From assembly GCF_012912005.1 (NCBI RefSeq), contig NZ_JABBEA010000001.1:930001-994000 (forward strand): 64,000 nt of DNA. The letters run 5' to 3'. Both the position numbers and the translations under genes were made by a program. This stretch comes from Paenibacillus sp. SZ31. Lineage in GTDB: Bacteria; Bacillota; Bacilli; Paenibacillales; Paenibacillaceae. This document shows positions 1-64,000 of the stretch, piece after piece. Every line of letters begins with the position of its first letter. The first letter of the stretch is position 1. The notes beneath the pieces were generated by a model. The model was not told the DNA's origin, searched no databases, and was given only the letters and a program-made list of their open reading frames with translations.

Positions 1-46
1 TAAGACATGCTTTAGAATATTTCATATAAACTCCTTCTCTTGCTTG

Positions 47-132
47 TATCGTTGTTCCAACAGACTACTTCCTTGAAATTCAACTCGCAGACCAAGGCTC
101 CATTAGGAGCCCCAGCTCGAATGTTCTGTTAT
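47..132 (-). repeat. attC-like site 0, degenerate
   Basis: The 3' two thirds match attC-like sites 5 and 7: TTGAAATTCA, GCAGACCAAGGCTCC, the hairpin GCTC/GAGC and the terminal GTTAT at 128-132. The TAACGTTCCTGTATTCA arm is eroded to roughly TATCGTTGTTCC, and the inner GTGAATATTA has become TCGAATGTTC. It is the oldest or most damaged site in view and probably no longer folds well. Confidence 0.65.
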
Positions 133-159
133 CAGAAGTACTCCCCTTCTATGTACTAC

Positions 160-342
160 CTACAAGAGTCGTTTTAGTATTACTTCTACTTCTTCTCTTA
201 ATTCACTTTGTATCTCATCACTTGTTGGGTAGTCCCTTATTCTTTCTAGCTCTGGTTTAAGTATTTCTAGTGCAATTGGCCAATTCATGTCTTGTTGCCA
301 TATAAGTAAATCAAGGATCGAATATCCATATTGGTTCACCAC
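160..342 (-). pseudogene. DUF5071-like fragment
   Basis: A 60-codon frame opening with GTG directly after an in-frame TAA. The segment LLIWQQDMNWPIA recalls the LxWLQDMNWPVA signature of DUF5071 proteins, and PELERIRDYPTSDEIQSEL recalls the C-terminal end of that family. Full-length members are about twice as long, so the N-terminus and the middle seem to be missing. It shares its cassette with the next gene upstream (401-1018), the only cassette here with two frames, and no attC-like site is recognisable between them. Most likely a decayed cassette gene; a short intact variant is the alternative. Function unknown. Confidence 0.5.
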
Positions 343-400
343 TATTCTTTATTTGAATTTACTTTTGATCTATAAATAAATCTCATGTGAGTATCTCTGA

Positions 401-1018
401 TCATAAAAACTCGTCTTTCCAAAACCAGTAAAACATCTTTTGCTTCATTCGATTCGCTATGTCACCATTTCTTACCTTAATCCATTTATATAGTGGTTCT
501 TCTATAAATTCCAATAAGTCCTTTTTGCATTTCTTAAGGCTTTCTGCCAGCTCATTATAGGTAAACTTAATGCATACGAGTTCTTCCTTAAGTGGTTCCG
601 GATCATCTGACCATACTAAGGCGTAATCATCAAAATACTGAATTCCAGGCGATGGGTCATGCCCAAGCCATGGACTTTGTTTAGCTTGAATTGAATGTTC
701 TATTGATTGTATTTCTTCTAGCCCACAACAGCAGCTAGGCATGATACATGTCTCATCATCCTTTATAAAAGCTGCCCCACCTAGTAGCGCTACTTCATCT
801 TGCTCAAATAGCTCTTCAAAAGATTCCTCGAAAGACTTCGATACATCAATGCTGTTGTATCCAAATAAATGCAGTAAAAACAATTCAACTTCAGCTTCAC
901 TACTTTTTGAGGATAAAAAAGTAAATTCCTTTCGATTCACTTCATTCTCAATCCAAATAGGTTTATCGTAATAAGGTTCTCGGATTACTGGTTTCATATA
1001 AGACAACTTAAACTTCAC
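401..1018 (-). CDS. cassette 8 hypothetical protein
   Basis: A 205-residue soluble protein with no family I can name with confidence. It has no signal peptide or membrane segment. A Cys-rich stretch (PSCCCGLEE, about 93-101) is followed by SPWLGHDPSP and an aromatic, acidic C-terminal half, a composition seen in small polymorphic-toxin immunity or SUKH-like proteins, but this is only a resemblance. The frame starts with GTG about 40 nt inside the cassette edge; an ATG eight codons in (997) is an alternative start. The neighbourhood shows no promoter of its own, so expression probably depends on transcription entering from upstream in the array. Confidence 0.7.
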   Translation of the reverse strand: MKFKLSYMKPVIREPYYDKPIWIENEVNRKEFTFLSSKSSEAEVELFLLHLFGYNSIDVSKSFEESFEELFEQDEVALLGGAAFIKDDETCIMPSCCCGLEEIQSIEHSIQAKQSPWLGHDPSPGIQYFDDYALVWSDDPEPLKEELVCIKFTYNELAESLKKCKKDLLEFIEEPLYKWIKVRNGDIANRMKQKMFYWFWKDEFL

Positions 1019-1056
1019 CTACTTCATCTTTTTATCTCGTTTTCAGGAATTTCAGC

Positions 1057-1172
1057 TAACGTTCCTGTATTCATGACGCTTGGCGTATGCCAAGTGTGTC
1101 CGGCAGCCTCTGCTTTCCTGAAATGCTTCTGCCGGACCGAGGGCGTATGCTCGATGCGTGAATATATTGTTA
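1057..1172 (-). repeat. attC-like site 1 (116 bp)
   Basis: Outer frame TAACGTTCCTGTATTCATG ... GCGTGAATATATTGTTA. Inside are three stem-loops: CTTGGC/GCCAAG around GTAT, a long GTCCGGCAG/CTGCCGGAC stem with a 20-nt internal insert, and GGGC/GCTC around GTAT. It belongs to the cassette carrying the gene at 1215-1598. Confidence 0.8.
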
Positions 1173-1214
1173 TCTGATTTTCAAGGTAATCTATGAATAA
1201 CTTTCAATAATGTT

Positions 1215-1598
1215 TCAACTATGATCTTCAATCAATATTAACTTCTTATCTTTCATTTGAAATATTGATTTCCCTTGAAGTTTTAATGTTTCTCCTGCCA
1301 TCATTCCATTAGGGAGATCTCTGGACAATACTCCCTCATAATCAATGTCAACCTCTGCTTTATCTCCTGCGAAAGTAATGTTCTTTATTACTTGACGCCT
1401 TTGAGAAAATACCTGAATTGACTGCTCTGCTAATGTGCGAAATTCCTGAATCCCCTTTGTTTCCGAATTCACTTCACCTTTAGAAATGTTTCGAAAATGA
1501 ATATTCTCATTCAAAACTCCTATCATTCCATCAATGTTAAACGTATTATATGAGCTCAGGTATTTTTCAATAAGATCTTTTAAATTTGAGTTCTCCAA
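1215..1598 (-). CDS. SnoaL-like (NTF2-fold) protein, cassette 7
   Basis: A 127-residue protein with the build of SnoaL/NTF2-like domains: N-terminal helices (LIEKYLSSYNTFNIDGMIGVLNE), then HFRNIS, TKGIQEFRTLAEQ and alternating strands ending with FQMKDKKLILIEDHS. Such folds serve as small-molecule binding or isomerase domains; no substrate can be inferred. The start is TTG at 1598, supported by AGGAGTG nine bases upstream. The cassette edge lies only about 50 nt upstream, leaving little room for a promoter. SnoaL-like genes are common passengers of chromosomal integrons (known in general), which fits this setting. Confidence 0.75.
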   Translation of the reverse strand: MENSNLKDLIEKYLSSYNTFNIDGMIGVLNENIHFRNISKGEVNSETKGIQEFRTLAEQSIQVFSQRRQVIKNITFAGDKAEVDIDYEGVLSRDLPNGMMAGETLKLQGKSIFQMKDKKLILIEDHS

Positions 1599-1649
1599 GT
1601 CGAATCACACTCCTAGATTTTGATATTACATAATTGTCCTGATTTCAGA

Positions 1650-1739
1650 TAACGTTCCTGTATTCACGACCCAGCGTATGCTGGGTGTCCGGCGAATACC
1701 AGACCAAGGACGAATGTCCACAGCGTGAATATTATGTTA
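1650..1739 (-). repeat. attC-like site 2 (90 bp)
   Basis: TAACGTTCCTGTATTCACG ... GCGTGAATATTATGTTA enclosing three stem-loops: CCCAGC/GCTGGG with GTAT loop, GTCCGGC/..CAGAC (partly mismatched) with GAATA loop, and GGAC/GTCC with GAAT loop. Confidence 0.85.
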
Positions 1740-1770
1740 TACGACGTACTAGCCTTCCTGATTACTCTCT

Positions 1771-2391
1771 CTAATTCCCATAAGTATTTAACTCACCTAA
1801 AACTCTAAGTTTTTCGAAAACTTTTTTATACTCTCGATCTATTTTCTCAACTATAAGATCTCTTGTAATATATTCTAAGTTAGTTTCTATCATTTCTTTA
1901 TAATTATTTCCAAAGACTTCAACAAGCAAAATACGATAATCAAATTCTATATGATCATATGTGCCTAATATATAATCCAAATTTAAGATATCATGTCTTA
2001 CTTTCTCCATTATCCCGTACAATCTGTTTATTACAGATAGTTCTTCTGGATTTAATTCCTCACTAAGTGAGACGATTATTGATGAATATGCTGTGTTCAT
2101 TGGTAATAGATTAGGGGCACGACCAACATGTTGTCTTTTTTGCTCTTTGACTATATTCAATCCCTCATCAATAGCATTTAAAAAATCAATATAAATAATT
2201 TTTGCTGAAGTTCTTTTATTCTCAAAAATTCTTCTATTCTCTAACTCACGAGTTTTATTATAGATTTCTGATTGAGCCTTTATACTATCTTGAGTCGCAC
2301 TTTTACTGGCCTTATAGCTTAAGAAGCCACCGATCATAGCACCTACTAAACCTAAGCTAGCAATAATTATGTTACTTATATTTAAGTCCAT
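1771..2391 (-). CDS. membrane-anchored coiled protein, cassette 6
   Basis: A 206-residue protein. One N-terminal membrane segment (about residues 7-26, IIIASLGLVGAMIGGFLSY) is followed by a polar helical region (SKSATQDSIKAQSEIYNKTREL) and a mostly helical cytoplasmic body. No catalytic motif seen. Single-pass proteins of this layout are frequent among phage-defence accessory proteins, but that is an analogy, not an assignment. The ATG start at 2391 is well supported by AAAGGGGA nine bases upstream, and the cassette edge is 35 nt away, so there is essentially no room for an own promoter. Confidence 0.75.
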   Translation of the reverse strand: MDLNISNIIIASLGLVGAMIGGFLSYKASKSATQDSIKAQSEIYNKTRELENRRIFENKRTSAKIIYIDFLNAIDEGLNIVKEQKRQHVGRAPNLLPMNTAYSSIIVSLSEELNPEELSVINRLYGIMEKVRHDILNLDYILGTYDHIEFDYRILLVEVFGNNYKEMIETNLEYITRDLIVEKIDREYKKVFEKLRVLGELNTYGN

Positions 2392-2425
2392 AATTTCAAT
2401 TCCCCTTTGTTGCTAGTATGTTGTA

Positions 2426-2515
2426 TAACGTTCCTGTATTCACGACTCAGCGTATGCTGAGTGTCCGGCGAATGCCGGACCCAGGGCGTATGCCCGTAGC
2501 GTGAATATTATGTTA
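2426..2515 (-). repeat. attC-like site 3 (90 bp)
   Basis: Outer frame as in site 2. Stem-loops: ACTCAGC/GCTGAGT with GTAT loop, GTCCGGC/GCCGGAC with GAAT loop, GGGC/GCCC with GTAT loop. All three stems are perfect; the first two carry base changes compared with site 4 and site 6 that preserve pairing. Confidence 0.88.
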
Positions 2516-2627
2516 AGCGTTGCTTCTATCTTTATGATGTTAGTATTGAATTTTCGTTACCATGCATATCCCAAATGCAAGATATTTTCTTGGATAAGAT
2601 TTATCATGATTATGAATACTACTTCTT

Positions 2628-3668
2628 TCAGTGTGACTTAAAAACAAATAACTTCGAATTTTTATCTGAATAGAGATATTCTTTTAAAAATAGTTTAAGC
2701 TCTTCATTTTCGGTATCTAACCACTGATCAACCTGTTCCACTTCTTCATCTTGTTTTTCCACTTTCCATAAATCTTCTCTATTCTCAACCATTTTAATCA
2801 AAATATCTTCTTCGAATTTGTGAACTAATCTTCTTATCCATTCTTGATCAAAGAATTCAAGAGGAGATTCCTCCCGCATACTAATATGTGCTTGAGCCAT
2901 AGACATATAGGCATATATTGAAGGAGAAACATCCATATCTAATGTCACTTCTGGATCAACAATTTTAATGTCAACAGGCGAATTATCATATAAATTAAAA
3001 AAGACATTCACTCCTAATCCTGAAAATCTAGTTTGCTTTGCTTGTCGGGCTGTCGACACCATCTTATTATTGATACTAGATTTAACCTCAGTTATCGCCA
3101 CAATTTTAAGATAGCGATTAACTATAATAAAATCTGGAGTTGAAAATTGCTTTTTGTTGCTCTTACTTACTCTAAGTACGCCAAATGGAGAAACATCGTC
3201 CAATTGTTCAAGCAGCAAGCGAGCTATACCTTCACCATAACCTGCAGAAATCTTTCCCTTTCGTTCAGACGAACAATTTAATACTACATCCTTGTTTAGC
3301 CACAACTTATTCGAATCCGTTATTAATGGATGTAAATTTAATACTGGGCAATACGGATTTATGAAACCACTACTTAATAAGCTTCTTTGATACTGAAAGA
3401 ATTTCACTAACATCTCCACATGCATTTGATGAAGCTCTAAATATGCTCTTCTATCATTGCTTATCAATTTCAATCTCTGATAATTTCTAAAACCCATATC
3501 ATAAACGTCAGTTAAATAAGCATTTAAATCTATTTCTTGTATATTAGAATCAAGTGTTTTCAAACTATTTTCCACTCTTTTATACAGAATAAGATTTTTA
3601 TTAAAAGTACTTTTAATAATATCAGTTTGAATTGAAAAAATATTTGTTCCTGAATTGAAAGTTGACAT
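2628..3668 (-). CDS. PD-(D/E)xK nuclease-like protein, cassette 5
   Basis: A 346-residue soluble protein. Residues 178-196 read PDF...ITEVK, with the acidic residue D179, E194 and K196 arranged as in the PD-(D/E)xK nuclease core; hydrophobic strands flank both parts, and an upstream helix (GYGEGIARLLLEQL, about 143-156) carries a plausible additional conserved Glu. The remainder is helical and not assigned. Such folds occur in restriction enzymes and other anti-phage nucleases. It is a stand-alone gene, with no methyltransferase in the cassette. The ATG is about 200 nt from the cassette edge, so this cassette, unlike most others, has room for a promoter. Substrate and activity are untested; some members of the fold are inactive. 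Confidence 0.72.
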   Translation of the reverse strand: MSTFNSGTNIFSIQTDIIKSTFNKNLILYKRVENSLKTLDSNIQEIDLNAYLTDVYDMGFRNYQRLKLISNDRRAYLELHQMHVEMLVKFFQYQRSLLSSGFINPYCPVLNLHPLITDSNKLWLNKDVVLNCSSERKGKISAGYGEGIARLLLEQLDDVSPFGVLRVSKSNKKQFSTPDFIIVNRYLKIVAITEVKSSINNKMVSTARQAKQTRFSGLGVNVFFNLYDNSPVDIKIVDPEVTLDMDVSPSIYAYMSMAQAHISMREESPLEFFDQEWIRRLVHKFEEDILIKMVENREDLWKVEKQDEEVEQVDQWLDTENEELKLFLKEYLYSDKNSKLFVFKSH

Positions 3669-3865
3669 TCCTACTCAAATCCCCAATCTTCAACTTAGTA
3701 TTTTAGCTATATTAGAAATTAACTTCTCACTTAAAAACTAAATGTAATATCAAATTTTAATTTTGTTTTCTCTTTGAAATTTGTGCTAAAGACTTATTCC
3801 AGTTTTGAATTTCACTAGTTTATTTTTTTAGACTACTCTTAAATTTGATTTTAAGAAGTTACGCT

Positions 3866-3955
3866 TAACGTTCCTGTATTTACGACTCGACGCATGTCGA
3901 GTGTCCGGCGTATGCCGGGCCAAGGGCGCATACCCGCAGCGTGAATATTATGTTA
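3866..3955 (-). repeat. attC-like site 4 (90 bp)
   Basis: TAACGTTCCTGTATTTACG ... GCGTGAATATTATGTTA. Stem-loops ACTCGAC/GTCGAGT (GCAT loop), GTCCGGC/GCCGGGC (GTAT loop, one wobble) and GGGC/ACCC (GCAT loop). Confidence 0.87.
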
Positions 3956-3978
3956 TCGGATGTTGCTGTCCTCTTAAA

Positions 3979-4692
3979 TTATTCAAAGCTTCCTTTCATA
4001 ACTTCAAATTCTTTTCTGCTTTTTAGTAATTCATCAAAATCCAAATTCTCAAGCAAATGTTTTGAATGATGTTTTAATCCAACAGGAACTGGCACTATAC
4101 ATATTATTCCGTATGAATAATCTATGTTTAATGCTTCTCTTGTTTTTTGTGTCATTTTGAGAATTGCAGGCATATATTCATGTAAATCAATTTTCTTTAA
4201 TACTTGAAGAATATATTTAAAAACTTCTCGTCCGTAATCAGTAACTTCTTCAGTTGTTGGTATGTAACCTTTGTGAATTACTTTATTTCTAAATTCTATA
4301 TTCCTTTTATGCAAAGGCATCGGAACTTCTTTAAAGTGCAATAAATACGCTGTGTAAAATGCACCAAGTTGTCTTTCAGATTGGATACTCATCAATTTCC
4401 AAGTATCTGTGAATTGGTGCGAGTCAATTTCATTCCGAATTGCAATAAGTTCAATGATATATTCATAAAACCTTTCTAGAGAAGCTGCAAAACTAGAAAC
4501 AGCTTCTCTGGTGTATCCGTCTTTCAAAGCCATTAATGCCATTTCAAATAGTATTTCAAACTTCCATTCTTGTAGAATAATATTATTCTTATGACCATTC
4601 TCACATTCAAACTTGTAGTAAATCCCATCAGTTAAATCAATTGATTTGAATCGTTCTTCTTTGCATCCACGACAAGCTAACTTTATCTTCAA
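3979..4692 (-). CDS. zinc-finger HEPN-like protein, cassette 4
   Basis: A 237-residue protein. The N-terminus has C7xxC10 and C30xxxH34, suggesting a small zinc ribbon. The rest is helical and ends its core with R135NKVIH140, the Rx4H motif of HEPN ribonucleases, followed by KGYIPT. HEPN proteins cleave or bind RNA and are recurrent in abortive-infection and toxin-antitoxin systems (known). RNase activity here is inferred only from the motif. No antitoxin gene (for example a MNT nucleotidyltransferase) is in the same cassette. The start is TTG at 4692 with GGAGAG about eight bases upstream. Confidence 0.75.
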   Translation of the reverse strand: MKIKLACRGCKEERFKSIDLTDGIYYKFECENGHKNNIILQEWKFEILFEMALMALKDGYTREAVSSFAASLERFYEYIIELIAIRNEIDSHQFTDTWKLMSIQSERQLGAFYTAYLLHFKEVPMPLHKRNIEFRNKVIHKGYIPTTEEVTDYGREVFKYILQVLKKIDLHEYMPAILKMTQKTREALNIDYSYGIICIVPVPVGLKHHSKHLLENLDFDELLKSRKEFEVMKGSFE

Positions 4693-4733
4693 GCAATTCT
4701 CTCCAATCTATTTATGCTCTTAGCAATTTCCGA

Positions 4734-4844
4734 TAACGTTCCTGTATTCACGAACCCCGAAGGGGTTGTCTGCTGAAATGCCCCCTCGAAATCCTTCCCG
4801 AAGACCAAGGCTCCGTAAGGAGCCACAGCGTGAATATTATGTTA
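4734..4844 (-). repeat. attC-like site 5 (111 bp)
   Basis: Outer frame TAACGTTCCTGTATTCACG ... GCGTGAATATTATGTTA. First hairpin AACCCC/GGGGTT with GAAG loop, a long middle arm (GTCT...AGAC) with an unpaired interior, and GCTC/GAGC last hairpin. Same subfamily as sites 0 and 7. Confidence 0.85.
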
Positions 4845-4884
4845 TGAGATGTCTTCGACTTCGTTGAAATACTCAAACTACATG

Positions 4885-5592
4885 TTACTTCCCTATAATA
4901 AATATACTTCTTTTAAGCAGTTCAATAATAAAATTAATATTCTTAATAACATTGTTAGGACTTAGACATTCTTGAAATTTTTCTGTTTCTAATCCATTTT
5001 TAAATCGAGTTCTTACTAGTCCTGGAATGTTTGGGGATTGATTATGTGTAATTTGGTTCCTATAATTAATAGCATTTTTAAATTCTGTATCATTAATAAT
5101 TTCATTAAGTTCAAAATACATATTGGCATCTATCTTTTCTAGAGAACTTACAACGTCTCTGAAATACACTCTTTTCGTCTTTAAATCATATTGTATATTG
5201 AGAATATGCCCCAGCGTTTCCCAACAAGAGAAAATTTTGAAGTAAAATACATCAGTACAGTTATCAAATCTGGCTTTGATTTGATAATGATGTTCTTCAA
5301 AATCATTAAATATATCTTTATTATTTCTTTGTTCTATTTCATCAGGAATCCCCAACTCATAATAAAAACTCAATAATATGTAACTCTCAATAAGTGCTCT
5401 AACCCTTTGTATTAGTAGAAATCCATTTGAGTTCAATATAGGCGTATCAAAAACATCAGTTATTTCAAAATTCTTATCAGCAAAGTCCAATGAGGAAAAA
5501 TTAAAGTCTTTGAATGGACTTCTATTAAAAATATCATTCCATTCTTCTTGATTTGGGTATCTTACATATCTCATCTTAATACCAACTTTCAC
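4885..5592 (-). CDS. HEPN-like protein, cassette 3
   Basis: A 235-residue, largely helical protein with R178NQITH183, an Rx4H HEPN-type motif, preceded by the helix ELNEIINDTEFKNAINY and an upstream region (FYFKIFSCWETLGHILN) that resembles the N-terminal helices of Cthe_2314-type HEPN proteins. Role inferred: RNA-targeting effector or its degenerate relative. The frame begins with GTG at 5592, only 13 nt from the cassette edge; an ATG six codons in (5574) is an alternative. Neither has a good ribosome site, so translation may rely on a leader contributed by the neighbouring attC-like site. Confidence 0.7.
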   Translation of the reverse strand: MKVGIKMRYVRYPNQEEWNDIFNRSPFKDFNFSSLDFADKNFEITDVFDTPILNSNGFLLIQRVRALIESYILLSFYYELGIPDEIEQRNNKDIFNDFEEHHYQIKARFDNCTDVFYFKIFSCWETLGHILNIQYDLKTKRVYFRDVVSSLEKIDANMYFELNEIINDTEFKNAINYRNQITHNQSPNIPGLVRTRFKNGLETEKFQECLSPNNVIKNINFIIELLKRSIFIIGK

Positions 5593-5604
5593 GAAGATTT
5601 CTCA

Positions 5605-5694
5605 TAACGTTCCTGTATTCACGACTCGACGACTGTCGAGTGTCTGGCGAATGCCAGACCAAGGACGAATGTCCGCAGCGTGAATATTATGTTA
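5605..5694 (-). repeat. attC-like site 6 (90 bp)
   Basis: The clearest copy. Outer arms ATTCACG/CGTGAAT enclose three perfect hairpins: ACTCGAC/GTCGAGT (GACT loop), GTCTGGC/GCCAGAC (GAAT loop), GGAC/GTCC (GAAT loop). TAAC/GTTA close the structure across a small asymmetric unpaired spacer (GTTCCTGT against ATTAT). Confidence 0.9.
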
Positions 5695-5719
5695 GAGGAT
5701 GTAACCTGACTTCATCGAA

Positions 5720-6367
5720 CTACTTACATTGAATTCCTTGGTTTGTATAATAATCGTACCTTTTAGAATTGACACCAATCCTAGATAATGACTTATCAAT
5801 TAAATTATCTATTTCTTCTGATTTTAAAGAACAACTCAAAAGTAAACTTATGCTTGTAGAATACTTAAACTGTGTATCTTCTGGAGTATTCAATGGTTTT
5901 ATACTATAATCGAGTAGTTTAGAGTTATTACTTGTCTGTAATTCATACGTTAATTTCTCTACAAATTCCTTGCCTTCCCATTGGACAGAAGTGCTAATAA
6001 CCCCATGTACTCTAGTCAGTACCATATCTTGTTCAGTAGTTTCATTTTCTATATGATCCTCTTTAGTGTATGGTTTTGCACTATTTATTTGATTACCTAT
6101 ATTATCGAGTCGTTGATTAATCACTTCTATTGTTGTAGAGATGCTCCCGTGTAAATCCTGTGTACTATTGTTTTGAATAAACGAATATATTATTGCAACA
6201 GCGCCTAAAATAACTGAAATTAGGCTTCCACCAATTGAGAGTATATTGGTTATATCTTGATTGTCACTTAATCTCATTGAAACTACCATAATATTAGAAA
6301 TAATTAAAATTGATACTAACCACACCATGTCTCTAAACTTCCATTGTAATTTTTTTATGAATTTCAT
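5720..6367 (-). CDS. two-pass membrane protein, cassette 2
   Basis: A 215-residue protein with two hydrophobic segments (about 13-31, VWLVSILIISNIMVVSM region; and about 39-64, NILSIGGSLISVILGAVAIIYSF), then a short coiled stretch (ISTTIEVINQRLDNIGNQI) and a C-terminal soluble domain of about 120 residues with no motif I recognise. Layout resembles small membrane sensors or effectors in anti-phage loci; function unknown. Start ATG at 6367 with AAGGAGAG eight bases upstream; the cassette edge is about 43 nt away, so the gene appears promoterless. Confidence 0.75.
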   Translation of the reverse strand: MKFIKKLQWKFRDMVWLVSILIISNIMVVSMRLSDNQDITNILSIGGSLISVILGAVAIIYSFIQNNSTQDLHGSISTTIEVINQRLDNIGNQINSAKPYTKEDHIENETTEQDMVLTRVHGVISTSVQWEGKEFVEKLTYELQTSNNSKLLDYSIKPLNTPEDTQFKYSTSISLLLSCSLKSEEIDNLIDKSLSRIGVNSKRYDYYTNQGIQCK

Positions 6368-6407
6368 TCTTTACTCTCCTTCAGATTAATCTACAGGTTA
6401 TTTCCTC

Positions 6408-6517
6408 TAACGTTTCTGTATTCATGAACCCCGAAGGGGTTGTCTGCTGAAATCCCTCTTCGAAATTCATCCAGCAGACCAAGGCTCCACAGGAGCCGCA
6501 GCGTGAATATTATGTTA
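6408..6517 (-). repeat. attC-like site 7 (110 bp)
   Basis: TAACGTTTCTGTATTCATG ... GCGTGAATATTATGTTA. Hairpins AACCCC/GGGGTT (GAAG loop), long arm GTCTGCTG/CAGCAGAC, and GGCTCC/GGAGCC. It is the attC-like site of the recombinase-proximal cassette. Confidence 0.87.
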
Positions 6518-6755
6518 TATGCTGCCTGTACCCTTCCAAATTCTCTTAATATTAATTGATATTTTCCTATTTTAATTCTAAGCTTTCTTTGTTTCTTTTT
6601 ATAATACTTTTTAGCATACTCTATCTTTTTTCCTTTTATTAAATTCGATTCTATTTACTGATCTGAAGCAATCTTGTTTATTTAGTCTCTTTTTACTTAA
6701 TTATCCTTTTTAATTATTTTTGTTCCTTTTTTCTTAATACTTTTAACTCTAAACT

Positions 6756-6784
6756 AAAAACGCCGAGTTCCTAATCGGCGTTTT
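6756..6784 (-). terminator. intrinsic terminator of cassette 1 gene
   Basis: Stem AACGCCGA/TCGGCGTT with a short loop, followed on the minus strand by a T run, 22 nt past the stop codon of the 543-residue cassette protein. Inside a cassette array it would stop read-through into the distal cassettes. The 6518-6755 stretch between it and site 7 is very AT-rich; I see no clear gene or promoter there. Confidence 0.75.
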
Positions 6785-6806
6785 GGTATTTAACTTGTTA
6801 ATTTTA

Positions 6807-8438
6807 TCAAGAGTTTAAAATACCATCGAGTGTAAAGTAACTTATATCAGCATTTTCAGTTTCAATTTGCTTACCAAAGTAATTAGGTCTTGCTGTAACT
6901 AAATAGGTTTTAACTGTATATTCATTCTCTTGCAGGTTCCATGCAGTAATAACATCGTCCATATTTTCTCGTACCCATGCTGCGCGACGTTGGATTTTAT
7001 CAATATCATCAAAGATTTTTTTATCTTTCTTTAAAATTTCAGTTAATTCGCTTGCGGGCTTATAATACTTAATCTCAAAGATAATTACTTCTTTTTTGAC
7101 CTTGTTGATAACTACTGCATCTAAATCTCCTAGATCCTGATTTGAGCTATTCACAATTTTTTTTCTAATGCCGTTTCCTTGAAACATTTTTATATTCACA
7201 TAAGGAATATCTTTTTCAATGATAGGTACATAATAATCATATTTATTTTGAAAATGTAACGCGATTTTGTAAGCAATCAAAGTAGAAATTTTTTCTTGCG
7301 CTTTTTTAAATGGTAATGTTGCTCTGCTACCAAACATTTCCTCAACAAAATGATCACTCATAGCTAAGTTTTTGAATACCGTTATACTATTAGCGGAGTC
7401 AAAAAAGCCTATTGCAATAAAGTTCTCATATTTAAAAATAAATTTATAGTCCATGTGAGGATTAGATAGTCTGTACTTGGAATCCCCTTTTGATTCATAT
7501 TTAAAGTAACTTATTATTTGATGTATCTTTTTTATAGAAAGACTCATTTCTGTAAACTGACTTTCGAAAATAAAAGAACATTTCATAGAATAACCATTTA
7601 TAGTAGGTGAAATATTATGAATTTGTTCATGATTAGTTGAAATTCCGATTATCTCATTTCTAAAAGTATCCAAGTCTTCAAAATTGAATCCGTATAGCAT
7701 TTCAATTTCTTTGCCTACATCTTCATTTAATTTTTCCGTTTCCAGATTTCTTTTTTTGAGATATAGTTTTAGTTTAGCATTTTCTTCGAATTCAATTTCT
7801 TCAGGTTTTATGAGTTCTTTAAATTCGAACATATTATGAAACCATTCTAATCTATCGTTCTCAATCTTTGTTTTTAACATTTCTTCTAAACCAACATTCC
7901 AAGAAAAATAGTCATTTAATTTTATATTATCAGAAATTGTAAACAACTCTTCACAAATGACTAAGACATTAATAAAATCTTCTTCTTGGTTAATCATATA
8001 ATCGCCAAAGTATTTCTCTTCTGTTAACTCTAACAATGTAATAAACACATGACTTAGATTTCTCAAACGCGAAGAATCCCATACATCATCACTAAAAATG
8101 TTCCAAGTTGCGATTTCTCGCAATGCTAAAGCCATAAAATATAAGTCCTCTTTAGCATACCCTGAAACAAGTGCTTTAAAGTCTTCGATATACCTATCAA
8201 CAACTATTTCTGCACCTTTTTTTACTTCTCCCTTATATGAAGCTATAAAAGGATTATAAATTCTTTGATGCACATTGCTAAAATATGTTTCCTGATTTTG
8301 ATTAACCTTTAGATTTGCAATAAACATTATTTTCAATAAATTTCCAATATAATAATAAAAATCACAATGCGGACAAGTTTCCTCCGTAGGAAAATCCAAA
8401 TTCAAAGACAGATTTTTATTGCATTTGGGGCAATTCAT
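6807..8438 (-). CDS. zinc-ribbon and PD-(D/E)xK nuclease-like protein, cassette 1
   Basis: A 543-residue protein. C3PKC6 and C22PHC25 form an N-terminal zinc ribbon. The middle (about 50-420) is a helical/mixed region without a known motif. Residues 437-457 (GDLDAVVIN ... IIFEIKYYK) give D438/D440, E455 and K457, the PD-(D/E)xK core as found in NERD and Mrr-like nuclease domains. A short tail of about 85 residues follows. Inferred: a single-gene nuclease effector, plausibly anti-phage. The ATG at 8438 has AAAGGAAG six to seven bases upstream. About 155 nt lie between the start and the cassette edge, enough for a promoter, and the gene has its own terminator, so this cassette looks self-sufficient. 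Confidence 0.75.
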   Translation of the reverse strand: MNCPKCNKNLSLNLDFPTEETCPHCDFYYYIGNLLKIMFIANLKVNQNQETYFSNVHQRIYNPFIASYKGEVKKGAEIVVDRYIEDFKALVSGYAKEDLYFMALALREIATWNIFSDDVWDSSRLRNLSHVFITLLELTEEKYFGDYMINQEEDFINVLVICEELFTISDNIKLNDYFSWNVGLEEMLKTKIENDRLEWFHNMFEFKELIKPEEIEFEENAKLKLYLKKRNLETEKLNEDVGKEIEMLYGFNFEDLDTFRNEIIGISTNHEQIHNISPTINGYSMKCSFIFESQFTEMSLSIKKIHQIISYFKYESKGDSKYRLSNPHMDYKFIFKYENFIAIGFFDSANSITVFKNLAMSDHFVEEMFGSRATLPFKKAQEKISTLIAYKIALHFQNKYDYYVPIIEKDIPYVNIKMFQGNGIRKKIVNSSNQDLGDLDAVVINKVKKEVIIFEIKYYKPASELTEILKKDKKIFDDIDKIQRRAAWVRENMDDVITAWNLQENEYTVKTYLVTARPNYFGKQIETENADISYFTLDGILNS

Positions 8439-8591
8439 TCTTTTCTTCCTTTCTATTTTCGATGATGTAAACCCTGTAGAGTTACTACATTAAGAATACT
8501 AATACTGACCCGTGATCAATTTTTGATTTTAACTTTTTTTAAAAATAATTTTTATTATTTTCTTTTTCCTCTCTGTCATGTAGGTTGCATA

Positions 8592-8700
8592 TAACATCTA
8601 ATTTATGCACTTCGTAAATACCACAGATCTTGCCTGATATCCGAACTACGTCTATGATAACCGATGCTGTGGTATTTGCGAAGAATAATTTGGTGAAAAA
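8592..8700 (-). other. attI-like primary recombination site
   Basis: Begins with the same TAAC (8592-8595) as the attC-like sites, at the edge where cassette 1 starts. The interior differs: a 17-nt near-perfect inverted repeat (8610-8626 against 8667-8683, core AAATACCACAG/CTGTGGTATTT) separated by 40 nt. It lies 36 bp beyond the stop codon of the recombinase. It lacks the ATTCACG/CGTGAAT arms of the other sites. Cassette 1 starts here with an end that pairs with its own attC-like site. Inferred: the platform's resident site where new cassettes insert. A terminator is less likely because no T run follows on either strand. Confidence 0.65.
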
Positions 8701-8719
8701 GGTAGATTTATAGGAGAAC

Positions 8720-9835
8720 TCACTCTCCCAGATCCAAACGATCCAGCGGGCTCTGAATACGTTGAATATTTTTCATACTCACATGCGTATATCGCTGAGT
8801 TGTTCGTGCACTCGTATGACCAAGTAGCTCCTGAATGTAGCGCAAGTCTGTTCCGTTTTCCAGTAAATGCGTAGCGAAGGAGTGCCTTAAGGCATGAATA
8901 CTAACCTTTTTTACAATACCTGCGCGTTGTCTAGCTTCTTCAAAAACCTTCTGTACGCTGCGTTCGGTAAGATGCCGATCCGAAGATTGTCCCGGAAATA
9001 ACCAACGATTGGGTCTATACTCCGTAATGTATTCCTGCACAATTTCCCAAGCTAGGTTAGAGAGAAGAGTTCTCCGATCCTTCTGACCTTTTCCCTGCCG
9101 TACAATAAGTGTCTGACGCTCAATATCCAGATCGCTGCATTGAAGACGAACGACTTCGCCAACACGAAGACCAGAAGAATACGTAAGAAACAGAATCGTC
9201 TTATGCTTTAGATTGGTTACAGATTTGAGCAATTGAGCAACTTCTTTTTCTGACATGACTTTAGGTAATTTCATCTGCTTTTTGGGACGAATATACTGGA
9301 TATCTGTAGAATGATGGAGTACATGTTTGCAATAGAAGCGAATTGCGCTTATCGTCTGATTCACGCTTGAATGGGAGATCCCTTGCTCTAGCAAACCTAA
9401 GCAATAAGTCTGCACATTGGATGCAGTCATATCTGTACTTTCACGAGGAATGCTCCTTAGAAAACGTTCGACCTGATTACAATAGGCTTTAATCGTTTTG
9501 CGGCTGTATCCCCGTAATGTTAATGCCTTCTGTAGTGACTCTTTACTCCATACATTACTTCCCTTGCTAGTTTTCCATTGCTGTAGATCCTCGCTTTCCA
9601 CCCACAACTCCGGGGCAATCTGAACATCTTCTGAATCAAATTGATTCATGAACTCCTGTATAGCAGCTGTGGTGTAAGGGATAATCCACACTTTTTGTTT
9701 GGATTCCCACGTTCTGCCCTTGATCCGACGAATGCGCTCAATATATGCAGGGTTATACGGGATGTAGATGTGCAGTAATTCAGCGGAACCTTTTGTTATG
9801 GTAATCGTCTCTGTGGTAGTAGCATGTTCATTCAT
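8720..9835 (-). CDS. Xer-like tyrosine recombinase, candidate cassette integrase
   Basis: 371 residues. Residues 1-90 form an extra N-terminal domain (IYIPYNPAYIERIRRIKGRTW...KVWIIP), known from some Firmicute recombinases; residues 95-185 are the SAM-like core-binding domain; residues 190-365 the catalytic domain. Catalytic residues visible: R224 (SGLRVGE), K249 (GKGQKDR), H314xxR317 (HALRHSFATHLL), H340 (LGHTS) and Y349. Between the K-hairpin and HxxR there is no IntI-type insertion (the LPxALxRKYPxA segment), so it is not a canonical integron integrase. Start ATG 9835 has GGAGAG upstream. It is transcribed toward the cassettes. Role in cassette movement is inferred from position and the site structure. 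Confidence 0.9.
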   Translation of the reverse strand: MNEHATTTETITITKGSAELLHIYIPYNPAYIERIRRIKGRTWESKQKVWIIPYTTAAIQEFMNQFDSEDVQIAPELWVESEDLQQWKTSKGSNVWSKESLQKALTLRGYSRKTIKAYCNQVERFLRSIPRESTDMTASNVQTYCLGLLEQGISHSSVNQTISAIRFYCKHVLHHSTDIQYIRPKKQMKLPKVMSEKEVAQLLKSVTNLKHKTILFLTYSSGLRVGEVVRLQCSDLDIERQTLIVRQGKGQKDRRTLLSNLAWEIVQEYITEYRPNRWLFPGQSSDRHLTERSVQKVFEEARQRAGIVKKVSIHALRHSFATHLLENGTDLRYIQELLGHTSARTTQRYTHVSMKNIQRIQSPLDRLDLGE

Positions 9836-9889
9836 AGGAAACTCTCCTTCGATTGGATTGATTATGCTATTGCTTTCATTCTGAAAAAC

Positions 9890-9937
9890 AAAAAGGAAGG
9901 CCCTTCTTCATCCCCTAGGGAATCAGACGACCTTCCG
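9890..9937 (-). terminator. terminator upstream of recombinase
   Basis: On the minus strand GGAAGG ... CCTTCC with an inner CCCTAGGG palindrome is followed by TTTTTGTTTTT. It would end transcription coming from the radical SAM gene and isolate the recombinase. The 9836-9889 stretch holds the recombinase leader. Confidence 0.6.
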
Positions 9938-9980
9938 ATGCTTTCGGAACATATATATTTGGGTTAAAAGTGAAGCGGAG

Positions 9981-10220
9981 CGCGACTTGTGCAATGACAA
10001 GCCGCGTAAGGATGAGGTGCTGCGCCCAATGGGCAGCACCTCATGGAGAAGCACCGCGGTCAATAGCGCGGTGCTCATCAAGTCGGGCATCCCCCGCACA
10101 TAGCGGTGATGCCTGCCCCAAACGTGCCACGGACCGTAAAGCCGTGGCACATCTTACTGCTGAATGATGCCAATAGGCCATGCAGCTCGTGTCAGGCTGC
10201 TGCACCTACATGGCAGCAGC
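9981..10220 (-). repeat. cluster of six GC-rich hairpins
   Basis: Six consecutive inverted repeats: 9981-10006 (CGCG, CTTGT/ACAAG), 10012-10044 (12-bp ATGAGGTGCTGC), 10051-10074 (GCACCGCG/CGCGGTGC), 10085-10118 (GGGCATC... with inner CCGC/GCGG), 10124-10150 (GTGCCACGG/CCGTGGCAC) and 10196-10220 (GCTGCTGC/GCAGCAGC, overlapping the stop of the radical SAM gene). Stems differ in sequence, so this is not a simple tandem repeat. As RNA it would form a beads-like 3' UTR. No convincing frame encodes a protein here. Confidence 0.75.
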
Positions 10221-12248
10221 TTCTTCTCCCAGCGGCAGCGTGTAATACTGCGCCTGCTGCCCTTCATGCTGCTGGTACACAACGACCAGCAGCGTCTGGC
10301 CTTTCGCGGCAAGCGGGCTGGCGCCAGCTAGCACACGCTCAAGCCGGAACGGAAGCACATCCAATACGGTGTGCTTCTGTAGTTCCTTTTCGCCGAGACC
10401 AAGGTCGGCGAAAGCACGGGCACCCATGACCGTCTGTGCGGTCATGGCCGAGGTCATCGGCAACGCACGCGAAGCGTTGCCGTCCACCATGTCCGCCGCT
10501 CCATCGACGGCTGACCCAACTGCGTCGCCCGCAACGCGCGACGCTGTACCCCCGGCTTCACTGCCGATCACACCCGCCGCATCTGCGGCAGAGTCTTCTC
10601 CGGCAGCAGCCGAACTTCCCGCAGCGGCACTCGCACCCGTGCCGCTGCTTTCCAACCATGCCGTGCCTGCGGCGCCGGCAACACGTGGCAGACGAACGTC
10701 TTCTGGACGTTCAGCCAACGTTTTCATATAACCCGCCCACTGGTCTTTCTGAAGCGGATCTTCCCACCAGATTTTGCGCGGTTTGTATTTGTGGCCGAGG
10801 AAATAGTCCAGCTTCATCAGGCCGAGCACGATATCCATATGCGGCGTATTCCGCGACTCCAGGAAGCTGTGCAAACGAGTAAACAGATCCTCCAGTTGGT
10901 GACCAATCTTCTGCCAACCTTGACCTTCCCAATAATCCCCAAACGCCTGGAAGAAATCAAACGGCGAGTTGAACTCCTGCTCCATCAGATATTTCAGCGT
11001 ATGGTCCATCCGGTGTGCGTTCCAGTATTTCTCCAACACATCTTCCAGCCGCTTCAGGCGTACGATGTCGCTGAACGGCAGCACGTCACTACCCAGAATC
11101 TCATACGGTGCGTGATCCATGTACGTATAGTTGTACTTCTCCGCATCCAGACGCAGACCTGTACCACGTAGCATTTTGAGGAATCCGAGCTGAAGCTCTT
11201 CTGGCCCCAGTGCAAACACATCATTAAACGTTTTGCGGAACGTATCGTAATTTTCCTCCGGCAGTCCGGCGATGAGATCCAGATGCTGGTCGATTTTGCC
11301 ACTAGCTTTCACCTTGTTTACGGTACGGCTCAGCTTGGCAAAATTTTGACGGCGTTTCACCAGTTCATTTGTCGGATCGTTCGTGGACTGTACCCCGATC
11401 TCGAACCGGAATGTACCCGGTGGCGCATTCTCTGCCAAATAGTCCAGTACTTCGGGACGCATAATATCCGCCGTAATTTCAAACTGGAATACTGTCCCCT
11501 GATGATTCTCAATCAGGAATTTAAACATTTCGAGCGCATAATCTCGTTTGATGTTAAACGTCCGGTCCACAAACTTGATCAGCTTTGCGCCCTTCTCAAT
11601 CAGGTACAGAATATCCGACTTTGTCCGCTCAATATCGTAATACCGCACGCCGACCTCAATACTGGAAAGACAGAACTGACAACTGAACGGACAGCCCCGA
11701 CTGGTCTCAAAATAAACAACGCGCTTCCCAAGCTCCGGGATATCCTCATCAAATCGATGCGGTGACGGCAGATCGTTCAGATCCGCTTTCGGGCGTCCTG
11801 GCATGAGAATGACCTCTTCCCCTTTGCGATACGCCAGTCCATAGACAAAGTGGAACTTCTTGCTTCCTTCCAGCTCCGTCAAGAGCTGATGCAACGTCTC
11901 TTCCCCTTCACCCATCACGATGAAATCCACATTTGGAATGCGGTTCATCCAATATTCCGTGTCATAAGACACTTCCGGCCCGCCCAGCAGAATTTTCACG
12001 TTCGGCATAACCTTTTTTAGATTATCAATAACCTTGATTGTCTCTTCAATGTTCCAGATGTAACACGAGAAACCAATCACGTCCGCGCCGCGCTGATACA
12101 GATCAGACACAATATTCATCACCGGGTCCTTGATCGTATACTCCGCCAGGTCAATATCAAAATCCTTCTCACTGTACGCTTTCAGACACCGCAAGGCCAA
12201 AGAGGTATGGATGTACTTTGCATTTAATGTAGAAAGAATAACCTTCAT
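10206..12248 (-). CDS. B12-binding domain radical SAM protein (DUF4080-like)
   Basis: 680 residues. N-terminal cobalamin-binding-like Rossmann domain (about 1-140: ADVIGFSCYIWN, ILLGGPEVS, FIVMGEGE), then a radical SAM domain with C186PFSC190QFC193 for the 4Fe-4S cluster, then the DUF4080-like C-terminal region to about residue 515. The remaining ~165 residues are unusual: an Ala/Gly/Ser-rich low-complexity tail (about 525-605) followed by a short ordered end. Reaction unknown; relatives modify RNA, lipids or small molecules. It is monocistronic: about 620 bp of non-coding sequence upstream, hairpin cluster downstream. Start ATG 12248; the upstream AAAGGTTGTGAACC offers a moderate ribosome site. 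Confidence 0.85.
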   Translation of the reverse strand: MKVILSTLNAKYIHTSLALRCLKAYSEKDFDIDLAEYTIKDPVMNIVSDLYQRGADVIGFSCYIWNIEETIKVIDNLKKVMPNVKILLGGPEVSYDTEYWMNRIPNVDFIVMGEGEETLHQLLTELEGSKKFHFVYGLAYRKGEEVILMPGRPKADLNDLPSPHRFDEDIPELGKRVVYFETSRGCPFSCQFCLSSIEVGVRYYDIERTKSDILYLIEKGAKLIKFVDRTFNIKRDYALEMFKFLIENHQGTVFQFEITADIMRPEVLDYLAENAPPGTFRFEIGVQSTNDPTNELVKRRQNFAKLSRTVNKVKASGKIDQHLDLIAGLPEENYDTFRKTFNDVFALGPEELQLGFLKMLRGTGLRLDAEKYNYTYMDHAPYEILGSDVLPFSDIVRLKRLEDVLEKYWNAHRMDHTLKYLMEQEFNSPFDFFQAFGDYWEGQGWQKIGHQLEDLFTRLHSFLESRNTPHMDIVLGLMKLDYFLGHKYKPRKIWWEDPLQKDQWAGYMKTLAERPEDVRLPRVAGAAGTAWLESSGTGASAAAGSSAAAGEDSAADAAGVIGSEAGGTASRVAGDAVGSAVDGAADMVDGNASRALPMTSAMTAQTVMGARAFADLGLGEKELQKHTVLDVLPFRLERVLAGASPLAAKGQTLLVVVYQQHEGQQAQYYTLPLGEEAAAM

Positions 12249-12871
12249 GGTTCACAACCTTTGCCTGGACACCCAGACCACATATTTTTTGATAAAAGGA
12301 AAGCATCGCAGCCATCCTGCCCCGGATGCTGTTCATCTAAACCCCTTTTGTACTAGCCATTCCATGTATCATGGACATATTCAACTTTTGTCTTTCAAAG
12401 AGTGGACACTCTTTTCAAAAAGGCATATACACCCCACCAAACGAAAACTACAACATATAGTATGAAAAACACATAATAAAACTACATGTTGTATACGATG
12501 CGATCAGCCCTTTCTAACGCCAATGTCCACCCTTTGAAAGACAATTCGCCACCATTTGTCCACTCTACAGAGACACGATAAACAACTTCAACCTGTAAAA
12601 GACCTCATTCGCATTCATCCGCAATTCGATATCCACATTTTACTGCCTTGAGCCTTTAGCCTCGAACCTCTGCCGAACACTTCCTCCGTATCATGGACGA
12701 ACCATCGACTTGCATGAAGCATATCTATCAACTTTTAGATCAATTAAGCTTTACGTGTCACGAACTTCAAAGACTTGAAAGGGCGAATATAAAAAAATTC
12801 TCACTCCATCCCAACCAGCCAAGCTCGCTCACAATCAACTCATACTCATACTTACTTATACCTGCTCATAC
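12249..12871. other. 623-bp intergenic region with nested inverted repeats
   Basis: No supported gene. It contains an outer 21-nt inverted repeat (12388-12408 and 12524-12544, 20 of 21 matching, core GTCTTTCAAAG) and an inner 13-nt one (12450-12462 and 12481-12493, TACAACAT core). Just past the recQ stop are about five degenerate copies of a 10-mer of the type CTCATACTTA (12838-12885). The promoter of the radical SAM gene must also lie here. Confidence 0.6.
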
Positions 12872-14752
12872 CTACTCATACTCGTAAAACGCATCATCAT
12901 CCGTATCCACTTCTTCGCCCGATTGCTTCTGGAAAAACTCCAGGAACGGCAGTCCGTACTTGCGGTACTTCACCTCACCGACCCCTTTGATATCCAGCAT
13001 GTCACGTTCTGTCTGTGGACATACCACACTCATCTCGCGCAAAGTCGCATCATTGAAAATAATGTACGATGGCACATGCTCTTTCGCCGCCAGATCACGC
13101 CGGATCAGACGCAACTGTTCGAATACAGTCTCGTTGACCGCAGATGGCATCGCATCGCGTCCACGACGTCCGCCGTAGTTCGTACCCGAAGCCGTTGCCG
13201 CTGTCTTGCGGACCACACGCTGCATCACTTCACGCTGGCCTTTGAGTACTTCGACCGCCAGTGGTTGCAGACGAACGACCGGATACTGTCCCTCGGACAG
13301 CATCAGATATCCTTCGGATACCATCACGTTGATGATCTCCGAAATTTCACGCTCCGTACGATTGCCCATCACGCCATAGGTTGGCAGAGAGTTGAAGCCG
13401 TAATCGAGTACCTTTTTGGCACGAGAGCCTTTGAGCACCGAAGCAACCAGTGATACACCATAACGTTCACGCATGCGGTGAATGCAGCTGAATATTTTCT
13501 GTGCATCAATCGTCATGTCTACCAACTCACGGTCGTCCGTACAGGAACTGCAAGTACCGCAAGGTGTATCGTCATGCACCTCACCGAAATAATCCAGCTG
13601 CGCACTGCGCAGACAACGCGTCGTGTAACAGTAATCCACCATCTGCTGCAGCTTCCGGTAATCGTTCTGTTTGCGGTCGCCGTCCATCGGATTCTGCTCA
13701 ATCAAGAATTTCTGGGTGATAATGTCCTGTGCCCCGAATAACAAAATACACTGGCTTGGCTCACCGTCCCGACCCGCACGTCCAGCTTCCTGCACATATG
13801 CTTCCATGTTCTTCGGCATGCTGTTATGAATAACGTAACGCACGTTCGACTTATCAATCCCCATCCCGAACGCATTGGTCGCCACCATCACCCGGATATC
13901 ATCGTACAAAAAAGCTTCCTGGCTCTGGGACCGTTCATCGTCCGTCATCCCGGCATGGTACCGTCCTGCGGGCAATCCGGCTTGCAACAAACGCTGATGC
14001 AGATCGTCCACGTCCTTACGGGTCGCGGCGTACACAATGCCTGGCTCGCTGGCATGCTCGCGCGCATAATTCAGGACAAAGTCCTTCTTGCTCTCGCCGC
14101 GCAGCACGCTAAACGCCAGATTATCCCGCCCAAGTCCGGTCACATATGTCTGCGGATCCTGCAAACGCAGCAGCCGCAGAATATCGCCCATGACCTCGGG
14201 CGTCGCTGTAGCCGTAAAGGCCGCAACCACCGGCCGCTCCGGCAAACTGTCCACAAACGGCGCTACCGCCAGGTAGCTTGTCCGAAAATCATGCCCCCAC
14301 TGCGATACACAGTGGGCCTCATCCACAGCAACGCAAGAGATCGGCAAATAGCCCATCTCCTCGCGGAACCAATCCAGCTCCAGTCGCTCAGGCGCGACAT
14401 AGAGCAACTTCAGCTCACCGCGCTGCGCCGCGCGGATGCGATCATTCACTTCTTTGCCGCTAAGTGTACTATTAATATACGCGGCAGCAATTCCGGCGGT
14501 CGTCAACGCATCGACCTGATCCTTCATCAATGAGATCAACGGGGAGACGACAAGCGTCAGTCCCGAATACAACAGAGCGGGGATCTGATAACAGATCGAC
14601 TTACCGCCCCCGGTTGGCATAATACCCAACGTATCCTCGCGTTCCAGTAGGCTGGCTACAATCTTTTTCTGTCCCTCACGGAAGTCGGGGTAGCCATAAT
14701 ATTTTTGCAGGAGACCCTGCGCTTCTTCTAATGTAGGTGTTTGCACACTCAT
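12872..14752 (-). CDS. recQ: ATP-dependent DNA helicase RecQ
   Basis: 626 residues. 3'-5' helicase that unwinds recombination and fork intermediates. Seen: Walker A G48GGKS52 in [12 protein letters not shown] box at 144-147 ([16 protein letters not shown]), helicase motif VI region ([12 protein letters not shown]), the RecQ zinc-binding Cys set ([12 protein letters not shown]...CGTCSSC), RQC winged helix, and an HRDC-type C-terminal domain ([18 protein letters not shown]). Length is normal for the family. It ends in an acidic [11 protein letters not shown] tail. Start ATG 14752 is preceded by AAGGAGT. Downstream of the Rpn gene with a probable terminator between them, so likely its own transcript. 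Confidence 0.95.
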
Positions 14753-14853
14753 GTAAAGACTCCTTACTTATCACCGATGTTCTTCCACCAGCTTGGTCCG
14801 ATCCGTTTTGACATCCGAAAGCGGCACATATACCGCATCCTTGACAACAAAAT

Positions 14854-14887
14854 GGCGTTCTCATGACTTGTCCGTCAAGCAAACGCC
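14854..14887 (-). terminator. probable terminator after Rpn gene
   Basis: GGCGTT/AACGCC outer stem with an inner CTTGA/TCATG-type arm, followed on the minus strand by ATTTTGTTG. The rest of the 329-bp gap (14753-15081) shows nothing else I can support. Confidence 0.5.
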
Positions 14888-15081
14888 GCTCCCTTTAGTT
14901 TAACGGCCCAGCCCCGAATGAGCAACCGCGTTTTACTGTAAAACGTTTCACTTCATCAAAATAAAAACAACCGCCCTGCCCTAGTTGGACAAAACGATTG
15001 CATTAAACTTATATTTACGTGCCACGCTAGTGTATCCGTACCAATTCATCTGGTGAACTTACTACACCTTATAACTTTACT

Positions 15082-15912
15082 TTAATCTTTTAACGACTCT
15101 ACCTCAGATTCCGGCAAGCCACTTGCCTTTGCAATAACAGAAACTTCAATTCCTAGAGAAAGCATGTTTCTTGCTATTTCAAGAGCTTTTTTACGTTCGC
15201 CCTTTTCCGTAGCCCATTCAATCATGGAAGCTTCGTCATGTAAATATTTCTGCCGCTCTTCATATAAACGACGCGCTTCCCGATCCTGACTCAAGAACTC
15301 CAGCGTATCCATCGCCTTCTTCAAAGTAGGTTCATTCATTTGCAATACCTCCCAATTGGATTTATCAGCACCTTTCAGGAACAAAAGCCAGTTAATCAGC
15401 CCGCCTTCCATCGGAACGGATTGATCGTCCAGTTTGGACAGCTCCATGAAATGCACTTCAAGATCATCACTAAGTTCAAGTCCGGTGTGGTCTTCCCTCA
15501 GATGAAAAACATTATGATAACGCTCATTCGCGATAAACGAGTAATTCAAAATATTAATGGTGACGCACTTTTTCAATTCTTTGTATGTCTGACCTTCCTG
15601 CAGCTGGCTCGAATAACGCTTGCTCCAATAGTATAGGGTACGCTTTTCGATGTCATATTTATTAAATAACTGCATTTCAATGTTGATCAGCTTACCTTCA
15701 GCTGTTTTCGCCCAGATATCAAATATGGACTGTTTATCCAAAGGAGCATCTTTATCGGTATACGGGTTAAGTAGTACGATCTCTGTCAGTGGCTGTTCAC
15801 CCGACTCTGCAAACGTTCGGTTCAAGAACACAAGCAGGACATCTTTATTTTCCTCACTGCCAAAAATACGTTTGAAAACAAAATCGTTTCGAGGATCGAG
15901 CAAATCAGACAT
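15082..15912 (-). CDS. Rpn family recombination-promoting nuclease
   Basis: 276 residues from the start chosen here. Rpn/PD-(D/E)xK transposase-like nucleases (PDDEXK_2) make DNA breaks that promote RecA-independent recombination (known for E. coli RpnA). Seen: the family's N-terminus LLDPRNDFVFKRIFGSEENKDVLL, then DKQSIFDIWAKT...GKLINIEMQ with the D, E and Q core residues, and YWSKRYSSQLQEG. The C-terminal SVIAKASGLPESEVESL is the usual end of the family. A longer frame opens at 16002, but homologues begin MSDLLDPRNDF, and GGAG lies 11 bases before that ATG. Monocistronic. Confidence 0.88.
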   Translation of the reverse strand: MSDLLDPRNDFVFKRIFGSEENKDVLLVFLNRTFAESGEQPLTEIVLLNPYTDKDAPLDKQSIFDIWAKTAEGKLINIEMQLFNKYDIEKRTLYYWSKRYSSQLQEGQTYKELKKCVTINILNYSFIANERYHNVFHLREDHTGLELSDDLEVHFMELSKLDDQSVPMEGGLINWLLFLKGADKSNWEVLQMNEPTLKKAMDTLEFLSQDREARRLYEERQKYLHDEASMIEWATEKGERKKALEIARNMLSLGIEVSVIAKASGLPESEVESLKD

Positions 15913-16227
15913 CTGACCATCAACTCCGTTTTTTCCTATTATACCATGCTTGTAATGATTAATTGCAGCATCAACCTCCTTTATGCAAGTTAAACATTCC
16001 ATACCAAATACAATCTCTTATTGCTTATTTAGTCATGAGGATGCTGTCTTTCTCCATTTATAATTTAGTCCCTTTTGAACTAAGGGTAATTTTAACTTAT
16101 TTGTTATTAATAAACGCAGTGTGTTACCATTAATTTAATAAATTGCTTAAAGAGAAGACACCAATATATCTATATATCCAATTCCTTATCTCGTTCCTAC
16201 CCAACATCTCTAAAGGAGAGCAATTTC

Positions 16228-16749
16228 ATGAAACAATACTCTCAAGCTAGTGACTCTTCAAACATCTCACTACCAAAATCGTGGATACGTAGACATCCGA
16301 TTTTCACTACATTTGCATTATTGATTCTTGTACTGTTTGCCGCCTTATTCTTGTATTTCTGGCTCCGTCCCTACTTCTCCACCTTTGACCGTTCTGAGAA
16401 AGGAGAATTGAGCTATTCGATGCCTTCGCGGAATGGTGAATATACCGCCGAGATTTATGGTATGCCCTATGGTGGTGCGGCAGGCGGGGTTACGATGTGG
16501 GTCGATGTGAAGAAGACGAATGCCCCTGAGGACTCCACAGTAAAAACGATCTATCGTTCCGAGCACCACGGAAATAATCATCTTGAATGGGAAAGTGAAA
16601 ACACACTCCGAATTGAAAACTGGAATGAGTACACAGATGAGAGCATTACCCTCAACACTGATGAGGAAATATATGATGGCAGGGGCTGGGCGTGCAAAAG
16701 CTTGCGGATGAAAGACCAGTATGTGCGATGTCTGGCACCTGAAAAGTAA
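16228..16749 (+). CDS. single-pass membrane protein, DUF5412-like
   Basis: 173 residues. A short cytoplasmic head, one membrane helix (about 26-48, FTTFALLILVLFAALFLYFWL), then an extracytoplasmic domain. The domain begins with SRNGEYTAEIYGMPYGGAAGGVTMWVDV, a pattern of DUF5412-like proteins, and ends with two cysteines (C158 in GWACKS, C168 in VRCL) that could pair. Function unknown. ATG follows AAAGGAGAG. Isolated gene with its own terminator downstream; nothing in the neighbourhood explains it. Confidence 0.75.
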   Translation: MKQYSQASDSSNISLPKSWIRRHPIFTTFALLILVLFAALFLYFWLRPYFSTFDRSEKGELSYSMPSRNGEYTAEIYGMPYGGAAGGVTMWVDVKKTNAPEDSTVKTIYRSEHHGNNHLEWESENTLRIENWNEYTDESITLNTDEEIYDGRGWACKSLRMKDQYVRCLAPEK

Positions 16750-16880
16750 AGCAATCTCGCCGCAAAATGACCTCCTGACTACATGGCTGATCATCTTGAT
16801 GCGTGCGTAGTACTCACTGCATTCACTCATCTGAAGCCTCACACGGTGCAAGCAGTTTGAAGTACAAAACATAAAGCAAG

Positions 16881-16913
16881 CCCCGCTCACCGACTTCCTC
16901 GGCAAGCGGGGCT
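16881..16913. terminator. intrinsic terminator
   Basis: GCCCCGCT/AGCGGGGC with an inner CCGA/TCGG, ending the 16228-16749 transcript. The remaining part of the 508-bp gap to 17257 is pyrimidine-rich on the + strand and shows no gene. Confidence 0.7.
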
Positions 16914-17257
16914 GCTCTGCTCTTGTTCTACATATTTCCCTTTATCTGTTTATACTAAATTGTGGTCTGTACATGCTCGTTCACACTAACAATATCGTAG
17001 CTGTCGCACTTAAAACACATGACAACTCATACTTTCTCTTTCACATCTATTCTACCACTTAATCTTGAGTACCTTCTGCTTCTGCTCACAATTGTGCCTT
17101 ACACTCTATTTCTATCACTTTCAGCTTGATCGCATCTTACAACAACAATTAGTTTTTGTTGTCCTTGTCACTTCTAATTCAATCCATTTTCTCTATCTCT
17201 ACTCCCGCTTCAAACTCTTCTGTTCTCATTCGTCCTTATCCGTCCCAGTTCGTCTCC

Positions 17258-18388
17258 CTACTTACGCGGTGACACTTCACCACGTTCTTCCCGCTCTTTC
17301 ATCTCTTTGCGTACCACCACTTCGAGCTTCTGCCGATTGGCAAGTAATCCGGGATCGTTGGGCAAGTACTCACGGGCTTTGGTGTTATGCATCAGTGCCT
17401 GCTCCCAGTTGCCCAGATGGGCATAGCAGAGAGATAGTCGGGCATGTGGCAGCCAGGTACGACATGCCACAGGCACCGGGCGCAGACCGGGATCGTGGCT
17501 GCTAACGTCTACCGCCTGCATATACCAATAGATCGCCGAGACGGGTTCCTGCCGTTCATGGAAACAAGCCGCAATGGCGCAGCAAAAATCGGCATGCGGC
17601 AGGTCATATTGAAATGACTGCAGCAATGCTCCGAGCTTACGGCCCGGCTCACCCAGTCGTTCATAACATTCCGCCAGCCGCGCGCAGGCAATGAGACGAT
17701 CCTCGCGGTAACCGCTGGGCTGCTCCAGCAGCTTCGCGTACCCGCGTGCCGCCGCCGCATAACGCTGGCGGTCATAACATTCGCCTGCATAATAGAACAG
17801 CAGGCGACCTTGGGCTACGCCCTCTTCGGCGATCCATTTGCGCAGAATGCGCACGTTTCGCGCCGAATGATGTCCCGCTTCGCGGCGGTGCGTGACGGCA
17901 ATATCTGCCGTAATGACCCCGCTCGGCGGGAAGCTGAGCTGCTCGTGCAGCCGGCCATGCCAGCGGTACCCGGCATCTCGCTTGACCAGGCGAAGTCGTC
18001 GGTCCGTCACAAGCGGACTTCCCTCCGGCCCCTCGGCCAGCGTGTAGTTCAAGATCACAGCCGCCGTCTCCCCCTCAGACGGCAACTGCTGCTTCAACAC
18101 CGCAAGCTTCGCCCGTTCCGCGGGCAGCAGCACATCGTCCGCATCCAGCCACAGGATATACTCCTGCGTGGCCTTGGCGAATGACTCATTCCGCGCTGCG
18201 GCAAAGTCTTCCTTCCATTCATACGTGTAGACCTGGTCGGTATACTGCGCAGCGATGTCCATCGTACGATCTGATGAACCGGTATCCACGATGACGATCT
18301 CGTCCGCGATGCCGGCAACCGAATCGAGACAGCGTGCCAGCGTGCGTTCCTCGTTCTTCACAATCATGCACAAACTGATGGTGATCAC
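17258..18388 (-). CDS. family 2 glycosyltransferase with TPR tail
   Basis: 376 residues. The N-terminal GT-A domain (1-230) starts MITISLCMIVKNEERTLARCLDS, has VDTGSSDRT and the DXD-type metal site LDADD (about 99-103). The C-terminal part (about 190-350) consists of helical TPR-like repeats (AECYERLGEPGRKLGAL, ARLSLCYAHLGNWEQAL). GT2-TPR proteins in Paenibacillus and Bacillus add sugars to surface or spore proteins (known in general); acceptor unknown. It lies beside the nucleotide-sugar and methyltransferase genes on the same strand but separated by about 250 bp with inverted repeats, so it may be a separate transcript. Confidence 0.9.
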   Translation of the reverse strand: MITISLCMIVKNEERTLARCLDSVAGIADEIVIVDTGSSDRTMDIAAQYTDQVYTYEWKEDFAAARNESFAKATQEYILWLDADDVLLPAERAKLAVLKQQLPSEGETAAVILNYTLAEGPEGSPLVTDRRLRLVKRDAGYRWHGRLHEQLSFPPSGVITADIAVTHRREAGHHSARNVRILRKWIAEEGVAQGRLLFYYAGECYDRQRYAAAARGYAKLLEQPSGYREDRLIACARLAECYERLGEPGRKLGALLQSFQYDLPHADFCCAIAACFHERQEPVSAIYWYMQAVDVSSHDPGLRPVPVACRTWLPHARLSLCYAHLGNWEQALMHNTKAREYLPNDPGLLANRQKLEVVVRKEMKEREERGEVSPRK

Positions 18389-18450
18389 GTTTTGAGCCCC
18401 TTCCTGTCGTACGCGTATTGCGAAATTTCATAACGGATTTCAGCCAATTG

Positions 18451-18604
18451 GAAAATCTAACGAATCTGAGGCGCGCTATTCTCGCATTTTAGGCAACCAT
18501 TGGTCGTTTATCGCAGCTTTTGGATGAAATAGCGTCGCTTAGATTCCTTACATTTTTCCCCTTTCCAAAATCACCAGCATAAGGCGTGTGAGATTCGTTA
18601 GAAC
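18451..18604. repeat. intergenic inverted repeat, AATAGCG...AGATTC units
   Basis: A ~32-nt unit (AATAGCG, then AGATTC.TTA.ATTTT) occurs once on the minus strand (18480 to 18451) and once on the plus strand (18528-18560), about 26 of 32 positions matching; a third partial copy (AGATTCGTTAGAAC) ends at 18604. Together they make a large potential cruciform between two glycosylation genes. Probably a dispersed non-coding element. Confidence 0.6.
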
Positions 18605-18639
18605 ATAGAATAGCTCTGTCGTCACACTAAACAACACCG

Positions 18640-19386
18640 CTACACTTCCCCACTCCCCTGACGGCGAAGACGTTTCACCTGCTCCACTGCACTGTCCAAT
18701 GCCTTCTTACGCTGCTTCATTGCGCGTAGATGCTGTTGTTCCACCTCAGCAAAATGGATATGATCCAGCTTCATCCACTCCATCAGTTGATCCAAAGTCG
18801 GCGATATGTGAGGCTGCGTTCTCCGCCGTCTGCGGGCCACGCAACATAGATATTTATGATGAACTTCCAGTTTCAAGACTTCGAAATACGGCATCAGGCA
18901 CATCGCCAGGCTTCCTGCATAGAACGTCTGCTTGTGATCATAGAACGGATGATAGCCATACGGCACGGTTACAACCAGCGTCCCATCCTCTTGCAACAGC
19001 CGATGAATCTGGTTCAACAACGTCTCCGGATGAGCAAAATGCTCCAGCACTTCTCCAAGCAGTACCGTGTCAAAGGTAGTCCTTACTTTCCATTGCGTAA
19101 TGTCCAGCATTCGAAAATCCACATTGTTCCTAACTGGCTTGGACTCTTTAGCAAGCTCGGCTTGCGCGTATCGGATACTTTCTTCTTCCAAATCGACCCC
19201 TGTTACACGAAATCCTTCACGCGCCAGCAAAATGGACGTAATGCCCTGACTGCAACCAACATCCAGGATGCGTTTACCTGTGGTCTCGCGGCACATCCAG
19301 TGGACGCGTGTCCGGGTCGCTTCATGAGAATCTTCCGAATTGATTTCGCCGTAATAGCGTTCACTCACCCGGTCATGATTTGCCAT
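18640..19386 (-). CDS. class I SAM-dependent methyltransferase
   Basis: 248 residues from ATG 19386, chosen because GGGAGA sits six bases upstream; a longer frame to 19476 would overlap the previous gene by about 100 bp. Motif I ILDVGCSQG, motif post-I VTGVDLEEES, DFRMLDI and FDTVLLGEVLEHF identify the fold. The C-terminus is basic and helical (MKQRKKALDSAVEQVKRLRRQ). It overlaps the end of the nucleotide-sugar dehydrogenase by 14 bp, so the two are translationally coupled and it is likely to methylate a glycan or sugar intermediate of this cluster. Substrate not identifiable. Confidence 0.88.
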   Translation of the reverse strand: MANHDRVSERYYGEINSEDSHEATRTRVHWMCRETTGKRILDVGCSQGITSILLAREGFRVTGVDLEEESIRYAQAELAKESKPVRNNVDFRMLDITQWKVRTTFDTVLLGEVLEHFAHPETLLNQIHRLLQEDGTLVVTVPYGYHPFYDHKQTFYAGSLAMCLMPYFEVLKLEVHHKYLCCVARRRRRTQPHISPTLDQLMEWMKLDHIHFAEVEQQHLRAMKQRKKALDSAVEQVKRLRRQGSGEV

Positions 19387-20776
19387 AATCTTCTCCCGTT
19401 TTTCCTTGCCGAACAGGTTGGCCCAGCACCACAATATTTCCCCCGTGACATCCGGCCGTTGCATTGCGTGTATCAAAAATCAGCTTTGCATGATCCGCCA
19501 TCTCCTGATAATTGAATCCCGAATGATCCGTCGTAATGATCACCAGATCAGCCCATGTCCACAATTCTGGCGCAGCAGGCCGAGACTGGAGTATCGTACC
19601 GTCATCCTTACGGAAGACAGGCACCATTGGATCGGTGAAAACCACATCTGCACCCGCTGCGCTCAGTAGCCGGAAGACGTCCAGCGCTGGCGATTCGCGC
19701 AAGTCGTCGATGTCTTTTTTATAAGCCATACCCGCCAGAACAACACGCGCTGCCTGAACAGATACACCATTCTGCTCCAGCAGCTCCATTGCACGCTTCA
19801 CCACTCTCTCTGGCATTTGCCGATTGGTTGCATCTGCCAGCTGGATGAATTGCAGCTCCGATCCCTGCCGGTTTGCAGCCCAGGACAGATAGATCGGATC
19901 GATTGGAATACAATGTCCGCCGATGCCGGGACCGGGATAGAATGGCATATAACCAAATGGCTTGGTGGCCGCCGCACCCAGCACCTCCCAGATGTTTACA
20001 CCCATCTGTTCACAGGCCGGAGTCAGCTCATTCACGAGTGCAATGTTGACACTGCGAAATGTATTTTCGAACAGCTTCGCCGTCTCCGCTACCGTCGTTG
20101 AACTGACCGGCACAACTTCGTTGAGAAACGAGCCGTAGAACTGTTTACCATAATTCAGACATGCGGGTGTGGAGCCACCAATGATCTTCGGGGTATTTTT
20201 CACTCCATAACTCACACTGCCCGGATCTACCCGCTCTGGAGAATAACAGACGTAGAACTGTTCTCCAGCTTGCCAGCCGTTTGCCGCTTCAATCGGTTGT
20301 TTCACGCGTTCCTCCGTCGTGCCCGGATAGGTCGTGCTTTCCAAAATAACCAGGCTGCCCTCCTGCAAATAAGGAGTCATGCCATCCACCGCTGCCGAGA
20401 TATACGAGATATCCGGTTGATGCTCGGCGGTCAGCGGAGTCGGCACACAGATGACAATGACATTGGCTTGCGCAACCACTGCGTAATCGGTACTTGCCGT
20501 GAACAACCCTGCCTGCATCAGAGACTGTACAACATCATCTTCTATACCGATGACATACGAATGTCCGGCACGCAGCTTGGCTACCTTGGAGGTATCGATA
20601 TCGATACCGTGTACCTGATAACCTGCCTGTGCCATCTCCACAGCCATGGGTAAACCTACATAACCCAGACCGACGACAACAGCTTTCAGGGAGCGGTCAT
20701 TGATGTGTTGCAGTGTATTATGTTGCCGCTCCCCTTCTTTTCCCCCGCGCTGCTCGTGCTGATGATTCTCTTCCAT
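19373..20776 (-). CDS. nucleotide sugar dehydrogenase (UDP-glucose/GDP-mannose family)
   Basis: 467 residues from ATG 20776. NAD-dependent two-step oxidation of a UDP-hexose to the uronic acid. Seen: Rossmann start AVVVGLGYVGLPMAVEMAQAG, VPTPL, ILESTTYPGTT, the catalytic Cys in PGPGIGGHCIPIDP, and the C-terminal domain ILVLAGMAYKKDIDDLRESPALD-like stretch. It most resembles UDP-N-acetyl-hexosamine dehydrogenases of the WecC/WbpA type, but the exact sugar is not decidable by eye. The longer frame to 20848 includes an improbable lead sequence; GGAGG eight bases before 20776 decides the start. Downstream of the SDR dehydratase, separated by a hairpin. Confidence 0.9.
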   Translation of the reverse strand: MEENHQHEQRGGKEGERQHNTLQHINDRSLKAVVVGLGYVGLPMAVEMAQAGYQVHGIDIDTSKVAKLRAGHSYVIGIEDDVVQSLMQAGLFTASTDYAVVAQANVIVICVPTPLTAEHQPDISYISAAVDGMTPYLQEGSLVILESTTYPGTTEERVKQPIEAANGWQAGEQFYVCYSPERVDPGSVSYGVKNTPKIIGGSTPACLNYGKQFYGSFLNEVVPVSSTTVAETAKLFENTFRSVNIALVNELTPACEQMGVNIWEVLGAAATKPFGYMPFYPGPGIGGHCIPIDPIYLSWAANRQGSELQFIQLADATNRQMPERVVKRAMELLEQNGVSVQAARVVLAGMAYKKDIDDLRESPALDVFRLLSAAGADVVFTDPMVPVFRKDDGTILQSRPAAPELWTWADLVIITTDHSGFNYQEMADHAKLIFDTRNATAGCHGGNIVVLGQPVRQGKTGEDYGKS

Positions 20777-20811
20777 TCCTTCCACCTCCAAACGCTCCAC
20801 CTCCCTTCGGT

Positions 20812-20852
20812 GGGCGTGTCTGAAAACTCCGAACGAGTTTTGAGACACGCCC
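20812..20852. repeat. 17-bp palindrome within the glycosylation operon
   Basis: GGGCGTGTCT and AAAACTC pair with GAGTTTT and AGACACGCCC around a CGAAC loop, one G-G mismatch. It fills the gap between the dehydratase stop codon and the next gene's ribosome site. No T run follows, so not a classical terminator; could be an RNA processing or stability element, or a dispersed palindromic repeat. Confidence 0.7.
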
Positions 20853-21841
20853 TAGTCGATATATCCGCCTGCACGCAAAAACTGGGCGATCGCTGGCTTG
20901 TTCATCATGGCACTGTCCGAACGATACTCGGAGAAGTTCACACGAGACAGGCTGCTGTACTGATCCGTCAGTCCCTTGTCCTGATGCTCAGGCAGGATGA
21001 CATAATACTGTGCATCGTATTGATACGTGCGCGGTGCTTCATAGGGCGAAATGAGCACTTCATGCAATTTCTCGCCTGGACGTATGCCTGTCACCTTATA
21101 ATCGAAGGATGGACGACCTGCCTGTTCCAACATGACGGATGCAAGTTCCGTCATCTTGCAAGCTTTCATTTTCATCACAAAAGTCTCCCCGCCCACGGCC
21201 GCCTCAGCCGCCTTAAGCAGTAAATGTATGGCTTCGGTACGCGTTAGGAAAAAGCGGGTCATGCCTTTGTCCGTAATGGTCGGGCTCTTGCCTTCATCGA
21301 TCTGACGACGGAACAAGGGCACGACACTGCCGCTGGTTCCAAGCACATTGCCCCCGCGGATGCAGACAAACCGAGTGCCTTCACTCAGCCAGTTGGCGCG
21401 AATCATCATTTTTTCACCCAAGGCCTTCGTCATGCCATATACGTTAATCGGATCTACCGCCTTATCGGTGGACACATCAATGACTTTGGGAACCTGCATG
21501 CGGATCGCAGCCCGAATAATGTTCTGCGTCCCGATCACATTCGTCTTTAACGCTTCATCTGGCTGGTCCTCGCAGACTGGAACATGCTTCAACGCAGCTA
21601 GATGGAAGAGCACATCTACGCCTTTGCACGCATCTTCCACTGCCCGATAATCCCGGATGTCCCCAATGACGAATCGCAGACGCGGGTCATGGTTGAACTC
21701 ACGCTGCATCGCAATCTGGGCGTATTCATTACGTGACAGAAGACGAATCTCAGCCGGGTCCTGCTCCAGCAGCACCTCGGTCAGCTTTTGACCCCAGGAG
21801 CCTGTTCCTCCGGTGATCAGAATCGTTTGTCCTTGAATCAT
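20852..21841 (-). CDS. SDR nucleotide-sugar 4,6-dehydratase/epimerase
   Basis: 329 residues. Extended SDR of the polysaccharide biosynthesis (CapD/FnlA/PseB-like) group. Seen: TILITGGTGSWGQKL (NAD-binding TGxxGxxG), GDIRDYRAVEDAC, LFHLAALKHVPVCE, TDKAVDPINVYGMTKALGEK. Reaction: NAD-dependent dehydration and/or epimerisation at C4-C6 of a UDP-GlcNAc-type substrate (known for the family); which one is uncertain. Start ATG 21841, preceded by GGGAGG. It is the second gene of the cluster after the rhamnosyltransferase-like gene (18 bp apart), and supplies substrate logic for the dehydrogenase downstream. Confidence 0.88.
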   Translation of the reverse strand: MIQGQTILITGGTGSWGQKLTEVLLEQDPAEIRLLSRNEYAQIAMQREFNHDPRLRFVIGDIRDYRAVEDACKGVDVLFHLAALKHVPVCEDQPDEALKTNVIGTQNIIRAAIRMQVPKVIDVSTDKAVDPINVYGMTKALGEKMMIRANWLSEGTRFVCIRGGNVLGTSGSVVPLFRRQIDEGKSPTITDKGMTRFFLTRTEAIHLLLKAAEAAVGGETFVMKMKACKMTELASVMLEQAGRPSFDYKVTGIRPGEKLHEVLISPYEAPRTYQYDAQYYVILPEHQDKGLTDQYSSLSRVNFSEYRSDSAMMNKPAIAQFLRAGGYID

Positions 21842-21859
21842 GGATGAATCCCTCCCAGC

Positions 21860-22549
21860 TCAGATCATGAATTCGCGTAATACCTGTGCCATCTCATCTC
21901 GGCTTAACCGGTCATTGGGCGGTACCCTTTTGACTGAAGTATTATTGGAATGCACGATGTTGACATAATTGCGCGGAGCAAGCAGCTCGTGCGGCAGTTC
22001 GATGACATTGCCATGTGTACCCCTGCCCGGAAGCTTCACCCGGTACCCCGCTGCATATTCGGTCGTTTGGTACAAGTAGACATAGAATTGCGGAGAACGG
22101 TGAAATGCCGGGGCCATCTCATTATTCACGCTATCCCACAGATAACCATTCTGATTAATTAGGGCCATCGTCTGCGGTTGTGGCTGAATATCGTAGAGCT
22201 GTTGAACAAAAGTCTTATGGTACAGATCATCCGAATCCAGACGGGCAATATAGAGTTGCTCCGCACCTTCGGCAAATGCCAGAATGGCACGCACACTCTC
22301 GATATTGGTTCCAAAACGAATATTGGAAGGAAGCGGCTCCTGACTTGCCAGAATTTCCTGCATCAAGTCCCCCGATTCCTTGGACAGCTTCACCACCGTT
22401 AGGAAATCCTGATTCGTCTGTGCCTTCAGGCAATGCAATGTGAACGTGCGGAAGATGCTCATCCGACGCTCCAGCCATTCCCGCGTCAATCGCTGCGGGT
22501 CCATCCCGTAATTGTTGAAGTTAATCTCAATCACAACTTTCCTGGACAT
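21860..22549 (-). CDS. putative rhamnosyltransferase-like glycosyltransferase
   Basis: 229 residues from ATG 22549 (AGGAGG six bases upstream; the frame could open five codons earlier). Matches the rhamnosyl-transferase-like Pfam group in overall pattern: R-x-MSIFRTFTLHCLKAQTNQDF, the region ARLDSDDLYHKTFV with a DSDD metal site (about 111-114 of the longer frame), LINQNGYLWD and HSNNTSVK. The donor is not provable from sequence. First gene of a minus-strand operon that continues through the dehydratase, dehydrogenase and methyltransferase. The 310-bp divergent gap to the next gene (22550-22859) should contain both promoters. Confidence 0.8.
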   Translation of the reverse strand: MSRKVVIEINFNNYGMDPQRLTREWLERRMSIFRTFTLHCLKAQTNQDFLTVVKLSKESGDLMQEILASQEPLPSNIRFGTNIESVRAILAFAEGAEQLYIARLDSDDLYHKTFVQQLYDIQPQPQTMALINQNGYLWDSVNNEMAPAFHRSPQFYVYLYQTTEYAAGYRVKLPGRGTHGNVIELPHELLAPRNYVNIVHSNNTSVKRVPPNDRLSRDEMAQVLREFMI

Positions 22550-22859
22550 AACATTCCTCCTCATGAACGCTGCAAATTCCGTTTACCGGATACAGACCTT
22601 TTTCAATGTGATGATACCGTCTTCTACGAAAACCTCTTCTACCTGACTGATTGCTTACGAGAAACATCCCGCTCACCAACCCAGCACTCTATAACATATG
22701 AATCGCTGATAGAAGCGGTAACGACAGATGTACTACCTTTCAACGAAATAGATTGATATACACTTGAAGATGGTGCCCTGCGGGTCGAACGTACATATCG
22801 TTACTGTAGCCGCAACATAGAATAGAGCAGTTCAATTTTCAAAGGGGGCAACCACTGGA

Positions 22860-23570
22860 ATGAATTCGATCTATCTTGAAATGGAAGGTGTGCTTGATCA
22901 GCTTGAAGCGGCGCTTCTTGAACAGCGTCCTCTCTCTCTTGTGCGAGTTGGCGATGGCGAGAATATCGTCATGTCTCAAGAAACCGTATGGCCCACAGAA
23001 CAGGTTCTTCAGGAGCGTTGGGCCATTAAGGCCAATTTAGGACAAAAAGGACTGAGCCTTCCCAACCCGCAGCTACGGGATGAGGTCGCGGCCTCCTTGC
23101 AACGGGCCGATATCGTCGGCATTCTTCCCCGCGGTGATAGCACCATTAACGCTCCGGATTATCTCAAAAGACCCCTGACCGATATGGTGTTTGCACACTT
23201 TGGCATCTCTCCTCCACTGACTTGTCATGCCTGTGTCAATCGGGAGCTGGCGCAGAACCCGCGTTTCTGGCAGATGCTTGCAGGCAAGCGTGTTCTTCTC
23301 GTTACCCGTGAAGTTGAGGCACTGCGTGCCACGCTCGAACAGGAGCCGTATCATCTGAACATCGTGACTGCACTGCCCTTCGACAGCTATGATCAGAAGG
23401 AGGACATGTTGCAATGGATTCAGACAAATCAAGATACCTTTGATGTTGCTCTCTTCTCCTGCGGTGTTAACGCCGTTATTCTTGCTGAGCGAACAGCTGC
23501 ACTCGCAGGCAAAGTTGCCATCGACTTTGGTAAAGCCAACAACATCATTCTCAAGGGTCGCGCCAACTGA
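22860..23570 (+). CDS. GT-D fold glycosyltransferase
   Basis: 236 residues. Typical GT-D domain: PLSLVRVGDGENIVM (the DGE signature, about 28-36), IVGILPRGDSTINAP, the central C-rich TCHACVNRELAQNP, KRVLLVTREVEAL and FDVALFSCGVNAVIL with the final DFGKANNIILKGR. GT-D enzymes act on glucosylated Ser-rich adhesins in streptococci (DUF1792, known); in Paenibacillus they sit with surface glycosylation genes, as here. Divergent from the operon on the other strand. ATG preceded by AAAGGGGGC. Followed by a strong terminator. Confidence 0.85.
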   Translation: MNSIYLEMEGVLDQLEAALLEQRPLSLVRVGDGENIVMSQETVWPTEQVLQERWAIKANLGQKGLSLPNPQLRDEVAASLQRADIVGILPRGDSTINAPDYLKRPLTDMVFAHFGISPPLTCHACVNRELAQNPRFWQMLAGKRVLLVTREVEALRATLEQEPYHLNIVTALPFDSYDQKEDMLQWIQTNQDTFDVALFSCGVNAVILAERTAALAGKVAIDFGKANNIILKGRAN

Positions 23571-23634
23571 TCCACACGGACACCTCCTTCAGATGAGCGA
23601 GCTACATTGAGATGTACTGATGCTTGTATGACAA

Positions 23635-23663
23635 AAACCCCCGACTCCTTGAGCCGGGGGTTT
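23635..23663. terminator. bidirectional terminator
   Basis: AAACCCCCG/CGGGGGTTT with a loop of 11 nt, between convergent genes; T run on + is short, on - longer. Confidence 0.8.
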
Positions 23664-23794
23664 CATGCTGAGCGCTAGTCGAAACCTATCGCTACATTGC
23701 CTTATACTTCTGGGTTTCTGGGTTTGAAGCGAACTCTGCCGTGGGCGAAGCGATATTGAAGCACTCTGCTGTTCTCACATTACGTCCTTCACAA

Positions 23795-24202
23795 CTAGTT
23801 GGTGGCTGCAATGCCATAAAACAATTCCGGCCCGGTTCTTACTGCTGTGGACACCCCCGAGATGAACGAAGTATACACGCTTTCCATTGCTGGTGGTGCA
23901 GACAGATCCTGAGCTGTGAACGAATGAAATTCGGCACCGCCGTTCTGTCCAACCGTACCTTCAGCACGGTAGATGACATAGAAGGGATCATATAGGAATC
24001 CCCGTACCAGCTCCACAACAAAGGTATCTCCCAGTTCTCCAGTAACACCTACTGTCCCGTTCAACGTAATAATGGGATTCGCCACGCCCTGTGTCTGAAG
24101 ACCAATCGCGCCGAATGCTTCCGGGGATGGACCTAGAGATATTCCGGGCTGTCCTACGGTTCCCGAGTTCATCGAAGTTCTCATATCGAGAAACACGCCC
24201 AT
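23795..24202 (-). CDS. hypothetical beta-rich protein
   Basis: 135 residues from ATG 24202, chosen because GGAGGTG is six bases upstream; the frame opens five codons earlier. Sequence is rich in Gly, Thr, Ser, Val and Pro, without Cys, membrane helix or signal peptide. It begins MGVFLDMRTSMNSGTVGQPGISLGPS and has GNGTVGVTGELGDTFVVELVRG-like strands, a composition reminiscent of spore-coat, exosporium or filament proteins. I do not recognise a family. Isolated, between terminators and the RluA-type gene on the other strand. Confidence 0.65.
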   Translation of the reverse strand: MGVFLDMRTSMNSGTVGQPGISLGPSPEAFGAIGLQTQGVANPIITLNGTVGVTGELGDTFVVELVRGFLYDPFYVIYRAEGTVGQNGGAEFHSFTAQDLSAPPAMESVYTSFISGVSTAVRTGPELFYGIAATN

Positions 24203-24391
24203 GAGTAACACCTCCAATGCTATGGGATACCATATCCTATGAATCTCACAACTCTTCGGATTGGATGTATAGCAGATTCCATGAACCTATTTTTATTTGT
24301 CGACTGTTAGTGGTATATTGAACTGCATAACGAAATGAACGGATCGTATGCACACAAGCGGTACAGGCTGTTCAGAAGGAGATTATTATTC

Positions 24392-25540
24392 ATGAATAAA
24401 CGCAAACGTCCAACAGGCAAAACATCGGCTTCGGCCAAGGGGAAATCATATGCTGGTTCTTCCACAGCACGTTCCGGCAAGTCTAACTTCTCATCCGCAA
24501 AACCATCAGGTGCTTCCGCATCACGCAATACAGAAGAGAACAAGAAGCCATTAGCCGCGAAATCGTCGGCCGCGCCCAAGAAAGCCGGAGGCAACAAATC
24601 CAAAAACGCCAGTGCTTCTAAACGCCCGGGCAATTCCTATTATCGCAAGCAGGAACCACCACGCCAGTATAAAGTAACGGAACCGGATGAACTGTTGAAT
24701 TTCTTGCTGCAACATCTGAAATCGGGACGTAATGCGGTAAAATCCATTTTGGGTCGCGGACAGGTATCCGTGGATCAGAAAGTCGTAACCAAGTTTAATG
24801 AGGCGCTGACGCCAGGCCAGATTGTATATATTAGAAAAGAAGGTGCAGTCGCTGCCCCGTCCTTGACAGGCATTAACATTTTGCATGAAGACGATGATAT
24901 CATTGTGATCCGTAAGGAAGCCGGACTGTTGTCCATTGCTGCTGACAAGACAGATGACCTGACGGCTTATCGCCAACTGACAGAGCATGTGCGTCGCACC
25001 AATCCGCTGAACCGGATTTTTGTCGTACATCGTCTGGATCGGGATACGTCGGGTGTCATGATGTTTGCCAAAAGTGAAGAGGTACAACAGAAGCTGCAAA
25101 ACAACTGGAAAGAAAATGTACAGGACCGCGTCTACGTTGCCCTTGTTGAAGGTTCGGTAGCGAAAGAAGAAGGTACCATTTCTTCCTGGCTGAAGGAAAC
25201 CAAAACGCTGAAAATGTACTCCAGCTCGCGTCCGAATGATGGACAACATGCCATTACGCATTACAAACGACTGAAATCGAACCGGGAGTTCTCTCTGCTG
25301 GAAGTCCGCCTGGAGACAGGTCGCAAAAATCAGATTCGTGTGCATATGGAAGATCTCGGACATCCGATTGCGGGTGACAGAAAATACGGCGCACGTACAA
25401 GAGACCTCGGCCGTCTCGGACTTCATGCACGTATACTCTCGTTTATTCATCCGACAACCGATGAACTGATGTCATTTGAGACGGATATTCCGAAGCCATT
25501 CCTGTATCCGTTCCGTGCAGAAACTCCACCCGCGAAATAA
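24392..25540 (+). CDS. RluA family pseudouridine synthase
   Basis: 382 residues from ATG 24392 (AAGGAG ten bases upstream). Isomerises uridine to pseudouridine in rRNA or tRNA. The first ~95 residues are a disordered Lys/Ser/Ala/Gly-rich extension (KRKRPTGKTSASAKG ...), probably RNA-binding. Next an S4-like domain (LLNFLLQHLKSGRNAVKSILGRGQVSVDQK), then the catalytic domain with VVHRLDRDTSGVMMFAKS, where the Asp of HRLDRDTSG is the nucleophile, and GRKNQIRVHMEDLGHPIAGD. The long basic N-terminal extension is unusual for the family. Confidence 0.92.
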   Translation: MNKRKRPTGKTSASAKGKSYAGSSTARSGKSNFSSAKPSGASASRNTEENKKPLAAKSSAAPKKAGGNKSKNASASKRPGNSYYRKQEPPRQYKVTEPDELLNFLLQHLKSGRNAVKSILGRGQVSVDQKVVTKFNEALTPGQIVYIRKEGAVAAPSLTGINILHEDDDIIVIRKEAGLLSIAADKTDDLTAYRQLTEHVRRTNPLNRIFVVHRLDRDTSGVMMFAKSEEVQQKLQNNWKENVQDRVYVALVEGSVAKEEGTISSWLKETKTLKMYSSSRPNDGQHAITHYKRLKSNREFSLLEVRLETGRKNQIRVHMEDLGHPIAGDRKYGARTRDLGRLGLHARILSFIHPTTDELMSFETDIPKPFLYPFRAETPPAK

Positions 25541-25599
25541 CTGCATCGTTATATAGAATCGACTGATCGATTGATCATGCCTGAAAGGAGGATCGGACA

Positions 25600-26178
25600 C
25601 TGAAAAACCTGTTAATCACCGGTTACCGGGCACATGAATTGCAGATTTTTGGACAGAAGCATGAAGGTATTCCTTTTATCAAAAAGGCCATCTCCTCCCG
25701 CCTCACACCTCTTGTCGAGGATGGTCTGGAATGGGTGCTGACCCCGGGACAATACGGTGTGGACCTGTGGGCCTGCGAAGTGGTGATTGATCTGAAGAAG
25801 ACGTATCCGCATCTGAAGCTGTCGATCATCACTGCCTTTCAGAACCCGGAGGAGCAATGGAAAGAAGACAAGCAGGAGTATTACCGTTCCATCCTCTCGG
25901 GTGTGGACTATTACGGTGCGATTAGCAATCAACCTTATATCGGGCCGTGGCAGTTCACTGCACGGGATGACCTGTTGCTGCGCAAAAGCGACGGTCTTCT
26001 GCTCGTCTATGACGAAGATGCCGGGGAAGGCAGTCCGCGTTTTGTGAAGGAAAAAGCCGTGAAGAAACAGCAGAATGAGGACTATACGATCATCAGTGTC
26101 ACTTCAGAGGATATCCAATCGGTCGCTGAGGATGAGCGTATGAACGATATTGCCGACTTCGACGATTCTTCATTCTGA
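25600..26178 (+). CDS. ypsA: YpsA/DUF1273 SLOG protein, CTG start
   Basis: 192 residues when read from CTG 25600: it then begins (M)KNLLITGYRAHELQIFGQKHEGI, matching the N-terminus known for B. subtilis YpsA (MKVLAITGYKPFEL). AAAGGAGG lies eight bases upstream of the CTG, and the only in-frame codons between it and the upstream stop (25582) are not starts. The next candidate, TTG 25639, would delete the first strand of the Rossmann-like SLOG fold. Other features: GLEWVLTPGQYGVDLWACE, WQFTARDDLLLRKSDGLLLVYDEDAGEGSP. YpsA affects cell division and is thought to bind a nucleotide-type ligand (known, partly). Likely co-transcribed with the pseudouridine synthase 60 bp upstream. Confidence 0.88.
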   Translation: MKNLLITGYRAHELQIFGQKHEGIPFIKKAISSRLTPLVEDGLEWVLTPGQYGVDLWACEVVIDLKKTYPHLKLSIITAFQNPEEQWKEDKQEYYRSILSGVDYYGAISNQPYIGPWQFTARDDLLLRKSDGLLLVYDEDAGEGSPRFVKEKAVKKQQNEDYTIISVTSEDIQSVAEDERMNDIADFDDSSF

Positions 26179-26337
26179 AAAAAAATGTAGATTATCTGAA
26201 GTCCATTCATGCATAGCTTTCATCAGAGGGGAATCGTATTTCGAATGACGTACATATGTTTTTTTTCGAGGCAGGTTGGGTATAAGTAGTATTATAACTG
26301 CGATGATATGTCGTATGGGATAAGGGGAACTGCAACC

Positions 26338-27153
26338 ATGACAATTACGCCAGAGCAGCGCATTCAACTGCATGGATTTAACAACCTGACCAAGTCGCTC
26401 AGCTTCAATATGTACGATATTTGTTATACCAAAACCAAAGACGAACGCGAAGCTTACATTGAATATATTGATGAACAGTATAACGCCGCCCGGCTGAGTA
26501 AAATTCTAAACAACGTCTCCGATATCATCGGAGCCCACGTTCTTAATGTTGCCCAGCAGGATTACGTGCCTCAAGGTGCGAGTGTGACGATGCTGGTCTC
26601 CGAAGGTCCAATCGTGGAGATCCCTGAGGAATCACTCGATGAATCTCCCGGCCCTCTGCCAGATAACGTCGTTATGCAGCTGGATAAAAGCCATATCACT
26701 GTGCACACCTATCCTGAGTTTCACCCCAGTGAAGGTATCAGTACCTTCCGTGCAGACATCGATGTCTCCACCTGCGGTGAGATCTCACCGCTCAAGGCGC
26801 TGAATTATCTGATCCACTCGTTTGATACGGACATTATGACGATGGATTACCGGGTACGTGGTTTCACGCGGGATACGAGCGGACGCAAGCTGTTCATTGA
26901 CCATGAGATCGGCTCGATTCAGAATTATATTCCAGACGAGATCAAGAGCAGCTTCGACATGATTGACGTGAACGTCTATCAGGAGAACATTTTTCATACC
27001 AAGTGTAAACTGAGGGAATTCGATCTCGATAATTATCTGTTTGGGTACACCAAGGATAAGCTGAGCAAGAAGGAACAACAGGAGATTACCGAGTGGCTGA
27101 AGCTGGAGATGGATGAGATCTATTACGGCAAAAACATCAATCGTCCCTCCTAA
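26338..27153 (+). CDS. speD: S-adenosylmethionine decarboxylase proenzyme, E. coli type
   Basis: 271 residues from ATG 26338 (AAGGGGA nine bases upstream). Pyruvoyl enzyme making decarboxylated SAM for spermidine synthesis. The sequence matches the long gammaproteobacterial class: [36 protein letters not shown], the self-cleavage site [13 protein letters not shown] (Ser becomes pyruvate), [24 protein letters not shown] and [19 protein letters not shown]. The short Bacillus-type SpeD is about 125 residues, so this is the other class. No speE is adjacent. Confidence 0.95.
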
Positions 27154-27275
27154 GAGGCTGTTCAATGGCTGATCTATGAGGGTGCAGTCTAAGACAAGAT
27201 ATCATGAAGGCAGGGTTCTTCTATTCAGGGGACCTCCAACATGTGCTTGTCTTTTTCTCTTTTTCTTTGATTTTG

Positions 27276-27305
27276 TTGACAGTGTACAACTTTATTTTTT
27301 ATTAT
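27276..27305 (+). promoter_or_regulatory. sigma-A promoter of orphan flgB
   Basis: TTGACA at 27276-27281 and TATTAT at 27300-27305, spacing 18, about 40 bp before the FlgB start. A vegetative promoter, not the sigma-D type of late flagellar genes. Confidence 0.6.
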
Positions 27306-27345
27306 AGAAGTAACTGTATAATCTGCAGTGAAGGAGACTGAGCCC

Positions 27346-27756
27346 GTGATCGAAACCAATACGACAAGACGTAACGAATCACTGTTACAGGCACTGACTG
27401 CACAACACAATGCCATCACCAATAACATTGCCAATGCAGACACGCCCAACTACAAAAAGAAAACGGTAGAGTTTCAGGAAGAGCTTAGACGTATCGTTGA
27501 AAATGGCAAAACAGATCAGCTCGCCATGAAGCGGACTCATGACAAACACTTTCCTATCAGTGATCCCAATTCTTCCATCGTACAGTACCGAATTGTCGAG
27601 AACAACGACACAGCCATGAATAATAACAACAATAACGTTGACATTGACAAGGAAATGGCGAATCTTTCGGAGAATCAGCTCATGTATAACTACATGGTCG
27701 ATCGGGTCAGTGGACACTACAAAAAAATGAAGAATTTACTGAATGATTTGAAATAA
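27346..27756 (+). CDS. flgB: FlgB-like flagellar rod protein, stand-alone
   Basis: 136 residues from GTG 27346 (AAGGAG nine bases upstream). FlgB is the proximal rod subunit of the flagellar basal body. Seen: N-terminal rod signature LTAQHNAITNNIANADTPNYKKKTVEFQEEL and C-terminal NVDIDKEMANLSENQLMYNYMVDRVSGHYKKMKNLLNDLK, which form the two-helix rod coiled coil. A run of six Asn precedes VDID. Normally flgB heads the fla/che operon followed by flgC and fliE; here neither is present and the gene has its own promoter and terminator, so it is a second copy or a relocated one. Confidence 0.85.
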   Translation: MIETNTTRRNESLLQALTAQHNAITNNIANADTPNYKKKTVEFQEELRRIVENGKTDQLAMKRTHDKHFPISDPNSSIVQYRIVENNDTAMNNNNNNVDIDKEMANLSENQLMYNYMVDRVSGHYKKMKNLLNDLK

Positions 27757-27765
27757 TGAATGTAC

Positions 27766-27793
27766 AGCAGCCTGTGATGGCTGCTTTTTTTTA
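27766..27793 (+). terminator. terminator of flgB
   Basis: AGCAGCC/GGCTGCT followed by TTTTTTTT, ten bases after the stop. Confidence 0.85.
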
Positions 27794-27904
27794 TGGTCTT
27801 TTCCCCTGAGTGTACTCGTTTGGTGCCATTTTTCGGTATCGACTCCTGTTCGTAGTATAATGGGGAGAAACGATTGATTTCATATCGAACAAAAGAGGTG
27901 CAAC

Positions 27905-29017
27905 ATGGCTCCACGTCATTTAAATGGTTTTCAAGGTTCCAAAGTGAGGCTTGCGGCTCCATGCCCGGAAGATTGCATGCGTCTCTCCCGCTTTACGGAT
28001 GATTATGAATATTTGCGCAACATGGATACTGATATCGCTATTCCGTTAACGCCGGATGAAACGGGTTCTTCGTCTGTCCGTCGAGACAACGGTTTTGAAT
28101 TTGCATTACGTACACTGGAGGGTAATCGATTCATTGGCTTCACGGCCCTTTACCGGATCGAATGGAACAATAGGTCTGCTCGTCTGGCTATCGGTATCGG
28201 CGAAGAGAATGATCGGGGTAAAGGATACGGCAGCGACGCCCTGGCTCTGATTCTTCGGTATGGCTTCCACGAATTGAACCTGAACCGGATTGCGCTGGAA
28301 GTCATCGAATACAATGAAGCGGCTAGACATGCGTACCTAAAAGCCGGATTTCGGGAAGAGGGTCGCCAGCGTTCTGCGGTATTGCGGGATGGCATGCATT
28401 ATGACCTGATCTCAATGAGTATCCTTGCGGAAGAATGGTCTGTACAGTCTCAGCTTCCATTGTCATTCCAGTCTACTCGCACGCCTCAATCTGGGGAAAT
28501 GGACGTGGGTGGCTTCTCACAACGTCAACAACGTCATGCGATCGAACAAGCTGCGCTGTCCATGTCGGCGTTAAGCTCAGATCCAAAAGATGAATCTGAA
28601 ATTACGCCTCGGATCGGCGTAGGCGCGGTCATCCTGAATAAGCGGGGCGAAGTGCTTCTCGCCTGGCGGAACCGCCAGCCCGAACAGCACACCTGGAGTA
28701 TTCCCGGCGGGAAAGTCGATCCCTACGAATCACTGGAAACCGCTGTTATCCGTGAAATCAAGGAGGAAGTGGATCTGGATATCGCCATCGACAGTCTGCT
28801 CTGCACGGCGGAGACGATCCAGCCAGAGCAGAAGGAACATTGGATATCTGTTCTCTATTCAACCAAGGTGATTGGCGGTCATGCTCGTAATCTGGAAGAA
28901 GGCGGCGCCATTGGTGAGATCGGCTGGTTCCCATTGAACGATCTACCCTCTCCACTCGCCTGTTTTGCCGTACCTGGGCTGGAAGCTGCGAAGAAGCTAT
29001 ATAATGAATCCCTGTAA
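27905..29017 (+). CDS. GNAT acetyltransferase - Nudix hydrolase fusion
   Basis: 370 residues, two enzymes in one chain. Residues about 8-180: RimJ/RimL-like GNAT domain with VRLAAPCPEDCMRLSRF, FIGFTALYRIEWNNRSARLAIGIG, the acetyl-CoA loop ENDRGKGYGSDAL and YNEAARHAYLKAGFREEGR. A linker of about 55 residues rich in Ser and Gln follows. Residues about 236-365: Nudix domain with RIGVGAVILNKRGEVLLAWR and the Nudix box GGKVDPYESLETAVIREIKEEVDL (the usual Gly near the end is Asp). ATG preceded by AGAGGTG. A single uninterrupted frame, so not an annotation join. Substrates unknown. Confidence 0.88.
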   Translation: MAPRHLNGFQGSKVRLAAPCPEDCMRLSRFTDDYEYLRNMDTDIAIPLTPDETGSSSVRRDNGFEFALRTLEGNRFIGFTALYRIEWNNRSARLAIGIGEENDRGKGYGSDALALILRYGFHELNLNRIALEVIEYNEAARHAYLKAGFREEGRQRSAVLRDGMHYDLISMSILAEEWSVQSQLPLSFQSTRTPQSGEMDVGGFSQRQQRHAIEQAALSMSALSSDPKDESEITPRIGVGAVILNKRGEVLLAWRNRQPEQHTWSIPGGKVDPYESLETAVIREIKEEVDLDIAIDSLLCTAETIQPEQKEHWISVLYSTKVIGGHARNLEEGGAIGEIGWFPLNDLPSPLACFAVPGLEAAKKLYNESL

Positions 29018-29049
29018 TTCTAATATTCCATCGGATGGAGGTATTCGCT

Positions 29050-29571
29050 ATGATTCATGCAGAACAGATGAATGATCTATTCCAGGCGGTACAGGACGGC
29101 CACGTTGAGAAACTGAAGTCACTGCTTGATGATGACCCGGAACTCGCCAATACTGAGAATCAAGATGGCCTTACGCCACTGGGATATGCCTCTCATTATG
29201 GACAAGCAGGAGCAGTTCGTGTTCTTCTGGAGCACGGTGCCAATGTTAACGCCATTTCTCATTCCAAGATTTCCTTTATTCCATCCAATACTGCACTGCA
29301 TGCCGCACTTGCCGGAGAACGTTCGCCAGAAGTGATCCGCCTTTTGCTCGAACAGGGGGCATCTACGAGCATTCTGGATAGTGATAGACAATATGCACTG
29401 CACTCGGCAGCATTTCATACGGATCAGACCGAACTCATCGAGATGTTACTCCAACATGGTGCCGATCCGAGTGCATTGAACTCATCAGGTCTAACCGCAT
29501 TGGACATTGCACTTGAACGTGGTAACACATCTACAGCTTCGTGCCTGCAAGCAGCCGTTGCAGCTAGATAG
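29050..29571 (+). CDS. ankyrin repeat protein
   Basis: 173 residues from ATG 29050 (GGAGG eight bases upstream). About five ankyrin repeats: VEKLKSLLDDDPELANTENQDG, TPLGYASHYGQAGAVRVLLEHGANVNA, TALHAALAGERSPEVIRLLLEQGAS, YALHSAAFHTDQTELIEMLLQHGADPSALNSSGLTALDIALERG. No signal peptide; cytoplasmic protein-protein interaction module. Follows the GNAT-Nudix gene by 32 bp and ends at a strong terminator, so the two are probably one transcript. Confidence 0.9.
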   Translation: MIHAEQMNDLFQAVQDGHVEKLKSLLDDDPELANTENQDGLTPLGYASHYGQAGAVRVLLEHGANVNAISHSKISFIPSNTALHAALAGERSPEVIRLLLEQGASTSILDSDRQYALHSAAFHTDQTELIEMLLQHGADPSALNSSGLTALDIALERGNTSTASCLQAAVAAR

Positions 29572-29607
29572 CAATAATGTTCAGGTAGCGTGAGCAATAC
29601 CGTGAGT

Positions 29608-29650
29608 AACCGTCAGGACTCTTTTTGGAGTAAAAAGAGTCCTGACGGTT
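29608..29650 (+). terminator. strong terminator, 19-bp perfect stem
   Basis: AACCGTCAGGACTCTTTTT pairs perfectly with its complement at 29632-29650 around GGAGT; ends the ankyrin transcript. Confidence 0.85.
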
Positions 29651-29656
29651 ATTTGT

Positions 29657-29703
29657 TGTCCTCTACGTTCTCGTATACATACGTAGTTCAACTTCTATAG
29701 AAA
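29657..29703. repeat. 47-bp intergenic repeat, copy 1
   Basis: TGTCCTCTACGTTCTCGT... to ...CTATAGAAA; second copy at 37372-37418 with about 41 of 47 positions identical. Includes CTACGT/ACGTAG inverted arms. Both copies lie directly beside terminator hairpins in non-coding DNA. Confidence 0.7.
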
Positions 29704-29792
29704 TCCCGATACATTATATTTTTTAGAAAATAAGAACCGTTTGGTGCCTTACGCGGTCTAATACTCAACATATCCATGAAAGGAGTAGCCAT

Positions 29793-30308
29793 GTGACCCC
29801 TACTCAGCTCACCATCGCCGCACAAAAAGGGGATGCCGAGGCTTTTGCAGCCTTAATGGAATTGCATCAGAGCCGACTGTACCGTATCGCCTATGCGTAT
29901 CTGCACAACGAAGGTGATGCGCTGGAAGCAATTCAGGAATCAACCTTCAGGGCGTTCCGCAAACTCAAAAAATTAAAAGAGCCCTCCTACTTCGGTACGT
30001 GGCTCATCCGCATACTGCTCAACTACTGCGCGGACGAACGCAAACGCAAAAGTCGGTTCAGTCCCGTCACCGAGATCCATGAATCCAGCAGTTGGGATCG
30101 TCCTGCGGACCCCGATCTTGCTGCGGCTGTATCTACCCTTGATCGGGATTGCAAACAGATTATTATCCTGAGTTATTTCGAAGGTTTCTCCTTAACTGAA
30201 GTCGCCGATATTCTCGAAATTCCAACCGGAACCGTAAAATCCCGATTACATCGGGCACTCGGACAGCTCCGTGATCAACTTGAAACGAAAGGAGATGCAT
30301 CCTCATGA
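29793..30308 (+). CDS. ECF RNA polymerase sigma factor
   Basis: 171 residues, GTG start with AAAGGAG seven bases upstream. Region 2 (AFAALMELHQSRLYRIAYAYLHNEGDALEAIQESTFRAFRKL) and region 4 (DRDCKQIIILSYFEGFSLTEVADILEIPTGTVKSRLHRAL) are both intact; linker is short, as in the SigV/SigW-like subgroup. Its stop overlaps the start of the DUF4179 gene, the usual cognate anti-sigma arrangement, so it is presumably held at the membrane until an envelope signal arrives. Signal and regulon unknown. Confidence 0.92.
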   Translation: MTPTQLTIAAQKGDAEAFAALMELHQSRLYRIAYAYLHNEGDALEAIQESTFRAFRKLKKLKEPSYFGTWLIRILLNYCADERKRKSRFSPVTEIHESSSWDRPADPDLAAAVSTLDRDCKQIIILSYFEGFSLTEVADILEIPTGTVKSRLHRALGQLRDQLETKGDASS

Positions 30309-31642
30309 CGGATGAACAAAAATCATTCGAGACATTGGAAGAACGTCTGAATGCTCGCAAGACGGAATACGAAACAATGCCTGTGCCCGATGCCGCCGCC
30401 GATCAGGCTGTGCAGTCCGGAATCCGCCAGGCTGCCCGTAAGCGAAAGTCCCGGCTGCGTTGGTATATGAGCTCCATCTCAGCAGCTGCCCTCATCCTGC
30501 TATTTACGGGATGTATTCGTGTCTCTCCCGCCTTTGCGTCCTTCGTGGAGCAATTGCCTGGCATGGAAGGCATTGTGAGCATGATTCGCCAGGATAAAGG
30601 ATTAATGATGGCGATCGATCAGTCCCTCTTACAGAAGGTCGGTGTCAGCGACGAGCATGATGGTGCTTCCGTGACCGTTGAAGGCATTATCACAGACGAG
30701 TCACGTATGGTTATTTTTTACACGATGAAAGGCATGAAAGATCCCGAGAAATTCAACTATGACATTGATTTGCTGGATGAGAACGGTAAAGATCTGCCTG
30801 TTGCATTTGGTTATTCTTCACCTAAACCGACTTCAGACGAGAATGTATATGAGAATATGATTGACGTGATCTTCTCGGATGGAGCCTCTCCGCCTGAAGA
30901 GCTGAGCGTTGTGTTTAAGCCAAGAGATACAGCAAGTGCTGAAAAGTGGAAAGTGACGTTCCCGGTAGACAAAAATCTTACCAAAGGCATGAAAAAAGTT
31001 ATTCCCGTCAATCAGATGTTAACGGTGGATGGGCAGCGTATTGAAGTGAAAGAGGCTACTCTGTATCCAACCCGTCTTGTGCTTGATGTGAATTTTGATT
31101 CAAATAATACCAAAAAGGTATTTGGACTCAGCGATCTTCAACTGGTCGACGAACAAGGACGCGCGTGGAGAACAGATACTTCGAAAGGTGGGGATGAACG
31201 CTCCATTTACTTCGAAAGCATGTACTTCTCCATACCAAAAAAGCTGACCTTACAGGGATCTGGCTTCTCGGGATTGGATAAAGAGGATCTGGGTCTAACG
31301 CTTGATCTGAAGTCACGTCGGATTACAGGTGGCCCTCCTGGATTGAAGATGCTTGGCAGCAAGGTTGAAGGCAAAGATCTAATTATCGACTTTTCTGTTG
31401 CTGGTAGTATGAACGGTGGGTTCGTTCTCTCTTTCGGAAATGTTACAGACAGTGCAGGGAAATCATATGAGGTTCCTGGCTCCAGTTGGAGTAGTGGGGA
31501 GGGAACGGATGACAGTCACACGATTGTTTCTTCTACTGTCGAAAATGGAGCCAAGTTAAAAGGTGAAGTGCTGATGAACATCTCCACCTATCCGATGAAA
31601 GTGAAGTCCCCATTCTCATTGGAGATTTCTGTGAACCCTTAA
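30305..31642 (+). CDS. DUF4179 anti-sigma-like membrane protein
   Basis: 445 residues. Cytoplasmic head of about 55 residues (likely sigma-binding), one membrane helix (about 59-76, YMSSISAAALILLFTGCI), DUF4179 region immediately outside (VSPAFASFVEQLPGMEGIVSMIR), then two or three extracytoplasmic beta domains. ATGA overlap with the sigma factor gene indicates translational coupling. In this family the protein acts as the anti-sigma factor of its partner (inferred from gene order). Confidence 0.85.
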   Translation: MTDEQKSFETLEERLNARKTEYETMPVPDAAADQAVQSGIRQAARKRKSRLRWYMSSISAAALILLFTGCIRVSPAFASFVEQLPGMEGIVSMIRQDKGLMMAIDQSLLQKVGVSDEHDGASVTVEGIITDESRMVIFYTMKGMKDPEKFNYDIDLLDENGKDLPVAFGYSSPKPTSDENVYENMIDVIFSDGASPPEELSVVFKPRDTASAEKWKVTFPVDKNLTKGMKKVIPVNQMLTVDGQRIEVKEATLYPTRLVLDVNFDSNNTKKVFGLSDLQLVDEQGRAWRTDTSKGGDERSIYFESMYFSIPKKLTLQGSGFSGLDKEDLGLTLDLKSRRITGGPPGLKMLGSKVEGKDLIIDFSVAGSMNGGFVLSFGNVTDSAGKSYEVPGSSWSSGEGTDDSHTIVSSTVENGAKLKGEVLMNISTYPMKVKSPFSLEISVNP

Positions 31643-31736
31643 TCTGAACACAACGTGCTTTCAATAATCGGATTAATCTATATAATGGAAATATTCATGA
31701 AGATGAGCAATATTCACAAGAAAGGGTGTTTCCACA

Positions 31737-32780
31737 ATGAATCAACGTTCCATCCGTTATCCGCAGCCACTCGCTCCGGGAGACATGATTGGTGTGGCAG
31801 CACCCTCCAGCGGTGTAGGCGAATCCCTGCACCATTATCTTGAGGAGAGCAAACGCAATATGGAGCGCCTTGGTTTTGCCGTGCAGGAAAGCCCATCGCT
31901 CCGCCACAACATCAAATGTGTGAGTGCCTCCAAAGAGGATCGCGCCGAAGAGATGAATGAGTTTTTCCGTGATTCAAATATTAAAGCCATTATCCCTCCA
32001 TGGGGTGGAGAGTTCTTGATGGATATCTTGCCCCTGCTAGATTGGGAAGCCTTGAAATCGTTGCCTCCCAAATGGGTCATGGGTTATTCGGATATCAGTA
32101 CCTTCCTGTTTGCCTACACCCTGCTCACTGGAACAGCAACAGCGCATGGCACCAATTATGTTGATTTAAGATCCAGTGCCATCGATCCGGTGACTGCGCG
32201 CTGGATTGATGTTTTACAGACGAAACACGATGGAGAGATCACACAATCGTCTTCCACGCATTATCAAGCGGCATGGAAACCGGAACTGCCTGGATTTAAC
32301 CTGGATACACCTTCGCGCTGGAAACAGCTCGGGCAACCGGAGGATATAGACACCTCAGTATCGTTCTCCGGTCGGCTGATCGGCGGCTGCATGGATACGA
32401 TCTCCAGTCTGATTGGCACGCCGTATGCACCTGTTGCATCCTATCTGGAGCAATACTGTGCAGACGAAGGAACCATCTGGTATCTGGAGAGCTGTGAGAT
32501 GAACGCGGGAGATATCTACCGTCATCTGTGGCAGATGAAACAGGCCGGCTGGTTTGCAGGTGTGAAAGGTTTCATGTTCGGCCGACCTGCCGGTTATTCC
32601 GATACAGCGGATTTCATTTTCATGGATGCCCTCTCCTCTGCACTTGGAGATCTGGATGTCCCTGTACTGTACGATGTGGATCTCGGTCATATTCCGCCCC
32701 AGTTAACCTTTGTGAATGGAGCTCTGGGCAAAGTGGCTTATGAAAATGGACGCGGAAGCCTGGAAATGGCGTTCGTGTAA
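31737..32780 (+). CDS. S66 family serine carboxypeptidase (LdcA/MccF-like)
   Basis: 347 residues. Cytoplasmic serine peptidase that removes D-Ala from muropeptides (LD-carboxypeptidase) or inactivates microcin C-type nucleotide peptides (MccF). Seen: LAPGDMIGVAAPSSG, IIPPWGGEFLMDILPLLDW, the nucleophile Ser in MGYSDISTFLFA, Glu in IWYLESCEMN, and His in DVDLGHIPPQLTFVNG. The overall pattern leans to the MccF side. ATG preceded by AAAGGGTG. Stand-alone gene. Confidence 0.9.
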   Translation: MNQRSIRYPQPLAPGDMIGVAAPSSGVGESLHHYLEESKRNMERLGFAVQESPSLRHNIKCVSASKEDRAEEMNEFFRDSNIKAIIPPWGGEFLMDILPLLDWEALKSLPPKWVMGYSDISTFLFAYTLLTGTATAHGTNYVDLRSSAIDPVTARWIDVLQTKHDGEITQSSSTHYQAAWKPELPGFNLDTPSRWKQLGQPEDIDTSVSFSGRLIGGCMDTISSLIGTPYAPVASYLEQYCADEGTIWYLESCEMNAGDIYRHLWQMKQAGWFAGVKGFMFGRPAGYSDTADFIFMDALSSALGDLDVPVLYDVDLGHIPPQLTFVNGALGKVAYENGRGSLEMAFV

Positions 32781-32844
32781 TCACCTTTTGTAGGCAGATG
32801 CATACCTTGAAGTAAGAACTTATTTTGAGGAAGGGTTGTGCATC

Positions 32845-33150
32845 ATGTCTGAATCCACATCCACGCCGTCCACGCGTGTCGTGTATCAAGCCAATCAACC
32901 GATGCTTCAATCCGTGCAAAATGTGCGGAATATGCTTCATCATACAGCCCGGCAGCATGTAGGCAAGAAGGTACAAGTCCAGAATATCGATGGGCAGGTA
33001 TGGGAAGGCGTTATCATCAGCGCAGACCGGGGAATTCTGTATCTACAGGTTACCCCTATGCATGGATACCCTGAACCGCGCGCCTTGTTTGGACCGACGA
33101 TTTTGCCACTCGTGCTGTATGAATTGTTGGTTATTACACTGTTGATGTAG
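32845..33150 (+). CDS. small Sm-like hypothetical protein
   Basis: 101 residues from ATG 32845 (AGGAAGGG nine bases upstream). A disordered head (STSTPSTR) is followed by a helix (MLQSVQNVRNMLHHTARQHVGKK) and KVQVQNIDGQVWEGVIISADRGILYLQV, which reads like the Sm1 strand pattern of Lsm-type barrels (the usual D-G-W/x-E-G-x-V). The C-terminal end is hydrophobic (ILPLVLYELLVITLLM) and could insert in the membrane. Function unknown; RNA binding not shown. Confidence 0.65.
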   Translation: MSESTSTPSTRVVYQANQPMLQSVQNVRNMLHHTARQHVGKKVQVQNIDGQVWEGVIISADRGILYLQVTPMHGYPEPRALFGPTILPLVLYELLVITLLM

Positions 33151-33186
33151 CTGGTATTATGCGTCTGTTTCCGAACCCGCTTCAAG

Positions 33187-33232
33187 AAGCTTCGCTCCTG
33201 TGACAATCAAGTCTTGGGAACGAAGCTTTTTT
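33187..33232 (+). terminator. intrinsic terminator
   Basis: AAGCTTCG/CGAAGCTT arms with a partly paired interior, followed by TTTT. Confidence 0.65.
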
Positions 33233-33279
33233 AACGTCATAGCGCTAGTGCGGTATGATTCCTTACGGGGGTGTGAAAT

Positions 33280-34149
33280 ATGATACAATGGTGTCGGCAC
33301 CACGCCTTATCTCATATGAAACGGAGCTTGATCCGGTTGGAATACATACGTCATGATTCATCACCCGTATCTCAGACCGAGACGGGTATGATTGGCAACA
33401 ACCCTACTGAACAATCCCGCGTGATTGCAATCTGTCTGCTCGCAGGCAAAATCATGCTGCAAAGCGGCGGTGAAACCTACCGTGTGGAAGATACGATGAA
33501 ACGTATGGCGGCAGCGCTGGGTTTACCCCATTCACACAGTTACGTTGTGCCAACAGGCATCTTCTTCTCTGTCGATGCAACCGAACCCGCCAAGCTGATT
33601 CGCATCTCGGAGCGTACGACGGATCTGGACAAAGTATCCGAGGTGAACGCGGTCTCCCGCCGTATCGGACAAGGGGAGCTCACTGTGCAGGAAGCTCATG
33701 ATCTGTTGGTTCAGATTGAAGGCAAGCCCTCCTCCTATTCAACGGCTGTGCAGCTTGCGGCTGCAGCGTTATCCAGTGGGTGTTTTACCATTATGTTTGG
33801 CGGGGGCTGGAGCGACTTTCTTCCGGCGCTGTTCTGTGGTGGTATAGGTTATGCAGCAGTGATTGCCTTTCACCGATTGGTACGGGTCAAATTCTTTGCC
33901 GAGCTTACAGCATCCTTCGTCATTGGCTTGCTCGCTTTTTTCCTGATCTACATGGGAGTGGGTCATGAACGGGACAAAATCATTATTGGTTCGGTTATGC
34001 CGCTAGTTCCGGGGCTGCTGATTACTAACGCTGTACGCGACCTGATGGCCGGACATCTCGTATCCGGATTATCTAAGGGAGCTGAGGCATTTCTGACTGC
34101 CTTTGCCATAGGTACCGGTATTGCGGTTGTATTTTCACTTTTTATGTAA
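33280..34149 (+). CDS. ThrE-type threonine/serine exporter, large subunit
   Basis: Up to 289 residues. The N-terminal half is a soluble ThrE domain (AICLLAGKIMLQSGGETYRVEDTMKRMAAALGLPHSHSYVVPTGIFFSVD...TTDLDKVSEVNAVSRRI). The C-terminal half has about five membrane helices (FVIGLLAFFLIYMGVG, GSVMPLVPGLLITNAVRDL, FAIGTGIAVVFSLFM). Exports amino acids of the Thr/Ser type (known for the family). The start is uncertain: TTG 33337 with CGGAG upstream and ATG 33388 are alternatives, and the longest frame begins inside a probable -10 region. Coupled with the next gene. Confidence 0.85.
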   Translation: MIQWCRHHALSHMKRSLIRLEYIRHDSSPVSQTETGMIGNNPTEQSRVIAICLLAGKIMLQSGGETYRVEDTMKRMAAALGLPHSHSYVVPTGIFFSVDATEPAKLIRISERTTDLDKVSEVNAVSRRIGQGELTVQEAHDLLVQIEGKPSSYSTAVQLAAAALSSGCFTIMFGGGWSDFLPALFCGGIGYAAVIAFHRLVRVKFFAELTASFVIGLLAFFLIYMGVGHERDKIIIGSVMPLVPGLLITNAVRDLMAGHLVSGLSKGAEAFLTAFAIGTGIAVVFSLFM

Positions 34150-34167
34150 GACGGAGGAATGCAGGAT

Positions 34168-34626
34168 ATGCTCCATTTTATTGAACAAGCCTTAACCAGT
34201 TTTGTCGCTTCAGCCGCGTTCGGGATCATCTTCAACGCACCACGGCGCATGCTGCTCCACGGTGGATTTGTCGGCATGATCGGCTGGATTAACTATATTG
34301 TGCTTGAATATGCAGCGGATGCGGTTCCTGCTACACTTGCAGCGACCATAGCCGTAGGTGTCATCAGCCAAGTATTCTCTCGCATGTTTCGTGCACCCGT
34401 CATCATCTTCAGTGTCGCAGGCATCATTCCTCTGGTTCCTGGTGGACTGGCGTATAATGCGATGCGAAGTTTTGTGCAAAATGATTACGGTGCAGCCATG
34501 GAGATGGCAGCCAAGGCACTCATGTTATCCGGCGCCATTGCCGTAGGCCTCGTGCTGTCCGAGGTATTAAACCAAATGATACGCCGAATTCCCGGCTCGA
34601 TACGGACAAAATCATCATCGAAATGA
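34168..34626 (+). CDS. ThrE-type exporter, small subunit
   Basis: 152 residues from ATG 34168 (GGAGG ten bases upstream; ATG 34159 is too close to it). Four membrane helices matching the ThrE_2 domain: AAFGIIFNAPRRMLLHGGFVGMIGWINYIVLEY, ATIAVGVISQVFSRMFRAPVIIFSVAGIIPLVPGGLAYNAMR. In Corynebacterium both halves are one protein; here they are split, as in yeast-like and Bacillales versions (known pattern). Ends at a terminator. Confidence 0.87.
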   Translation: MLHFIEQALTSFVASAAFGIIFNAPRRMLLHGGFVGMIGWINYIVLEYAADAVPATLAATIAVGVISQVFSRMFRAPVIIFSVAGIIPLVPGGLAYNAMRSFVQNDYGAAMEMAAKALMLSGAIAVGLVLSEVLNQMIRRIPGSIRTKSSSK

Positions 34627-34649
34627 CCTCTATCGATATCTTGGTTGCA

Positions 34650-34699
34650 AAAAGGCCCACGGTATACAAGCTTAGCGCTTTGTATGCCATGGGCCTTTT
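34650..34699. terminator. bidirectional terminator
   Basis: AAAAGGCCCACGGTATACAA pairs with TTTGTATGCCATGGGCCTTTT (two mismatches) between convergent genes. Confidence 0.8.
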
Positions 34700-34735
34700 C
34701 ATTTGGGTTCTCTACCGTGTCACTAGCGAAGCAAG

Positions 34736-35281
34736 TTACTTCACGAATGTATTCTTCACACGAATTGACTTTAGAAAATACGGAATGAAGATACAGCACA
34801 CCAGAACGGATCGTACGATCAGATGAAAAGCCGGTGTTGCATCAAGCACATGCTGTTCTCTTGGGATCTCATTTCGTGCAATCAGAATCCAGGTCGCGAT
34901 GCTTATGATCACATTCATCATGTACATTACCATCATCATGCGTGGAAACTGTCTCTTCCGTTTATATAAAAGAACGAGGTTCACGATAACGATCATCAAT
35001 AGAATGCTGCTGCTTATGAAGCCAAACCATAAGAGTGGACGGATCATCTCCGCGTAGATCTGAGGATCGACACCTCGGCCTTCTTCCCATCTGGCAGGGT
35101 CCATGATGACATTCACCTGCGATACATCCGAGATGAGAAACACCAGCGCAAGCCAAAGACTGATCTGGATTAAAATAAGCCATCCACCCAATCCGGAGAT
35201 ACCAGGCCGTTCCGGTCTGATCCCGGTTTTGGGTTGCAGCGAGCTTATATCCTGTTCCGATTTTCTATATTTATAGTCCAT
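34736..35281 (-). CDS. DUF2569 family membrane protein
   Basis: 181 residues, four predicted membrane helices. Starts the domain with GISGLGGWLILIQISLWLA and ends PYFLKSIRVKNTFVK, the family's usual first and last signatures (the final PYFLxSxRVKxTF is very typical). Function of the family unknown. ATG 35281 follows AGGAGGAAGGA. Single gene. The 35282-35541 gap shows no further gene. Confidence 0.85.
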   Translation of the reverse strand: MDYKYRKSEQDISSLQPKTGIRPERPGISGLGGWLILIQISLWLALVFLISDVSQVNVIMDPARWEEGRGVDPQIYAEMIRPLLWFGFISSSILLMIVIVNLVLLYKRKRQFPRMMMVMYMMNVIISIATWILIARNEIPREQHVLDATPAFHLIVRSVLVCCIFIPYFLKSIRVKNTFVK

Positions 35282-35541
35282 TCCTTCCTCCTTTTACGCT
35301 AGATAAAAAAACATATTATACATTAAAATCTAGAATCTGTGTTATTCAATATAAGGAAAGAATCGTGCCCGACTTCCCGTGCCTTGACCTCACGGATACG
35401 TTCAAACTTGCCGGAATTCTCCGTGTTTCAAGTATAGCTTGTAGTATTGTTGGATTGAAAACCGTTCTTCTTGAACACGTACTTATATGTATTCTATCCG
35501 TTCCTATCATTATCGTATGTCTAGTATTGAATAATACCTTT

Positions 35542-36000
35542 CTATTTAAAAAGCACGGATTTGGGTTCTTTGCCCGTCAGGGTTAGCATCGTATACAATT
35601 GTCCCCTGTGATGATACACATGTCCCATAATCTCAAGTAACCACTCTAGCCGACTATAGGAAGCTCCCCAGTATGAATCCGTCACATGCAGTAACTCTTC
35701 GGTGTTAAACTGCCTGTACCGTTGGTACAGATACATCTGGTTATCAATCAGAGCTTGCTTGATCTGACTTAGCGAATGAACCTGGTTCTCCTCATAAAAT
35801 AAAGCCATCTCTTCTTCCGAAGCACCTTCGGAAATATAGACATCCGCTCGGCAGATCACAGACAGATGGGACAGCAGTTCACCAACAGGCCGTTTGCCCT
35901 CTATTGGCGTCAAAGCCAAATCTTCTTCTGACAGCTGATCACATATATCAATTAACGATGTTACTGCCACATCAATATGTTTGAACGCAGATTGAATCAA
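35542..36000 (-). CDS. DinB-fold protein
   Basis: 152 residues from TTG 36000. Four-helix DinB/YfiT-like bundle: FKHIDVAVTSLIDICDQLSEEDL, GKRPVGELLSHLSVICRADVYIS, EELLHVTDSYWGASYSRLEWLLEIMGHVYHHRGQLYTML. The putative metal ligands are His in LLSHLSV and the HVYHHRGQL pair. A GTG at 36009 is the alternative start but sits directly on the AAAAGGAA ribosome site. Possibly a metal-dependent thiol (bacillithiol) transferase; substrate unknown. Confidence 0.85.
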   Translation of the reverse strand: MIQSAFKHIDVAVTSLIDICDQLSEEDLALTPIEGKRPVGELLSHLSVICRADVYISEGASEEEMALFYEENQVHSLSQIKQALIDNQMYLYQRYRQFNTEELLHVTDSYWGASYSRLEWLLEIMGHVYHHRGQLYTMLTLTGKEPKSVLFK

Positions 36001-36184
36001 CAGATACACTTCCTTTTTATCCCATTATACAGAACATATGATCGGTTTTCAACCAAGATATCCCTCCTTAATATATAAACAAACTACACACCAATTCTAA
36101 CAATATTCGAACAAAAAAGTCCTTCCTCCTTCATATAGACGGGATTCAGGACATTTTGTTGCCTATTTGTTTTCAAATCTTTGC

Positions 36185-37126
36185 TCAACTTGAGTATAAC
36201 GAACAATACGTTTGCTCGAATCGTCCAGCCTCCAAGTCAGACTTGCGAATGAAAAATTGCAGTTCCCCGCAATCCCACCATTGGAAACCAATAGCATCAT
36301 GTGTATCTATCTTCAACAGCAGTAGCGTATCGGATAGTTCCTGCCATGTCCGATCCTCATCACCGCCGTAATGTTTGGTCAGCTTCTTCTCACACTCCTG
36401 CTCATTATAATCGTACTCTTCTCCCAGTGCGATCTGTAACAAGGCACGATGCTCGGCATCCGGATGCTGCCCGTCAGGATATCCAAACATACCACCCCAA
36501 TTCAGCGTACTTGGATGATTCCAACTCGACTCGAATTCAAGGTAACGGTCATACAGACTCACTTCCGCTTCGGCCTCATCGGTCTCAAGCAGAGAAGGCG
36601 AGAGCTCATTCAGCGCGTTGGCGTCAATATATGCATATGTAGGAAACTCAAGATTAGGCAGCACAGTCACCGAATGTGCAACAAACGGTGCTCCATCCAG
36701 CGCGGTATCACCTTCAGGCTCTCGCCTTATGAGGTTATGAGAACTTGGCTCAAAAATCACACGATGTTCAATGGGACAAGCAGATTCATCCTTGCCAACG
36801 AAAAAGTATAACATTCCACGTTCAGGCAAAGTCCCGCGCCCATCATTCGGCGTATACGGCGACAAATCCACCAGGTTCAGTTGGGCCAGGAAAGTCATTG
36901 GAACTCCTTCTTGTGTTACGGGCCATTCCATGCGACTTGGCAAATCCGGATGTCCACCCACACGTGAGTTTCCTGTTCTGCGATATTCGTCCAGTGTGGA
37001 TACATCGAGGCGAATTCCCCAGCGGCTTGAGGACAACAGCAGATCGGCAGCAACTCCCAAACCATATTCCTCAAGTGTTTTACGGGCTTTTCTGGTCAGA
37101 CGTTCACATTGTTCTGGCTTAATCAT
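36185..37126 (-). CDS. DUF1963 (YwqG-like) protein
   Basis: 313 residues from ATG 37126 (GGGGAGG six bases upstream). Soluble. The DUF1963 signatures SRVGGHPDLPSRMEWPVTQEGVPMTFLAQLNLVDLSPY and RGMLYFFVGKDES are clear, as are HPSTLNWGGMFGYPDGQHPDA and FQWWDCGELQFFIRKSDL near the end. No catalytic motif known. Stand-alone. Confidence 0.88.
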   Translation of the reverse strand: MIKPEQCERLTRKARKTLEEYGLGVAADLLLSSSRWGIRLDVSTLDEYRRTGNSRVGGHPDLPSRMEWPVTQEGVPMTFLAQLNLVDLSPYTPNDGRGTLPERGMLYFFVGKDESACPIEHRVIFEPSSHNLIRREPEGDTALDGAPFVAHSVTVLPNLEFPTYAYIDANALNELSPSLLETDEAEAEVSLYDRYLEFESSWNHPSTLNWGGMFGYPDGQHPDAEHRALLQIALGEEYDYNEQECEKKLTKHYGGDEDRTWQELSDTLLLLKIDTHDAIGFQWWDCGELQFFIRKSDLEAGRFEQTYCSLYSS

Positions 37127-37286
37127 ATAGATCCTCCCCTTTTGACAATACACCTATGCTGAGACATATTCAGGTTCACACCTGTATATTCTTCTGCCCG
37201 GACGTCTTTCCCTGCTTCTGTATAAATTGAACTTAAGAATATTTTACACTTACCACTCCGATGACAGAACAACCTTCCGATCGCTG

Positions 37287-37340
37287 TTATCCCCAGAATT
37301 TTTTAGATTCACCTTTGCAAAGGTAAAAATCCGGGGATAA
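37287..37340. repeat. long hairpin, 340-bp gap 37127-37467
   Basis: TTATCCCC and GAATTTTT pair with AAAAAT and CGGGGATAA; the inner ACCTTTGCAAAGGT is itself palindromic. It lies upstream of the DUF1963 gene on its opposite side, between it and the ammonium transporter. No coding potential seen in the gap. Confidence 0.6.
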
Positions 37341-37371
37341 AGGCGAACTCTTCGCTTCTTCAGGTTCTTTC

Positions 37372-37418
37372 TGTCCTCTACGTTCTCGTGTAAATATGTA
37401 GTTCAATTTATATAGAAA
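37372..37418. repeat. 47-bp intergenic repeat, copy 2
   Basis: Second copy of the 29657-29703 element (TGTCCTCTACGTTCTCGT ... TATAGAAA), here just past the ammonium transporter terminator. Confidence 0.7.
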
Positions 37419-37422
37419 AAAG

Positions 37423-37446
37423 AGACTGACACTCCTTGTCAGTCTA
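37423..37446 (-). terminator. terminator of the ammonium transporter
   Basis: AGACTGACA/TGTCAGTCT followed on the minus strand by CTTTTTTC. Confidence 0.85.
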
Positions 37447-37467
37447 CTTCCTTATCCTATATTCCAT

Positions 37468-38757
37468 TTAACGATTTGGATCAGAAGACTTTTCCTGGTA
37501 AGCACGCATATGCTCCTCACCATCCAGGAATTCATGGGCCTGATGTGCTGCCATCACACCATGATAACTGATATCCAGACCCAGATCTTCCTCTTCTTCC
37601 GTCGAACGTACAGGCACAATTTTGCCAATCAGCTTCAGCCCGATCCAGGTCATGGCGAATCCCCAGATGACCAGGGCTGTAAGACCAAGTGCCTGAACAC
37701 CCAGCAACCTCCAGCCGCCGCCCATGAATAATCCACCATCCGTGGCAAACAGACCTACAGCAATCGTGCCCCACATTCCTGATGCAGCATGTACCGGGAA
37801 AGCACCAACCGGATCATCAATCTGCCGACGGTCCAGCCAGTTGGTGGCAGCCATCATCAATAAACCGGATACTGCCCCAATGAATATGGCGGCTACATCG
37901 CCAACAAATGCACAGCCCGCCGTAATTCCGACCAGTCCCGCAAGCGAACCGTTAATGACCGATGGCGCATCCGAGCGATTGAAGCGGAACAAAGTGTACA
38001 GTAACGTAACCGCACCACCCGAAGCCGCAGATAACATCGTAACAATCGCAATGTGACCGATTCTTACATCCGTCGCACTCAGCGTACTGCCGGCATTGAA
38101 GCCAAACCAGCCGAACCATAGCAGAAATGCACCTACAGAGGCCAGTGGCAAATTACTCGGAAGCGCAATGGCACTTACGCCAAGTGGCGTGTACTTCCCT
38201 TTACGCGGACCAATGATAATCGCAGCAGCCAGGGCCGAGAATCCCCCAAGCGCATGGATGACAGCCGAACCGGCAAAGTCCTGCATCCCCAGCTGACTAA
38301 GCCAGCCGCCGCCCCATGCCCAGTGTCCACCAATCGGATAGATGATTGCCGTCATCAATATGATATACAAAAGATAAGCACGGAAGTTGATCCGCTCGGC
38401 TACCGCTCCCGAAACGATGGAAATAACGGCAATGGTAAAGGCCGCCTGGAACAACCAGAATGTCTCCAGAGATACCGGCACGTCCAGGTGAGACAAATCC
38501 CCATTCAGGAAAAATCCCGTTACTCCCGCAAAACCGCCAACGTCCGAACCATACATCAGTCCAAAACCGATCGCATAGAACAGTAACGTCCCAATCGTAA
38601 TGTCAGCAAAAACCTTCATAATAATGTTCACACTATTTTTATAACGCACAAAGCCAGCCTCGAGCAGGGCGAATCCACCCTCCATCAATAAAATCATCGC
38701 TGCACTCAGTACGACCCAGACCGTATCAATCCCGGTGCTTAACGTCTCCAAAGTCAT
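37468..38757 (-). CDS. amt: ammonium transporter Amt/NrgA
   Basis: 429 residues, eleven membrane helices. Seen: ILLMEGGFALLEAGFVRYKNSVNIIMK, FWLFQAAFTIAVISIVSGAVAERI, GGHWAWGGGWLSQLGMQDFAGSAVIHALGGFSALAAA (His of the twin-His pore), FGFNAGSTLSATD and PVHAASGMWGTIAVGLFATDGG (second pore His). The cytoplasmic tail (LDISYHGVMAAHQAHEFLDGEEHMRAYQEK) is normal. No glnK/nrgB gene is adjacent; instead the start overlaps a coiled-coil gene by 4 bp. Conducts ammonium under nitrogen limitation (known). Confidence 0.94.
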   Translation of the reverse strand: MTLETLSTGIDTVWVVLSAAMILLMEGGFALLEAGFVRYKNSVNIIMKVFADITIGTLLFYAIGFGLMYGSDVGGFAGVTGFFLNGDLSHLDVPVSLETFWLFQAAFTIAVISIVSGAVAERINFRAYLLYIILMTAIIYPIGGHWAWGGGWLSQLGMQDFAGSAVIHALGGFSALAAAIIIGPRKGKYTPLGVSAIALPSNLPLASVGAFLLWFGWFGFNAGSTLSATDVRIGHIAIVTMLSAASGGAVTLLYTLFRFNRSDAPSVINGSLAGLVGITAGCAFVGDVAAIFIGAVSGLLMMAATNWLDRRQIDDPVGAFPVHAASGMWGTIAVGLFATDGGLFMGGGWRLLGVQALGLTALVIWGFAMTWIGLKLIGKIVPVRSTEEEEDLGLDISYHGVMAAHQAHEFLDGEEHMRAYQEKSSDPNR

Positions 38758-39173
38758 GCTTGTACATCCTCCGTTTCACTAAGCTGTCTGAGCTCACGGA
38801 TTGTATCGGGCGCAAGCTCAATCTCGTCCCGCTCAATGCTGTCCGGATGCTTAATTCGTTCTGCGATCTGATCCAATTCACGGATGCGTCTGCGAATCTG
38901 TTCCATCTTGCGAAAACGTTCCTTCACCTGCACCATATACTCCACCGCCTGATGATGGGATGCTGGACGTCCCGCAAACCATTTGCGTACGGGCGACAAC
39001 GATTGATAAGCAACCTCTTCCGCTCGACGCTTCTGTTCGAACTGTTCGATCTTCTGCTTGAGCGTTTGGATCTCATTTTCTTTTTTGACCTTCAGCCGTT
39101 CGATAAGGTACAATAAATCGGACGATGATATTTGCAATGCTGTATGGTGATACACCTCGTCGATTACTAACAT
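38754..39173 (-). CDS. coiled-coil protein coupled to Amt
   Basis: 139 residues, almost entirely helical: LIERLKVKKENEIQTLKQKIEQFEQKRRAEEVAYQSL, MVQVKERFRKMEQIRRRIRELDQIAERI. No membrane segment or catalytic motif and no family I recognise. Its stop overlaps the ATG of the ammonium transporter (ATGA), so the two proteins are made together. A GlnK-type regulator is the expected partner at this position but the sequence has no P-II fold signature. Start ATG 39173 after AAGGAGTCCTGAC. Confidence 0.75.
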   Translation of the reverse strand: MLVIDEVYHHTALQISSSDLLYLIERLKVKKENEIQTLKQKIEQFEQKRRAEEVAYQSLSPVRKWFAGRPASHHQAVEYMVQVKERFRKMEQIRRRIRELDQIAERIKHPDSIERDEIELAPDTIRELRQLSETEDVQA

Positions 39174-39212
39174 ATCATGTCAGGACTCCTTACATATCAA
39201 GTTACTTGTACC

Positions 39213-39300
39213 GATTATAGTTTGCCGGGGTCTGCCCGTCAATCTTTTTTTGGACTTCGTAATAATTGAAACGAACCGTTCATGGAGAACGGCTTTTTTA
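39213..39300 (+). terminator. two orphan terminator-like hairpins
   Basis: CGGG/CCCG followed by TTTTTTT (about 39225-39252) and CCGTTC/GAACGG followed by TTTTTT (39276-39299), on the + strand between divergent genes. No + strand gene ends here; a short leader or small RNA ahead of the DinB gene at 39458 would explain them. Confidence 0.45.
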
Positions 39301-39457
39301 TTTTGCAACACATTACACCTAACAAGGTTAATCATGCCTATGATTCGCATTCATCTATTCAATTCTCTATGCTTATAGAATAAGCATCCACATTTGGGGT
39401 AATGGACATACACAGACTATCAACATTATAGAACCCATATAAGGAGAGGATTGCACG

Positions 39458-39949
39458 ATGTTCACTCGTAATGACGATATACGCAACCAAATCTGGGAAA
39501 GCGTCTCAGGACTCGAAGAAGAACAACTGAACCGAAAACCTTCACCCGAACAATGGAGTATCATGCAAGTACTGCGTCATCTGAATCTGATGGAACATGT
39601 CATCGGGAAACAAGTGCGTCTTGCGCTCGAGAAGGAACAGACTGTATCTGTGGACAAAAAACCTTATGAACTAACATTGGACCGTAGTCGCTCCGTCGAG
39701 GCACCACCCCATCTTCAGCCTCCAGCAGCGCCCGAAGCACTCGCAGACGTACGTAGTGATCTGGATGAATCCCACCAAGCGCTAAACAACTTTGCATTGG
39801 GTCATGACCCTGACCTTCTGCGCAGCAAGTCCTTTTCTCATCCTGTATTCGGTGAGATGGATCTTACCCAATGGATTGACTTTGCAAGTTATCATGAGGA
39901 ACGTCATCTGGGACAGATTCAAGGAATTAAGCATCAGCTTGGCGTATAA
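39458..39949 (+). CDS. DinB superfamily protein
   Basis: 163 residues. DinB_2-like bundle: IRNQIWESVSGLEEEQLNRKPSPEQWSIMQVLRHLNLMEHVIGK, EMDLTQWIDFASYHEERHLGQIQGIKHQL. Candidate metal-binding His residues are the ones in VLRHLNLMEH and SYHEERHLGQ. Strong ribosome site AAGGAGAGG eight bases before ATG. Second DinB-fold gene in the window; sequence clearly different from the one at 35542. Confidence 0.85.
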   Translation: MFTRNDDIRNQIWESVSGLEEEQLNRKPSPEQWSIMQVLRHLNLMEHVIGKQVRLALEKEQTVSVDKKPYELTLDRSRSVEAPPHLQPPAAPEALADVRSDLDESHQALNNFALGHDPDLLRSKSFSHPVFGEMDLTQWIDFASYHEERHLGQIQGIKHQLGV

Positions 39950-39995
39950 ACACAACCTCCACTTTCACATAGCGAAGAATATAGTTGTACGACAA

Positions 39996-40032
39996 AAAAC
40001 CTCCAATCCTATTAGTTTAGGTTGGAGGTTTT
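39996..40032. terminator. bidirectional terminator
   Basis: AAAACCTCCAA/TTGGAGGTTTT, between convergent DinB and GNAT genes. Confidence 0.85.
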
Positions 40033-40064
40033 CAATGTTCTTATCTCACGAACAAGAACGACAC

Positions 40065-40568
40065 TTATATTTTTTTGCCCAAAATCGCCAGATCTCTATT
40101 CACGCCATCCAGCACAGCCACTTCGGGATAATACCCCCACTGTTCAAAACCATGCTTGCGCAATAATCCCAGACTCGGTTCATTATGTCCAAAGACAAAT
40201 CCGAGAATCGTCGTAATTCCAAGTGCAGGACACGCCGCAAATACAGTTTCGAGCAAACGTCCGCCAGCCCCAATTCCGCGGCATTGCTGATCCACGTATA
40301 CACTGACTTCAACCGTTCCATTATACGCAGGGCGTCCATAGAACGAGCTGAGACTCGCCCAAGCTACCACCCGACCTGCCTGCTTCATCACCCAAAGCGG
40401 ACGATGATCCGGTGAATGTTCCTCGAACCACGGAACACGTTGCTCCACCGTCACCGGCTCCAAATCCGCTGTCACCATGCGGCTCTCAATGGTGGAATTA
40501 TAAATTTCCACAATCCTCGGCAAGTCCTCCAGCCGCGCATATTCAATCTGCACATCTTCCAGTTTCAT
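40065..40568 (-). CDS. GNAT acetyltransferase (phosphinothricin-acetyltransferase-like)
   Basis: 167 residues from ATG 40568 (GGAGG seven bases upstream). Matches the Pat/YwnH-type layout: IEYARLEDLPRIVEIYNSTIESRMVTADLEPVT, RPLWVMKQAGRVVAWASLSSFYGRPAYNGTVEVSVYVDQQCRGIGAGGRLLE (acetyl-CoA loop QQCRGIGAG), ILGFVFGHNEPSLGLLRKHGFEQWGYYPEVAVLDG. Acceptor is unknown; the family acetylates amino groups of small molecules such as phosphinothricin or methionine sulfoximine. Confidence 0.88.
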   Translation of the reverse strand: MKLEDVQIEYARLEDLPRIVEIYNSTIESRMVTADLEPVTVEQRVPWFEEHSPDHRPLWVMKQAGRVVAWASLSSFYGRPAYNGTVEVSVYVDQQCRGIGAGGRLLETVFAACPALGITTILGFVFGHNEPSLGLLRKHGFEQWGYYPEVAVLDGVNRDLAILGKKI

Positions 40569-40665
40569 CGCTATTCCTCCATCATTCCAGATCAAACCTC
40601 TAATTATAGAAGATATTATAACGGAGAAGAGAAGTTTTCGTCATCCCTAACATTCTGACAGAGCA

Positions 40666-41766
40666 CTACTCTGGAAGTCCCTGAATTGTGTTCCCACGCG
40701 TTAACTGCTGAGTCTGGTCTGCCCAACGAATGTTGATTGAGCGAGATGTGAACAGATCCGGGCCATCCGATACCTGGAAATGCAGATGAGCTTCACTGGA
40801 GTTACCCGAATTCCCAAGCTCACCGATAGGGTCTCCTTGCTTGAGCTTATCCCCTTTTTTGACCGAAACACTGCCTTCCTTGATATGTCCTGTGATGCTG
40901 TATTCACCATTTCCATGATCGATGACCACATAGTTACCCGCCGGCTCATCCGGATTCATGACACCCGGTACATTGTCCGGAATATCGTTCTTGATTTCGA
41001 CGACTGTTCCGTCCGCAGCTGCATAGAGTGGTTCACCAAAAGCATAGTAGTTTTCGTTTGCCTTTGTATCGCCTTCATAACTTGAATTATTCTGTGTACG
41101 AACAATATCCAGGGCGTAGCGCTGAGTTTCATACGCATAATGATAGTTGGACAACACATCATTGCCTCCCCAGAATACATACCATTCCCCCTTCATGGGG
41201 AATTGGAACTCTGTTTTGGTGAATTTGGCATCCGTGTCCTCATAAGTTTCCAGCGGCTGAATTAAGAGACCTTCAATCTGATTTTCTTCAGAAAAATAAA
41301 CTTGAACACCTTTCGTTCCAGTCTGATCCTTCCAGCTATACTCGGTTATTTGATTCATTTCCGCATCTACCACTAGCTCCCAAGATTCCACACCCTCCAG
41401 AAACTGGTTAGCAGCTTCCTTGAATTGTTCCAACGTTAACGTTCCCTTCAATTCCGGAGAAAACTGACTATAGATTGCATCCTTTGAACCACTCATCAAC
41501 GTATCTATGAAATTGTCCGGTGTAACCATCGTGCTCACTTCTGAACTTGAGTTCTGCTCCTGATTGGAGTTCTCGCTCGCTTCATTATTGGACGCCTGTT
41601 CGGCTGACTGCTGCTCCGCCTGGTCGGAAGTAATCGAGTTGCTGTTGCCGCAAGCAGATAATATCACGCAAGCTCCAAGGGTAATCGCAAGCACCTTCCA
41701 GCCTTTTCTATGCTGTAATTTCGAATGTGTATTCTGTTCTGATTTCAGATGACCTTCTCTGTTCAT
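40666..41766 (-). CDS. M23-family metallopeptidase lipoprotein
   Basis: 366 residues from ATG 41766. Lipoprotein signal peptide ending in the lipobox LSAC. A Ser/Gln/Asn-rich linker, a DUF3887-like middle (FIDTLMSGSKDAIYSQFSPELKGTLTLEQFKEAANQF), then an M23 peptidase domain: QRYALDIVRT (Asp ligand, but the usual preceding His is Tyr), GEPLYAAADGTVVEIKND, VIDHGNGEYSITGHIKEGSV, GDKLKQGDPIGELGNSGNSSEAHLHFQVSD (HLH ligands). Acts on peptidoglycan at the outer membrane face (inferred). Divergent from the two-component system, which may control it. Confidence 0.88.
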   Translation of the reverse strand: MNREGHLKSEQNTHSKLQHRKGWKVLAITLGACVILSACGNSNSITSDQAEQQSAEQASNNEASENSNQEQNSSSEVSTMVTPDNFIDTLMSGSKDAIYSQFSPELKGTLTLEQFKEAANQFLEGVESWELVVDAEMNQITEYSWKDQTGTKGVQVYFSEENQIEGLLIQPLETYEDTDAKFTKTEFQFPMKGEWYVFWGGNDVLSNYHYAYETQRYALDIVRTQNNSSYEGDTKANENYYAFGEPLYAAADGTVVEIKNDIPDNVPGVMNPDEPAGNYVVIDHGNGEYSITGHIKEGSVSVKKGDKLKQGDPIGELGNSGNSSEAHLHFQVSDGPDLFTSRSINIRWADQTQQLTRGNTIQGLPE

Positions 41767-41987
41767 TCTCAACATCCCTTCCAGTTAATCGTTATACTAC
41801 CCAGTTAAGTGTACAGAATGAGTCTTATCCTTCGTCTAACCCCAACTTACATGTAGTTAAACTTGTCATGCCTTCTGAGGCTGCATAATTAAGATTCCGT
41901 TAAGATAGCTCGTACGCTATACATCCCTCTTGGATGGTATGATTAACAATAAACACAACGGAAGGATCAGGAGGTCATTTTTAAACT

Positions 41988-42749
41988 ATGGATAACGTCT
42001 CATTACTGCTTGTGGATGATGAACAGGCTATTCTGCGTATGCTCAAAACCGTTCTGCTCAAAGAGCAGTTTCTCGATATTGATACCGTTACAACAGGCGA
42101 AGCTGCCATGGAGGCATGCAACAACAAGACGTATCATTGCATCGTGCTCGATATCATGCTTCCTGGCAAAAGCGGACTGGAAATCTGTCCTTTTCTACGA
42201 CAGGTCACCGATGCGCCCATCCTGTTTCTGACGGCCAAAACAACGGATTATGACAAATTAACCGGGTTCGCCGTCGGTGGCGACGATTATGTTGCCAAAC
42301 CCTTTAATCCACTAGAAGTGGTTGCTCGAATTAAATCATTACTGAAGCGTTATTTACCCACTAAAACCACAGCGATCCCGGATCACGTCCCATCTAACGT
42401 AAATACGTCATCTCCCAGCACATCGGAAGGCGTGTACGACTTTGGACGATTCCAGGTGCTGGAATGGGCTGGTGAGCTTCGGGTTGAAGGAGAGTCCGTA
42501 TCCTGTCCGGCACTTGTGTTCCAACTACTGCTCTTTTTCTGCAAGCACCCCAATCGAATCTTCACCAAATCAGATCTATATGAGCGAGTCTGGGGCTCTG
42601 AAGCCATTAGTGATGACAATACCGTGATGGTTCATATTCACCGCATTCGGGAGCGCATTGAAGCCGATCCTTCCAATCCGGTGTTTCTCGTGAACGTCCG
42701 GGGTCTGGGTTACAAACTTATTCAGCCGGAACATGTGTCACGCCCATGA
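41988..42749 (+). CDS. OmpR-family response regulator
   Basis: 253 residues. Receiver domain with D10-D11 acidic pair (LLVDDEQ), phospho-acceptor D55 (IVLDIMLPGKSG), T and K (FLTAKTT, VAKPFNPLEVVARI). After a linker of about 25 residues the winged helix: YDFGRFQVLEWAGELRVEGESVSCPALVFQLLLFFCKHPNRIFTKSDLYERVWGSE, DDNTVMVHIHRIRERIEADPSNPVFLVNVRGLGYKLI. ATG preceded by GGAGG at 13 bases. Its stop overlaps the kinase start. Confidence 0.93.
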   Translation: MDNVSLLLVDDEQAILRMLKTVLLKEQFLDIDTVTTGEAAMEACNNKTYHCIVLDIMLPGKSGLEICPFLRQVTDAPILFLTAKTTDYDKLTGFAVGGDDYVAKPFNPLEVVARIKSLLKRYLPTKTTAIPDHVPSNVNTSSPSTSEGVYDFGRFQVLEWAGELRVEGESVSCPALVFQLLLFFCKHPNRIFTKSDLYERVWGSEAISDDNTVMVHIHRIRERIEADPSNPVFLVNVRGLGYKLIQPEHVSRP

Positions 42750-44506
42750 GTATTCGTCGCAGGTTAATGACCCGGTTTATCGGGATGCTTGCCGGTGCAG
42801 TCGTTCTTATCATCCTGCTTGGGTCTATAGCGACTTACTGGGTCGTGCAAAAGGTAAATGAAGTGAATCTGGTAGATGATTTTGCTGCCAACGGTCTGGA
42901 CCAATTAATTAATACAGCAGAGATCATGCCAGATGATACCATCCAATATGACCCCGAATTGCTGAAGCAAGTGGACAAAAATCAAGGTTGGCTCCAAGTT
43001 CTGGATGAACAAGGTTACGCCATTGATGAATACCACACCCCCGCCGATGTTCCTAATCACTATAAGCCAGGGGAGTTGATTGCATACTGGGAAAGCCAGA
43101 AGCCGTTCCCTTATCAGATTGTCATGCTGATCCGGGAGAAGAACGGAAAGGATTTTACCTTGTTATATGGGGAGCGTAACCCGGCCAAATCCTTAATGAA
43201 TAACATTCGTTCAGATCTTGCTCTCAACAACGGAAAGCTTGATCTTCAGCCCGACCAACAGGAAGCCCTTCATGCTGCCAATGCTTATCTTCAAATATTG
43301 GACCCGTCAGGACGCGAACTCTCCTCTTTCAACAAACCAGCCATGGGCGTACCGACCGAATACACCATTCAGGAACTCGTTCTGCAAGTTCGCTATCCGA
43401 GTCGATCCGGCCTGTCTGTTGCCACGTGGTACGATGAACAGAGTGAAACCACTTGGCTGATTAGCATCCCTGTTGATCCAGCGGCGAGCAGTGATCAGAA
43501 CCCCTACAACTTTATTTTGGAGCCGGCATTGGTCGTATTGATTGTATCCATCATCATGCTGCTCATTTTGCTCGCCTTCTGGTATGCCAACCGATTCGGC
43601 TCGCCCATGCTGCATATGCTCCAATGGTTACAGCGTCTGGAGCGAGGGCAGTATGAGGAGCCTACCGGAGCTTTCGGAGTGCCTCGAAGTCAGCGTCGTA
43701 ACGGAAAGTGGAAACGGAAATATCACGTGTATGCTGAAGTGCTTCGCTCCATGCAGGCCCTATCCCACACGTTGGAGCAAGATGAAGAACTCCGCAAACA
43801 GACCGAGTCCCTGCGGGAGGAATGGATTGCTGGCATAACACATGATCTTAAGACGCCCCTATCCTCCATCCAGGGTTATGCCCATATGCTTGAAGCAGAT
43901 AAATATAGCTGGACCGAGGAAGAAGTCAGGGAATTCGCAGGTATAATGCTCGATAAATCTATGTATATGGACAGGCTTGTCAATGACCTTGCGATGACCT
44001 ATCGATTACGTAGTGGAGGATATCAGCCTGTTGTGGAAGAGACTGACGTAAATACGTTACTTCATGATTTGATTCAGCGCGCTGAACGGAATCCGGCATA
44101 TGGAGAAGGTCGCATCCTATTCCAACCTTCCGAAATGCCTGTGTATGGACTTGTTCACATTCCATCGTTTGAACGAATCGTGGATAACCTGACCGCCAAT
44201 GCCCTTCTCCATAATCCGCCCGAGTCCACCCTGACTGTCAGTGTTCATTCAGGTAAGCAGGCTGATGAGTTCAGCATTCAGTTTGCCGATAACGGACGAG
44301 GTATGGACTCCGAGACGGTATGGAAGTTATTTGAACGATACTATCGCGGTACAGACACAGGTACATCGGATGTTGGATCAGGTCTGGGCATGGCGGTAAC
44401 CAAAGGTTTGATCGAAGCCATGAAAGGTCGTATTGAGGTACAATCCACGCCTGGTGAAGGAACGATCATTCGCTTAATATGGGATGGACCATCCGAAACC
44501 AATTAA
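42746..44506 (+). CDS. sensor histidine kinase
   Basis: 586 residues. Membrane helix about 12-33, extracytoplasmic sensor of about 220 residues, second helix about 257-280, a HAMP-like linker, DHp with phospho-His H366 (EEWIAGITHDLKTPLSSIQGYAHML), then the ATP-binding domain: N box RIVDNLTANALLHNPP, FADNGRGMD, GSGLGMAVTKGLIEAMKG. ATGA overlap with the regulator gene. Signal unknown. Divergent M23 peptidase gene 220 bp away suggests an envelope-related output. Confidence 0.92.
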   Translation: MSIRRRLMTRFIGMLAGAVVLIILLGSIATYWVVQKVNEVNLVDDFAANGLDQLINTAEIMPDDTIQYDPELLKQVDKNQGWLQVLDEQGYAIDEYHTPADVPNHYKPGELIAYWESQKPFPYQIVMLIREKNGKDFTLLYGERNPAKSLMNNIRSDLALNNGKLDLQPDQQEALHAANAYLQILDPSGRELSSFNKPAMGVPTEYTIQELVLQVRYPSRSGLSVATWYDEQSETTWLISIPVDPAASSDQNPYNFILEPALVVLIVSIIMLLILLAFWYANRFGSPMLHMLQWLQRLERGQYEEPTGAFGVPRSQRRNGKWKRKYHVYAEVLRSMQALSHTLEQDEELRKQTESLREEWIAGITHDLKTPLSSIQGYAHMLEADKYSWTEEEVREFAGIMLDKSMYMDRLVNDLAMTYRLRSGGYQPVVEETDVNTLLHDLIQRAERNPAYGEGRILFQPSEMPVYGLVHIPSFERIVDNLTANALLHNPPESTLTVSVHSGKQADEFSIQFADNGRGMDSETVWKLFERYYRGTDTGTSDVGSGLGMAVTKGLIEAMKGRIEVQSTPGEGTIIRLIWDGPSETN

Positions 44507-44635
44507 AAATGTTCCGCTTGACCTTTCCATTTTCAGTCTATATAATCGACACTCAACAACACCTGTTCCAATATATTGATATTGAATGCAACACATTTCA
44601 GGATAACTTTAATGAGTTGATCTAACATATTTGGC

Positions 44636-44946
44636 GATGACCAGAGACATGATTTCGTTTGCGTGCTGCCCAGAGAGAGAGGGGATTGGTGAAACCTTCT
44701 TCAGCGAACGGACCGGAATTACCCCTCTGCAGCCGTGACCTCGAACCTCAGCATTTCGAACTTCCCTCGGATGTTTGGCATGCTGCCAGTAGAGTTCACC
44801 GCCTGATCCCCGATAACGGATTCCAATGAGGGTTATGATGTTTCCTGTTCACGGCGGCTGGTCGAGATCAGGGTGCACCATAACCAAATTAGGGTGGAAC
44901 CACGAGCCAAGCGCACTCGTCCCTTCTCCGGGACGGGTGTTTTTTG
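44636..44946 (+). ncRNA. T-box leader of thrS
   Basis: Stem I elements: GCGATGACCAGAGA at the 5' base, AGAGAGAGGGG bulge and GGTGAAACC apical motif, then a candidate specifier ACC (44721-44723, Thr codon) in GGAATTACCCC. Downstream the T-box core AGGGTGGAACCACGAG at 44891-44906 and the terminator CACTCGTCCC/GGGACGGGTG followed by TTTTTT (44913-44946). Uncharged tRNA-Thr would favour the antiterminator and allow thrS transcription (known mechanism). Confidence 0.9.
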
Positions 44947-44979
44947 CGCTTTCATTTTAAGAAATGGAGAGTGGTTCAC

Positions 44980-46980
44980 ATGAGTAAACAAGAAAACAGT
45001 AACTCAGCAAGCAACAAATCAGGTAACGAATTAGACAGCCAAGCAAACGATCTGCAACAATCCAGTCATTCCATTGAGGTCCGTCTGCAAGGTGGCGCGA
45101 TACGTTCTTACGAAGCAGGCATCACTGTAGGTGCGGTCGCCTCGTCCATCAGCACAAGTCTTGGAAAACAAGCCATTGGCGGTATTGTAGATGGTCAGAA
45201 TGTCGATCTTGATTGGGTGCTTGAGCAGGATTGCGAACTCGTCATCGTTACTTTGGACAGTGTGGAAGGCCTGTATCGTTACCGTCACAGCGCAGCACAT
45301 GTGCTGGCACAGGCGCTCAAACGCATCTACGGTGCGGATCAAGTGAAACTGGGCATTGGACCCGTAATCGAAGACGGTTTTTATTACGATGTTGATCTGG
45401 AGCATGCCTTGTCCATCAGTGATCTGGCTGCCATCGAGCGGGAAATGAACAAAATCATTCAGGAAAATGAAAAGATCAGTCGCCGGGTGGTTAACCGGAA
45501 GGAAGCCCTCCGTATCTTCGGAGAGATCCAGGACCCGTACAAGCTTGAACTTATTCGGGATTTACCCGAGGACGCCGAGCTTTCGATCTATGATCAAGGA
45601 GAGTTCTTTGATCTGTGTCGTGGTCCCCACCTTCCATCCACTGGTCGGATTAAAGCATTCAAACTGCTGAATGTCGCTGGTGCGTACTGGCGGGGTAACT
45701 CGGACAATAAGATGCTGCAACGCATCTACGGCACTGCTTTCCCGAACAAAGCCCAACTGGATGAACACCTGCACATGCTCGAAGAAGCGAAAAAACGGGA
45801 TCACCGTAAACTTGGCAAAGAGCTTGAACTGTTCATGTTCTCCGAAGAAGCGCCCGGCATGCCCTTCTATCTGCCCAAAGGTATGACTGTTCGCACTGAA
45901 CTGGAGCAGTTCTCCCGTGAGTTGCAATTGCAGGAAGGTTATCAGGAAGTTCGGACTCCTCTCATGATGAACAACCGGCTGTGGGAGCAATCCGGTCACT
46001 GGGAGCATTACAAGGACAATATGTATTTCTCGGAAGTGGACGATGCGACTTTTGCACTGAAACCGATGAACTGTCCTGGACACATGCTGATCTTCAAAAA
46101 TACACTCCATTCCTACCGCGAATTGCCGATTCGCATGATGGAATTCGGTCAGGTTCACCGTCATGAATTCTCAGGTGCCCTGAACGGCATGATGCGTGTA
46201 CGGACGTTCTGCCAGGATGATGCCCATCTCTACGTCATGCCAGAACAGATCGAGGACGAGATTAATCAGGCGATCTCACTGATCGGACGTATGTACGATA
46301 TCTTCGGATTCGAATATAAGATTGAGTTGTCCACTCGTCCGGAAGATTCCATGGGATCAGAAGAGCTGTGGGATCAGGCGGAACGTGCCTTGCAAAATGT
46401 TCTGGATCGTCGAGGCGTGGAATATCGCATTAACGAAGGAGACGGTGCCTTTTATGGACCGAAAATTGACTTTCATATCCTCGATGCGCTGAAACGCAGC
46501 TGGCAGTGCGGAACAATCCAGCTTGATTTTCAAATGCCGGAGAAGTTCGACCTCACTTACATTGGCGAAGATAGTCTGAAACATCGTCCTGTCGTGATCC
46601 ATCGTGCCATCTACGGTTCCATCGATCGTTTCATCGGCATCCTGACTGAACACTATGCAGGAGCGTTCCCACTCTGGCTTGCACCTGTACAAGTGAAACT
46701 CCTACCTGTATCAGATCATTATGCAGACTATGCACTCCAAGTACAGAGCCAGCTCCGGGCTGCGGGCATTCGGGTAGAAACAGATCTGCGCAGCGAGAAG
46801 CTCGGGTACAAAATCCGTGAAGCCCAGATGGAAAAAGTGCCTTATTCGCTCGTACTTGGTGAGAATGAGAAAAATGCCTCATCCGCCTCTGTCCGTGCAT
46901 ACGGTCAGGGAGATCAAGGCATCCAACGTATTGAAGCTGTTATTGAAATGATCCAACAAGCTGTGAAGGCAAAAGTATAA
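44980..46980 (+). CDS. thrS: threonyl-tRNA synthetase
   Basis: 666 residues from ATG 44980 (GGAGAG eight bases upstream; the longer frame would begin inside the terminator). Domains: TGS-like N-terminal (SIEVRLQGGAIRSYEAGITVGAVASSI), editing domain with HSAAHVLAQALKRIY and the Cys/His site of DLCRGPHLPSTG, class II core with motif 1 and EVRTPLMM, ALKPMNCPGHMLIFKNT (zinc Cys), RMMEFGQVHRHEFSGALNGMMRVRTFCQDDAH (motif 2), RAIYGSIDRFIGILTEHYAGAFPLWLAP (motif 3), anticodon-binding C-terminus. A Ser/Asn-rich head of about 30 residues is extra. Confidence 0.95.
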   Translation: MSKQENSNSASNKSGNELDSQANDLQQSSHSIEVRLQGGAIRSYEAGITVGAVASSISTSLGKQAIGGIVDGQNVDLDWVLEQDCELVIVTLDSVEGLYRYRHSAAHVLAQALKRIYGADQVKLGIGPVIEDGFYYDVDLEHALSISDLAAIEREMNKIIQENEKISRRVVNRKEALRIFGEIQDPYKLELIRDLPEDAELSIYDQGEFFDLCRGPHLPSTGRIKAFKLLNVAGAYWRGNSDNKMLQRIYGTAFPNKAQLDEHLHMLEEAKKRDHRKLGKELELFMFSEEAPGMPFYLPKGMTVRTELEQFSRELQLQEGYQEVRTPLMMNNRLWEQSGHWEHYKDNMYFSEVDDATFALKPMNCPGHMLIFKNTLHSYRELPIRMMEFGQVHRHEFSGALNGMMRVRTFCQDDAHLYVMPEQIEDEINQAISLIGRMYDIFGFEYKIELSTRPEDSMGSEELWDQAERALQNVLDRRGVEYRINEGDGAFYGPKIDFHILDALKRSWQCGTIQLDFQMPEKFDLTYIGEDSLKHRPVVIHRAIYGSIDRFIGILTEHYAGAFPLWLAPVQVKLLPVSDHYADYALQVQSQLRAAGIRVETDLRSEKLGYKIREAQMEKVPYSLVLGENEKNASSASVRAYGQGDQGIQRIEAVIEMIQQAVKAKV

Positions 46981-47022
46981 AAAATTAGCGGCTCTACTCT
47001 ATGGTCAATCGCTTGCGTTAAA

Positions 47023-47886
47023 TTACAACTTCTCGTCAGGCTTTAGCCCCACCTGTTCTTCGCTCCACGTCCAGAAACGCTCAGCTGAAGCATCATCAAC
47101 GGCATGTTTCTTCAGCTGCTGCTCTTTCTGTTGATAGTAGTAACGCCCGGTGATGCCGACAACTTCAGGGCTTGTGGCCAGATAAACAGCCGTTCGCGCC
47201 CCTTCTTCAGGGGACAGAAAGAATGGAAGCTTGCCTACAAAAGCCATAATGCGTGTGCCAAATCCGGTATTGCGATCTACGCCAATACTCGTTCCTACCG
47301 CACCAGGGTGTAGACAGTTCACCTTCACAGACGTACCCGACATTTTGCGTGCCAATGCACGAGTGAACAGCACGTTAGCCAATTTGGATTGAGCATAGCT
47401 TTTGATCGGATTATAACCTTTGTGCAGATGTGGATCTTCGAAGTGGATTTTGCCGGCTTTGTAAGCCCCTGACGAAACGTTCACAACCCGTCCCTGCTTT
47501 GCAGCTTTTAGAGGTTCTATCAAAAGTAAGGTCAGCAGGAAATGACCCAGATGGTTAATACCGATACTCTGTTCGAACCCGTCTGAAGTTTCCTTCCGCT
47601 TGACCATAACCACCCCGGCATTATTAACCAGAACGTCCAGGCGATCATGGCGCTCACGGAATGTGTGGGCAAACTGGCGTATGCTTTCGAGTGCACCAAG
47701 ATCACACAGCATCAATTCAATTGCAGAAGAGCCGGACTGACGCACAGCTTCCTGAAGTGCCTCCTGTCCGCGCTTCTCACTGCGGCATGCCATAATTACG
47801 CGATATCCTTGCCTTGCAAGTTCAATGGTAGTTGCCAAACCCATACCTGAGTTAGCTCCTGTTACAATTGCTGTCTGAATGGACAT
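47023..47886 (-). CDS. SDR family oxidoreductase
   Basis: 287 residues from ATG 47886 (GAAGGG nine bases upstream). Retinol-dehydrogenase-like SDR: AIVTGANSGMGLATTIELARQGYRVIMACRSEKRG (NADP-binding, Arg after strand 2), LVNNAGVVMVKRKETSDGFEQSIGINHLGHFLLT, VNVSSGAYKAGKIHF, catalytic YAQSKLANVLF (Y and K). Substrate unknown. Divergent from the HEPN-motif gene. Confidence 0.9.
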   Translation of the reverse strand: MSIQTAIVTGANSGMGLATTIELARQGYRVIMACRSEKRGQEALQEAVRQSGSSAIELMLCDLGALESIRQFAHTFRERHDRLDVLVNNAGVVMVKRKETSDGFEQSIGINHLGHFLLTLLLIEPLKAAKQGRVVNVSSGAYKAGKIHFEDPHLHKGYNPIKSYAQSKLANVLFTRALARKMSGTSVKVNCLHPGAVGTSIGVDRNTGFGTRIMAFVGKLPFFLSPEEGARTAVYLATSPEVVGITGRYYYQQKEQQLKKHAVDDASAERFWTWSEEQVGLKPDEKL

Positions 47887-47990
47887 GAGGTAATTCCCTT
47901 CTGAACCTGAGGTTCCGAAATTAGAGGCGCTACAGCGTACAATATGAGATAATGATAGGATCACATCTCGGTTTCCATGGGAGGACAAGT

Positions 47991-48533
47991 ATGCTGACCA
48001 AAGAAGATTTTAAAAAAGTTAAACGACAAGCCAAACTTGAAATCGCACTACTCGAACAGGAATATCAGGAGATCTTGCAGAAAGATGACTCTACGCTTTA
48101 TGAAAAATACGGTATCTTGGACGACGAAGAAACACGTGAGCTCACCCGAAAACGCAAAAACCGAAGATATGCTTCACTGGTCATCGAACTATGCGCCATT
48201 ACTGAACAAATGTTAAATCAATTGTATAGACAGGTATATCAGAAGAAGTTTAATTCGACCCAGCTGATGAAAACTCCTGCCTACCGTGCGCGTTCCAATA
48301 TGGAGATCATCCAGGCCGAACTTAGTAAAGAATTCATTGCCCTTGAATCCGAAAAAGAACAATTCGCTGAGGCCCTTAGTCAGGTGTTTCAGACGAGAAA
48401 CAAGCTCGTTCATGATAACTTCTCGTTTGTATCCATCGTTAAAGACGGCAGTAATGAAGAAGAAACGTTCGAAGCGCTACTCCATACGGTAAAAAAATAT
48501 AGAAAACACTTGAAATATAATCGCCCTGAATAA
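47991..48533 (+). CDS. HEPN-motif hypothetical protein
   Basis: 180 residues from ATG 47991 (GGGAGG six bases upstream). Long charged N-terminal helix (LTKEDFKKVKRQAKLEIALLEQEYQEIL), then helical bundle segments (SLVIELCAITEQMLNQLYRQVY) and QVFQTRNKLVHDNFSF, where R136 N K L V H141 fits the HEPN Rx4H pattern. Possibly an RNA-cleaving or RNA-binding HEPN protein; no antitoxin partner is visible. It has no cassette site around it, so it is unrelated to the array at the start of the window. Confidence 0.65.
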   Translation: MLTKEDFKKVKRQAKLEIALLEQEYQEILQKDDSTLYEKYGILDDEETRELTRKRKNRRYASLVIELCAITEQMLNQLYRQVYQKKFNSTQLMKTPAYRARSNMEIIQAELSKEFIALESEKEQFAEALSQVFQTRNKLVHDNFSFVSIVKDGSNEEETFEALLHTVKKYRKHLKYNRPE

Positions 48534-48567
48534 CAACAATCATCGCTAGAAAAGAAAAGGAGGTGTA

Positions 48568-48583
48568 CCGGACTACGGTCCGG
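48568..48583 (+). promoter_or_regulatory. UNCG-tetraloop hairpin between ribosome site and start
   Basis: CCGGAC-TACG-GTCCGG, a C(UACG)G super-stable tetraloop hairpin, sits between AAAGGAGG (48556-48563) and ATG 48590. Linear spacing is 26 nt; folding the hairpin away leaves about 10 nt, the usual distance. Confidence 0.6.
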
Positions 48584-48589
48584 ATAACC

Positions 48590-49324
48590 ATGAGCCATCC
48601 AACAACTTCGATTACTGCACTACATCTTCATATTCCTACACCTTCAGGGAAAAACCCCATATTCCCCGTCATGCTTCATGACGAAGATGGCGTTACCCTG
48701 GTAGATACGGGCATGATTGGACAATTTGCAGAACTTCAATCCGCACTGGAACAAGAGGATGTACAGCTCTCGGACGTCAAACGTGTGATTATTACCCATC
48801 AGGACATCGATCATATCGGTAACTTGGGTGCTCTTCTGGATGAAATCCCTGATCTGGAAATCTGGGCACATGCCGATGAGATTCCATATCTAACAGGTGA
48901 GAAACCTTTGATCAAATTCACTCCAGAACGTCGCGCTTTGTTGTCTGCCCCCGTATTGGCACTGGCAGACCAACTACTCTTGCAGCTGCCGGAAGTGAAC
49001 ATCAGCAGAACGCTGGCGGACGGAGACCTGTTACCCCTTCAAGGCGGTACACAGGTCATTCATACACCCGGACATACCCCAGGTCATATCAGCCTGTATT
49101 TCGGAGAGCAACAGTTCCTGCTCGCTGCCGATGAACTTCGTGTGGTTGATGATGAACTGGTTGGCCCTGCGCCACCCGCGACACCGGACATGCCTGAAGC
49201 GCTGCGAAGCCTGAAGAAACTGACCAACCTTAAGCTCAATAAGGTTCTCTGTTATCACGGTGGAGAGTACACGAATGATCCCGCTCAGCGCATTGCCACA
49301 CTTGCGAAGGAGAGCGCAGAGTAA
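48590..49324 (+). CDS. MBL-fold metallo-hydrolase
   Basis: 244 residues from ATG 48590. Zinc motif T-H-Q-D-I-D-H-I-G (HxxxDH, THQDIDHIGN), later GGTQVIHTPGHTPGHISLYFGEQQFLLAADE with the third His and the bridging Asp, and LCYHGGEY for the final His. Closest to the glyoxalase II/YtnP-like branch; substrate unknown. The alternative GTG at 48563 overlaps the ribosome site and is unlikely. Ends at a terminator. Confidence 0.9.
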   Translation: MSHPTTSITALHLHIPTPSGKNPIFPVMLHDEDGVTLVDTGMIGQFAELQSALEQEDVQLSDVKRVIITHQDIDHIGNLGALLDEIPDLEIWAHADEIPYLTGEKPLIKFTPERRALLSAPVLALADQLLLQLPEVNISRTLADGDLLPLQGGTQVIHTPGHTPGHISLYFGEQQFLLAADELRVVDDELVGPAPPATPDMPEALRSLKKLTNLKLNKVLCYHGGEYTNDPAQRIATLAKESAE

Positions 49325-49448
49325 GTAACGAACGCGGACTTGTGAGTGTTTTTGAAATGACACAAGCATCCTATTAACGCTGTTTCTACTAGTGCGGCAC
49401 TGTGCGTTGTATCGCATTCAGCATTAGGATAACACATACAGTACAATC

Positions 49449-49493
49449 AAGGAGCTGTCCCATTTGTCATGAACTTGACGGGACAGCTCCTTT
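49449..49493. terminator. bidirectional terminator
   Basis: AAGGAGCTGTCCC/GGGACAGCTCCTTT. The rest of the 301-bp gap 49325-49625 shows nothing further. Confidence 0.85.
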
Positions 49494-49625
49494 AATTAAT
49501 TAACCATGTACTTCTACTACTGCACTGGTGTTGACCGTATGGTAGCTCCTATTGCGTACGGTATGCACGCAGTATCTTATATTGCATCACGACATGTGCA
49601 CGCTATCTTTCCCCTTACTCCTGAC

Positions 49626-50837
49626 TCAGCTCTCCGGAGTAAGCACTATCAGCTTGTCATCCCCATCTCGTGGTGATCCTCGTCCATCCCGATTGTTCGT
49701 AAGCACGTATAACTTTCCGTCCTCACCAGCACTCACATTACGAATCCGGCCCCACTCATCTTCGAAGATTGGTTCCACCTGTTTAACTTGTGTACCATCT
49801 TCCGACAGAGTAACCTTCAGCAACTGCTCTCCACGCAGATTCGCGGCAATCAGTGATCCGGCCCAAGGTCCTTCTTCAACAAAAGCTACACCAGACGGCG
49901 CCCATGTATCATTCCCACTATGTGCAAGCGGAGCCTGATATGCGCCATTGTCATCATCGTCTCCTTCTACCTCGGGCCAGCCATAGTTCTCACCAGCTAC
50001 AATCCGATTAATCTCATCATGATTCCGCTGACCATGCTCGGTAGAATAGAGATAACCGTTGTCCGGATTCCAGGCCAGTCCCTGTGCGTTCCGGTGTCCC
50101 ATACTGTATACAGGCGAATTCGGCCATGGGTTGTCTGCCGGGATCGATCCGTCGAGACCTATCCGCAATATTTTACCTCCAAGGCTATCTTCGTTCTGTG
50201 ACAGTTCCGGTTCATAACGTTCACCTGTCGTGATATAGAGCAACTTGTCCGGGCCAATCTTGATCCGCCCACCGTTATGATTCGTTCCGCCTGGAATGTT
50301 ACCAAGCAACTCTTGATCTATGACGGCTTTGCCATCATTCACCTTGAGGCGTAACACCCGATTGGCAATATCGTCGCCTTCCAGATAGGAGTGGTACGCA
50401 TACAAGTAACCATTCTCCTCAAAGTCCGGATCTGCTGCAAGACCCAACAGGCCTCCTTCGCCTTCTTCATTAAACGGAGCTGAGAATTCAATCAGTGGTT
50501 CAGGGGCAAGTTTTCCATCCTCAATGATGCGAATTGCACCAGGGCGCTCCGTTACAAACATCCGACCATCAGGCACACTCACAATCTCCCATGGTGCATT
50601 CAATCCTTCAACTAGAACGGAAGCCTGATACGGAATAACCGCCTCTCCCTGCGCTCCACTCTCGTTTCCACTCGCACTGCCATTGCCTCCATTGGCTGTC
50701 TGTCCCTGACCTGTTCCCTGCCCCTGAGACGTCTGTTCTGTTCCTCCTGTAGAGGGATCACCTGAAGAGCATGACGCTGTCAACAGTGCCACACTTAATA
50801 ATGAAGCATACAGTGGAACGGTTACTCGATTATTCAT
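49626..50837 (-). CDS. PQQ-type sugar dehydrogenase lipoprotein
   Basis: 403 residues. Signal peptide with lipobox LTASC, then a Gly/Ser/Thr/Gln-rich linker of about 45 residues. The six-bladed propeller of the glucose/sorbosone dehydrogenase family follows: VLVEGLNAPWEIVSVPDGRMFVTERPGAIRII, GGLLGLAADPDFEENGYLYAYHSY, IPGGTNHNGGRIKIGPDKLLYITTGE, YSMGHRNAQGLAWNPDNGYLYSTEHGQRNHDEINRIVAGENYGWPE. Extracytoplasmic. True PQQ dependence is unproven; many members are Ca-binding aldose dehydrogenases. ATG preceded by GGGAGATG. Confidence 0.9.
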   Translation of the reverse strand: MNNRVTVPLYASLLSVALLTASCSSGDPSTGGTEQTSQGQGTGQGQTANGGNGSASGNESGAQGEAVIPYQASVLVEGLNAPWEIVSVPDGRMFVTERPGAIRIIEDGKLAPEPLIEFSAPFNEEGEGGLLGLAADPDFEENGYLYAYHSYLEGDDIANRVLRLKVNDGKAVIDQELLGNIPGGTNHNGGRIKIGPDKLLYITTGERYEPELSQNEDSLGGKILRIGLDGSIPADNPWPNSPVYSMGHRNAQGLAWNPDNGYLYSTEHGQRNHDEINRIVAGENYGWPEVEGDDDDNGAYQAPLAHSGNDTWAPSGVAFVEEGPWAGSLIAANLRGEQLLKVTLSEDGTQVKQVEPIFEDEWGRIRNVSAGEDGKLYVLTNNRDGRGSPRDGDDKLIVLTPES

Positions 50838-51055
50838 GATTACATCTCCCTTCGCATATCGTTTTTTTGTTCTCTATAGTTGTGGTGCTATTATTATTCT
50901 GTAAAGCGGTTTCGCCCTGTATTACCCTTCATACCAGCCACTCAAACGGCGAATTCAAGGGATTCGAAGGATATGAAATCACTGTAGTTTGGAATTCCTC
51001 CATAATCTTTTATAATAGAAGGATAGTATGAATGGAAAGGTGGACATATACACTC

Positions 51056-52144
51056 ATGAATCAAAACCCTTTATCTCGTCTTGAAGCCGATCTGTCCGGG
51101 CAAGGATTGGACGCCATGCTGATCACAGATCCGAAACATATCTACTATTTAACTGGCTTTGCGAGCAATCCGCATGAACGTTTCCTTGGCCTAGTTCTCG
51201 CACGTGGCGAAGAACCCTTGTTGATCGTACCTGCGCTCGACGCTGAAGCTGCCGCAGCCGCTTCCTCGGTATCCAACATTGCCACTCACACGGATACGGA
51301 TAATCCGTACGCTTTGTTCGAACGTTATCAGGGCCGTCTGGGCAGAGTAGGTCTCGAAAAAGAATACGTGACCGTCTCACGTTATGAGCAACTAACCGCT
51401 GCTCTGGGTGCTGCCAGCTTTGAAGATGTTGGCCCCTTACTTCGCACATTGCGTGTGAAAAAAACACCTGATGAAGTAACCCGCATTCGTCACGCCATTC
51501 ATCTAATTGAAGAAACTTTGCGTCAAGGCCTCACTCACGTTCGCACAGGCGTAACCGAGATCGAGCTTGTCGCCGAGATGGAGTATCAGATGAAGAAACT
51601 GGGTGCAGATGGCCCTTCCTTTGATACCATGGTGCTCACGGGACCCAAAACTGGTCTGCCACACGGTACACCGGGTGAACGGAAACTGCAACATGGTGAC
51701 CTGTTGATGTTCGACATGGGTGTCTATGCTGGAGGATATGCCTCGGATATCACACGCACATTCGCCTTTGGTGACATCTCACCTGAACTCAAAACCATCT
51801 ATAACACCGTGCTCGCAGCGAACGAAGCTGCCATCCAAGTGGTCAAGCCAGGCATTACCTGCGCCGAAGTGGATCGTGCAGCACGCCAGGTCACGGAAGA
51901 AGCGGGATATGGCGAGCGCTTCATGCACAGAGTAGGCCACGGATTGGGTATCGACGTGCATGAGTATCCTTCCCTTCATGGAGAAAACATGGACATCCTG
52001 AATGAAGGTACCGTATTCACGATTGAACCAGGCATATATACCGCAGCAGGCGGCGTCCGTATCGAAGATGATGTAATTGTAACCGAGACGGGTGTCGAAG
52101 TTCTGACGACATATCCAAAAGAACTGCAAATCCTTACCGACTAA
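51056..52144 (+). CDS. M24 family Xaa-Pro peptidase
   Basis: 362 residues from ATG 51056. N-terminal creatinase-like domain (LEADLSGQGLDAMLITDPKHIYYLTGFASNPHERFLGLVL), C-terminal pita-bread domain with metal ligands D (DLLMFDMGVYAGGYASDITRTFAFG, two Asp), H (GHGLGIDVHEYP) and two Glu (FTIEPGIYTAAGGVRIEDDVIVTETG). Cleaves Xaa-Pro dipeptides or N-terminal Xaa-Pro bonds; YqhT/PepQ-like. Followed by a terminator. Confidence 0.93.
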   Translation: MNQNPLSRLEADLSGQGLDAMLITDPKHIYYLTGFASNPHERFLGLVLARGEEPLLIVPALDAEAAAAASSVSNIATHTDTDNPYALFERYQGRLGRVGLEKEYVTVSRYEQLTAALGAASFEDVGPLLRTLRVKKTPDEVTRIRHAIHLIEETLRQGLTHVRTGVTEIELVAEMEYQMKKLGADGPSFDTMVLTGPKTGLPHGTPGERKLQHGDLLMFDMGVYAGGYASDITRTFAFGDISPELKTIYNTVLAANEAAIQVVKPGITCAEVDRAARQVTEEAGYGERFMHRVGHGLGIDVHEYPSLHGENMDILNEGTVFTIEPGIYTAAGGVRIEDDVIVTETGVEVLTTYPKELQILTD

Positions 52145-52168
52145 TCCAATTGGAACTATGTCAAAAAC

Positions 52169-52209
52169 AAAATCCCGCAAACCCATAATATCATGGGTCT
52201 CGGGATTTT
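52169..52209. terminator. bidirectional terminator
   Basis: AAAATCCCG/CGGGATTTT with inner ACCCAT/ATGGGT. Confidence 0.85.
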
Positions 52210-52283
52210 AATTAATACGAAGCATATCCTACATTACTCCGTCTGCATTCTACGTGATCTTATTCCTGCTCACTCATTTACCA

Positions 52284-52637
52284 TTAATCAAACTCATGCG
52301 TGATATCATGCCAGGATTCCAGCTGTGGCAGCTGTTGCTTCCCCCAGTAATCCAGAAACCATTGAATAATCACAGTCGTATCTGCTGTGCTGTAGCTGTA
52401 ATGCCGGAAACCGTCCTCACCTTCCTGCAAACGAATCTCCGCCACCATTTGCCCTGGTTCCTCAAGCGCAGCAGCCTGCATATACATACTTCCCTCCACC
52501 AGCTCCGAAGGTTCAAGTACTACGTATTCCTGCAATTCCAGATTGGAGATCAACTCCACCAATAACGAGGCATTAATGCTATCATTCTCATAGGTTGTTC
52601 CATTGCTTTCCAGTTTATAACGCAGTGTAGAGTACAT
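52284..52637 (-). CDS. hypothetical protein
   Basis: 117 residues from ATG 52637 (AAAGGGGA seven bases upstream). A small acidic soluble protein with LRYKLESNGTTYENDSINASLLVELISNLELQEYVVLEPSEL and a Trp-rich end (VIIQWFLDYWGKQQLPQLESWHDIT). No family recognised, no membrane segment, no Cys. Single gene. Confidence 0.7.
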   Translation of the reverse strand: MYSTLRYKLESNGTTYENDSINASLLVELISNLELQEYVVLEPSELVEGSMYMQAAALEEPGQMVAEIRLQEGEDGFRHYSYSTADTTVIIQWFLDYWGKQQLPQLESWHDITHEFD

Positions 52638-52770
52638 GTGCGATTCCCCTTTGTATGAAATCATCGTTGGCTAATGATACACGCTCATAACGACAGGTCG
52701 TTTATATTATAACTTTTTCATAAAAATGTAAAAAGGATTATTCTTGTTTCGGGGAAATGTGTTTTCTATA

Positions 52771-52823
52771 AAAAATCCCCTTGCAGAGTCCGAATTACAA
52801 TTGACTGTGCAGAGGGGGATTTT
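52771..52823. terminator. terminator after queuosine transporter
   Basis: AAAAATCCCC/GGGGATTTT with a long weakly paired interior; on the minus strand it follows the transporter stop. Confidence 0.6.
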
Positions 52824-52846
52824 AAGGGATACTCTTTGAATATGGT

Positions 52847-53542
52847 CTAGGCTTCATCCTTAAACTTAAAGCTACGTGCAGCATACAGAAACGGTGTTCC
52901 GACCGCAGTCAGTACGAATTTGATGACATACGTGGTCAGGAAGATTTCCAGCCAGATGTCCCAAGGGTAGATGAACGCAAACGCGATCGTGCAGAACACC
53001 AGTGTATCTACAAATGAGCTGATGATCGAACTACCATTCGTGCGTATCCACAACTGATTGCGTCCAGGCGCTACCTTACGTAGCCAGCTGAACAGTCGCA
53101 CATCCAGGAACTGACTGATGAAATACGCGGTCAGACTTCCGAGTGCCAAACGTGGCAGCAGACCGAACAGCTTCGCCATGGATTCCTGTGCAAAGTCCGT
53201 CGGTGCCGGATCAAAGAACAACACCATCTGCATCAGAACCGTCGTCATGATCAACGTGAAGAATCCGAACCATACGGCCTTCCGCGCTTCACCCGATCCA
53301 TACTTCTCATTGAGAAGGTCACTGGTCAGGTACATACTGACATACATCGTGTTGCCTAACGTCAGCACGATCCCCATGATATCTATCGTTTTGGTCACCT
53401 GAATGTTGGCTATAACCGTAGCCACACCAATCCAGGCATAGAGACCTTTTTTACCGAACAAGCGGTAACACAATAGGAAAAATCCATAAGTTACGAGAAC
53501 GAATACCGCTCCCCACCCTAAATTAAACATAAATACATACAC
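52847..53542 (-). CDS. queuosine precursor transporter (VUT/YhhQ family)
   Basis: 231 residues, about six membrane helices. Typical pattern: ANIQVTKTIDIMGIVLTLGNTMYVSMYLTSDLLNEKYG, AYFISQFLDVRLFSWLRK, NGSSIISSFVDTLVFCTIAF and ending TAVGTPFLYAARSF. Imports preQ0/preQ1 for queuosine tRNA modification (known for YhhQ). The start is GTG 53542 or ATG 53530; both lie close to the AGGAAGG that forms the tail of the aptamer upstream, which suggests ligand-controlled translation. Confidence 0.9.
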   Translation of the reverse strand: MYVFMFNLGWGAVFVLVTYGFFLLCYRLFGKKGLYAWIGVATVIANIQVTKTIDIMGIVLTLGNTMYVSMYLTSDLLNEKYGSGEARKAVWFGFFTLIMTTVLMQMVLFFDPAPTDFAQESMAKLFGLLPRLALGSLTAYFISQFLDVRLFSWLRKVAPGRNQLWIRTNGSSIISSFVDTLVFCTIAFAFIYPWDIWLEIFLTTYVIKFVLTAVGTPFLYAARSFKFKDEA

Positions 53543-53544
53543 TG

Positions 53545-53585
53545 CCTTCCTAGTTTTGATTACGCGGGATGGTTACGAACCGCGG
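53545..53585 (-). ncRNA. preQ1-I riboswitch
   Basis: On the minus strand: stem CGCGG/CCGCG closing a 12-nt loop TTCGTAACCATC, then TAATCAAAACTAGGAAGG. This matches the known small preQ1-I layout (GGTTC loop, A-rich tail with AAAACTA ending in the ribosome site). Location immediately before a queuosine precursor transporter supports it. The tail contains AGGAAGG, so preQ1 binding would hide the ribosome site. A TTTGGC/GCCAAA hairpin precedes it. Otherwise the 363-bp gap 53543-53905 holds only the tcyP terminator. Confidence 0.75.
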
Positions 53586-53805
53586 TTTGGCTCAGGGCCA
53601 AAACATGAATACTCTACCACATTTCTCGTCCCTTGAACAGCACTAAATAACCCCAAGCCTACCTACAGTGACTCCCAGTCCCTTTTATATAACTCCTTTG
53701 TCTCTCTCGACCATACTACGTTCTTCCTACCTCCATCTCTCTTACCACGTGTAACAAAAAGTAGACGACTTCGCACACCGAGCACAGGTATGGTGCGATT
53801 GCTAC

Positions 53806-53844
53806 AAAAAAACCGCCTTCCGGATTTCTCCGAAGGACGGCTTT
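53806..53844 (-). terminator. terminator of tcyP
   Basis: GCCGTCCTTCGGA/TCCGGAAGGCGGT followed by TTTTTT on the minus strand. Confidence 0.85.
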
Positions 53845-53905
53845 ACTTGCTTGAACTGTAGATGGCTTTGGCTCTTATATGAGCCTCTACCTGATCCATT
53901 CTGTA

Positions 53906-55303
53906 TTACACCTGAACAGCTGAATCCAGTTCACGGCTTTGATCATTGAAGGTGTCTTGATCATTTTCTTTCAAAATTTTGCTGGTTACAAGTCCAGAAG
54001 TCATGGACCCGTTCACGTTCAATGCTGTACGACCCATGTCGATCAGCGGTTCAACGGAAATCAGCAATCCTGCCAAGGCTACCGGCAGGTTCATGGTGGA
54101 CAATACGATCAGGGAAGCGAAGGTTGCCCCGCCGCCGACTCCAGCTACACCAAACGAACTGATCATAACTACGAGGATCAAAGTCACAATGAAGTCCCAG
54201 CTCAGCGGATCGATTCCGACCGTTGGAGCAATCATCACCGCCAGCATGGCCGGATAGATCCCGGCGCAGCCGTTTTGCCCAATCGTAGCACCAAAGCTTG
54301 CAGACAGGTTCGCAATCCCGTCCGATACGCCCAATTTCTTCGTCTGTGTCTCTACATTCAGCGGAATGGCTGCCGCACTTGAACGGGACGTAAAGGCAAA
54401 TACCAGTGTTGGCAGAACCTTTTTCAGATACGTCAGTGGGTTGAAGCCAGACAGCGCAATGATAATCAAGTGAATGATGAACATAACGAGCAACGCCACG
54501 TAGGATGCGACAACGAATTTGATCAACTTCAGAATTTCATCTGGATTCGTGGTCGCCGTTACCTTCGTAATCAGGGCCAAGATACCGTATGGCGTCAATC
54601 GAAGTACCAACGTTACAATCCGCATAACTACCGCATATACCGCATTAACCATGCCTCGGAATGTTTCCGCCTGCTGTGGTTTTTTGCGATCCAGTCCAAG
54701 TACAGCAACACCGATGAACGCGGAGAAAATAACAACCGCCAGCGTAGATGTACGACGTTCTCCAGTCATATCCGCAAATGGATTCGAAGGAATGAATTCC
54801 AGCACTTGCTGTGGAATCGTCTGATCCTGTACATCAACAAGACGTTCCTCCATGCGTTGTCCTTGTGCAAGTTCCCGATCTCCACCCTCGATCTCAATCG
54901 AAGTCAGGTTGAAGCCAAGACTCGTTACAATGCTGACTCCTGCGGCAATCGCCGTTGTGATCAACAGGATCGCAATAATGGAGACACTCATTTTACCGAG
55001 GTTTTGCTTGCCTTTCAGATTCATAATAGCCGAGATGATCGATACCATAATCAATGGAATCACGACCATTTGTAACAAACGAACATATCCTGAACCAACC
55101 AGATTGAACCAATCGACCGACTTCGTGATGACATCAGAGCCGGATGCATAGATCAATTGAAGAATTACACCGTATACAACCCCCATACCCAAACCCGCAA
55201 ATACGCGTTTCGTAAAGGAAATATGTTTCTTCTGCATCCAGTAGAGCACACCCAAAAATGCCAGCATGATCACTACATTCAAAATGACTAGAAAAGTATC
55301 CAT
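53906..55303 (-). CDS. tcyP: L-cystine sodium symporter TcyP
   Basis: 465 residues, eight membrane helices plus two re-entrant loops of the DAACS family. Close to B. subtilis TcyP in the first 60 residues (NVVIMLAFLGVLYWMQKKHISFTKRVFAGLGMGVVYGVILQ) and in VVIPLIMVSIISAIMNL, FAFTSRSSAAAIPLNVETQTKKLGVSDGIANLSASFGATIGQNGCAGIYPAMLAV and SFGVAGVGGGATFASLIVLSTMNLPVALAGLLISVEPLIDMGRTALNVNGSM. GAGGAGG ten bases before ATG. No S-box or other riboswitch seen upstream in 55304-55651. Confidence 0.93.
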   Translation of the reverse strand: MDTFLVILNVVIMLAFLGVLYWMQKKHISFTKRVFAGLGMGVVYGVILQLIYASGSDVITKSVDWFNLVGSGYVRLLQMVVIPLIMVSIISAIMNLKGKQNLGKMSVSIIAILLITTAIAAGVSIVTSLGFNLTSIEIEGGDRELAQGQRMEERLVDVQDQTIPQQVLEFIPSNPFADMTGERRTSTLAVVIFSAFIGVAVLGLDRKKPQQAETFRGMVNAVYAVVMRIVTLVLRLTPYGILALITKVTATTNPDEILKLIKFVVASYVALLVMFIIHLIIIALSGFNPLTYLKKVLPTLVFAFTSRSSAAAIPLNVETQTKKLGVSDGIANLSASFGATIGQNGCAGIYPAMLAVMIAPTVGIDPLSWDFIVTLILVVMISSFGVAGVGGGATFASLIVLSTMNLPVALAGLLISVEPLIDMGRTALNVNGSMTSGLVTSKILKENDQDTFNDQSRELDSAVQV

Positions 55304-55651
55304 TACTATAAATCCTCCTCAACATGTGTAACCGGAACTTATCCGATTTTCTCTTCTATTTTTTATACGACCAACAAGACATTTTACAATATACCATATA
55401 TCAAACTATTCTGGTAGGTATTAATTGATATTATGTAATATGCATGTAACAGATTAATCTATTTCTGAAAAAAATACACCAAATCGTGAAAATTGTTCTA
55501 TTCAACCTCCGGTTAATTCTGTAATATAGGTATATCCGCTTATTCCCAAGTTTTCTCAACGTATAAATTAGGCCTTTCTTCATTGGTATATAGGTCTTAT
55601 GATAACGGAAAAGCGACAATGTTAATGAACATGACGTGAAAGGATGATTCT

Positions 55652-57352
55652 ATGTTTCGTAATCGCACCGTTGCCGGTAAAATTAGAGGCACTTTGTTCC
55701 TCGTCTTGCTGGTTGCTTCCCTGTTGTTCAGTATCAGTTTTTATGCCGTATCGATGAATATTATTCAAAGTTACGTGCTCCCGCAGTTCGATAAAGTCCT
55801 AAACACGTCCATTCAGGATATATACAAGAATACCTCTGCTTCAAAGATTCTACAGGTACAGAGTGGTGGAGCCGGTTCCGAAGGTGCTGCTATGACCGTA
55901 GAATCGTATCTGGCAGATAAAGCAAAAGAACACAATCTGGATGCCGCATACATTGTTGCCATTCAAGATGGATCAGCCAAAGTGGTGGTTGCCAACTCTT
56001 CCTCAGGCATGAAAGCCCAAGATGAAATTAATGTAGAACCCACAATGAATGCAGCGATCGAGAACAAACAAATGGTAATCAGCGAGGTCTACTCCGATTC
56101 CTTCGGTGTACATAAAGCAGCCTTTATGCCAATCGCAGGAAGTAATATGATTATGGCTGTAAGCATGGACGCCCAGTTCATTCAAGACAAGATTACTCAG
56201 GTCTTCTGGTTATGTCTTGGAATTACAGCATTAGTCTTCGTGCTCGGCTGGCTTATCTCAACTAGTATGATCAAAAGAGTAACCAAACCCATCATCAAGC
56301 TCGTTCAACATAGTAAACAAATATCCCAAGGCGATCTGACCGCTGAGCTAGAGATCAAAGGTAAAGATGAAATTGCCCAGCTTGCCGCAAGCTTCCAGAC
56401 GATGACGCATAACCTGAAAGAAATGATTAGCCGTGCCTTGTCCACGTCCGATGAAGTTGTGTCAGGCTCCAATGACCTGCTTCAGCGGGTTGAATCGATG
56501 TCCGGTATGGTTCGTAACTCCAGCCGCTCTGCTGAAGATGCAGAAAAAGGCAGCATCAGTATTGCTTCCAGTGCATCCGAGAACGCCAGAGCCATGGAAG
56601 AAATTACGCAGGGTATCATGCATATCGCTTCTTCTTCTGCTGAAGTGTCTGAGCAAATTGGCGAAGCAGCGAATGAGGCGGTTAATGGTAACCGACTGGC
56701 TCAGAATGCCGTTGAGCAGATGGAACGTGTAGGACATACCGCAAGCGAATCGTTGCGGTATGTTGAGACCATGAATGAACGTTCGGTAGCCATCGGCACC
56801 ATTGTTGCTTCCATTTTTGAAATTACCAAACAGATTAACATGCTGTCACTCAACGCCTCCATTGAAGCAGCACGTGCTGGAGAGCACGGACGCGGATTCG
56901 CTGTCGTTGCCGGAGAAGTTCGCAAACTTGCGGAGCAATCCAAGACAGCCACCGAGGAAATTTCGGATTATCTGGGTACCATTCGTGAAGACGCTGAACG
57001 CTCAGTTGACGCCATGAATCGCGTAACCAAAGAGATTGGTTCAGGTACAACTGTCGTTCAACAGGCAGGTTCAGCCTTCCAGCAACTGAATGAACTGATT
57101 CAGAACGTCAACCTGACCATCCAGACTGTCTCGGCTTCTACGCAACAAGTATCCGCTGGTGCAGAAGAAGTGAGTGCATCTGTTGAAGAAACGGCACAGA
57201 TTACGTCCAAATCCCGTGAGAGCATGCTACAGATTGCTTCAACAGCAGATCTTCAGCTCAGCGAGATGGATTCACATTCGAATACGGTACGGCATCTGCA
57301 TGAACAAGCTGTAGAACTGCAATCCGCTATGAAGAATTTCAAAATAAACTAA
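55652..57352 (+). CDS. methyl-accepting chemotaxis protein
   Basis: 566 residues. Membrane helices about 11-33 and 184-206; extracytoplasmic Cache-like sensor between them; HAMP ([49 protein letters not shown]); signalling domain with the hairpin tip [40 protein letters not shown]. Methylation helices flank it ([38 protein letters not shown]). Ligand unknown. ATG preceded by GAAAGGATG. Confidence 0.93.
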
Positions 57353-57411
57353 CAGGTATACCATTAACCCATCATTCCCTGTTTTAAACCCCATTTAGTC
57401 ATAGGATATGC

Positions 57412-57472
57412 AATACCCCCATGCCGCTAACATTCCGTTTCTAGAAAACGGGTTGTCGGACATGGGGGTATT
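57412..57472. terminator. bidirectional terminator
   Basis: AATACCCCCATG/CATGGGGGTATT with a partly paired interior (CCGTTT/AAACGG), between convergent chemoreceptor and cobyric acid synthase genes. Confidence 0.85.
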
Positions 57473-57485
57473 TATGTATAACAAC

Positions 57486-59069
57486 TTACTCCGGTGCCTG
57501 AACACCCATAATCTCGTACACACGCTTCATATCCAATGAGGACCGCAATGATTCGGCTACCCTATCGAACTCATTCTCTTTACGTTCATGTGCACTATAT
57601 GTCTCCTGAAGTGGAGCTAGTCCCTTTCCTTCACGCAAACCATTAAGCCACGAACGTCGGAATTGATCACTTTCAAACAAACCATGCAGATAGGTTCCCC
57701 ATACGCTGCCATCCACTGTGCCCCAGCCTTCATGGAATGCTTCACCACCTGGATGGGAGATTTCAAATAGTGCGGTTACACTTTCAGGTTCGTGGCACTC
57801 CGTAACACCCATATGAATCTCATATCCGTTAATAGGTAGTGGAGATGCTTCCACATCTGCTTCACCATACAGACGAATCGGATTCTGAAGTTGCACCCGT
57901 CCGGAAGCCCTCACCGTCTGCTTTTCCTGAAGAAATGTTGTCGATAGCGGGAGCCAACCGAGTCCCTTCGCTTCCTGGATCTGATTCGCCTCTACTGCAA
58001 ACGGGTCCTTCAGATGTCTTCCAAGCATCTGGTATCCGCCACATATCCCTACGAGCTGAACGTTATCACGTTCGGTCTGGCTGGCAATCGCTTGCTCCAG
58101 TCCAGACTCACGCAGGAAAGCCAGATCACCTATCGTATCCTTCGTACCCGGTAGAAGAATGGCATCAGGACTTCCCAATTCCTCTGGCGAAGTCACGTAA
58201 CGCACATTCACATCCGGTTCACGGGAAAGTGCATCGAAGTCTGTAAAGTTGGAAATTCGCGGATATCGGATCACCGCCAGATCCAACTCTGTCTTGCCGG
58301 ATTTTCCATGACGCATAGAGTCCAGAACCACTGAATCCTCTGCTTCAATCTGAATATCTCTTATGTAAGGCAATACACCCAATACTGGAATGCCTGTCCG
58401 TTCTTCGAGCCAGTCTAGTCCGGGCTGCAACAGGGACAGATCGCCGCGAAACTTATTAATGATAAAACCTTTTACACGCTCGACCTCATGTGGCTCTAGC
58501 AGCTCCAGTGTACCGACAATGGAAGCAAATACGCCGCCCCGATCAATATCAGAGATCAGAATGACTGGAGCATCGGCCCAACCTGCCAGATTCATGTTGA
58601 CGATATCCCGGTCTTTCAGATTAATCTCCGCAGGACTGCCTGCTCCTTCCATCAGCACCACATCATAGGTGTCCCGCAACCGGTTCAGCGCATCCATGAC
58701 CGTCTGCTTCGCTTCAGGCAGGAACTTCTGCCGATAATCTGATGCGCTCATCTGGGCAAAAGGTACACCGTGTACCACGATCTGCGAATGCATATCGCGC
58801 ACCGGCTTGATGAGGATCGGATTCATATCCGTCGTTGCTTCAATACCACAGGCTTCTGCCTGCGCGCCTTGGGCCCGGCCAATCTCCTTGCCGTCTTCCG
58901 TTACGTAGGAATTCAGTGCCATGTTCTGTGACTTGAACGGGGCTGGCTTGAAGCCATCCTGCTTGAATATACGGCACAGCGCCGTCGTAATCACGCTTTT
59001 CCCCACATCTGATGCCGTCCCTTGCAGCATGAGTACTGCCGCCGGTTGTTGTACAGGCGTATCTTCCAT
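57486..59069 (-). CDS. cobQ: cobyric acid synthase
   Basis: 527 residues. ATP- and glutamine-dependent amidation of cobyrinic acid a,c-diamide to cobyric acid. N-terminal dethiobiotin-synthetase-like ATPase: MLQGTASDVGKSVITTALCRIFKQDG (P-loop), PFKSQNMALNSYVTEDGKEIGRAQGAQAEAC, VLMEGAGSPAEINL. C-terminal triad glutaminase: catalytic Cys in LVGICGGYQMLGR, with the His in GTYLHGLFESD. ATG 59069 after GAGGTG. Last gene of the cobalamin block, 55 bp after cobS. Confidence 0.93.
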   Translation of the reverse strand: MEDTPVQQPAAVLMLQGTASDVGKSVITTALCRIFKQDGFKPAPFKSQNMALNSYVTEDGKEIGRAQGAQAEACGIEATTDMNPILIKPVRDMHSQIVVHGVPFAQMSASDYRQKFLPEAKQTVMDALNRLRDTYDVVLMEGAGSPAEINLKDRDIVNMNLAGWADAPVILISDIDRGGVFASIVGTLELLEPHEVERVKGFIINKFRGDLSLLQPGLDWLEERTGIPVLGVLPYIRDIQIEAEDSVVLDSMRHGKSGKTELDLAVIRYPRISNFTDFDALSREPDVNVRYVTSPEELGSPDAILLPGTKDTIGDLAFLRESGLEQAIASQTERDNVQLVGICGGYQMLGRHLKDPFAVEANQIQEAKGLGWLPLSTTFLQEKQTVRASGRVQLQNPIRLYGEADVEASPLPINGYEIHMGVTECHEPESVTALFEISHPGGEAFHEGWGTVDGSVWGTYLHGLFESDQFRRSWLNGLREGKGLAPLQETYSAHERKENEFDRVAESLRSSLDMKRVYEIMGVQAPE

Positions 59070-59124
59070 GCACCATCACCTCAGTCTCCTGTTAGTGTCT
59101 CACCTTACTCATTCCTTGCGTTTT

Positions 59125-60009
59125 TCACAGCCAAAAGAGTCCCTGAAGCACACTAAGCACGGTGAGTAAAGCCGCTTCCAGCAGCTCATTCATCGCTCCG
59201 TACGTATCTCCTGTAAGTCCGCCCAGCCTTTCACTGATGCGTGCAGCAACGAATTTACCAATGATGTAACACGCAAAAGGTACAACAATGACAGCCGTCA
59301 CAGGATACAACCACCATGGCAATGTTCCCAGGCTACTCACCATGGCATCTGCGGTGCCTATATCCGGCCCAAATATCCATACAGCAACAAACGTAATTAC
59401 ACCCGCAAGAAGGGTCAACCCAACCGCAGAGCTGCGTGCTCGCTGAACTTCCTTACGCTCACCCAATCCCTTGAATAATACTGCAAGTCCATCATCTCCA
59501 CGTGCATTCGGCCAGGCTGAGATGGCATACACCATGAACCAACGACTCCAGACCATGGGCAAGATCAACAGCGCACCATAGATCCAGTTGCCACGTGCGA
59601 TAAAATCGGCGATCAGCGCTGCTTTCATCATCAGCAGTAGGACGCAGGCGATCACGCCCATAGCTCCTACACGGCTGTCCTTCATGATTTCCAACATCCG
59701 CTCACGTGTACGATAGCTGAGTAGTCCATCTGCCGTATCCATCCAGCCATCCAGATGAAGGCCGCCAGTGAGCCATACCCATATTGTTAAGGTTAATACG
59801 GCAGCGGGAAAGGCGGGAAGTACCGCACCCGTTAAGGCCCCTGCGAGCCAAACGCATATTCCAATTGTTGCACCCACCAGTGGATAAAACACGACACTTT
59901 CCCGCAGTAGCGACGGGACGAAGTCAATCTGCATTTTTACCGGAAATCGGGATAAAAATTGAAAAGCGGCCGCAGCCGCATGTTTACGTTGATGAGTAAG
60001 ATCGGTCAT
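59125..60009 (-). CDS. cobS: adenosylcobinamide-GDP ribazoletransferase CobS
   Basis: 294 residues, about six membrane helices. Joins the lower ligand to adenosylcobinamide-GDP, last step of cobalamin assembly. Seen: AFQFLSRFPVKMQIDF, YPLVGATIGICVW, TGGLHLDGWMDTADGLLSYRTRERMLEIMKDSRVGAMG (HxDGxxDxxDG... the active Asp cluster and KDSRVGxxG), SRWFMVYAISAWPNARGDDGL and LTGDTYGAMNELLEAALL. Start ATG 60009 overlaps the cobU stop by 4 bp. Confidence 0.94.
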   Translation of the reverse strand: MTDLTHQRKHAAAAAFQFLSRFPVKMQIDFVPSLLRESVVFYPLVGATIGICVWLAGALTGAVLPAFPAAVLTLTIWVWLTGGLHLDGWMDTADGLLSYRTRERMLEIMKDSRVGAMGVIACVLLLMMKAALIADFIARGNWIYGALLILPMVWSRWFMVYAISAWPNARGDDGLAVLFKGLGERKEVQRARSSAVGLTLLAGVITFVAVWIFGPDIGTADAMVSSLGTLPWWLYPVTAVIVVPFACYIIGKFVAARISERLGGLTGDTYGAMNELLEAALLTVLSVLQGLFWL

Positions 60010-60566
60010 AAACGATACTCCTTGCTTTTCAGCTCAATCGCAATACCTACAGTCACCAGGAACACTTCACGACATATGGCTGCAATCCGCTGATTCAATA
60101 TGCCCGCCAGATCCCGATATTTTCTCCCAAGCGCATACTCCGGGACAATACCGTCCCCCACTTCATTTGTGACAAGCACGAGCAGCCCCGGGTAAGACTG
60201 GATTGCTTCCACCAGTGCATCCATATGATCTTGCAAAATCTGCTCATCTTCGTGCTCATGTGCAAGCAGAACATTGGTCAACCAGAGCGTCAGACAATCG
60301 ACCAGAATCGTGGGTGCAGACGTACCCGTATGGTCTTCTCCCATACGTGTAATGAGTGCCGGTAATGCAAGTGGTTCCTCCAACGTATGCCATAGATAAC
60401 CTGATGCCTCACGCTGATTCTGATGTAGACCTATACGATCGCGCATCTCGTCATCATATGCCTGAGCCGTAGCCACATACCAAGCCTCAGAGGAACGTTG
60501 CATACATAGGCGCTCGGCAAACGAACTTTTACCACTGCGCGCTCCACCCGTCACCAACACACTCAT
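60006..60566 (-). CDS. cobU: adenosylcobinamide kinase/phosphate guanylyltransferase CobU
   Basis: 186 residues. Phosphorylates adenosylcobinamide and transfers GMP. P-loop TGGARSGKSSFAERL, then SSEAWYVATAQAYDDEMRDRIGLHQNQR (guanylylated His region), TILVDCLTLWLTNVLL and LVLVTNEVGDGIVPEYALGRKYRDLAGILNQRIA. Overlaps both neighbours by 4 bp. Confidence 0.94.
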   Translation of the reverse strand: MSVLVTGGARSGKSSFAERLCMQRSSEAWYVATAQAYDDEMRDRIGLHQNQREASGYLWHTLEEPLALPALITRMGEDHTGTSAPTILVDCLTLWLTNVLLAHEHEDEQILQDHMDALVEAIQSYPGLLVLVTNEVGDGIVPEYALGRKYRDLAGILNQRIAAICREVFLVTVGIAIELKSKEYRL

Positions 60567-61765
60567 AGCGATACCTCTCCTTGAACCGTCGAAGCACCTG
60601 TAACATCAGAGTCTGCTACATCACCCTCGCTTGCGTCCACCTCGGCATCCGAAGCCTTGTTCGTTCCATTCGATACCCCTGCACTTGCAAAGGTCGCCAT
60701 CTCATTCAAAAGAAGACAGGCTGCATCAATCAGATGAAGACTAAGCACACCTCCGGTTCCTTCGCCCAACCGCATATCCAGATCCAGCATCGGTTTCAGA
60801 TCAAGCTCACGAAGCAGAGCTGCATGTCCACTTTCATGTGAAGTATGAGAAGCAATCATATAAGCCGTGCTCACGGGAGCAAGCTTTCTTGCAATCAATG
60901 CGGCAGCAGTGGAGATGAATCCATCCACAACAACAGGACATCCGTTCGCAGCTGCAGCAAGAATGACACCCGTCAGTCCGGCAATCTCCAGTCCACCCAC
61001 TTTACAAAGTACGTCCAGTGCATCTTCCCTATTTGGGGAATTCACGCTCAGTGCCTGGCTAACCACCGCGGCTTTACGCTGTAAACCCGCATCATCAATA
61101 CCCGTTCCTCGCCCAACCGCTGAAGCTGGGGCGATCCCGGTTAATGCACACATCACCGCTGCACTCGCGGTTGTATTGCCAATCCCCATTTCTCCAGTAA
61201 CGAACAACTGCGTTCCCTTTGTCACCTCTGCCGATACCACGTCGACTCCTGCAAGAATAGCCTGAATCGCTTCATCACGAGTCATTGCGGCACCCTTAGC
61301 CATGTTGGCCGTACCTTTACGAACTTTGCGGGAAAGCAGGTCAGGATGTTCCAGATCGGCATTAACCCCGATATCCACACAGATTACATCGGCTCCGGCG
61401 TGGCGGGCAAGCACATTGACAGCAGCCCCTCCAGCCAGGAAATTAAGGACCATCTGCGGCGTTACCTCGGCTGGGAAAGCACTGATACCTTCCGCCACCA
61501 CGCCGTGATCTGCGGCCATGACAATGACGGCTCTGCGATCCAAATGTGGACGAGCCTTGCCAGTGATTCCTGCAAGACGAATAACCAGCTGTTCCAGCTT
61601 CCCCAGACTGCCGGGTGGTTTCGTCAATGAATCCACATGTGCGGAAGCCTCCGCCGCAACTTCTTCATTAGGACCCACGATCCGACCCAGTAACTGTTCC
61701 AACACCTGTTCATTATTCATACAACCAGCACTTCCTTTTTCAAAATAGGGGTTGCCCCGCTTCAT
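60563..61765 (-). CDS. cobT: nicotinate-nucleotide-dimethylbenzimidazole phosphoribosyltransferase CobT
   Basis: 400 residues as drawn; ATG 61765 follows directly on the stop of the ATPase gene with AAGGA four bases upstream, and ATG 61720 is an alternative. Makes alpha-ribazole phosphate for the lower ligand. Seen: [137 protein letters not shown] with the catalytic Glu. After the usual end an acidic 35-residue tail ([20 protein letters not shown]...) is added. Confidence 0.92.
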   Translation of the reverse strand: [400 protein letters not shown]

Positions 61766-62569
61766 TCATTCCTTCTCCCGCCGCAGCAAGAGCTGAGGTA
61801 TTCCATTGTCAGGATGAATCACCATCGCAGGTTTCACGCGAAAGATGTCCTGAATATTGTTCTCGGTCATCAAGGTATGGGGCGTTCCATTCCCCACCAC
61901 TTTGCCTTCTCGCAGCGCCAGAATGTGATCGCAGAACTGCGCAGCCAGATTCAGATCATGCAGCACAGCCACAATCGTAATTCGATTCTTTTGCCGCCAT
62001 GTCGATAATAACTCCATAAATTGCAATTGATATTTGATATCCAGAAACGTAGTGGGTTCATCCAGCAATAATAACCGTGGTTCCTGTGCCATGACCTTGG
62101 CGAGTGCCACCCGCTGACGCTGTCCTCCACTAAGTGCATCCAAAGGCCTTTCAGCCATATCGGTCAATCCCAATTCTTCCAGTACCCGGTCAACCACAGC
62201 CGCTCCATCTGCTGATTCTCGCCCAAGCCAATTCTGGTATGGATAACGCCCCATCTCCACGACATCCCTTACTGGATAGGAAATTGCAGGCAGACCATCC
62301 TGTTGTAACACGGCAATCATGCGTGACAGATCTTTCCGACTGTATGAGACAATATCCCGGCCATCAATACGTATGCTGCCCGCGCTTGACTGCTCCGTTC
62401 CAGCAAGGAGCTGGAGCAGGGTAGACTTACCACTGCCATTTGGACCAACGACACCCCACCAGTCCCCCTCCGTTACCTGCCAGTCCACCGCGTCCAAGGC
62501 TTGATGACTGCCATACATTTTACCTGCCCCGGTAACTGCGATTAGCGGTTCGCCCAAATCCCCACTCAT
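61766..62569 (-). CDS. cobalamin-type ABC transporter ATPase
   Basis: 267 residues. FecE/BtuD-type ATPase: Walker A VGPNGSGKSTLLQLLAG, Q-loop VLQQDG, signature LSGGQRQRVALAKVMAQEPRLLLLDEPTTFLDIKYQ, H-loop AVLHDLN. Powers import of a corrinoid (inferred from the cobalamin genes downstream) or siderophore. Overlaps the permease gene by 4 bp and abuts cobT. Substrate is therefore probably cobalamin or cobinamide, feeding the CobT/U/S salvage steps. Confidence 0.9.
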   Translation of the reverse strand: MSGDLGEPLIAVTGAGKMYGSHQALDAVDWQVTEGDWWGVVGPNGSGKSTLLQLLAGTEQSSAGSIRIDGRDIVSYSRKDLSRMIAVLQQDGLPAISYPVRDVVEMGRYPYQNWLGRESADGAAVVDRVLEELGLTDMAERPLDALSGGQRQRVALAKVMAQEPRLLLLDEPTTFLDIKYQLQFMELLSTWRQKNRITIVAVLHDLNLAAQFCDHILALREGKVVGNGTPHTLMTENNIQDIFRVKPAMVIHPDNGIPQLLLRREKE

Positions 62570-63612
62570 GGCATCATCCCCTTCCGCAGTTTTTTGTTCC
62601 GTTGTAACAGGTAAGCGAAGAATGGTGCACCTACAAAGGCCGTCACCACACCAAGCGGAATTTCAGTCGGCGCCAGTAAGGATCGGGCAATGGTGTCTGC
62701 CCATACCATGAAGATGGCCCCACCAATGGCGGATAAAGGCACCAGCAATCGATAGTCAGGCCCCACAAGCAGCCGAAGCATATGCGGAATCACCAATCCA
62801 ACGAAGCCAATAACACCGGATACAGAGACTGCTCCTGCGGTAAGAAGTGTTCCCACAGCAAGCACGGACAACTTCAACCGATCAACGCCAACCCCGATAT
62901 GCGCAGCTTGACGTTCTCCCAGCGCAAGAACATTCAAGGAACGTGCACGGCTCCAGAGAAAGATTAGACCTAACAGAAAATACGGGAAAAGGATGGCCGT
63001 ATACGACCACCCACGCAGAGCCAGACTTCCCATCGTCCAGTATATAATTTCATTAATGGTCTGTTTCGACATGGTCGACAGGAAGGAAACCACCGCTCCC
63101 AAGAAACTTTGCATCACGACACCAGCCAGAATCAGACTGTGTGTTGGTATTTTGCGCCCTTCACGAGCCAGGGACATGACGAACCATAATGTGAGTACAC
63201 CCGTCAAAAAAGCTACCAGCGGCAACGTCCAGATACCAATCAGTGCATACTGCAATCCGAAGAAAATCAAGAAGGCTGCACCCACTGAAGCACCGGATGA
63301 TACGCCCAGCGTGAACGGGTCTGCCAGCGGGTTCCGCAGAACCCCCTGGAATCCCGCACCGGCAATCGCCAGCGATGCTCCCACGAGTACAGCAAGCAGT
63401 ACACGCGGGAATCTGACCTTCCATATAATCTGTTCGGCTGCTGCACTCCAGTCCGGCGTGATCCAGTCTCCGATCCATGGCAAGTGATGAAGCAGGATAC
63501 CCGCAATGTCACGAATAGGCAAGGAAACCGAACCGATGCCCGTGCAGATGAGCACGGTTAACACAAGCAGTACAATCCCTGCTGATGCGTACACGGCCAG
63601 TTTTTTACTCAT
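62566..63612 (-). CDS. BtuC-type ABC permease
   Basis: 348 residues, about ten membrane helices of the FecCD/BtuC family. Seen: RFPRVLLAVLVGASLAIAGAGFQGVLRNPLADPFTLGVSSGASVGAAF, FLGAVVSFLSTMSKQTINEIIYWTMGSLA, ALGERQAAHIGVGVDRLK, GVIGFVGLVIPHMLRLLVGPDYRLLVPLSAIGGAIFMVWADTIAR and EIPLGVVTAFVGAPFFAYLLQR. Overlaps the downstream ATPase and the upstream binding-protein gene by 4 bp each. Confidence 0.93.
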   Translation of the reverse strand: MSKKLAVYASAGIVLLVLTVLICTGIGSVSLPIRDIAGILLHHLPWIGDWITPDWSAAAEQIIWKVRFPRVLLAVLVGASLAIAGAGFQGVLRNPLADPFTLGVSSGASVGAAFLIFFGLQYALIGIWTLPLVAFLTGVLTLWFVMSLAREGRKIPTHSLILAGVVMQSFLGAVVSFLSTMSKQTINEIIYWTMGSLALRGWSYTAILFPYFLLGLIFLWSRARSLNVLALGERQAAHIGVGVDRLKLSVLAVGTLLTAGAVSVSGVIGFVGLVIPHMLRLLVGPDYRLLVPLSAIGGAIFMVWADTIARSLLAPTEIPLGVVTAFVGAPFFAYLLQRNKKLRKGMMP

Positions 63613-64000
63613 TGGAACAGGTCAGGATAGATCGCTTTGGCTACTTCTTTCAGACCTTCAGTTACTCGTGGTCCTGGACGGCTGAGCAGATTCGCATCGA
63701 GGCCAATGACTGCATCGTTCTTCACAGCCGTGATTTGATCCCAGCCACTGCGAGCTTTAATGATCTGATCCAGTGTTTTGGAGTTTTCATCAATGACATC
63801 ATTTGCATACAGAATCACATCCGGGTTGGAGGCAATTACGTTCTCTTCATTAATTTCATACCAGCCCTCTTTGTCCGAAGCAATATTGCTACCACCGGCT
63901 ACAGTAATGAGTTCATCCATAAATTCGCCTTTACCCACAGTCCAGCCTGGGGAGAATTCAACGTATACATTTTTCTTCTCTTCCGGTTTAACTGCCTTCA
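63609..64000 (-). CDS. BtuF-type substrate-binding protein (partial, 3' end)
   Basis: The frame runs off the right edge of the window; only the C-terminal ~130 residues are present (from KAVKPEEKKNVYVEFSPGWTVGKGEF). The helical lobe features MDELITVAGGSNIASDKEGWYEINEENVIASNPDVILYANDVIDENSKTLDQI and IGLDANLLSRPGPRVTEGLKEVAKAIYPDLF are those of class III periplasmic-binding proteins of the BtuF/FhuD group. Its stop overlaps the permease start. A cobalamin riboswitch is expected upstream, outside the window. Confidence 0.88.
   Translation of the reverse strand, partial: KAVKPEEKKNVYVEFSPGWTVGKGEFMDELITVAGGSNIASDKEGWYEINEENVIASNPDVILYANDVIDENSKTLDQIIKARSGWDQITAVKNDAVIGLDANLLSRPGPRVTEGLKEVAKAIYPDLFQ

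Follow-up and report, generated by a model that had tools for sequence, protein, structure and literature searches.

A cassette array in Paenibacillus that appears to work like an integron with a recombinase lacking the I2 helix

Introduction

Sedentary chromosomal integrons, found in Vibrio and others, combine an integrase (IntI), an attI site and arrays of cassettes carrying attC sites. The outer boxes of attC have the consensus RYYYAAC / GTTRRRY, and SOS control of the integrase, for which GAACN4GTTC is the LexA-box motif, is common, if not universal. Clusters of attC lacking an integrase are known as CALIN. XerCD acts at dif and pdif sites of ~28 bp (with alternating orientation in the case of pdif), and the archaeal XerA-type enzymes are Xer recombinases acting at dif-like sites.

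Surveys that bear on the question describe integrons as very rare in Firmicutes and credit the I2 insert with having opened the way to single-strand recombination of cassettes (PMC9024848, PMC7790495, PMC4792948); one of them remarks on a 'lack of intermediates' for the proposed ancestor (PMC7790495), and another treats the integration of CTXphi by XerCD as a case of I2-less tyrosine recombinases acting on a folded single strand (PMC4792948). An earlier note on the DNA analysed here, made from the sequence alone, had considered integrons almost confined to Gram-negative bacteria. The exceptions in Firmicutes, as given in PMC9024848, are one complete integron, detected with IntegronFinder 2.0 in Limnochorda pilosa HC45, and a few CALIN. 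In the literature searched we found no paper describing a Paenibacillaceae system such as the one presented here.

Results

Organization of the locus

The window (the whole stretch of 64,000 nucleotides analysed, from Paenibacillus sp. SZ31) contains single long minus-strand genes that alternate with seven intact sites of 90-116 bp and one eroded site. The components of the locus are the following:

8720..9835, minus strand: tyrosine recombinase, 371 aa (Pfam PF00589 and PF13495, NCBIfam, alignment, Foldseek)
8595..8690 (outer edge approximate), minus strand: attI-like site, insertion point G8595/T8594 (13 syntenic loci and inverted repeat)
6411..8594, minus strand: cassette 1, gene 6807-8438 (543 aa, no family match) and site 6408-6517 (complementary flanks, attI boundary)
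6408..6517, plus strand: attC-like site 1, 110 bp (covariance model R1, 106.8 bits, training site)
5608..6410, minus strand: cassette 2, gene 5720-6367 (215 aa) and site 5605-5694 (own ends pair 12/16)
5605..5694, plus strand: attC-like site 2, 90 bp (R1 90.6 bits, training site)
4737..5607, minus strand: cassette 3, gene 4885-5592 (HEPN_Cthe2314, PF18730, 9.8e-23) and site 4734-4844 (own ends 11/16)
4734..4844, plus strand: attC-like site 3, 111 bp (R1 104.3 bits, training site)
3869..4736, minus strand: cassette 4, gene 3979-4692 (237 aa) and site 3866-3955 (own ends 10/16)
3866..3955, plus strand: attC-like site 4, 90 bp (R1 86.8 bits, training site)
2429..3868, minus strand: cassette 5, gene 2628-3668 (346 aa) and site 2426-2515 (own ends 10/16)
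2426..2515, plus strand: attC-like site 5, 90 bp (R1 88.9 bits, training site)
1653..2428, minus strand: cassette 6, gene 1771-2391 (206 aa) and site 1650-1739 (own ends 12/16)
1650..1739, plus strand: attC-like site 6, 90 bp (R1 89.5 bits, training site)
1060..1652, minus strand: cassette 7, gene 1215-1598 (SnoaL-like, 127 aa, PF12680, 1.5e-6; family F0) and site 1057-1172
1057..1172, plus strand: attC-like site 7, 116 bp (R1 83.1 bits, training site)
50..1059, minus strand: cassette 8, distal, gene 401-1018 (205 aa) and 60-aa DUF5071-like ORF 160-342 (its lower edge depends on the eroded site)
47..132, plus strand: eroded attC-like site (R1 31 bits over 1-131, truncated by the window edge)

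The earlier note had described the seven intact sites with their TAAC...GTTA ends and TATTCACG/CGTGAATA-type arms, as well as a single minus-strand gene per unit downstream of a tyrosine recombinase, and we found both as described (the ORF list of the window gives one long minus-strand ORF per intersite unit). Its eighth site is weak and does not appear among the whole-genome R1 matches at E<=0.01. The distal cassette 8 is probably decayed, and the DUF5071 match of its small ORF scores 24.4 bits where the cut-off is 27. The proposed array is real and its extent had been drawn too small: it also takes in the gene of cassette 1 and the attI-like site, and the genome contains two more clusters. 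The cassettes of the window array are mostly without match to known families, and PADLOC gave no match for the eight window cassette proteins.

Recognition and distribution of the sites

The covariance model R1 was built from 15 sites. In the 6.48-Mb genome (150 of 1125 first-look candidates scored) it gave 19 matches at E<=0.01, all of them on one strand of one contig and grouped in three clusters: the 15 training sites and four new ones, which form the third cluster. A PWM scan of reversed sequence gave no match in 921 kb, 40 kb of that counted twice. A pattern search allowing two mismatches gave 14 matches against 2 in the reversed control; two lay outside the clusters (C1:290207 and C23:307406) and R1 listed neither. 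Three sequences taken for comparison, one class 1 integron region, part of a Chryseobacterium plasmid and a Peribacillus locus, gave no R1 match at E<=1.

The second cluster of the genome (27.7-35 kb) has eight sites and no recombinase match near, and a further one (898-902 kb) adjoins a broken recombinase copy. Beyond this genome, sites of this kind occur in 16 of the 19 Paenibacillaceae genera searched. The recombinase adjoins arrays in all four genera read and lacks I2 there; no recombinase was found near the arrays in two of seven regions of one set, and 41 of 193 positive family genomes have no more than two sites. The R1 matches in the window and in 16 of 18 named loci number 128, and every one is located downstream of the recombinase gene on the strand opposite to it; the two named loci without matches are a recombinase fragment (L040) and the Peribacillus locus (L042). 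The 90-bp site 5605-5694, used as the single query, had no match in plasmids or phages, nor did the one site 20-mer tried match viral contigs.

Within the genus regions the sites measure 66-185 bp and keep one orientation in each region, and on both counts we have discarded pdif modules. Of the 293 sites in the 25 array regions, 4 stand alone, more than 4 kb from the next one; the wide scattering of repeats that the earlier note had named as evidence against an array is not what we see, and with all 19 genome matches in three clusters an ordinary scattered repeat was rejected. The two canonical attC boxes occur together in 9 of the 293 sites (GTTRRRY in 61, RYYYAAC in 67).

The longest ORF lies on the sense strand in 138 of 155 units, with a median coverage of 77% vs 22% antisense (units >2.6 kb are excluded from ORF statistics and units >3.5 kb from flank statistics). 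The cassette ORF scans comprised 121 of 127 references. These references were the sense ORFs from the 155 units that measured 270 nt or more and lay within one locus; the six outside the scans were three near-duplicates of ORFs already included and L103:15292-16047, L106:8529-9059 and L108:18816-19379.

Pairing of cassette ends and predicted folding

For a site to be rebuilt once a cassette is excised as a circle, the two ends of that cassette would have to be complementary. The boxes of such rebuilt sites read GTTA-NNN-GAAAT at the start and ACATC-NNN-TAAC at the end; the NNN and bases 8-13 pair, and bases 6-7 form a conserved mismatch. Across 249 units of 25 array regions, the pairing of a cassette's own ends was 0.83, 0.82 and 0.81 at bases 1-3, vs 0.49, 0.33 and 0.31 with shuffled partners, and 0.55-0.80 vs 0.27-0.46 at bases 8-13. 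In the window, the 27-nt flanks of cassette 1 (6501-6527 and 8582-8608) are 74% complementary. Cassette 7 has the weakest own-end pairing of the array (5/5 for the first bases, 7/16 overall; 9/16 in the same-site comparison).

Circle-form sites are predicted to fold better than the array form in 217 of 249 cases (three ties; mean -27.3 vs -22.0 kcal/mol), and in 218 they outdo sites made with a shuffled partner; the rebuilt site of cassette 2 has a predicted folding of -35.2 kcal/mol. The bottom strand is predicted to be the more stable in 176 of the 249, a modest preference. For the inner arm (192 distinct arm pairs), five of eight positions have more Watson-Crick pairs than any of 500 shuffles; pairs 3, 6 and 8 do not rise above the shuffles, and at pair 7 only 119 of the arm pairs are Watson-Crick.

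The recombinase

The protein consists of a ~95-aa N-terminal domain of unknown function (additional residues in comparison with IntI), a SAM-like domain and a catalytic domain. R224, K249, H314 and R317 are invariant in a 41-row alignment, H340 and Y349 nearly so, and dN/dS is 0.11-0.29 (28 pairs of eight intact copies). The best NCBIfam model is XerA_Arch (222/220), and the score with TIGR02249 is 202.8 bits vs an integron-integrase cut-off of 265. The solved structure closest by sequence is 4a8e, followed by 2a3v (IntI); 4a8e and 5hxy are archaeal XerA-type recombinases. Foldseek placed 2a3v at the top for a structure model of moderate quality (pLDDT 81, pTM 0.49).

The C-terminal SPLxRL stretch aligns with IntI. 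The I2/patch insert is present in the five IntI rows shown and absent from the window protein and the three relatives shown, with IntI residues 180-239 corresponding to 18 residues here. In an unrooted tree with long branches, 14 IntI rows form one group (100/100 support) that leaves all 19 Paenibacillaceae recombinases outside. The missing insert, the divergent boxes and the tree have led us to reject canonical integron membership, and the earlier note was right in calling the recombinase a non-IntI one. It was also right about the host, which is Paenibacillus, as are 17 of the 18 records of named recombinase loci.

Insertion point and cassette turnover

At 13 syntenic loci (recQ - radical SAM - recombinase), sequence comparison revealed conservation as far as the insertion point and divergence beyond it. 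The conserved stretch ends in ...AAATTAGATG|TTA at 12 of them and in AATATTA in G056, so that the boundary is G|TTA in 12 and A|TTA in one. The attI-like site contains a 17-nt inverted repeat (8667-8683/8610-8626, 94%). No LexA-type box (GAACN4GTTC, <=1 mismatch) was found in 400 bp upstream at the 13 loci, and the promoter and terminator scan, in which a cassette promoter (Pc) was sought, gave nothing above chance (15 promoter-like sites vs 14.5 expected).

The genome of the window (G000) shares none of the six window-array cassettes compared with the same-species genome G040, with recQ at 99.7% amino acid identity; the comparison took units between two detected sites, leaving out the first cassettes beside attI. 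Two arrays of G040 contain the same 512-bp cassette body, at 100% identity and between unrelated neighbours, and the identity stops at the boundaries (G|TTA). Cassettes 94-96% identical are found across genera whose recQ is ~70% identical, for example a 753-bp cassette common to G038 and G278 (another genus) at 95.9%, with recQ 70% at the DNA level. Cassette 7 is common to G000, G001 and G049 (bodies 97.9-98.5% identical) at the distal array end, which was more stable than the proximal end in the sets compared. Shared cassettes whose neighbours are unrelated numbered 41; the downstream site was the more alike in 29 of these and not in 12 (5/17 at a body identity of at least 90%). The earlier note would have given up its claim had relatives carried the same genes in unchanging order; the differing content at the same locus and the same cassettes in unrelated contexts show instead, at the level of sequence, gain, loss and reordering of cassettes.

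Discussion

One-gene units, fixed G|TTA boundaries, an insertion point, turnover, end complementarity and inner-arm covariation, taken together, make an integron-like working likely. Judged from its sequence, the array is one that works like an integron and yet falls outside the integrons by the features that define them. We are confident that it is a chromosomal array of one-gene cassettes, a platform run by the recombinase at 8720-9835; the folded-strand (hairpin) step, taken by itself, is probable. The recombinase would excise cassettes as circles and insert these at the attI-like site that adjoins the recombinase gene, its substrates being sites predicted to fold into hairpins. The excised circle would rebuild a site from the cassette's own two ends, to be recognised as a folded single strand, presumably the one opposite the genes, by an enzyme acting without the I2 helix used by IntI. 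We lean towards seeing here a second, separate kind of integron: family-wide platforms in which an I2-less recombinase may work on single-strand hairpins rebuilt from cassette ends, end pairing and the conserved mismatch replacing I2 and the extrahelical bases, whether by independent invention or as a surviving pre-I2 state. The separate integron-like system suspected in the earlier note is supported, as a property of the family (16/19 genera) and not of one strain.

Several observations count against this explanation. They are the missing IntI insert (held necessary for folded attC), the lack of a promoter signal and of a LexA-type box, the weak pairing of cassette 7, the modest strand preference, the arrays without recombinase and the moderate structure model, as well as the 12/41 shared cassettes whose downstream site is not the more alike, inner-arm pairs 3, 6, 8 (not above shuffles) and 7 (119/192), and the 41/193 positive genomes with one or two sites.

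Cassettes might also be moved by conventional double-strand site-specific recombination, with duplex sites cut in an Xer-like manner and the hairpin potential a by-product of inverted arms. A Xer-type catalytic domain without I2, XerA_Arch as the best model and inner arms forming the kind of inverted repeat that a recombinase dimer would bind are in keeping with such an enzyme. However, inverted binding arms need no complementarity of far ends in bases that vary freely between cassettes, the inner arms vary by compensating changes and rebuilt sites fold better than array sites, and we hold this explanation to be unlikely. A true but fast-evolving integron, acquired by Paenibacillaceae from Gram-negatives and with an IntI that lost I2, would explain the same overall anatomy, the Foldseek match to 2a3v and the SPLxRL stretch; the well-supported IntI group that excludes the Paenibacillaceae enzymes (with the caveat of an unrooted tree with long branches), the ~95 additional residues and the rarity of paired consensus boxes (9/293) make it very unlikely. 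Finally, homologous recombination, possible between 90-bp repeats, could shuffle dispersed palindromic repeats beside accessory genes with the recombinase a bystander, in keeping with arrays lacking a nearby recombinase and with the four solitary sites. Against this stand the fixed base of the boundaries, the uniform orientation of the sites with respect to the recombinase, the end complementarity within units and the presence of a recombinase beside arrays in four genera, and we find it scarcely credible.

The arrays bring to light a pool of mobile genes exchanged between Paenibacillaceae genera, and they open the origin of integrons to testing. Should folded single strands prove to be what the enzyme recombines, I2 would be dispensable; should it use duplex DNA, it offers a model of the proposed integron ancestor.

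Among known systems, archaeal XerA-type recombinases differ in that they are not known to have cassette arrays, and CTXphi in being a phage that relies on host enzymes, whereas the cassette array has a recombinase and an insertion site of its own. The L. pilosa integron, compared by description only, is presumably canonical since it was found with IntI and attC models; it shares a Firmicutes host and is a single case, unlike the family-wide array. The 27.7-35 kb array resembles CALIN in having sites without a nearby recombinase, but its sites are of the new type. Sedentary integrons differ from the Paenibacillaceae arrays in the recombinase (here without I2/patch, outside the IntI group and with an extra N-terminal domain), in the boxes (GTTA-NNN-GAAAT / ACATC-NNN-TAAC vs GTTRRRY / RYYYAAC), in the end pairing, which reaches about base 13 and includes a conserved mismatch, in that recombinase and cassettes are read the same way, and in that no LexA-type box was found. 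The likeness to them extends to one gene and one site per unit, an insertion point beside the recombinase, the G|TT boundary, a site rebuilt from cassette ends, a more stable distal end and a diverse, mostly unknown cargo.

attC-like sites in the genome

Read on the gene (minus) strand, the consensus of the attC-like sites opens with TAACATAATATTCACGC and closes with CGTGAATACAGGAACGTTA; the part in between varies and comprises two or three small hairpins. All seven intact sites that the earlier note had placed in the window were borne out in position; the eighth, described as eroded, gave a 31-bit match to R1, our covariance model of these sites, where it is cut by the window edge, but was absent genome-wide at E<=0.01. 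Folding predictions for four of the seven window sites, made for each strand, gave z-scores of -3.0 to -4.9, with no more than 1/200 shuffles as good. Over the whole genome, with 150 of 1125 first-look candidates scored, R1 gave 19 matches in three clusters on one contig. The 15 sites of the 27.7-35 kb cluster and the window served to train it, so matches there are by construction. A PWM scan of the reversed sequence (921 kb, 40 kb of it counted twice) gave 0 matches.

Clusters of attC-like sites in the genome
27.7-35 kb: 8 sites, R1 training set
898-902 kb: 4 sites, new, outside the R1 training set
The window: 7 sites, R1 training set

The second array of the genome (7726-14988 of locus L010, G000:C1:20001-40000) has eight sites and its own cassettes, with genes that by eye are GrpB, NUDIX-like, HAD-like and peptidase-like. 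No recombinase match was found near it, and it is a CALIN-like cluster (attC sites without integrase). The third cluster (G000:C1:898585-903512, loci L013 and L014), with four sites, is decayed and adjoins a stop-broken recombinase copy, whose pieces have 61% and 50% identity.

Cassette anatomy and insertion point

The single minus-strand genes said to alternate with the sites are indeed there, one long minus-strand ORF per intersite stretch. Taken as its reverse complement, the right flank of a site matches the left flank of the site that follows, not that of the same site, which means that both ends of each unit (one gene plus one site) are complementary. The most distal unit (1060-1652) is an exception, with 5/5 first bases pairing and 7/16 overall. 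The flanks around the 543-aa gene at 6807-8438 are complementary as well (27 nt, 74%), so this stretch is the first cassette. It is adjoined by the tyrosine recombinase gene (8720-9835, minus strand), which reads in the same direction as the cassettes. Thirteen loci keep the order recQ, radical SAM gene, recombinase, and in them conservation 3' of the recombinase extends to ...AAATTAGATG|TTA, after which the sequences are unrelated (one genome, G056, has the variant AATATTA at this point); in the window the insertion point is G8595|T8594. Such a conserved-then-variable point beside the recombinase is, as far as sequence comparison goes, the anatomy of an attI. Within the conserved attI-like stretch, TTCGCA-17-TATCAT (8682-8654, minus strand) could be a cassette promoter; the promoter scan as a whole gave no excess over chance, and no LexA-type box was found in the 400 bp upstream of the recombinase gene in 13 loci.

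Throughout 249 units from 25 regions, cassettes start with GTTA-NNN-GAAAT and end with ACATC-NNN-TAAC. The frequency of pairing with the unit's own partner is 0.81-0.83 at bases 1-3 (0.31-0.49 when partners are shuffled) and 0.55-0.80 at bases 8-13 (shuffled 0.27-0.46). It falls to 4% of the units at base 7 and 36% at base 6, and all three N are paired in 162/249. When the site was rebuilt with its own cassette start, it folded on average 5.3 kcal/mol better than the array site, and better in 217/249 units. Since a unit's own ends can pair only when they meet in a circle, selection appears to act on the site in its circle form. At 5/8 pairs of the inner 8-bp arm, compensating changes exceed all 500 shuffles, and at the other 3/8 they do not, which is support rather than proof because the shuffles leave relatedness in place. 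Folding is better on the strand opposite the genes in 176/249 units, and we infer that the recombinase would recognize its sites as a folded strand.

Cassette turnover and transfer

A way to see whether cassettes move is to compare them among relatives (164 units, 18 regions, 17 genomes; shared if identity was >=75% across 60% of the longer body). Cassette content differs as had been expected: the same-species genome G040 has none of the six compared units of the window array, and 24 pairs have a common cassette among the 164 units. The genome of the window, G001 and G049 have only the most distal unit and its continuation in common, while four units in a row are common to G055 and G056. A 512-bp body is 100% identical in two G040 arrays with unrelated neighbors, and another cassette is common to G040 and G049 at 99.8% identity. 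Identity in these shared cassettes begins within the end that the upstream sites have in common and stops about one base past the GTTA of the downstream site.

With seven regions of three other genera added there were 50 shared pairs, 41 of them with unrelated neighbors. The downstream site was more alike than the upstream one in 29/41 pairs and in 12/17 at >=90% body identity (pairs not independent in either count), thus gene and downstream site usually move together, with exceptions. In 5/17 near-identical pairs, e.g., G038_13991 and G016_16622, the downstream site is not more conserved, as if the sites under a gene might be exchangeable. Cassettes of 753 bp are 94-96% identical between G016 and G038 (genus g1) and G278 (genus g18), whereas recQ of G038 and G278 is only 70% identical at the DNA level, which argues for transfer between genera.

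The cargo is diverse: 121 cassette ORFs matched 84 Pfam families (E<=0.001), each in at most three ORFs, and 84 PADLOC models (E<=1e-5), each in at most two, as read from the 25 commonest of each. In the window one HEPN_Cthe2314 and one SnoaL-like protein were matched, and none of the remaining cassette proteins reached the cut-off of a family. GC is uniformly low in the cassette bodies (0.328, sd 0.030, n=244; 25 array regions, several genera), against 0.50 for the sites and the recQ-recombinase stretch. Low GC across genera suggests a common donor pool or a constraint on the cargo.

Spread in the Paenibacillaceae

The covariance-model search proposed earlier found R1 sites at E<=1e-5 in 193/295 Paenibacillaceae genomes, belonging to 16/19 genera searched (up to 12 candidates scored in each genome); at least three sites were present in 152 of them and one or two in 41. 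The recombinase was present at E<=1e-60 in 47/75 genomes of the genus, broken copies counted. Among the seven regions read in genera g7, g13 and g18, the array adjoins a recombinase of 51-54% identity in four, and in G288 one whose match is split into three overlapping segments (65, 54 and 33%) and which may be broken. G186 and G200 gave no recombinase match within the 20 kb read; in G200, 24 sites lie within 18 kb.

The recombinase and its relation to integrons

R, K, H and R are invariant in this tyrosine recombinase, which the earlier note called non-IntI, and several lines agree. It scores 222 with NCBIfam XerA_Arch (cut-off 220) and 202.8 with the integron integrase model TIGR02249, below its cut-off of 265. 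The two stretches matched to 2a3v (PDB name IntI4) skip IntI residues 180-239, where 18 residues stand here, and the same gap runs through the Paenibacillaceae rows printed in the alignment with IntI. In an unrooted tree it falls outside the group of 14 IntI (support 100/100); the 19 Paenibacillaceae rows are not one resolved clade (59% of bootstrap trees), and five Xer-like proteins of the same genome lie on long branches. The best structural match of the AlphaFold model (pLDDT 81, pTM 0.49) was 2a3v, followed by XerA, with TM-scores near 0.5. Residues 1-95 form an N-terminal domain with a GRxWxxxxKxWxIPY motif common to the aligned relatives; it has no counterpart in the IntI match. The gene is maintained, given a dN/dS of 0.11-0.29 in 28 pairs of eight intact copies.

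On a Chryseobacterium plasmid (L142), a recombinase of 347 aa, close in length and 40% identical, precedes a row of short genes with the same reading direction. R1 found no site there; it could be a further cassette system.

Among the open-access papers listed (for the broad searches, the first part of each listing), none dealt by title or abstract with Paenibacillus integrons or this recombinase. Published work reports one complete integron in Firmicutes (PMC9024848), no integron in 103 Firmicutes genomes (PMC2426708), archaeal IntI that retain the IntI-specific domain (PMC9668308), the IntI-specific insert I2 as the innovation behind single-strand recombination (PMC7790495, PMC4792948), and cassette ORFs with weak Paenibacillus matches only (PMC4909258). 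Taking IntI and attC as the definition of the integron family, the array described here lies outside it. Judged from anatomy and genome comparison it likely works in the manner of an integron, with a predicted recombination reaction and a predicted single-strand step. Integrons have the same one-gene-plus-site units and a similar insertion point beside the recombinase gene.
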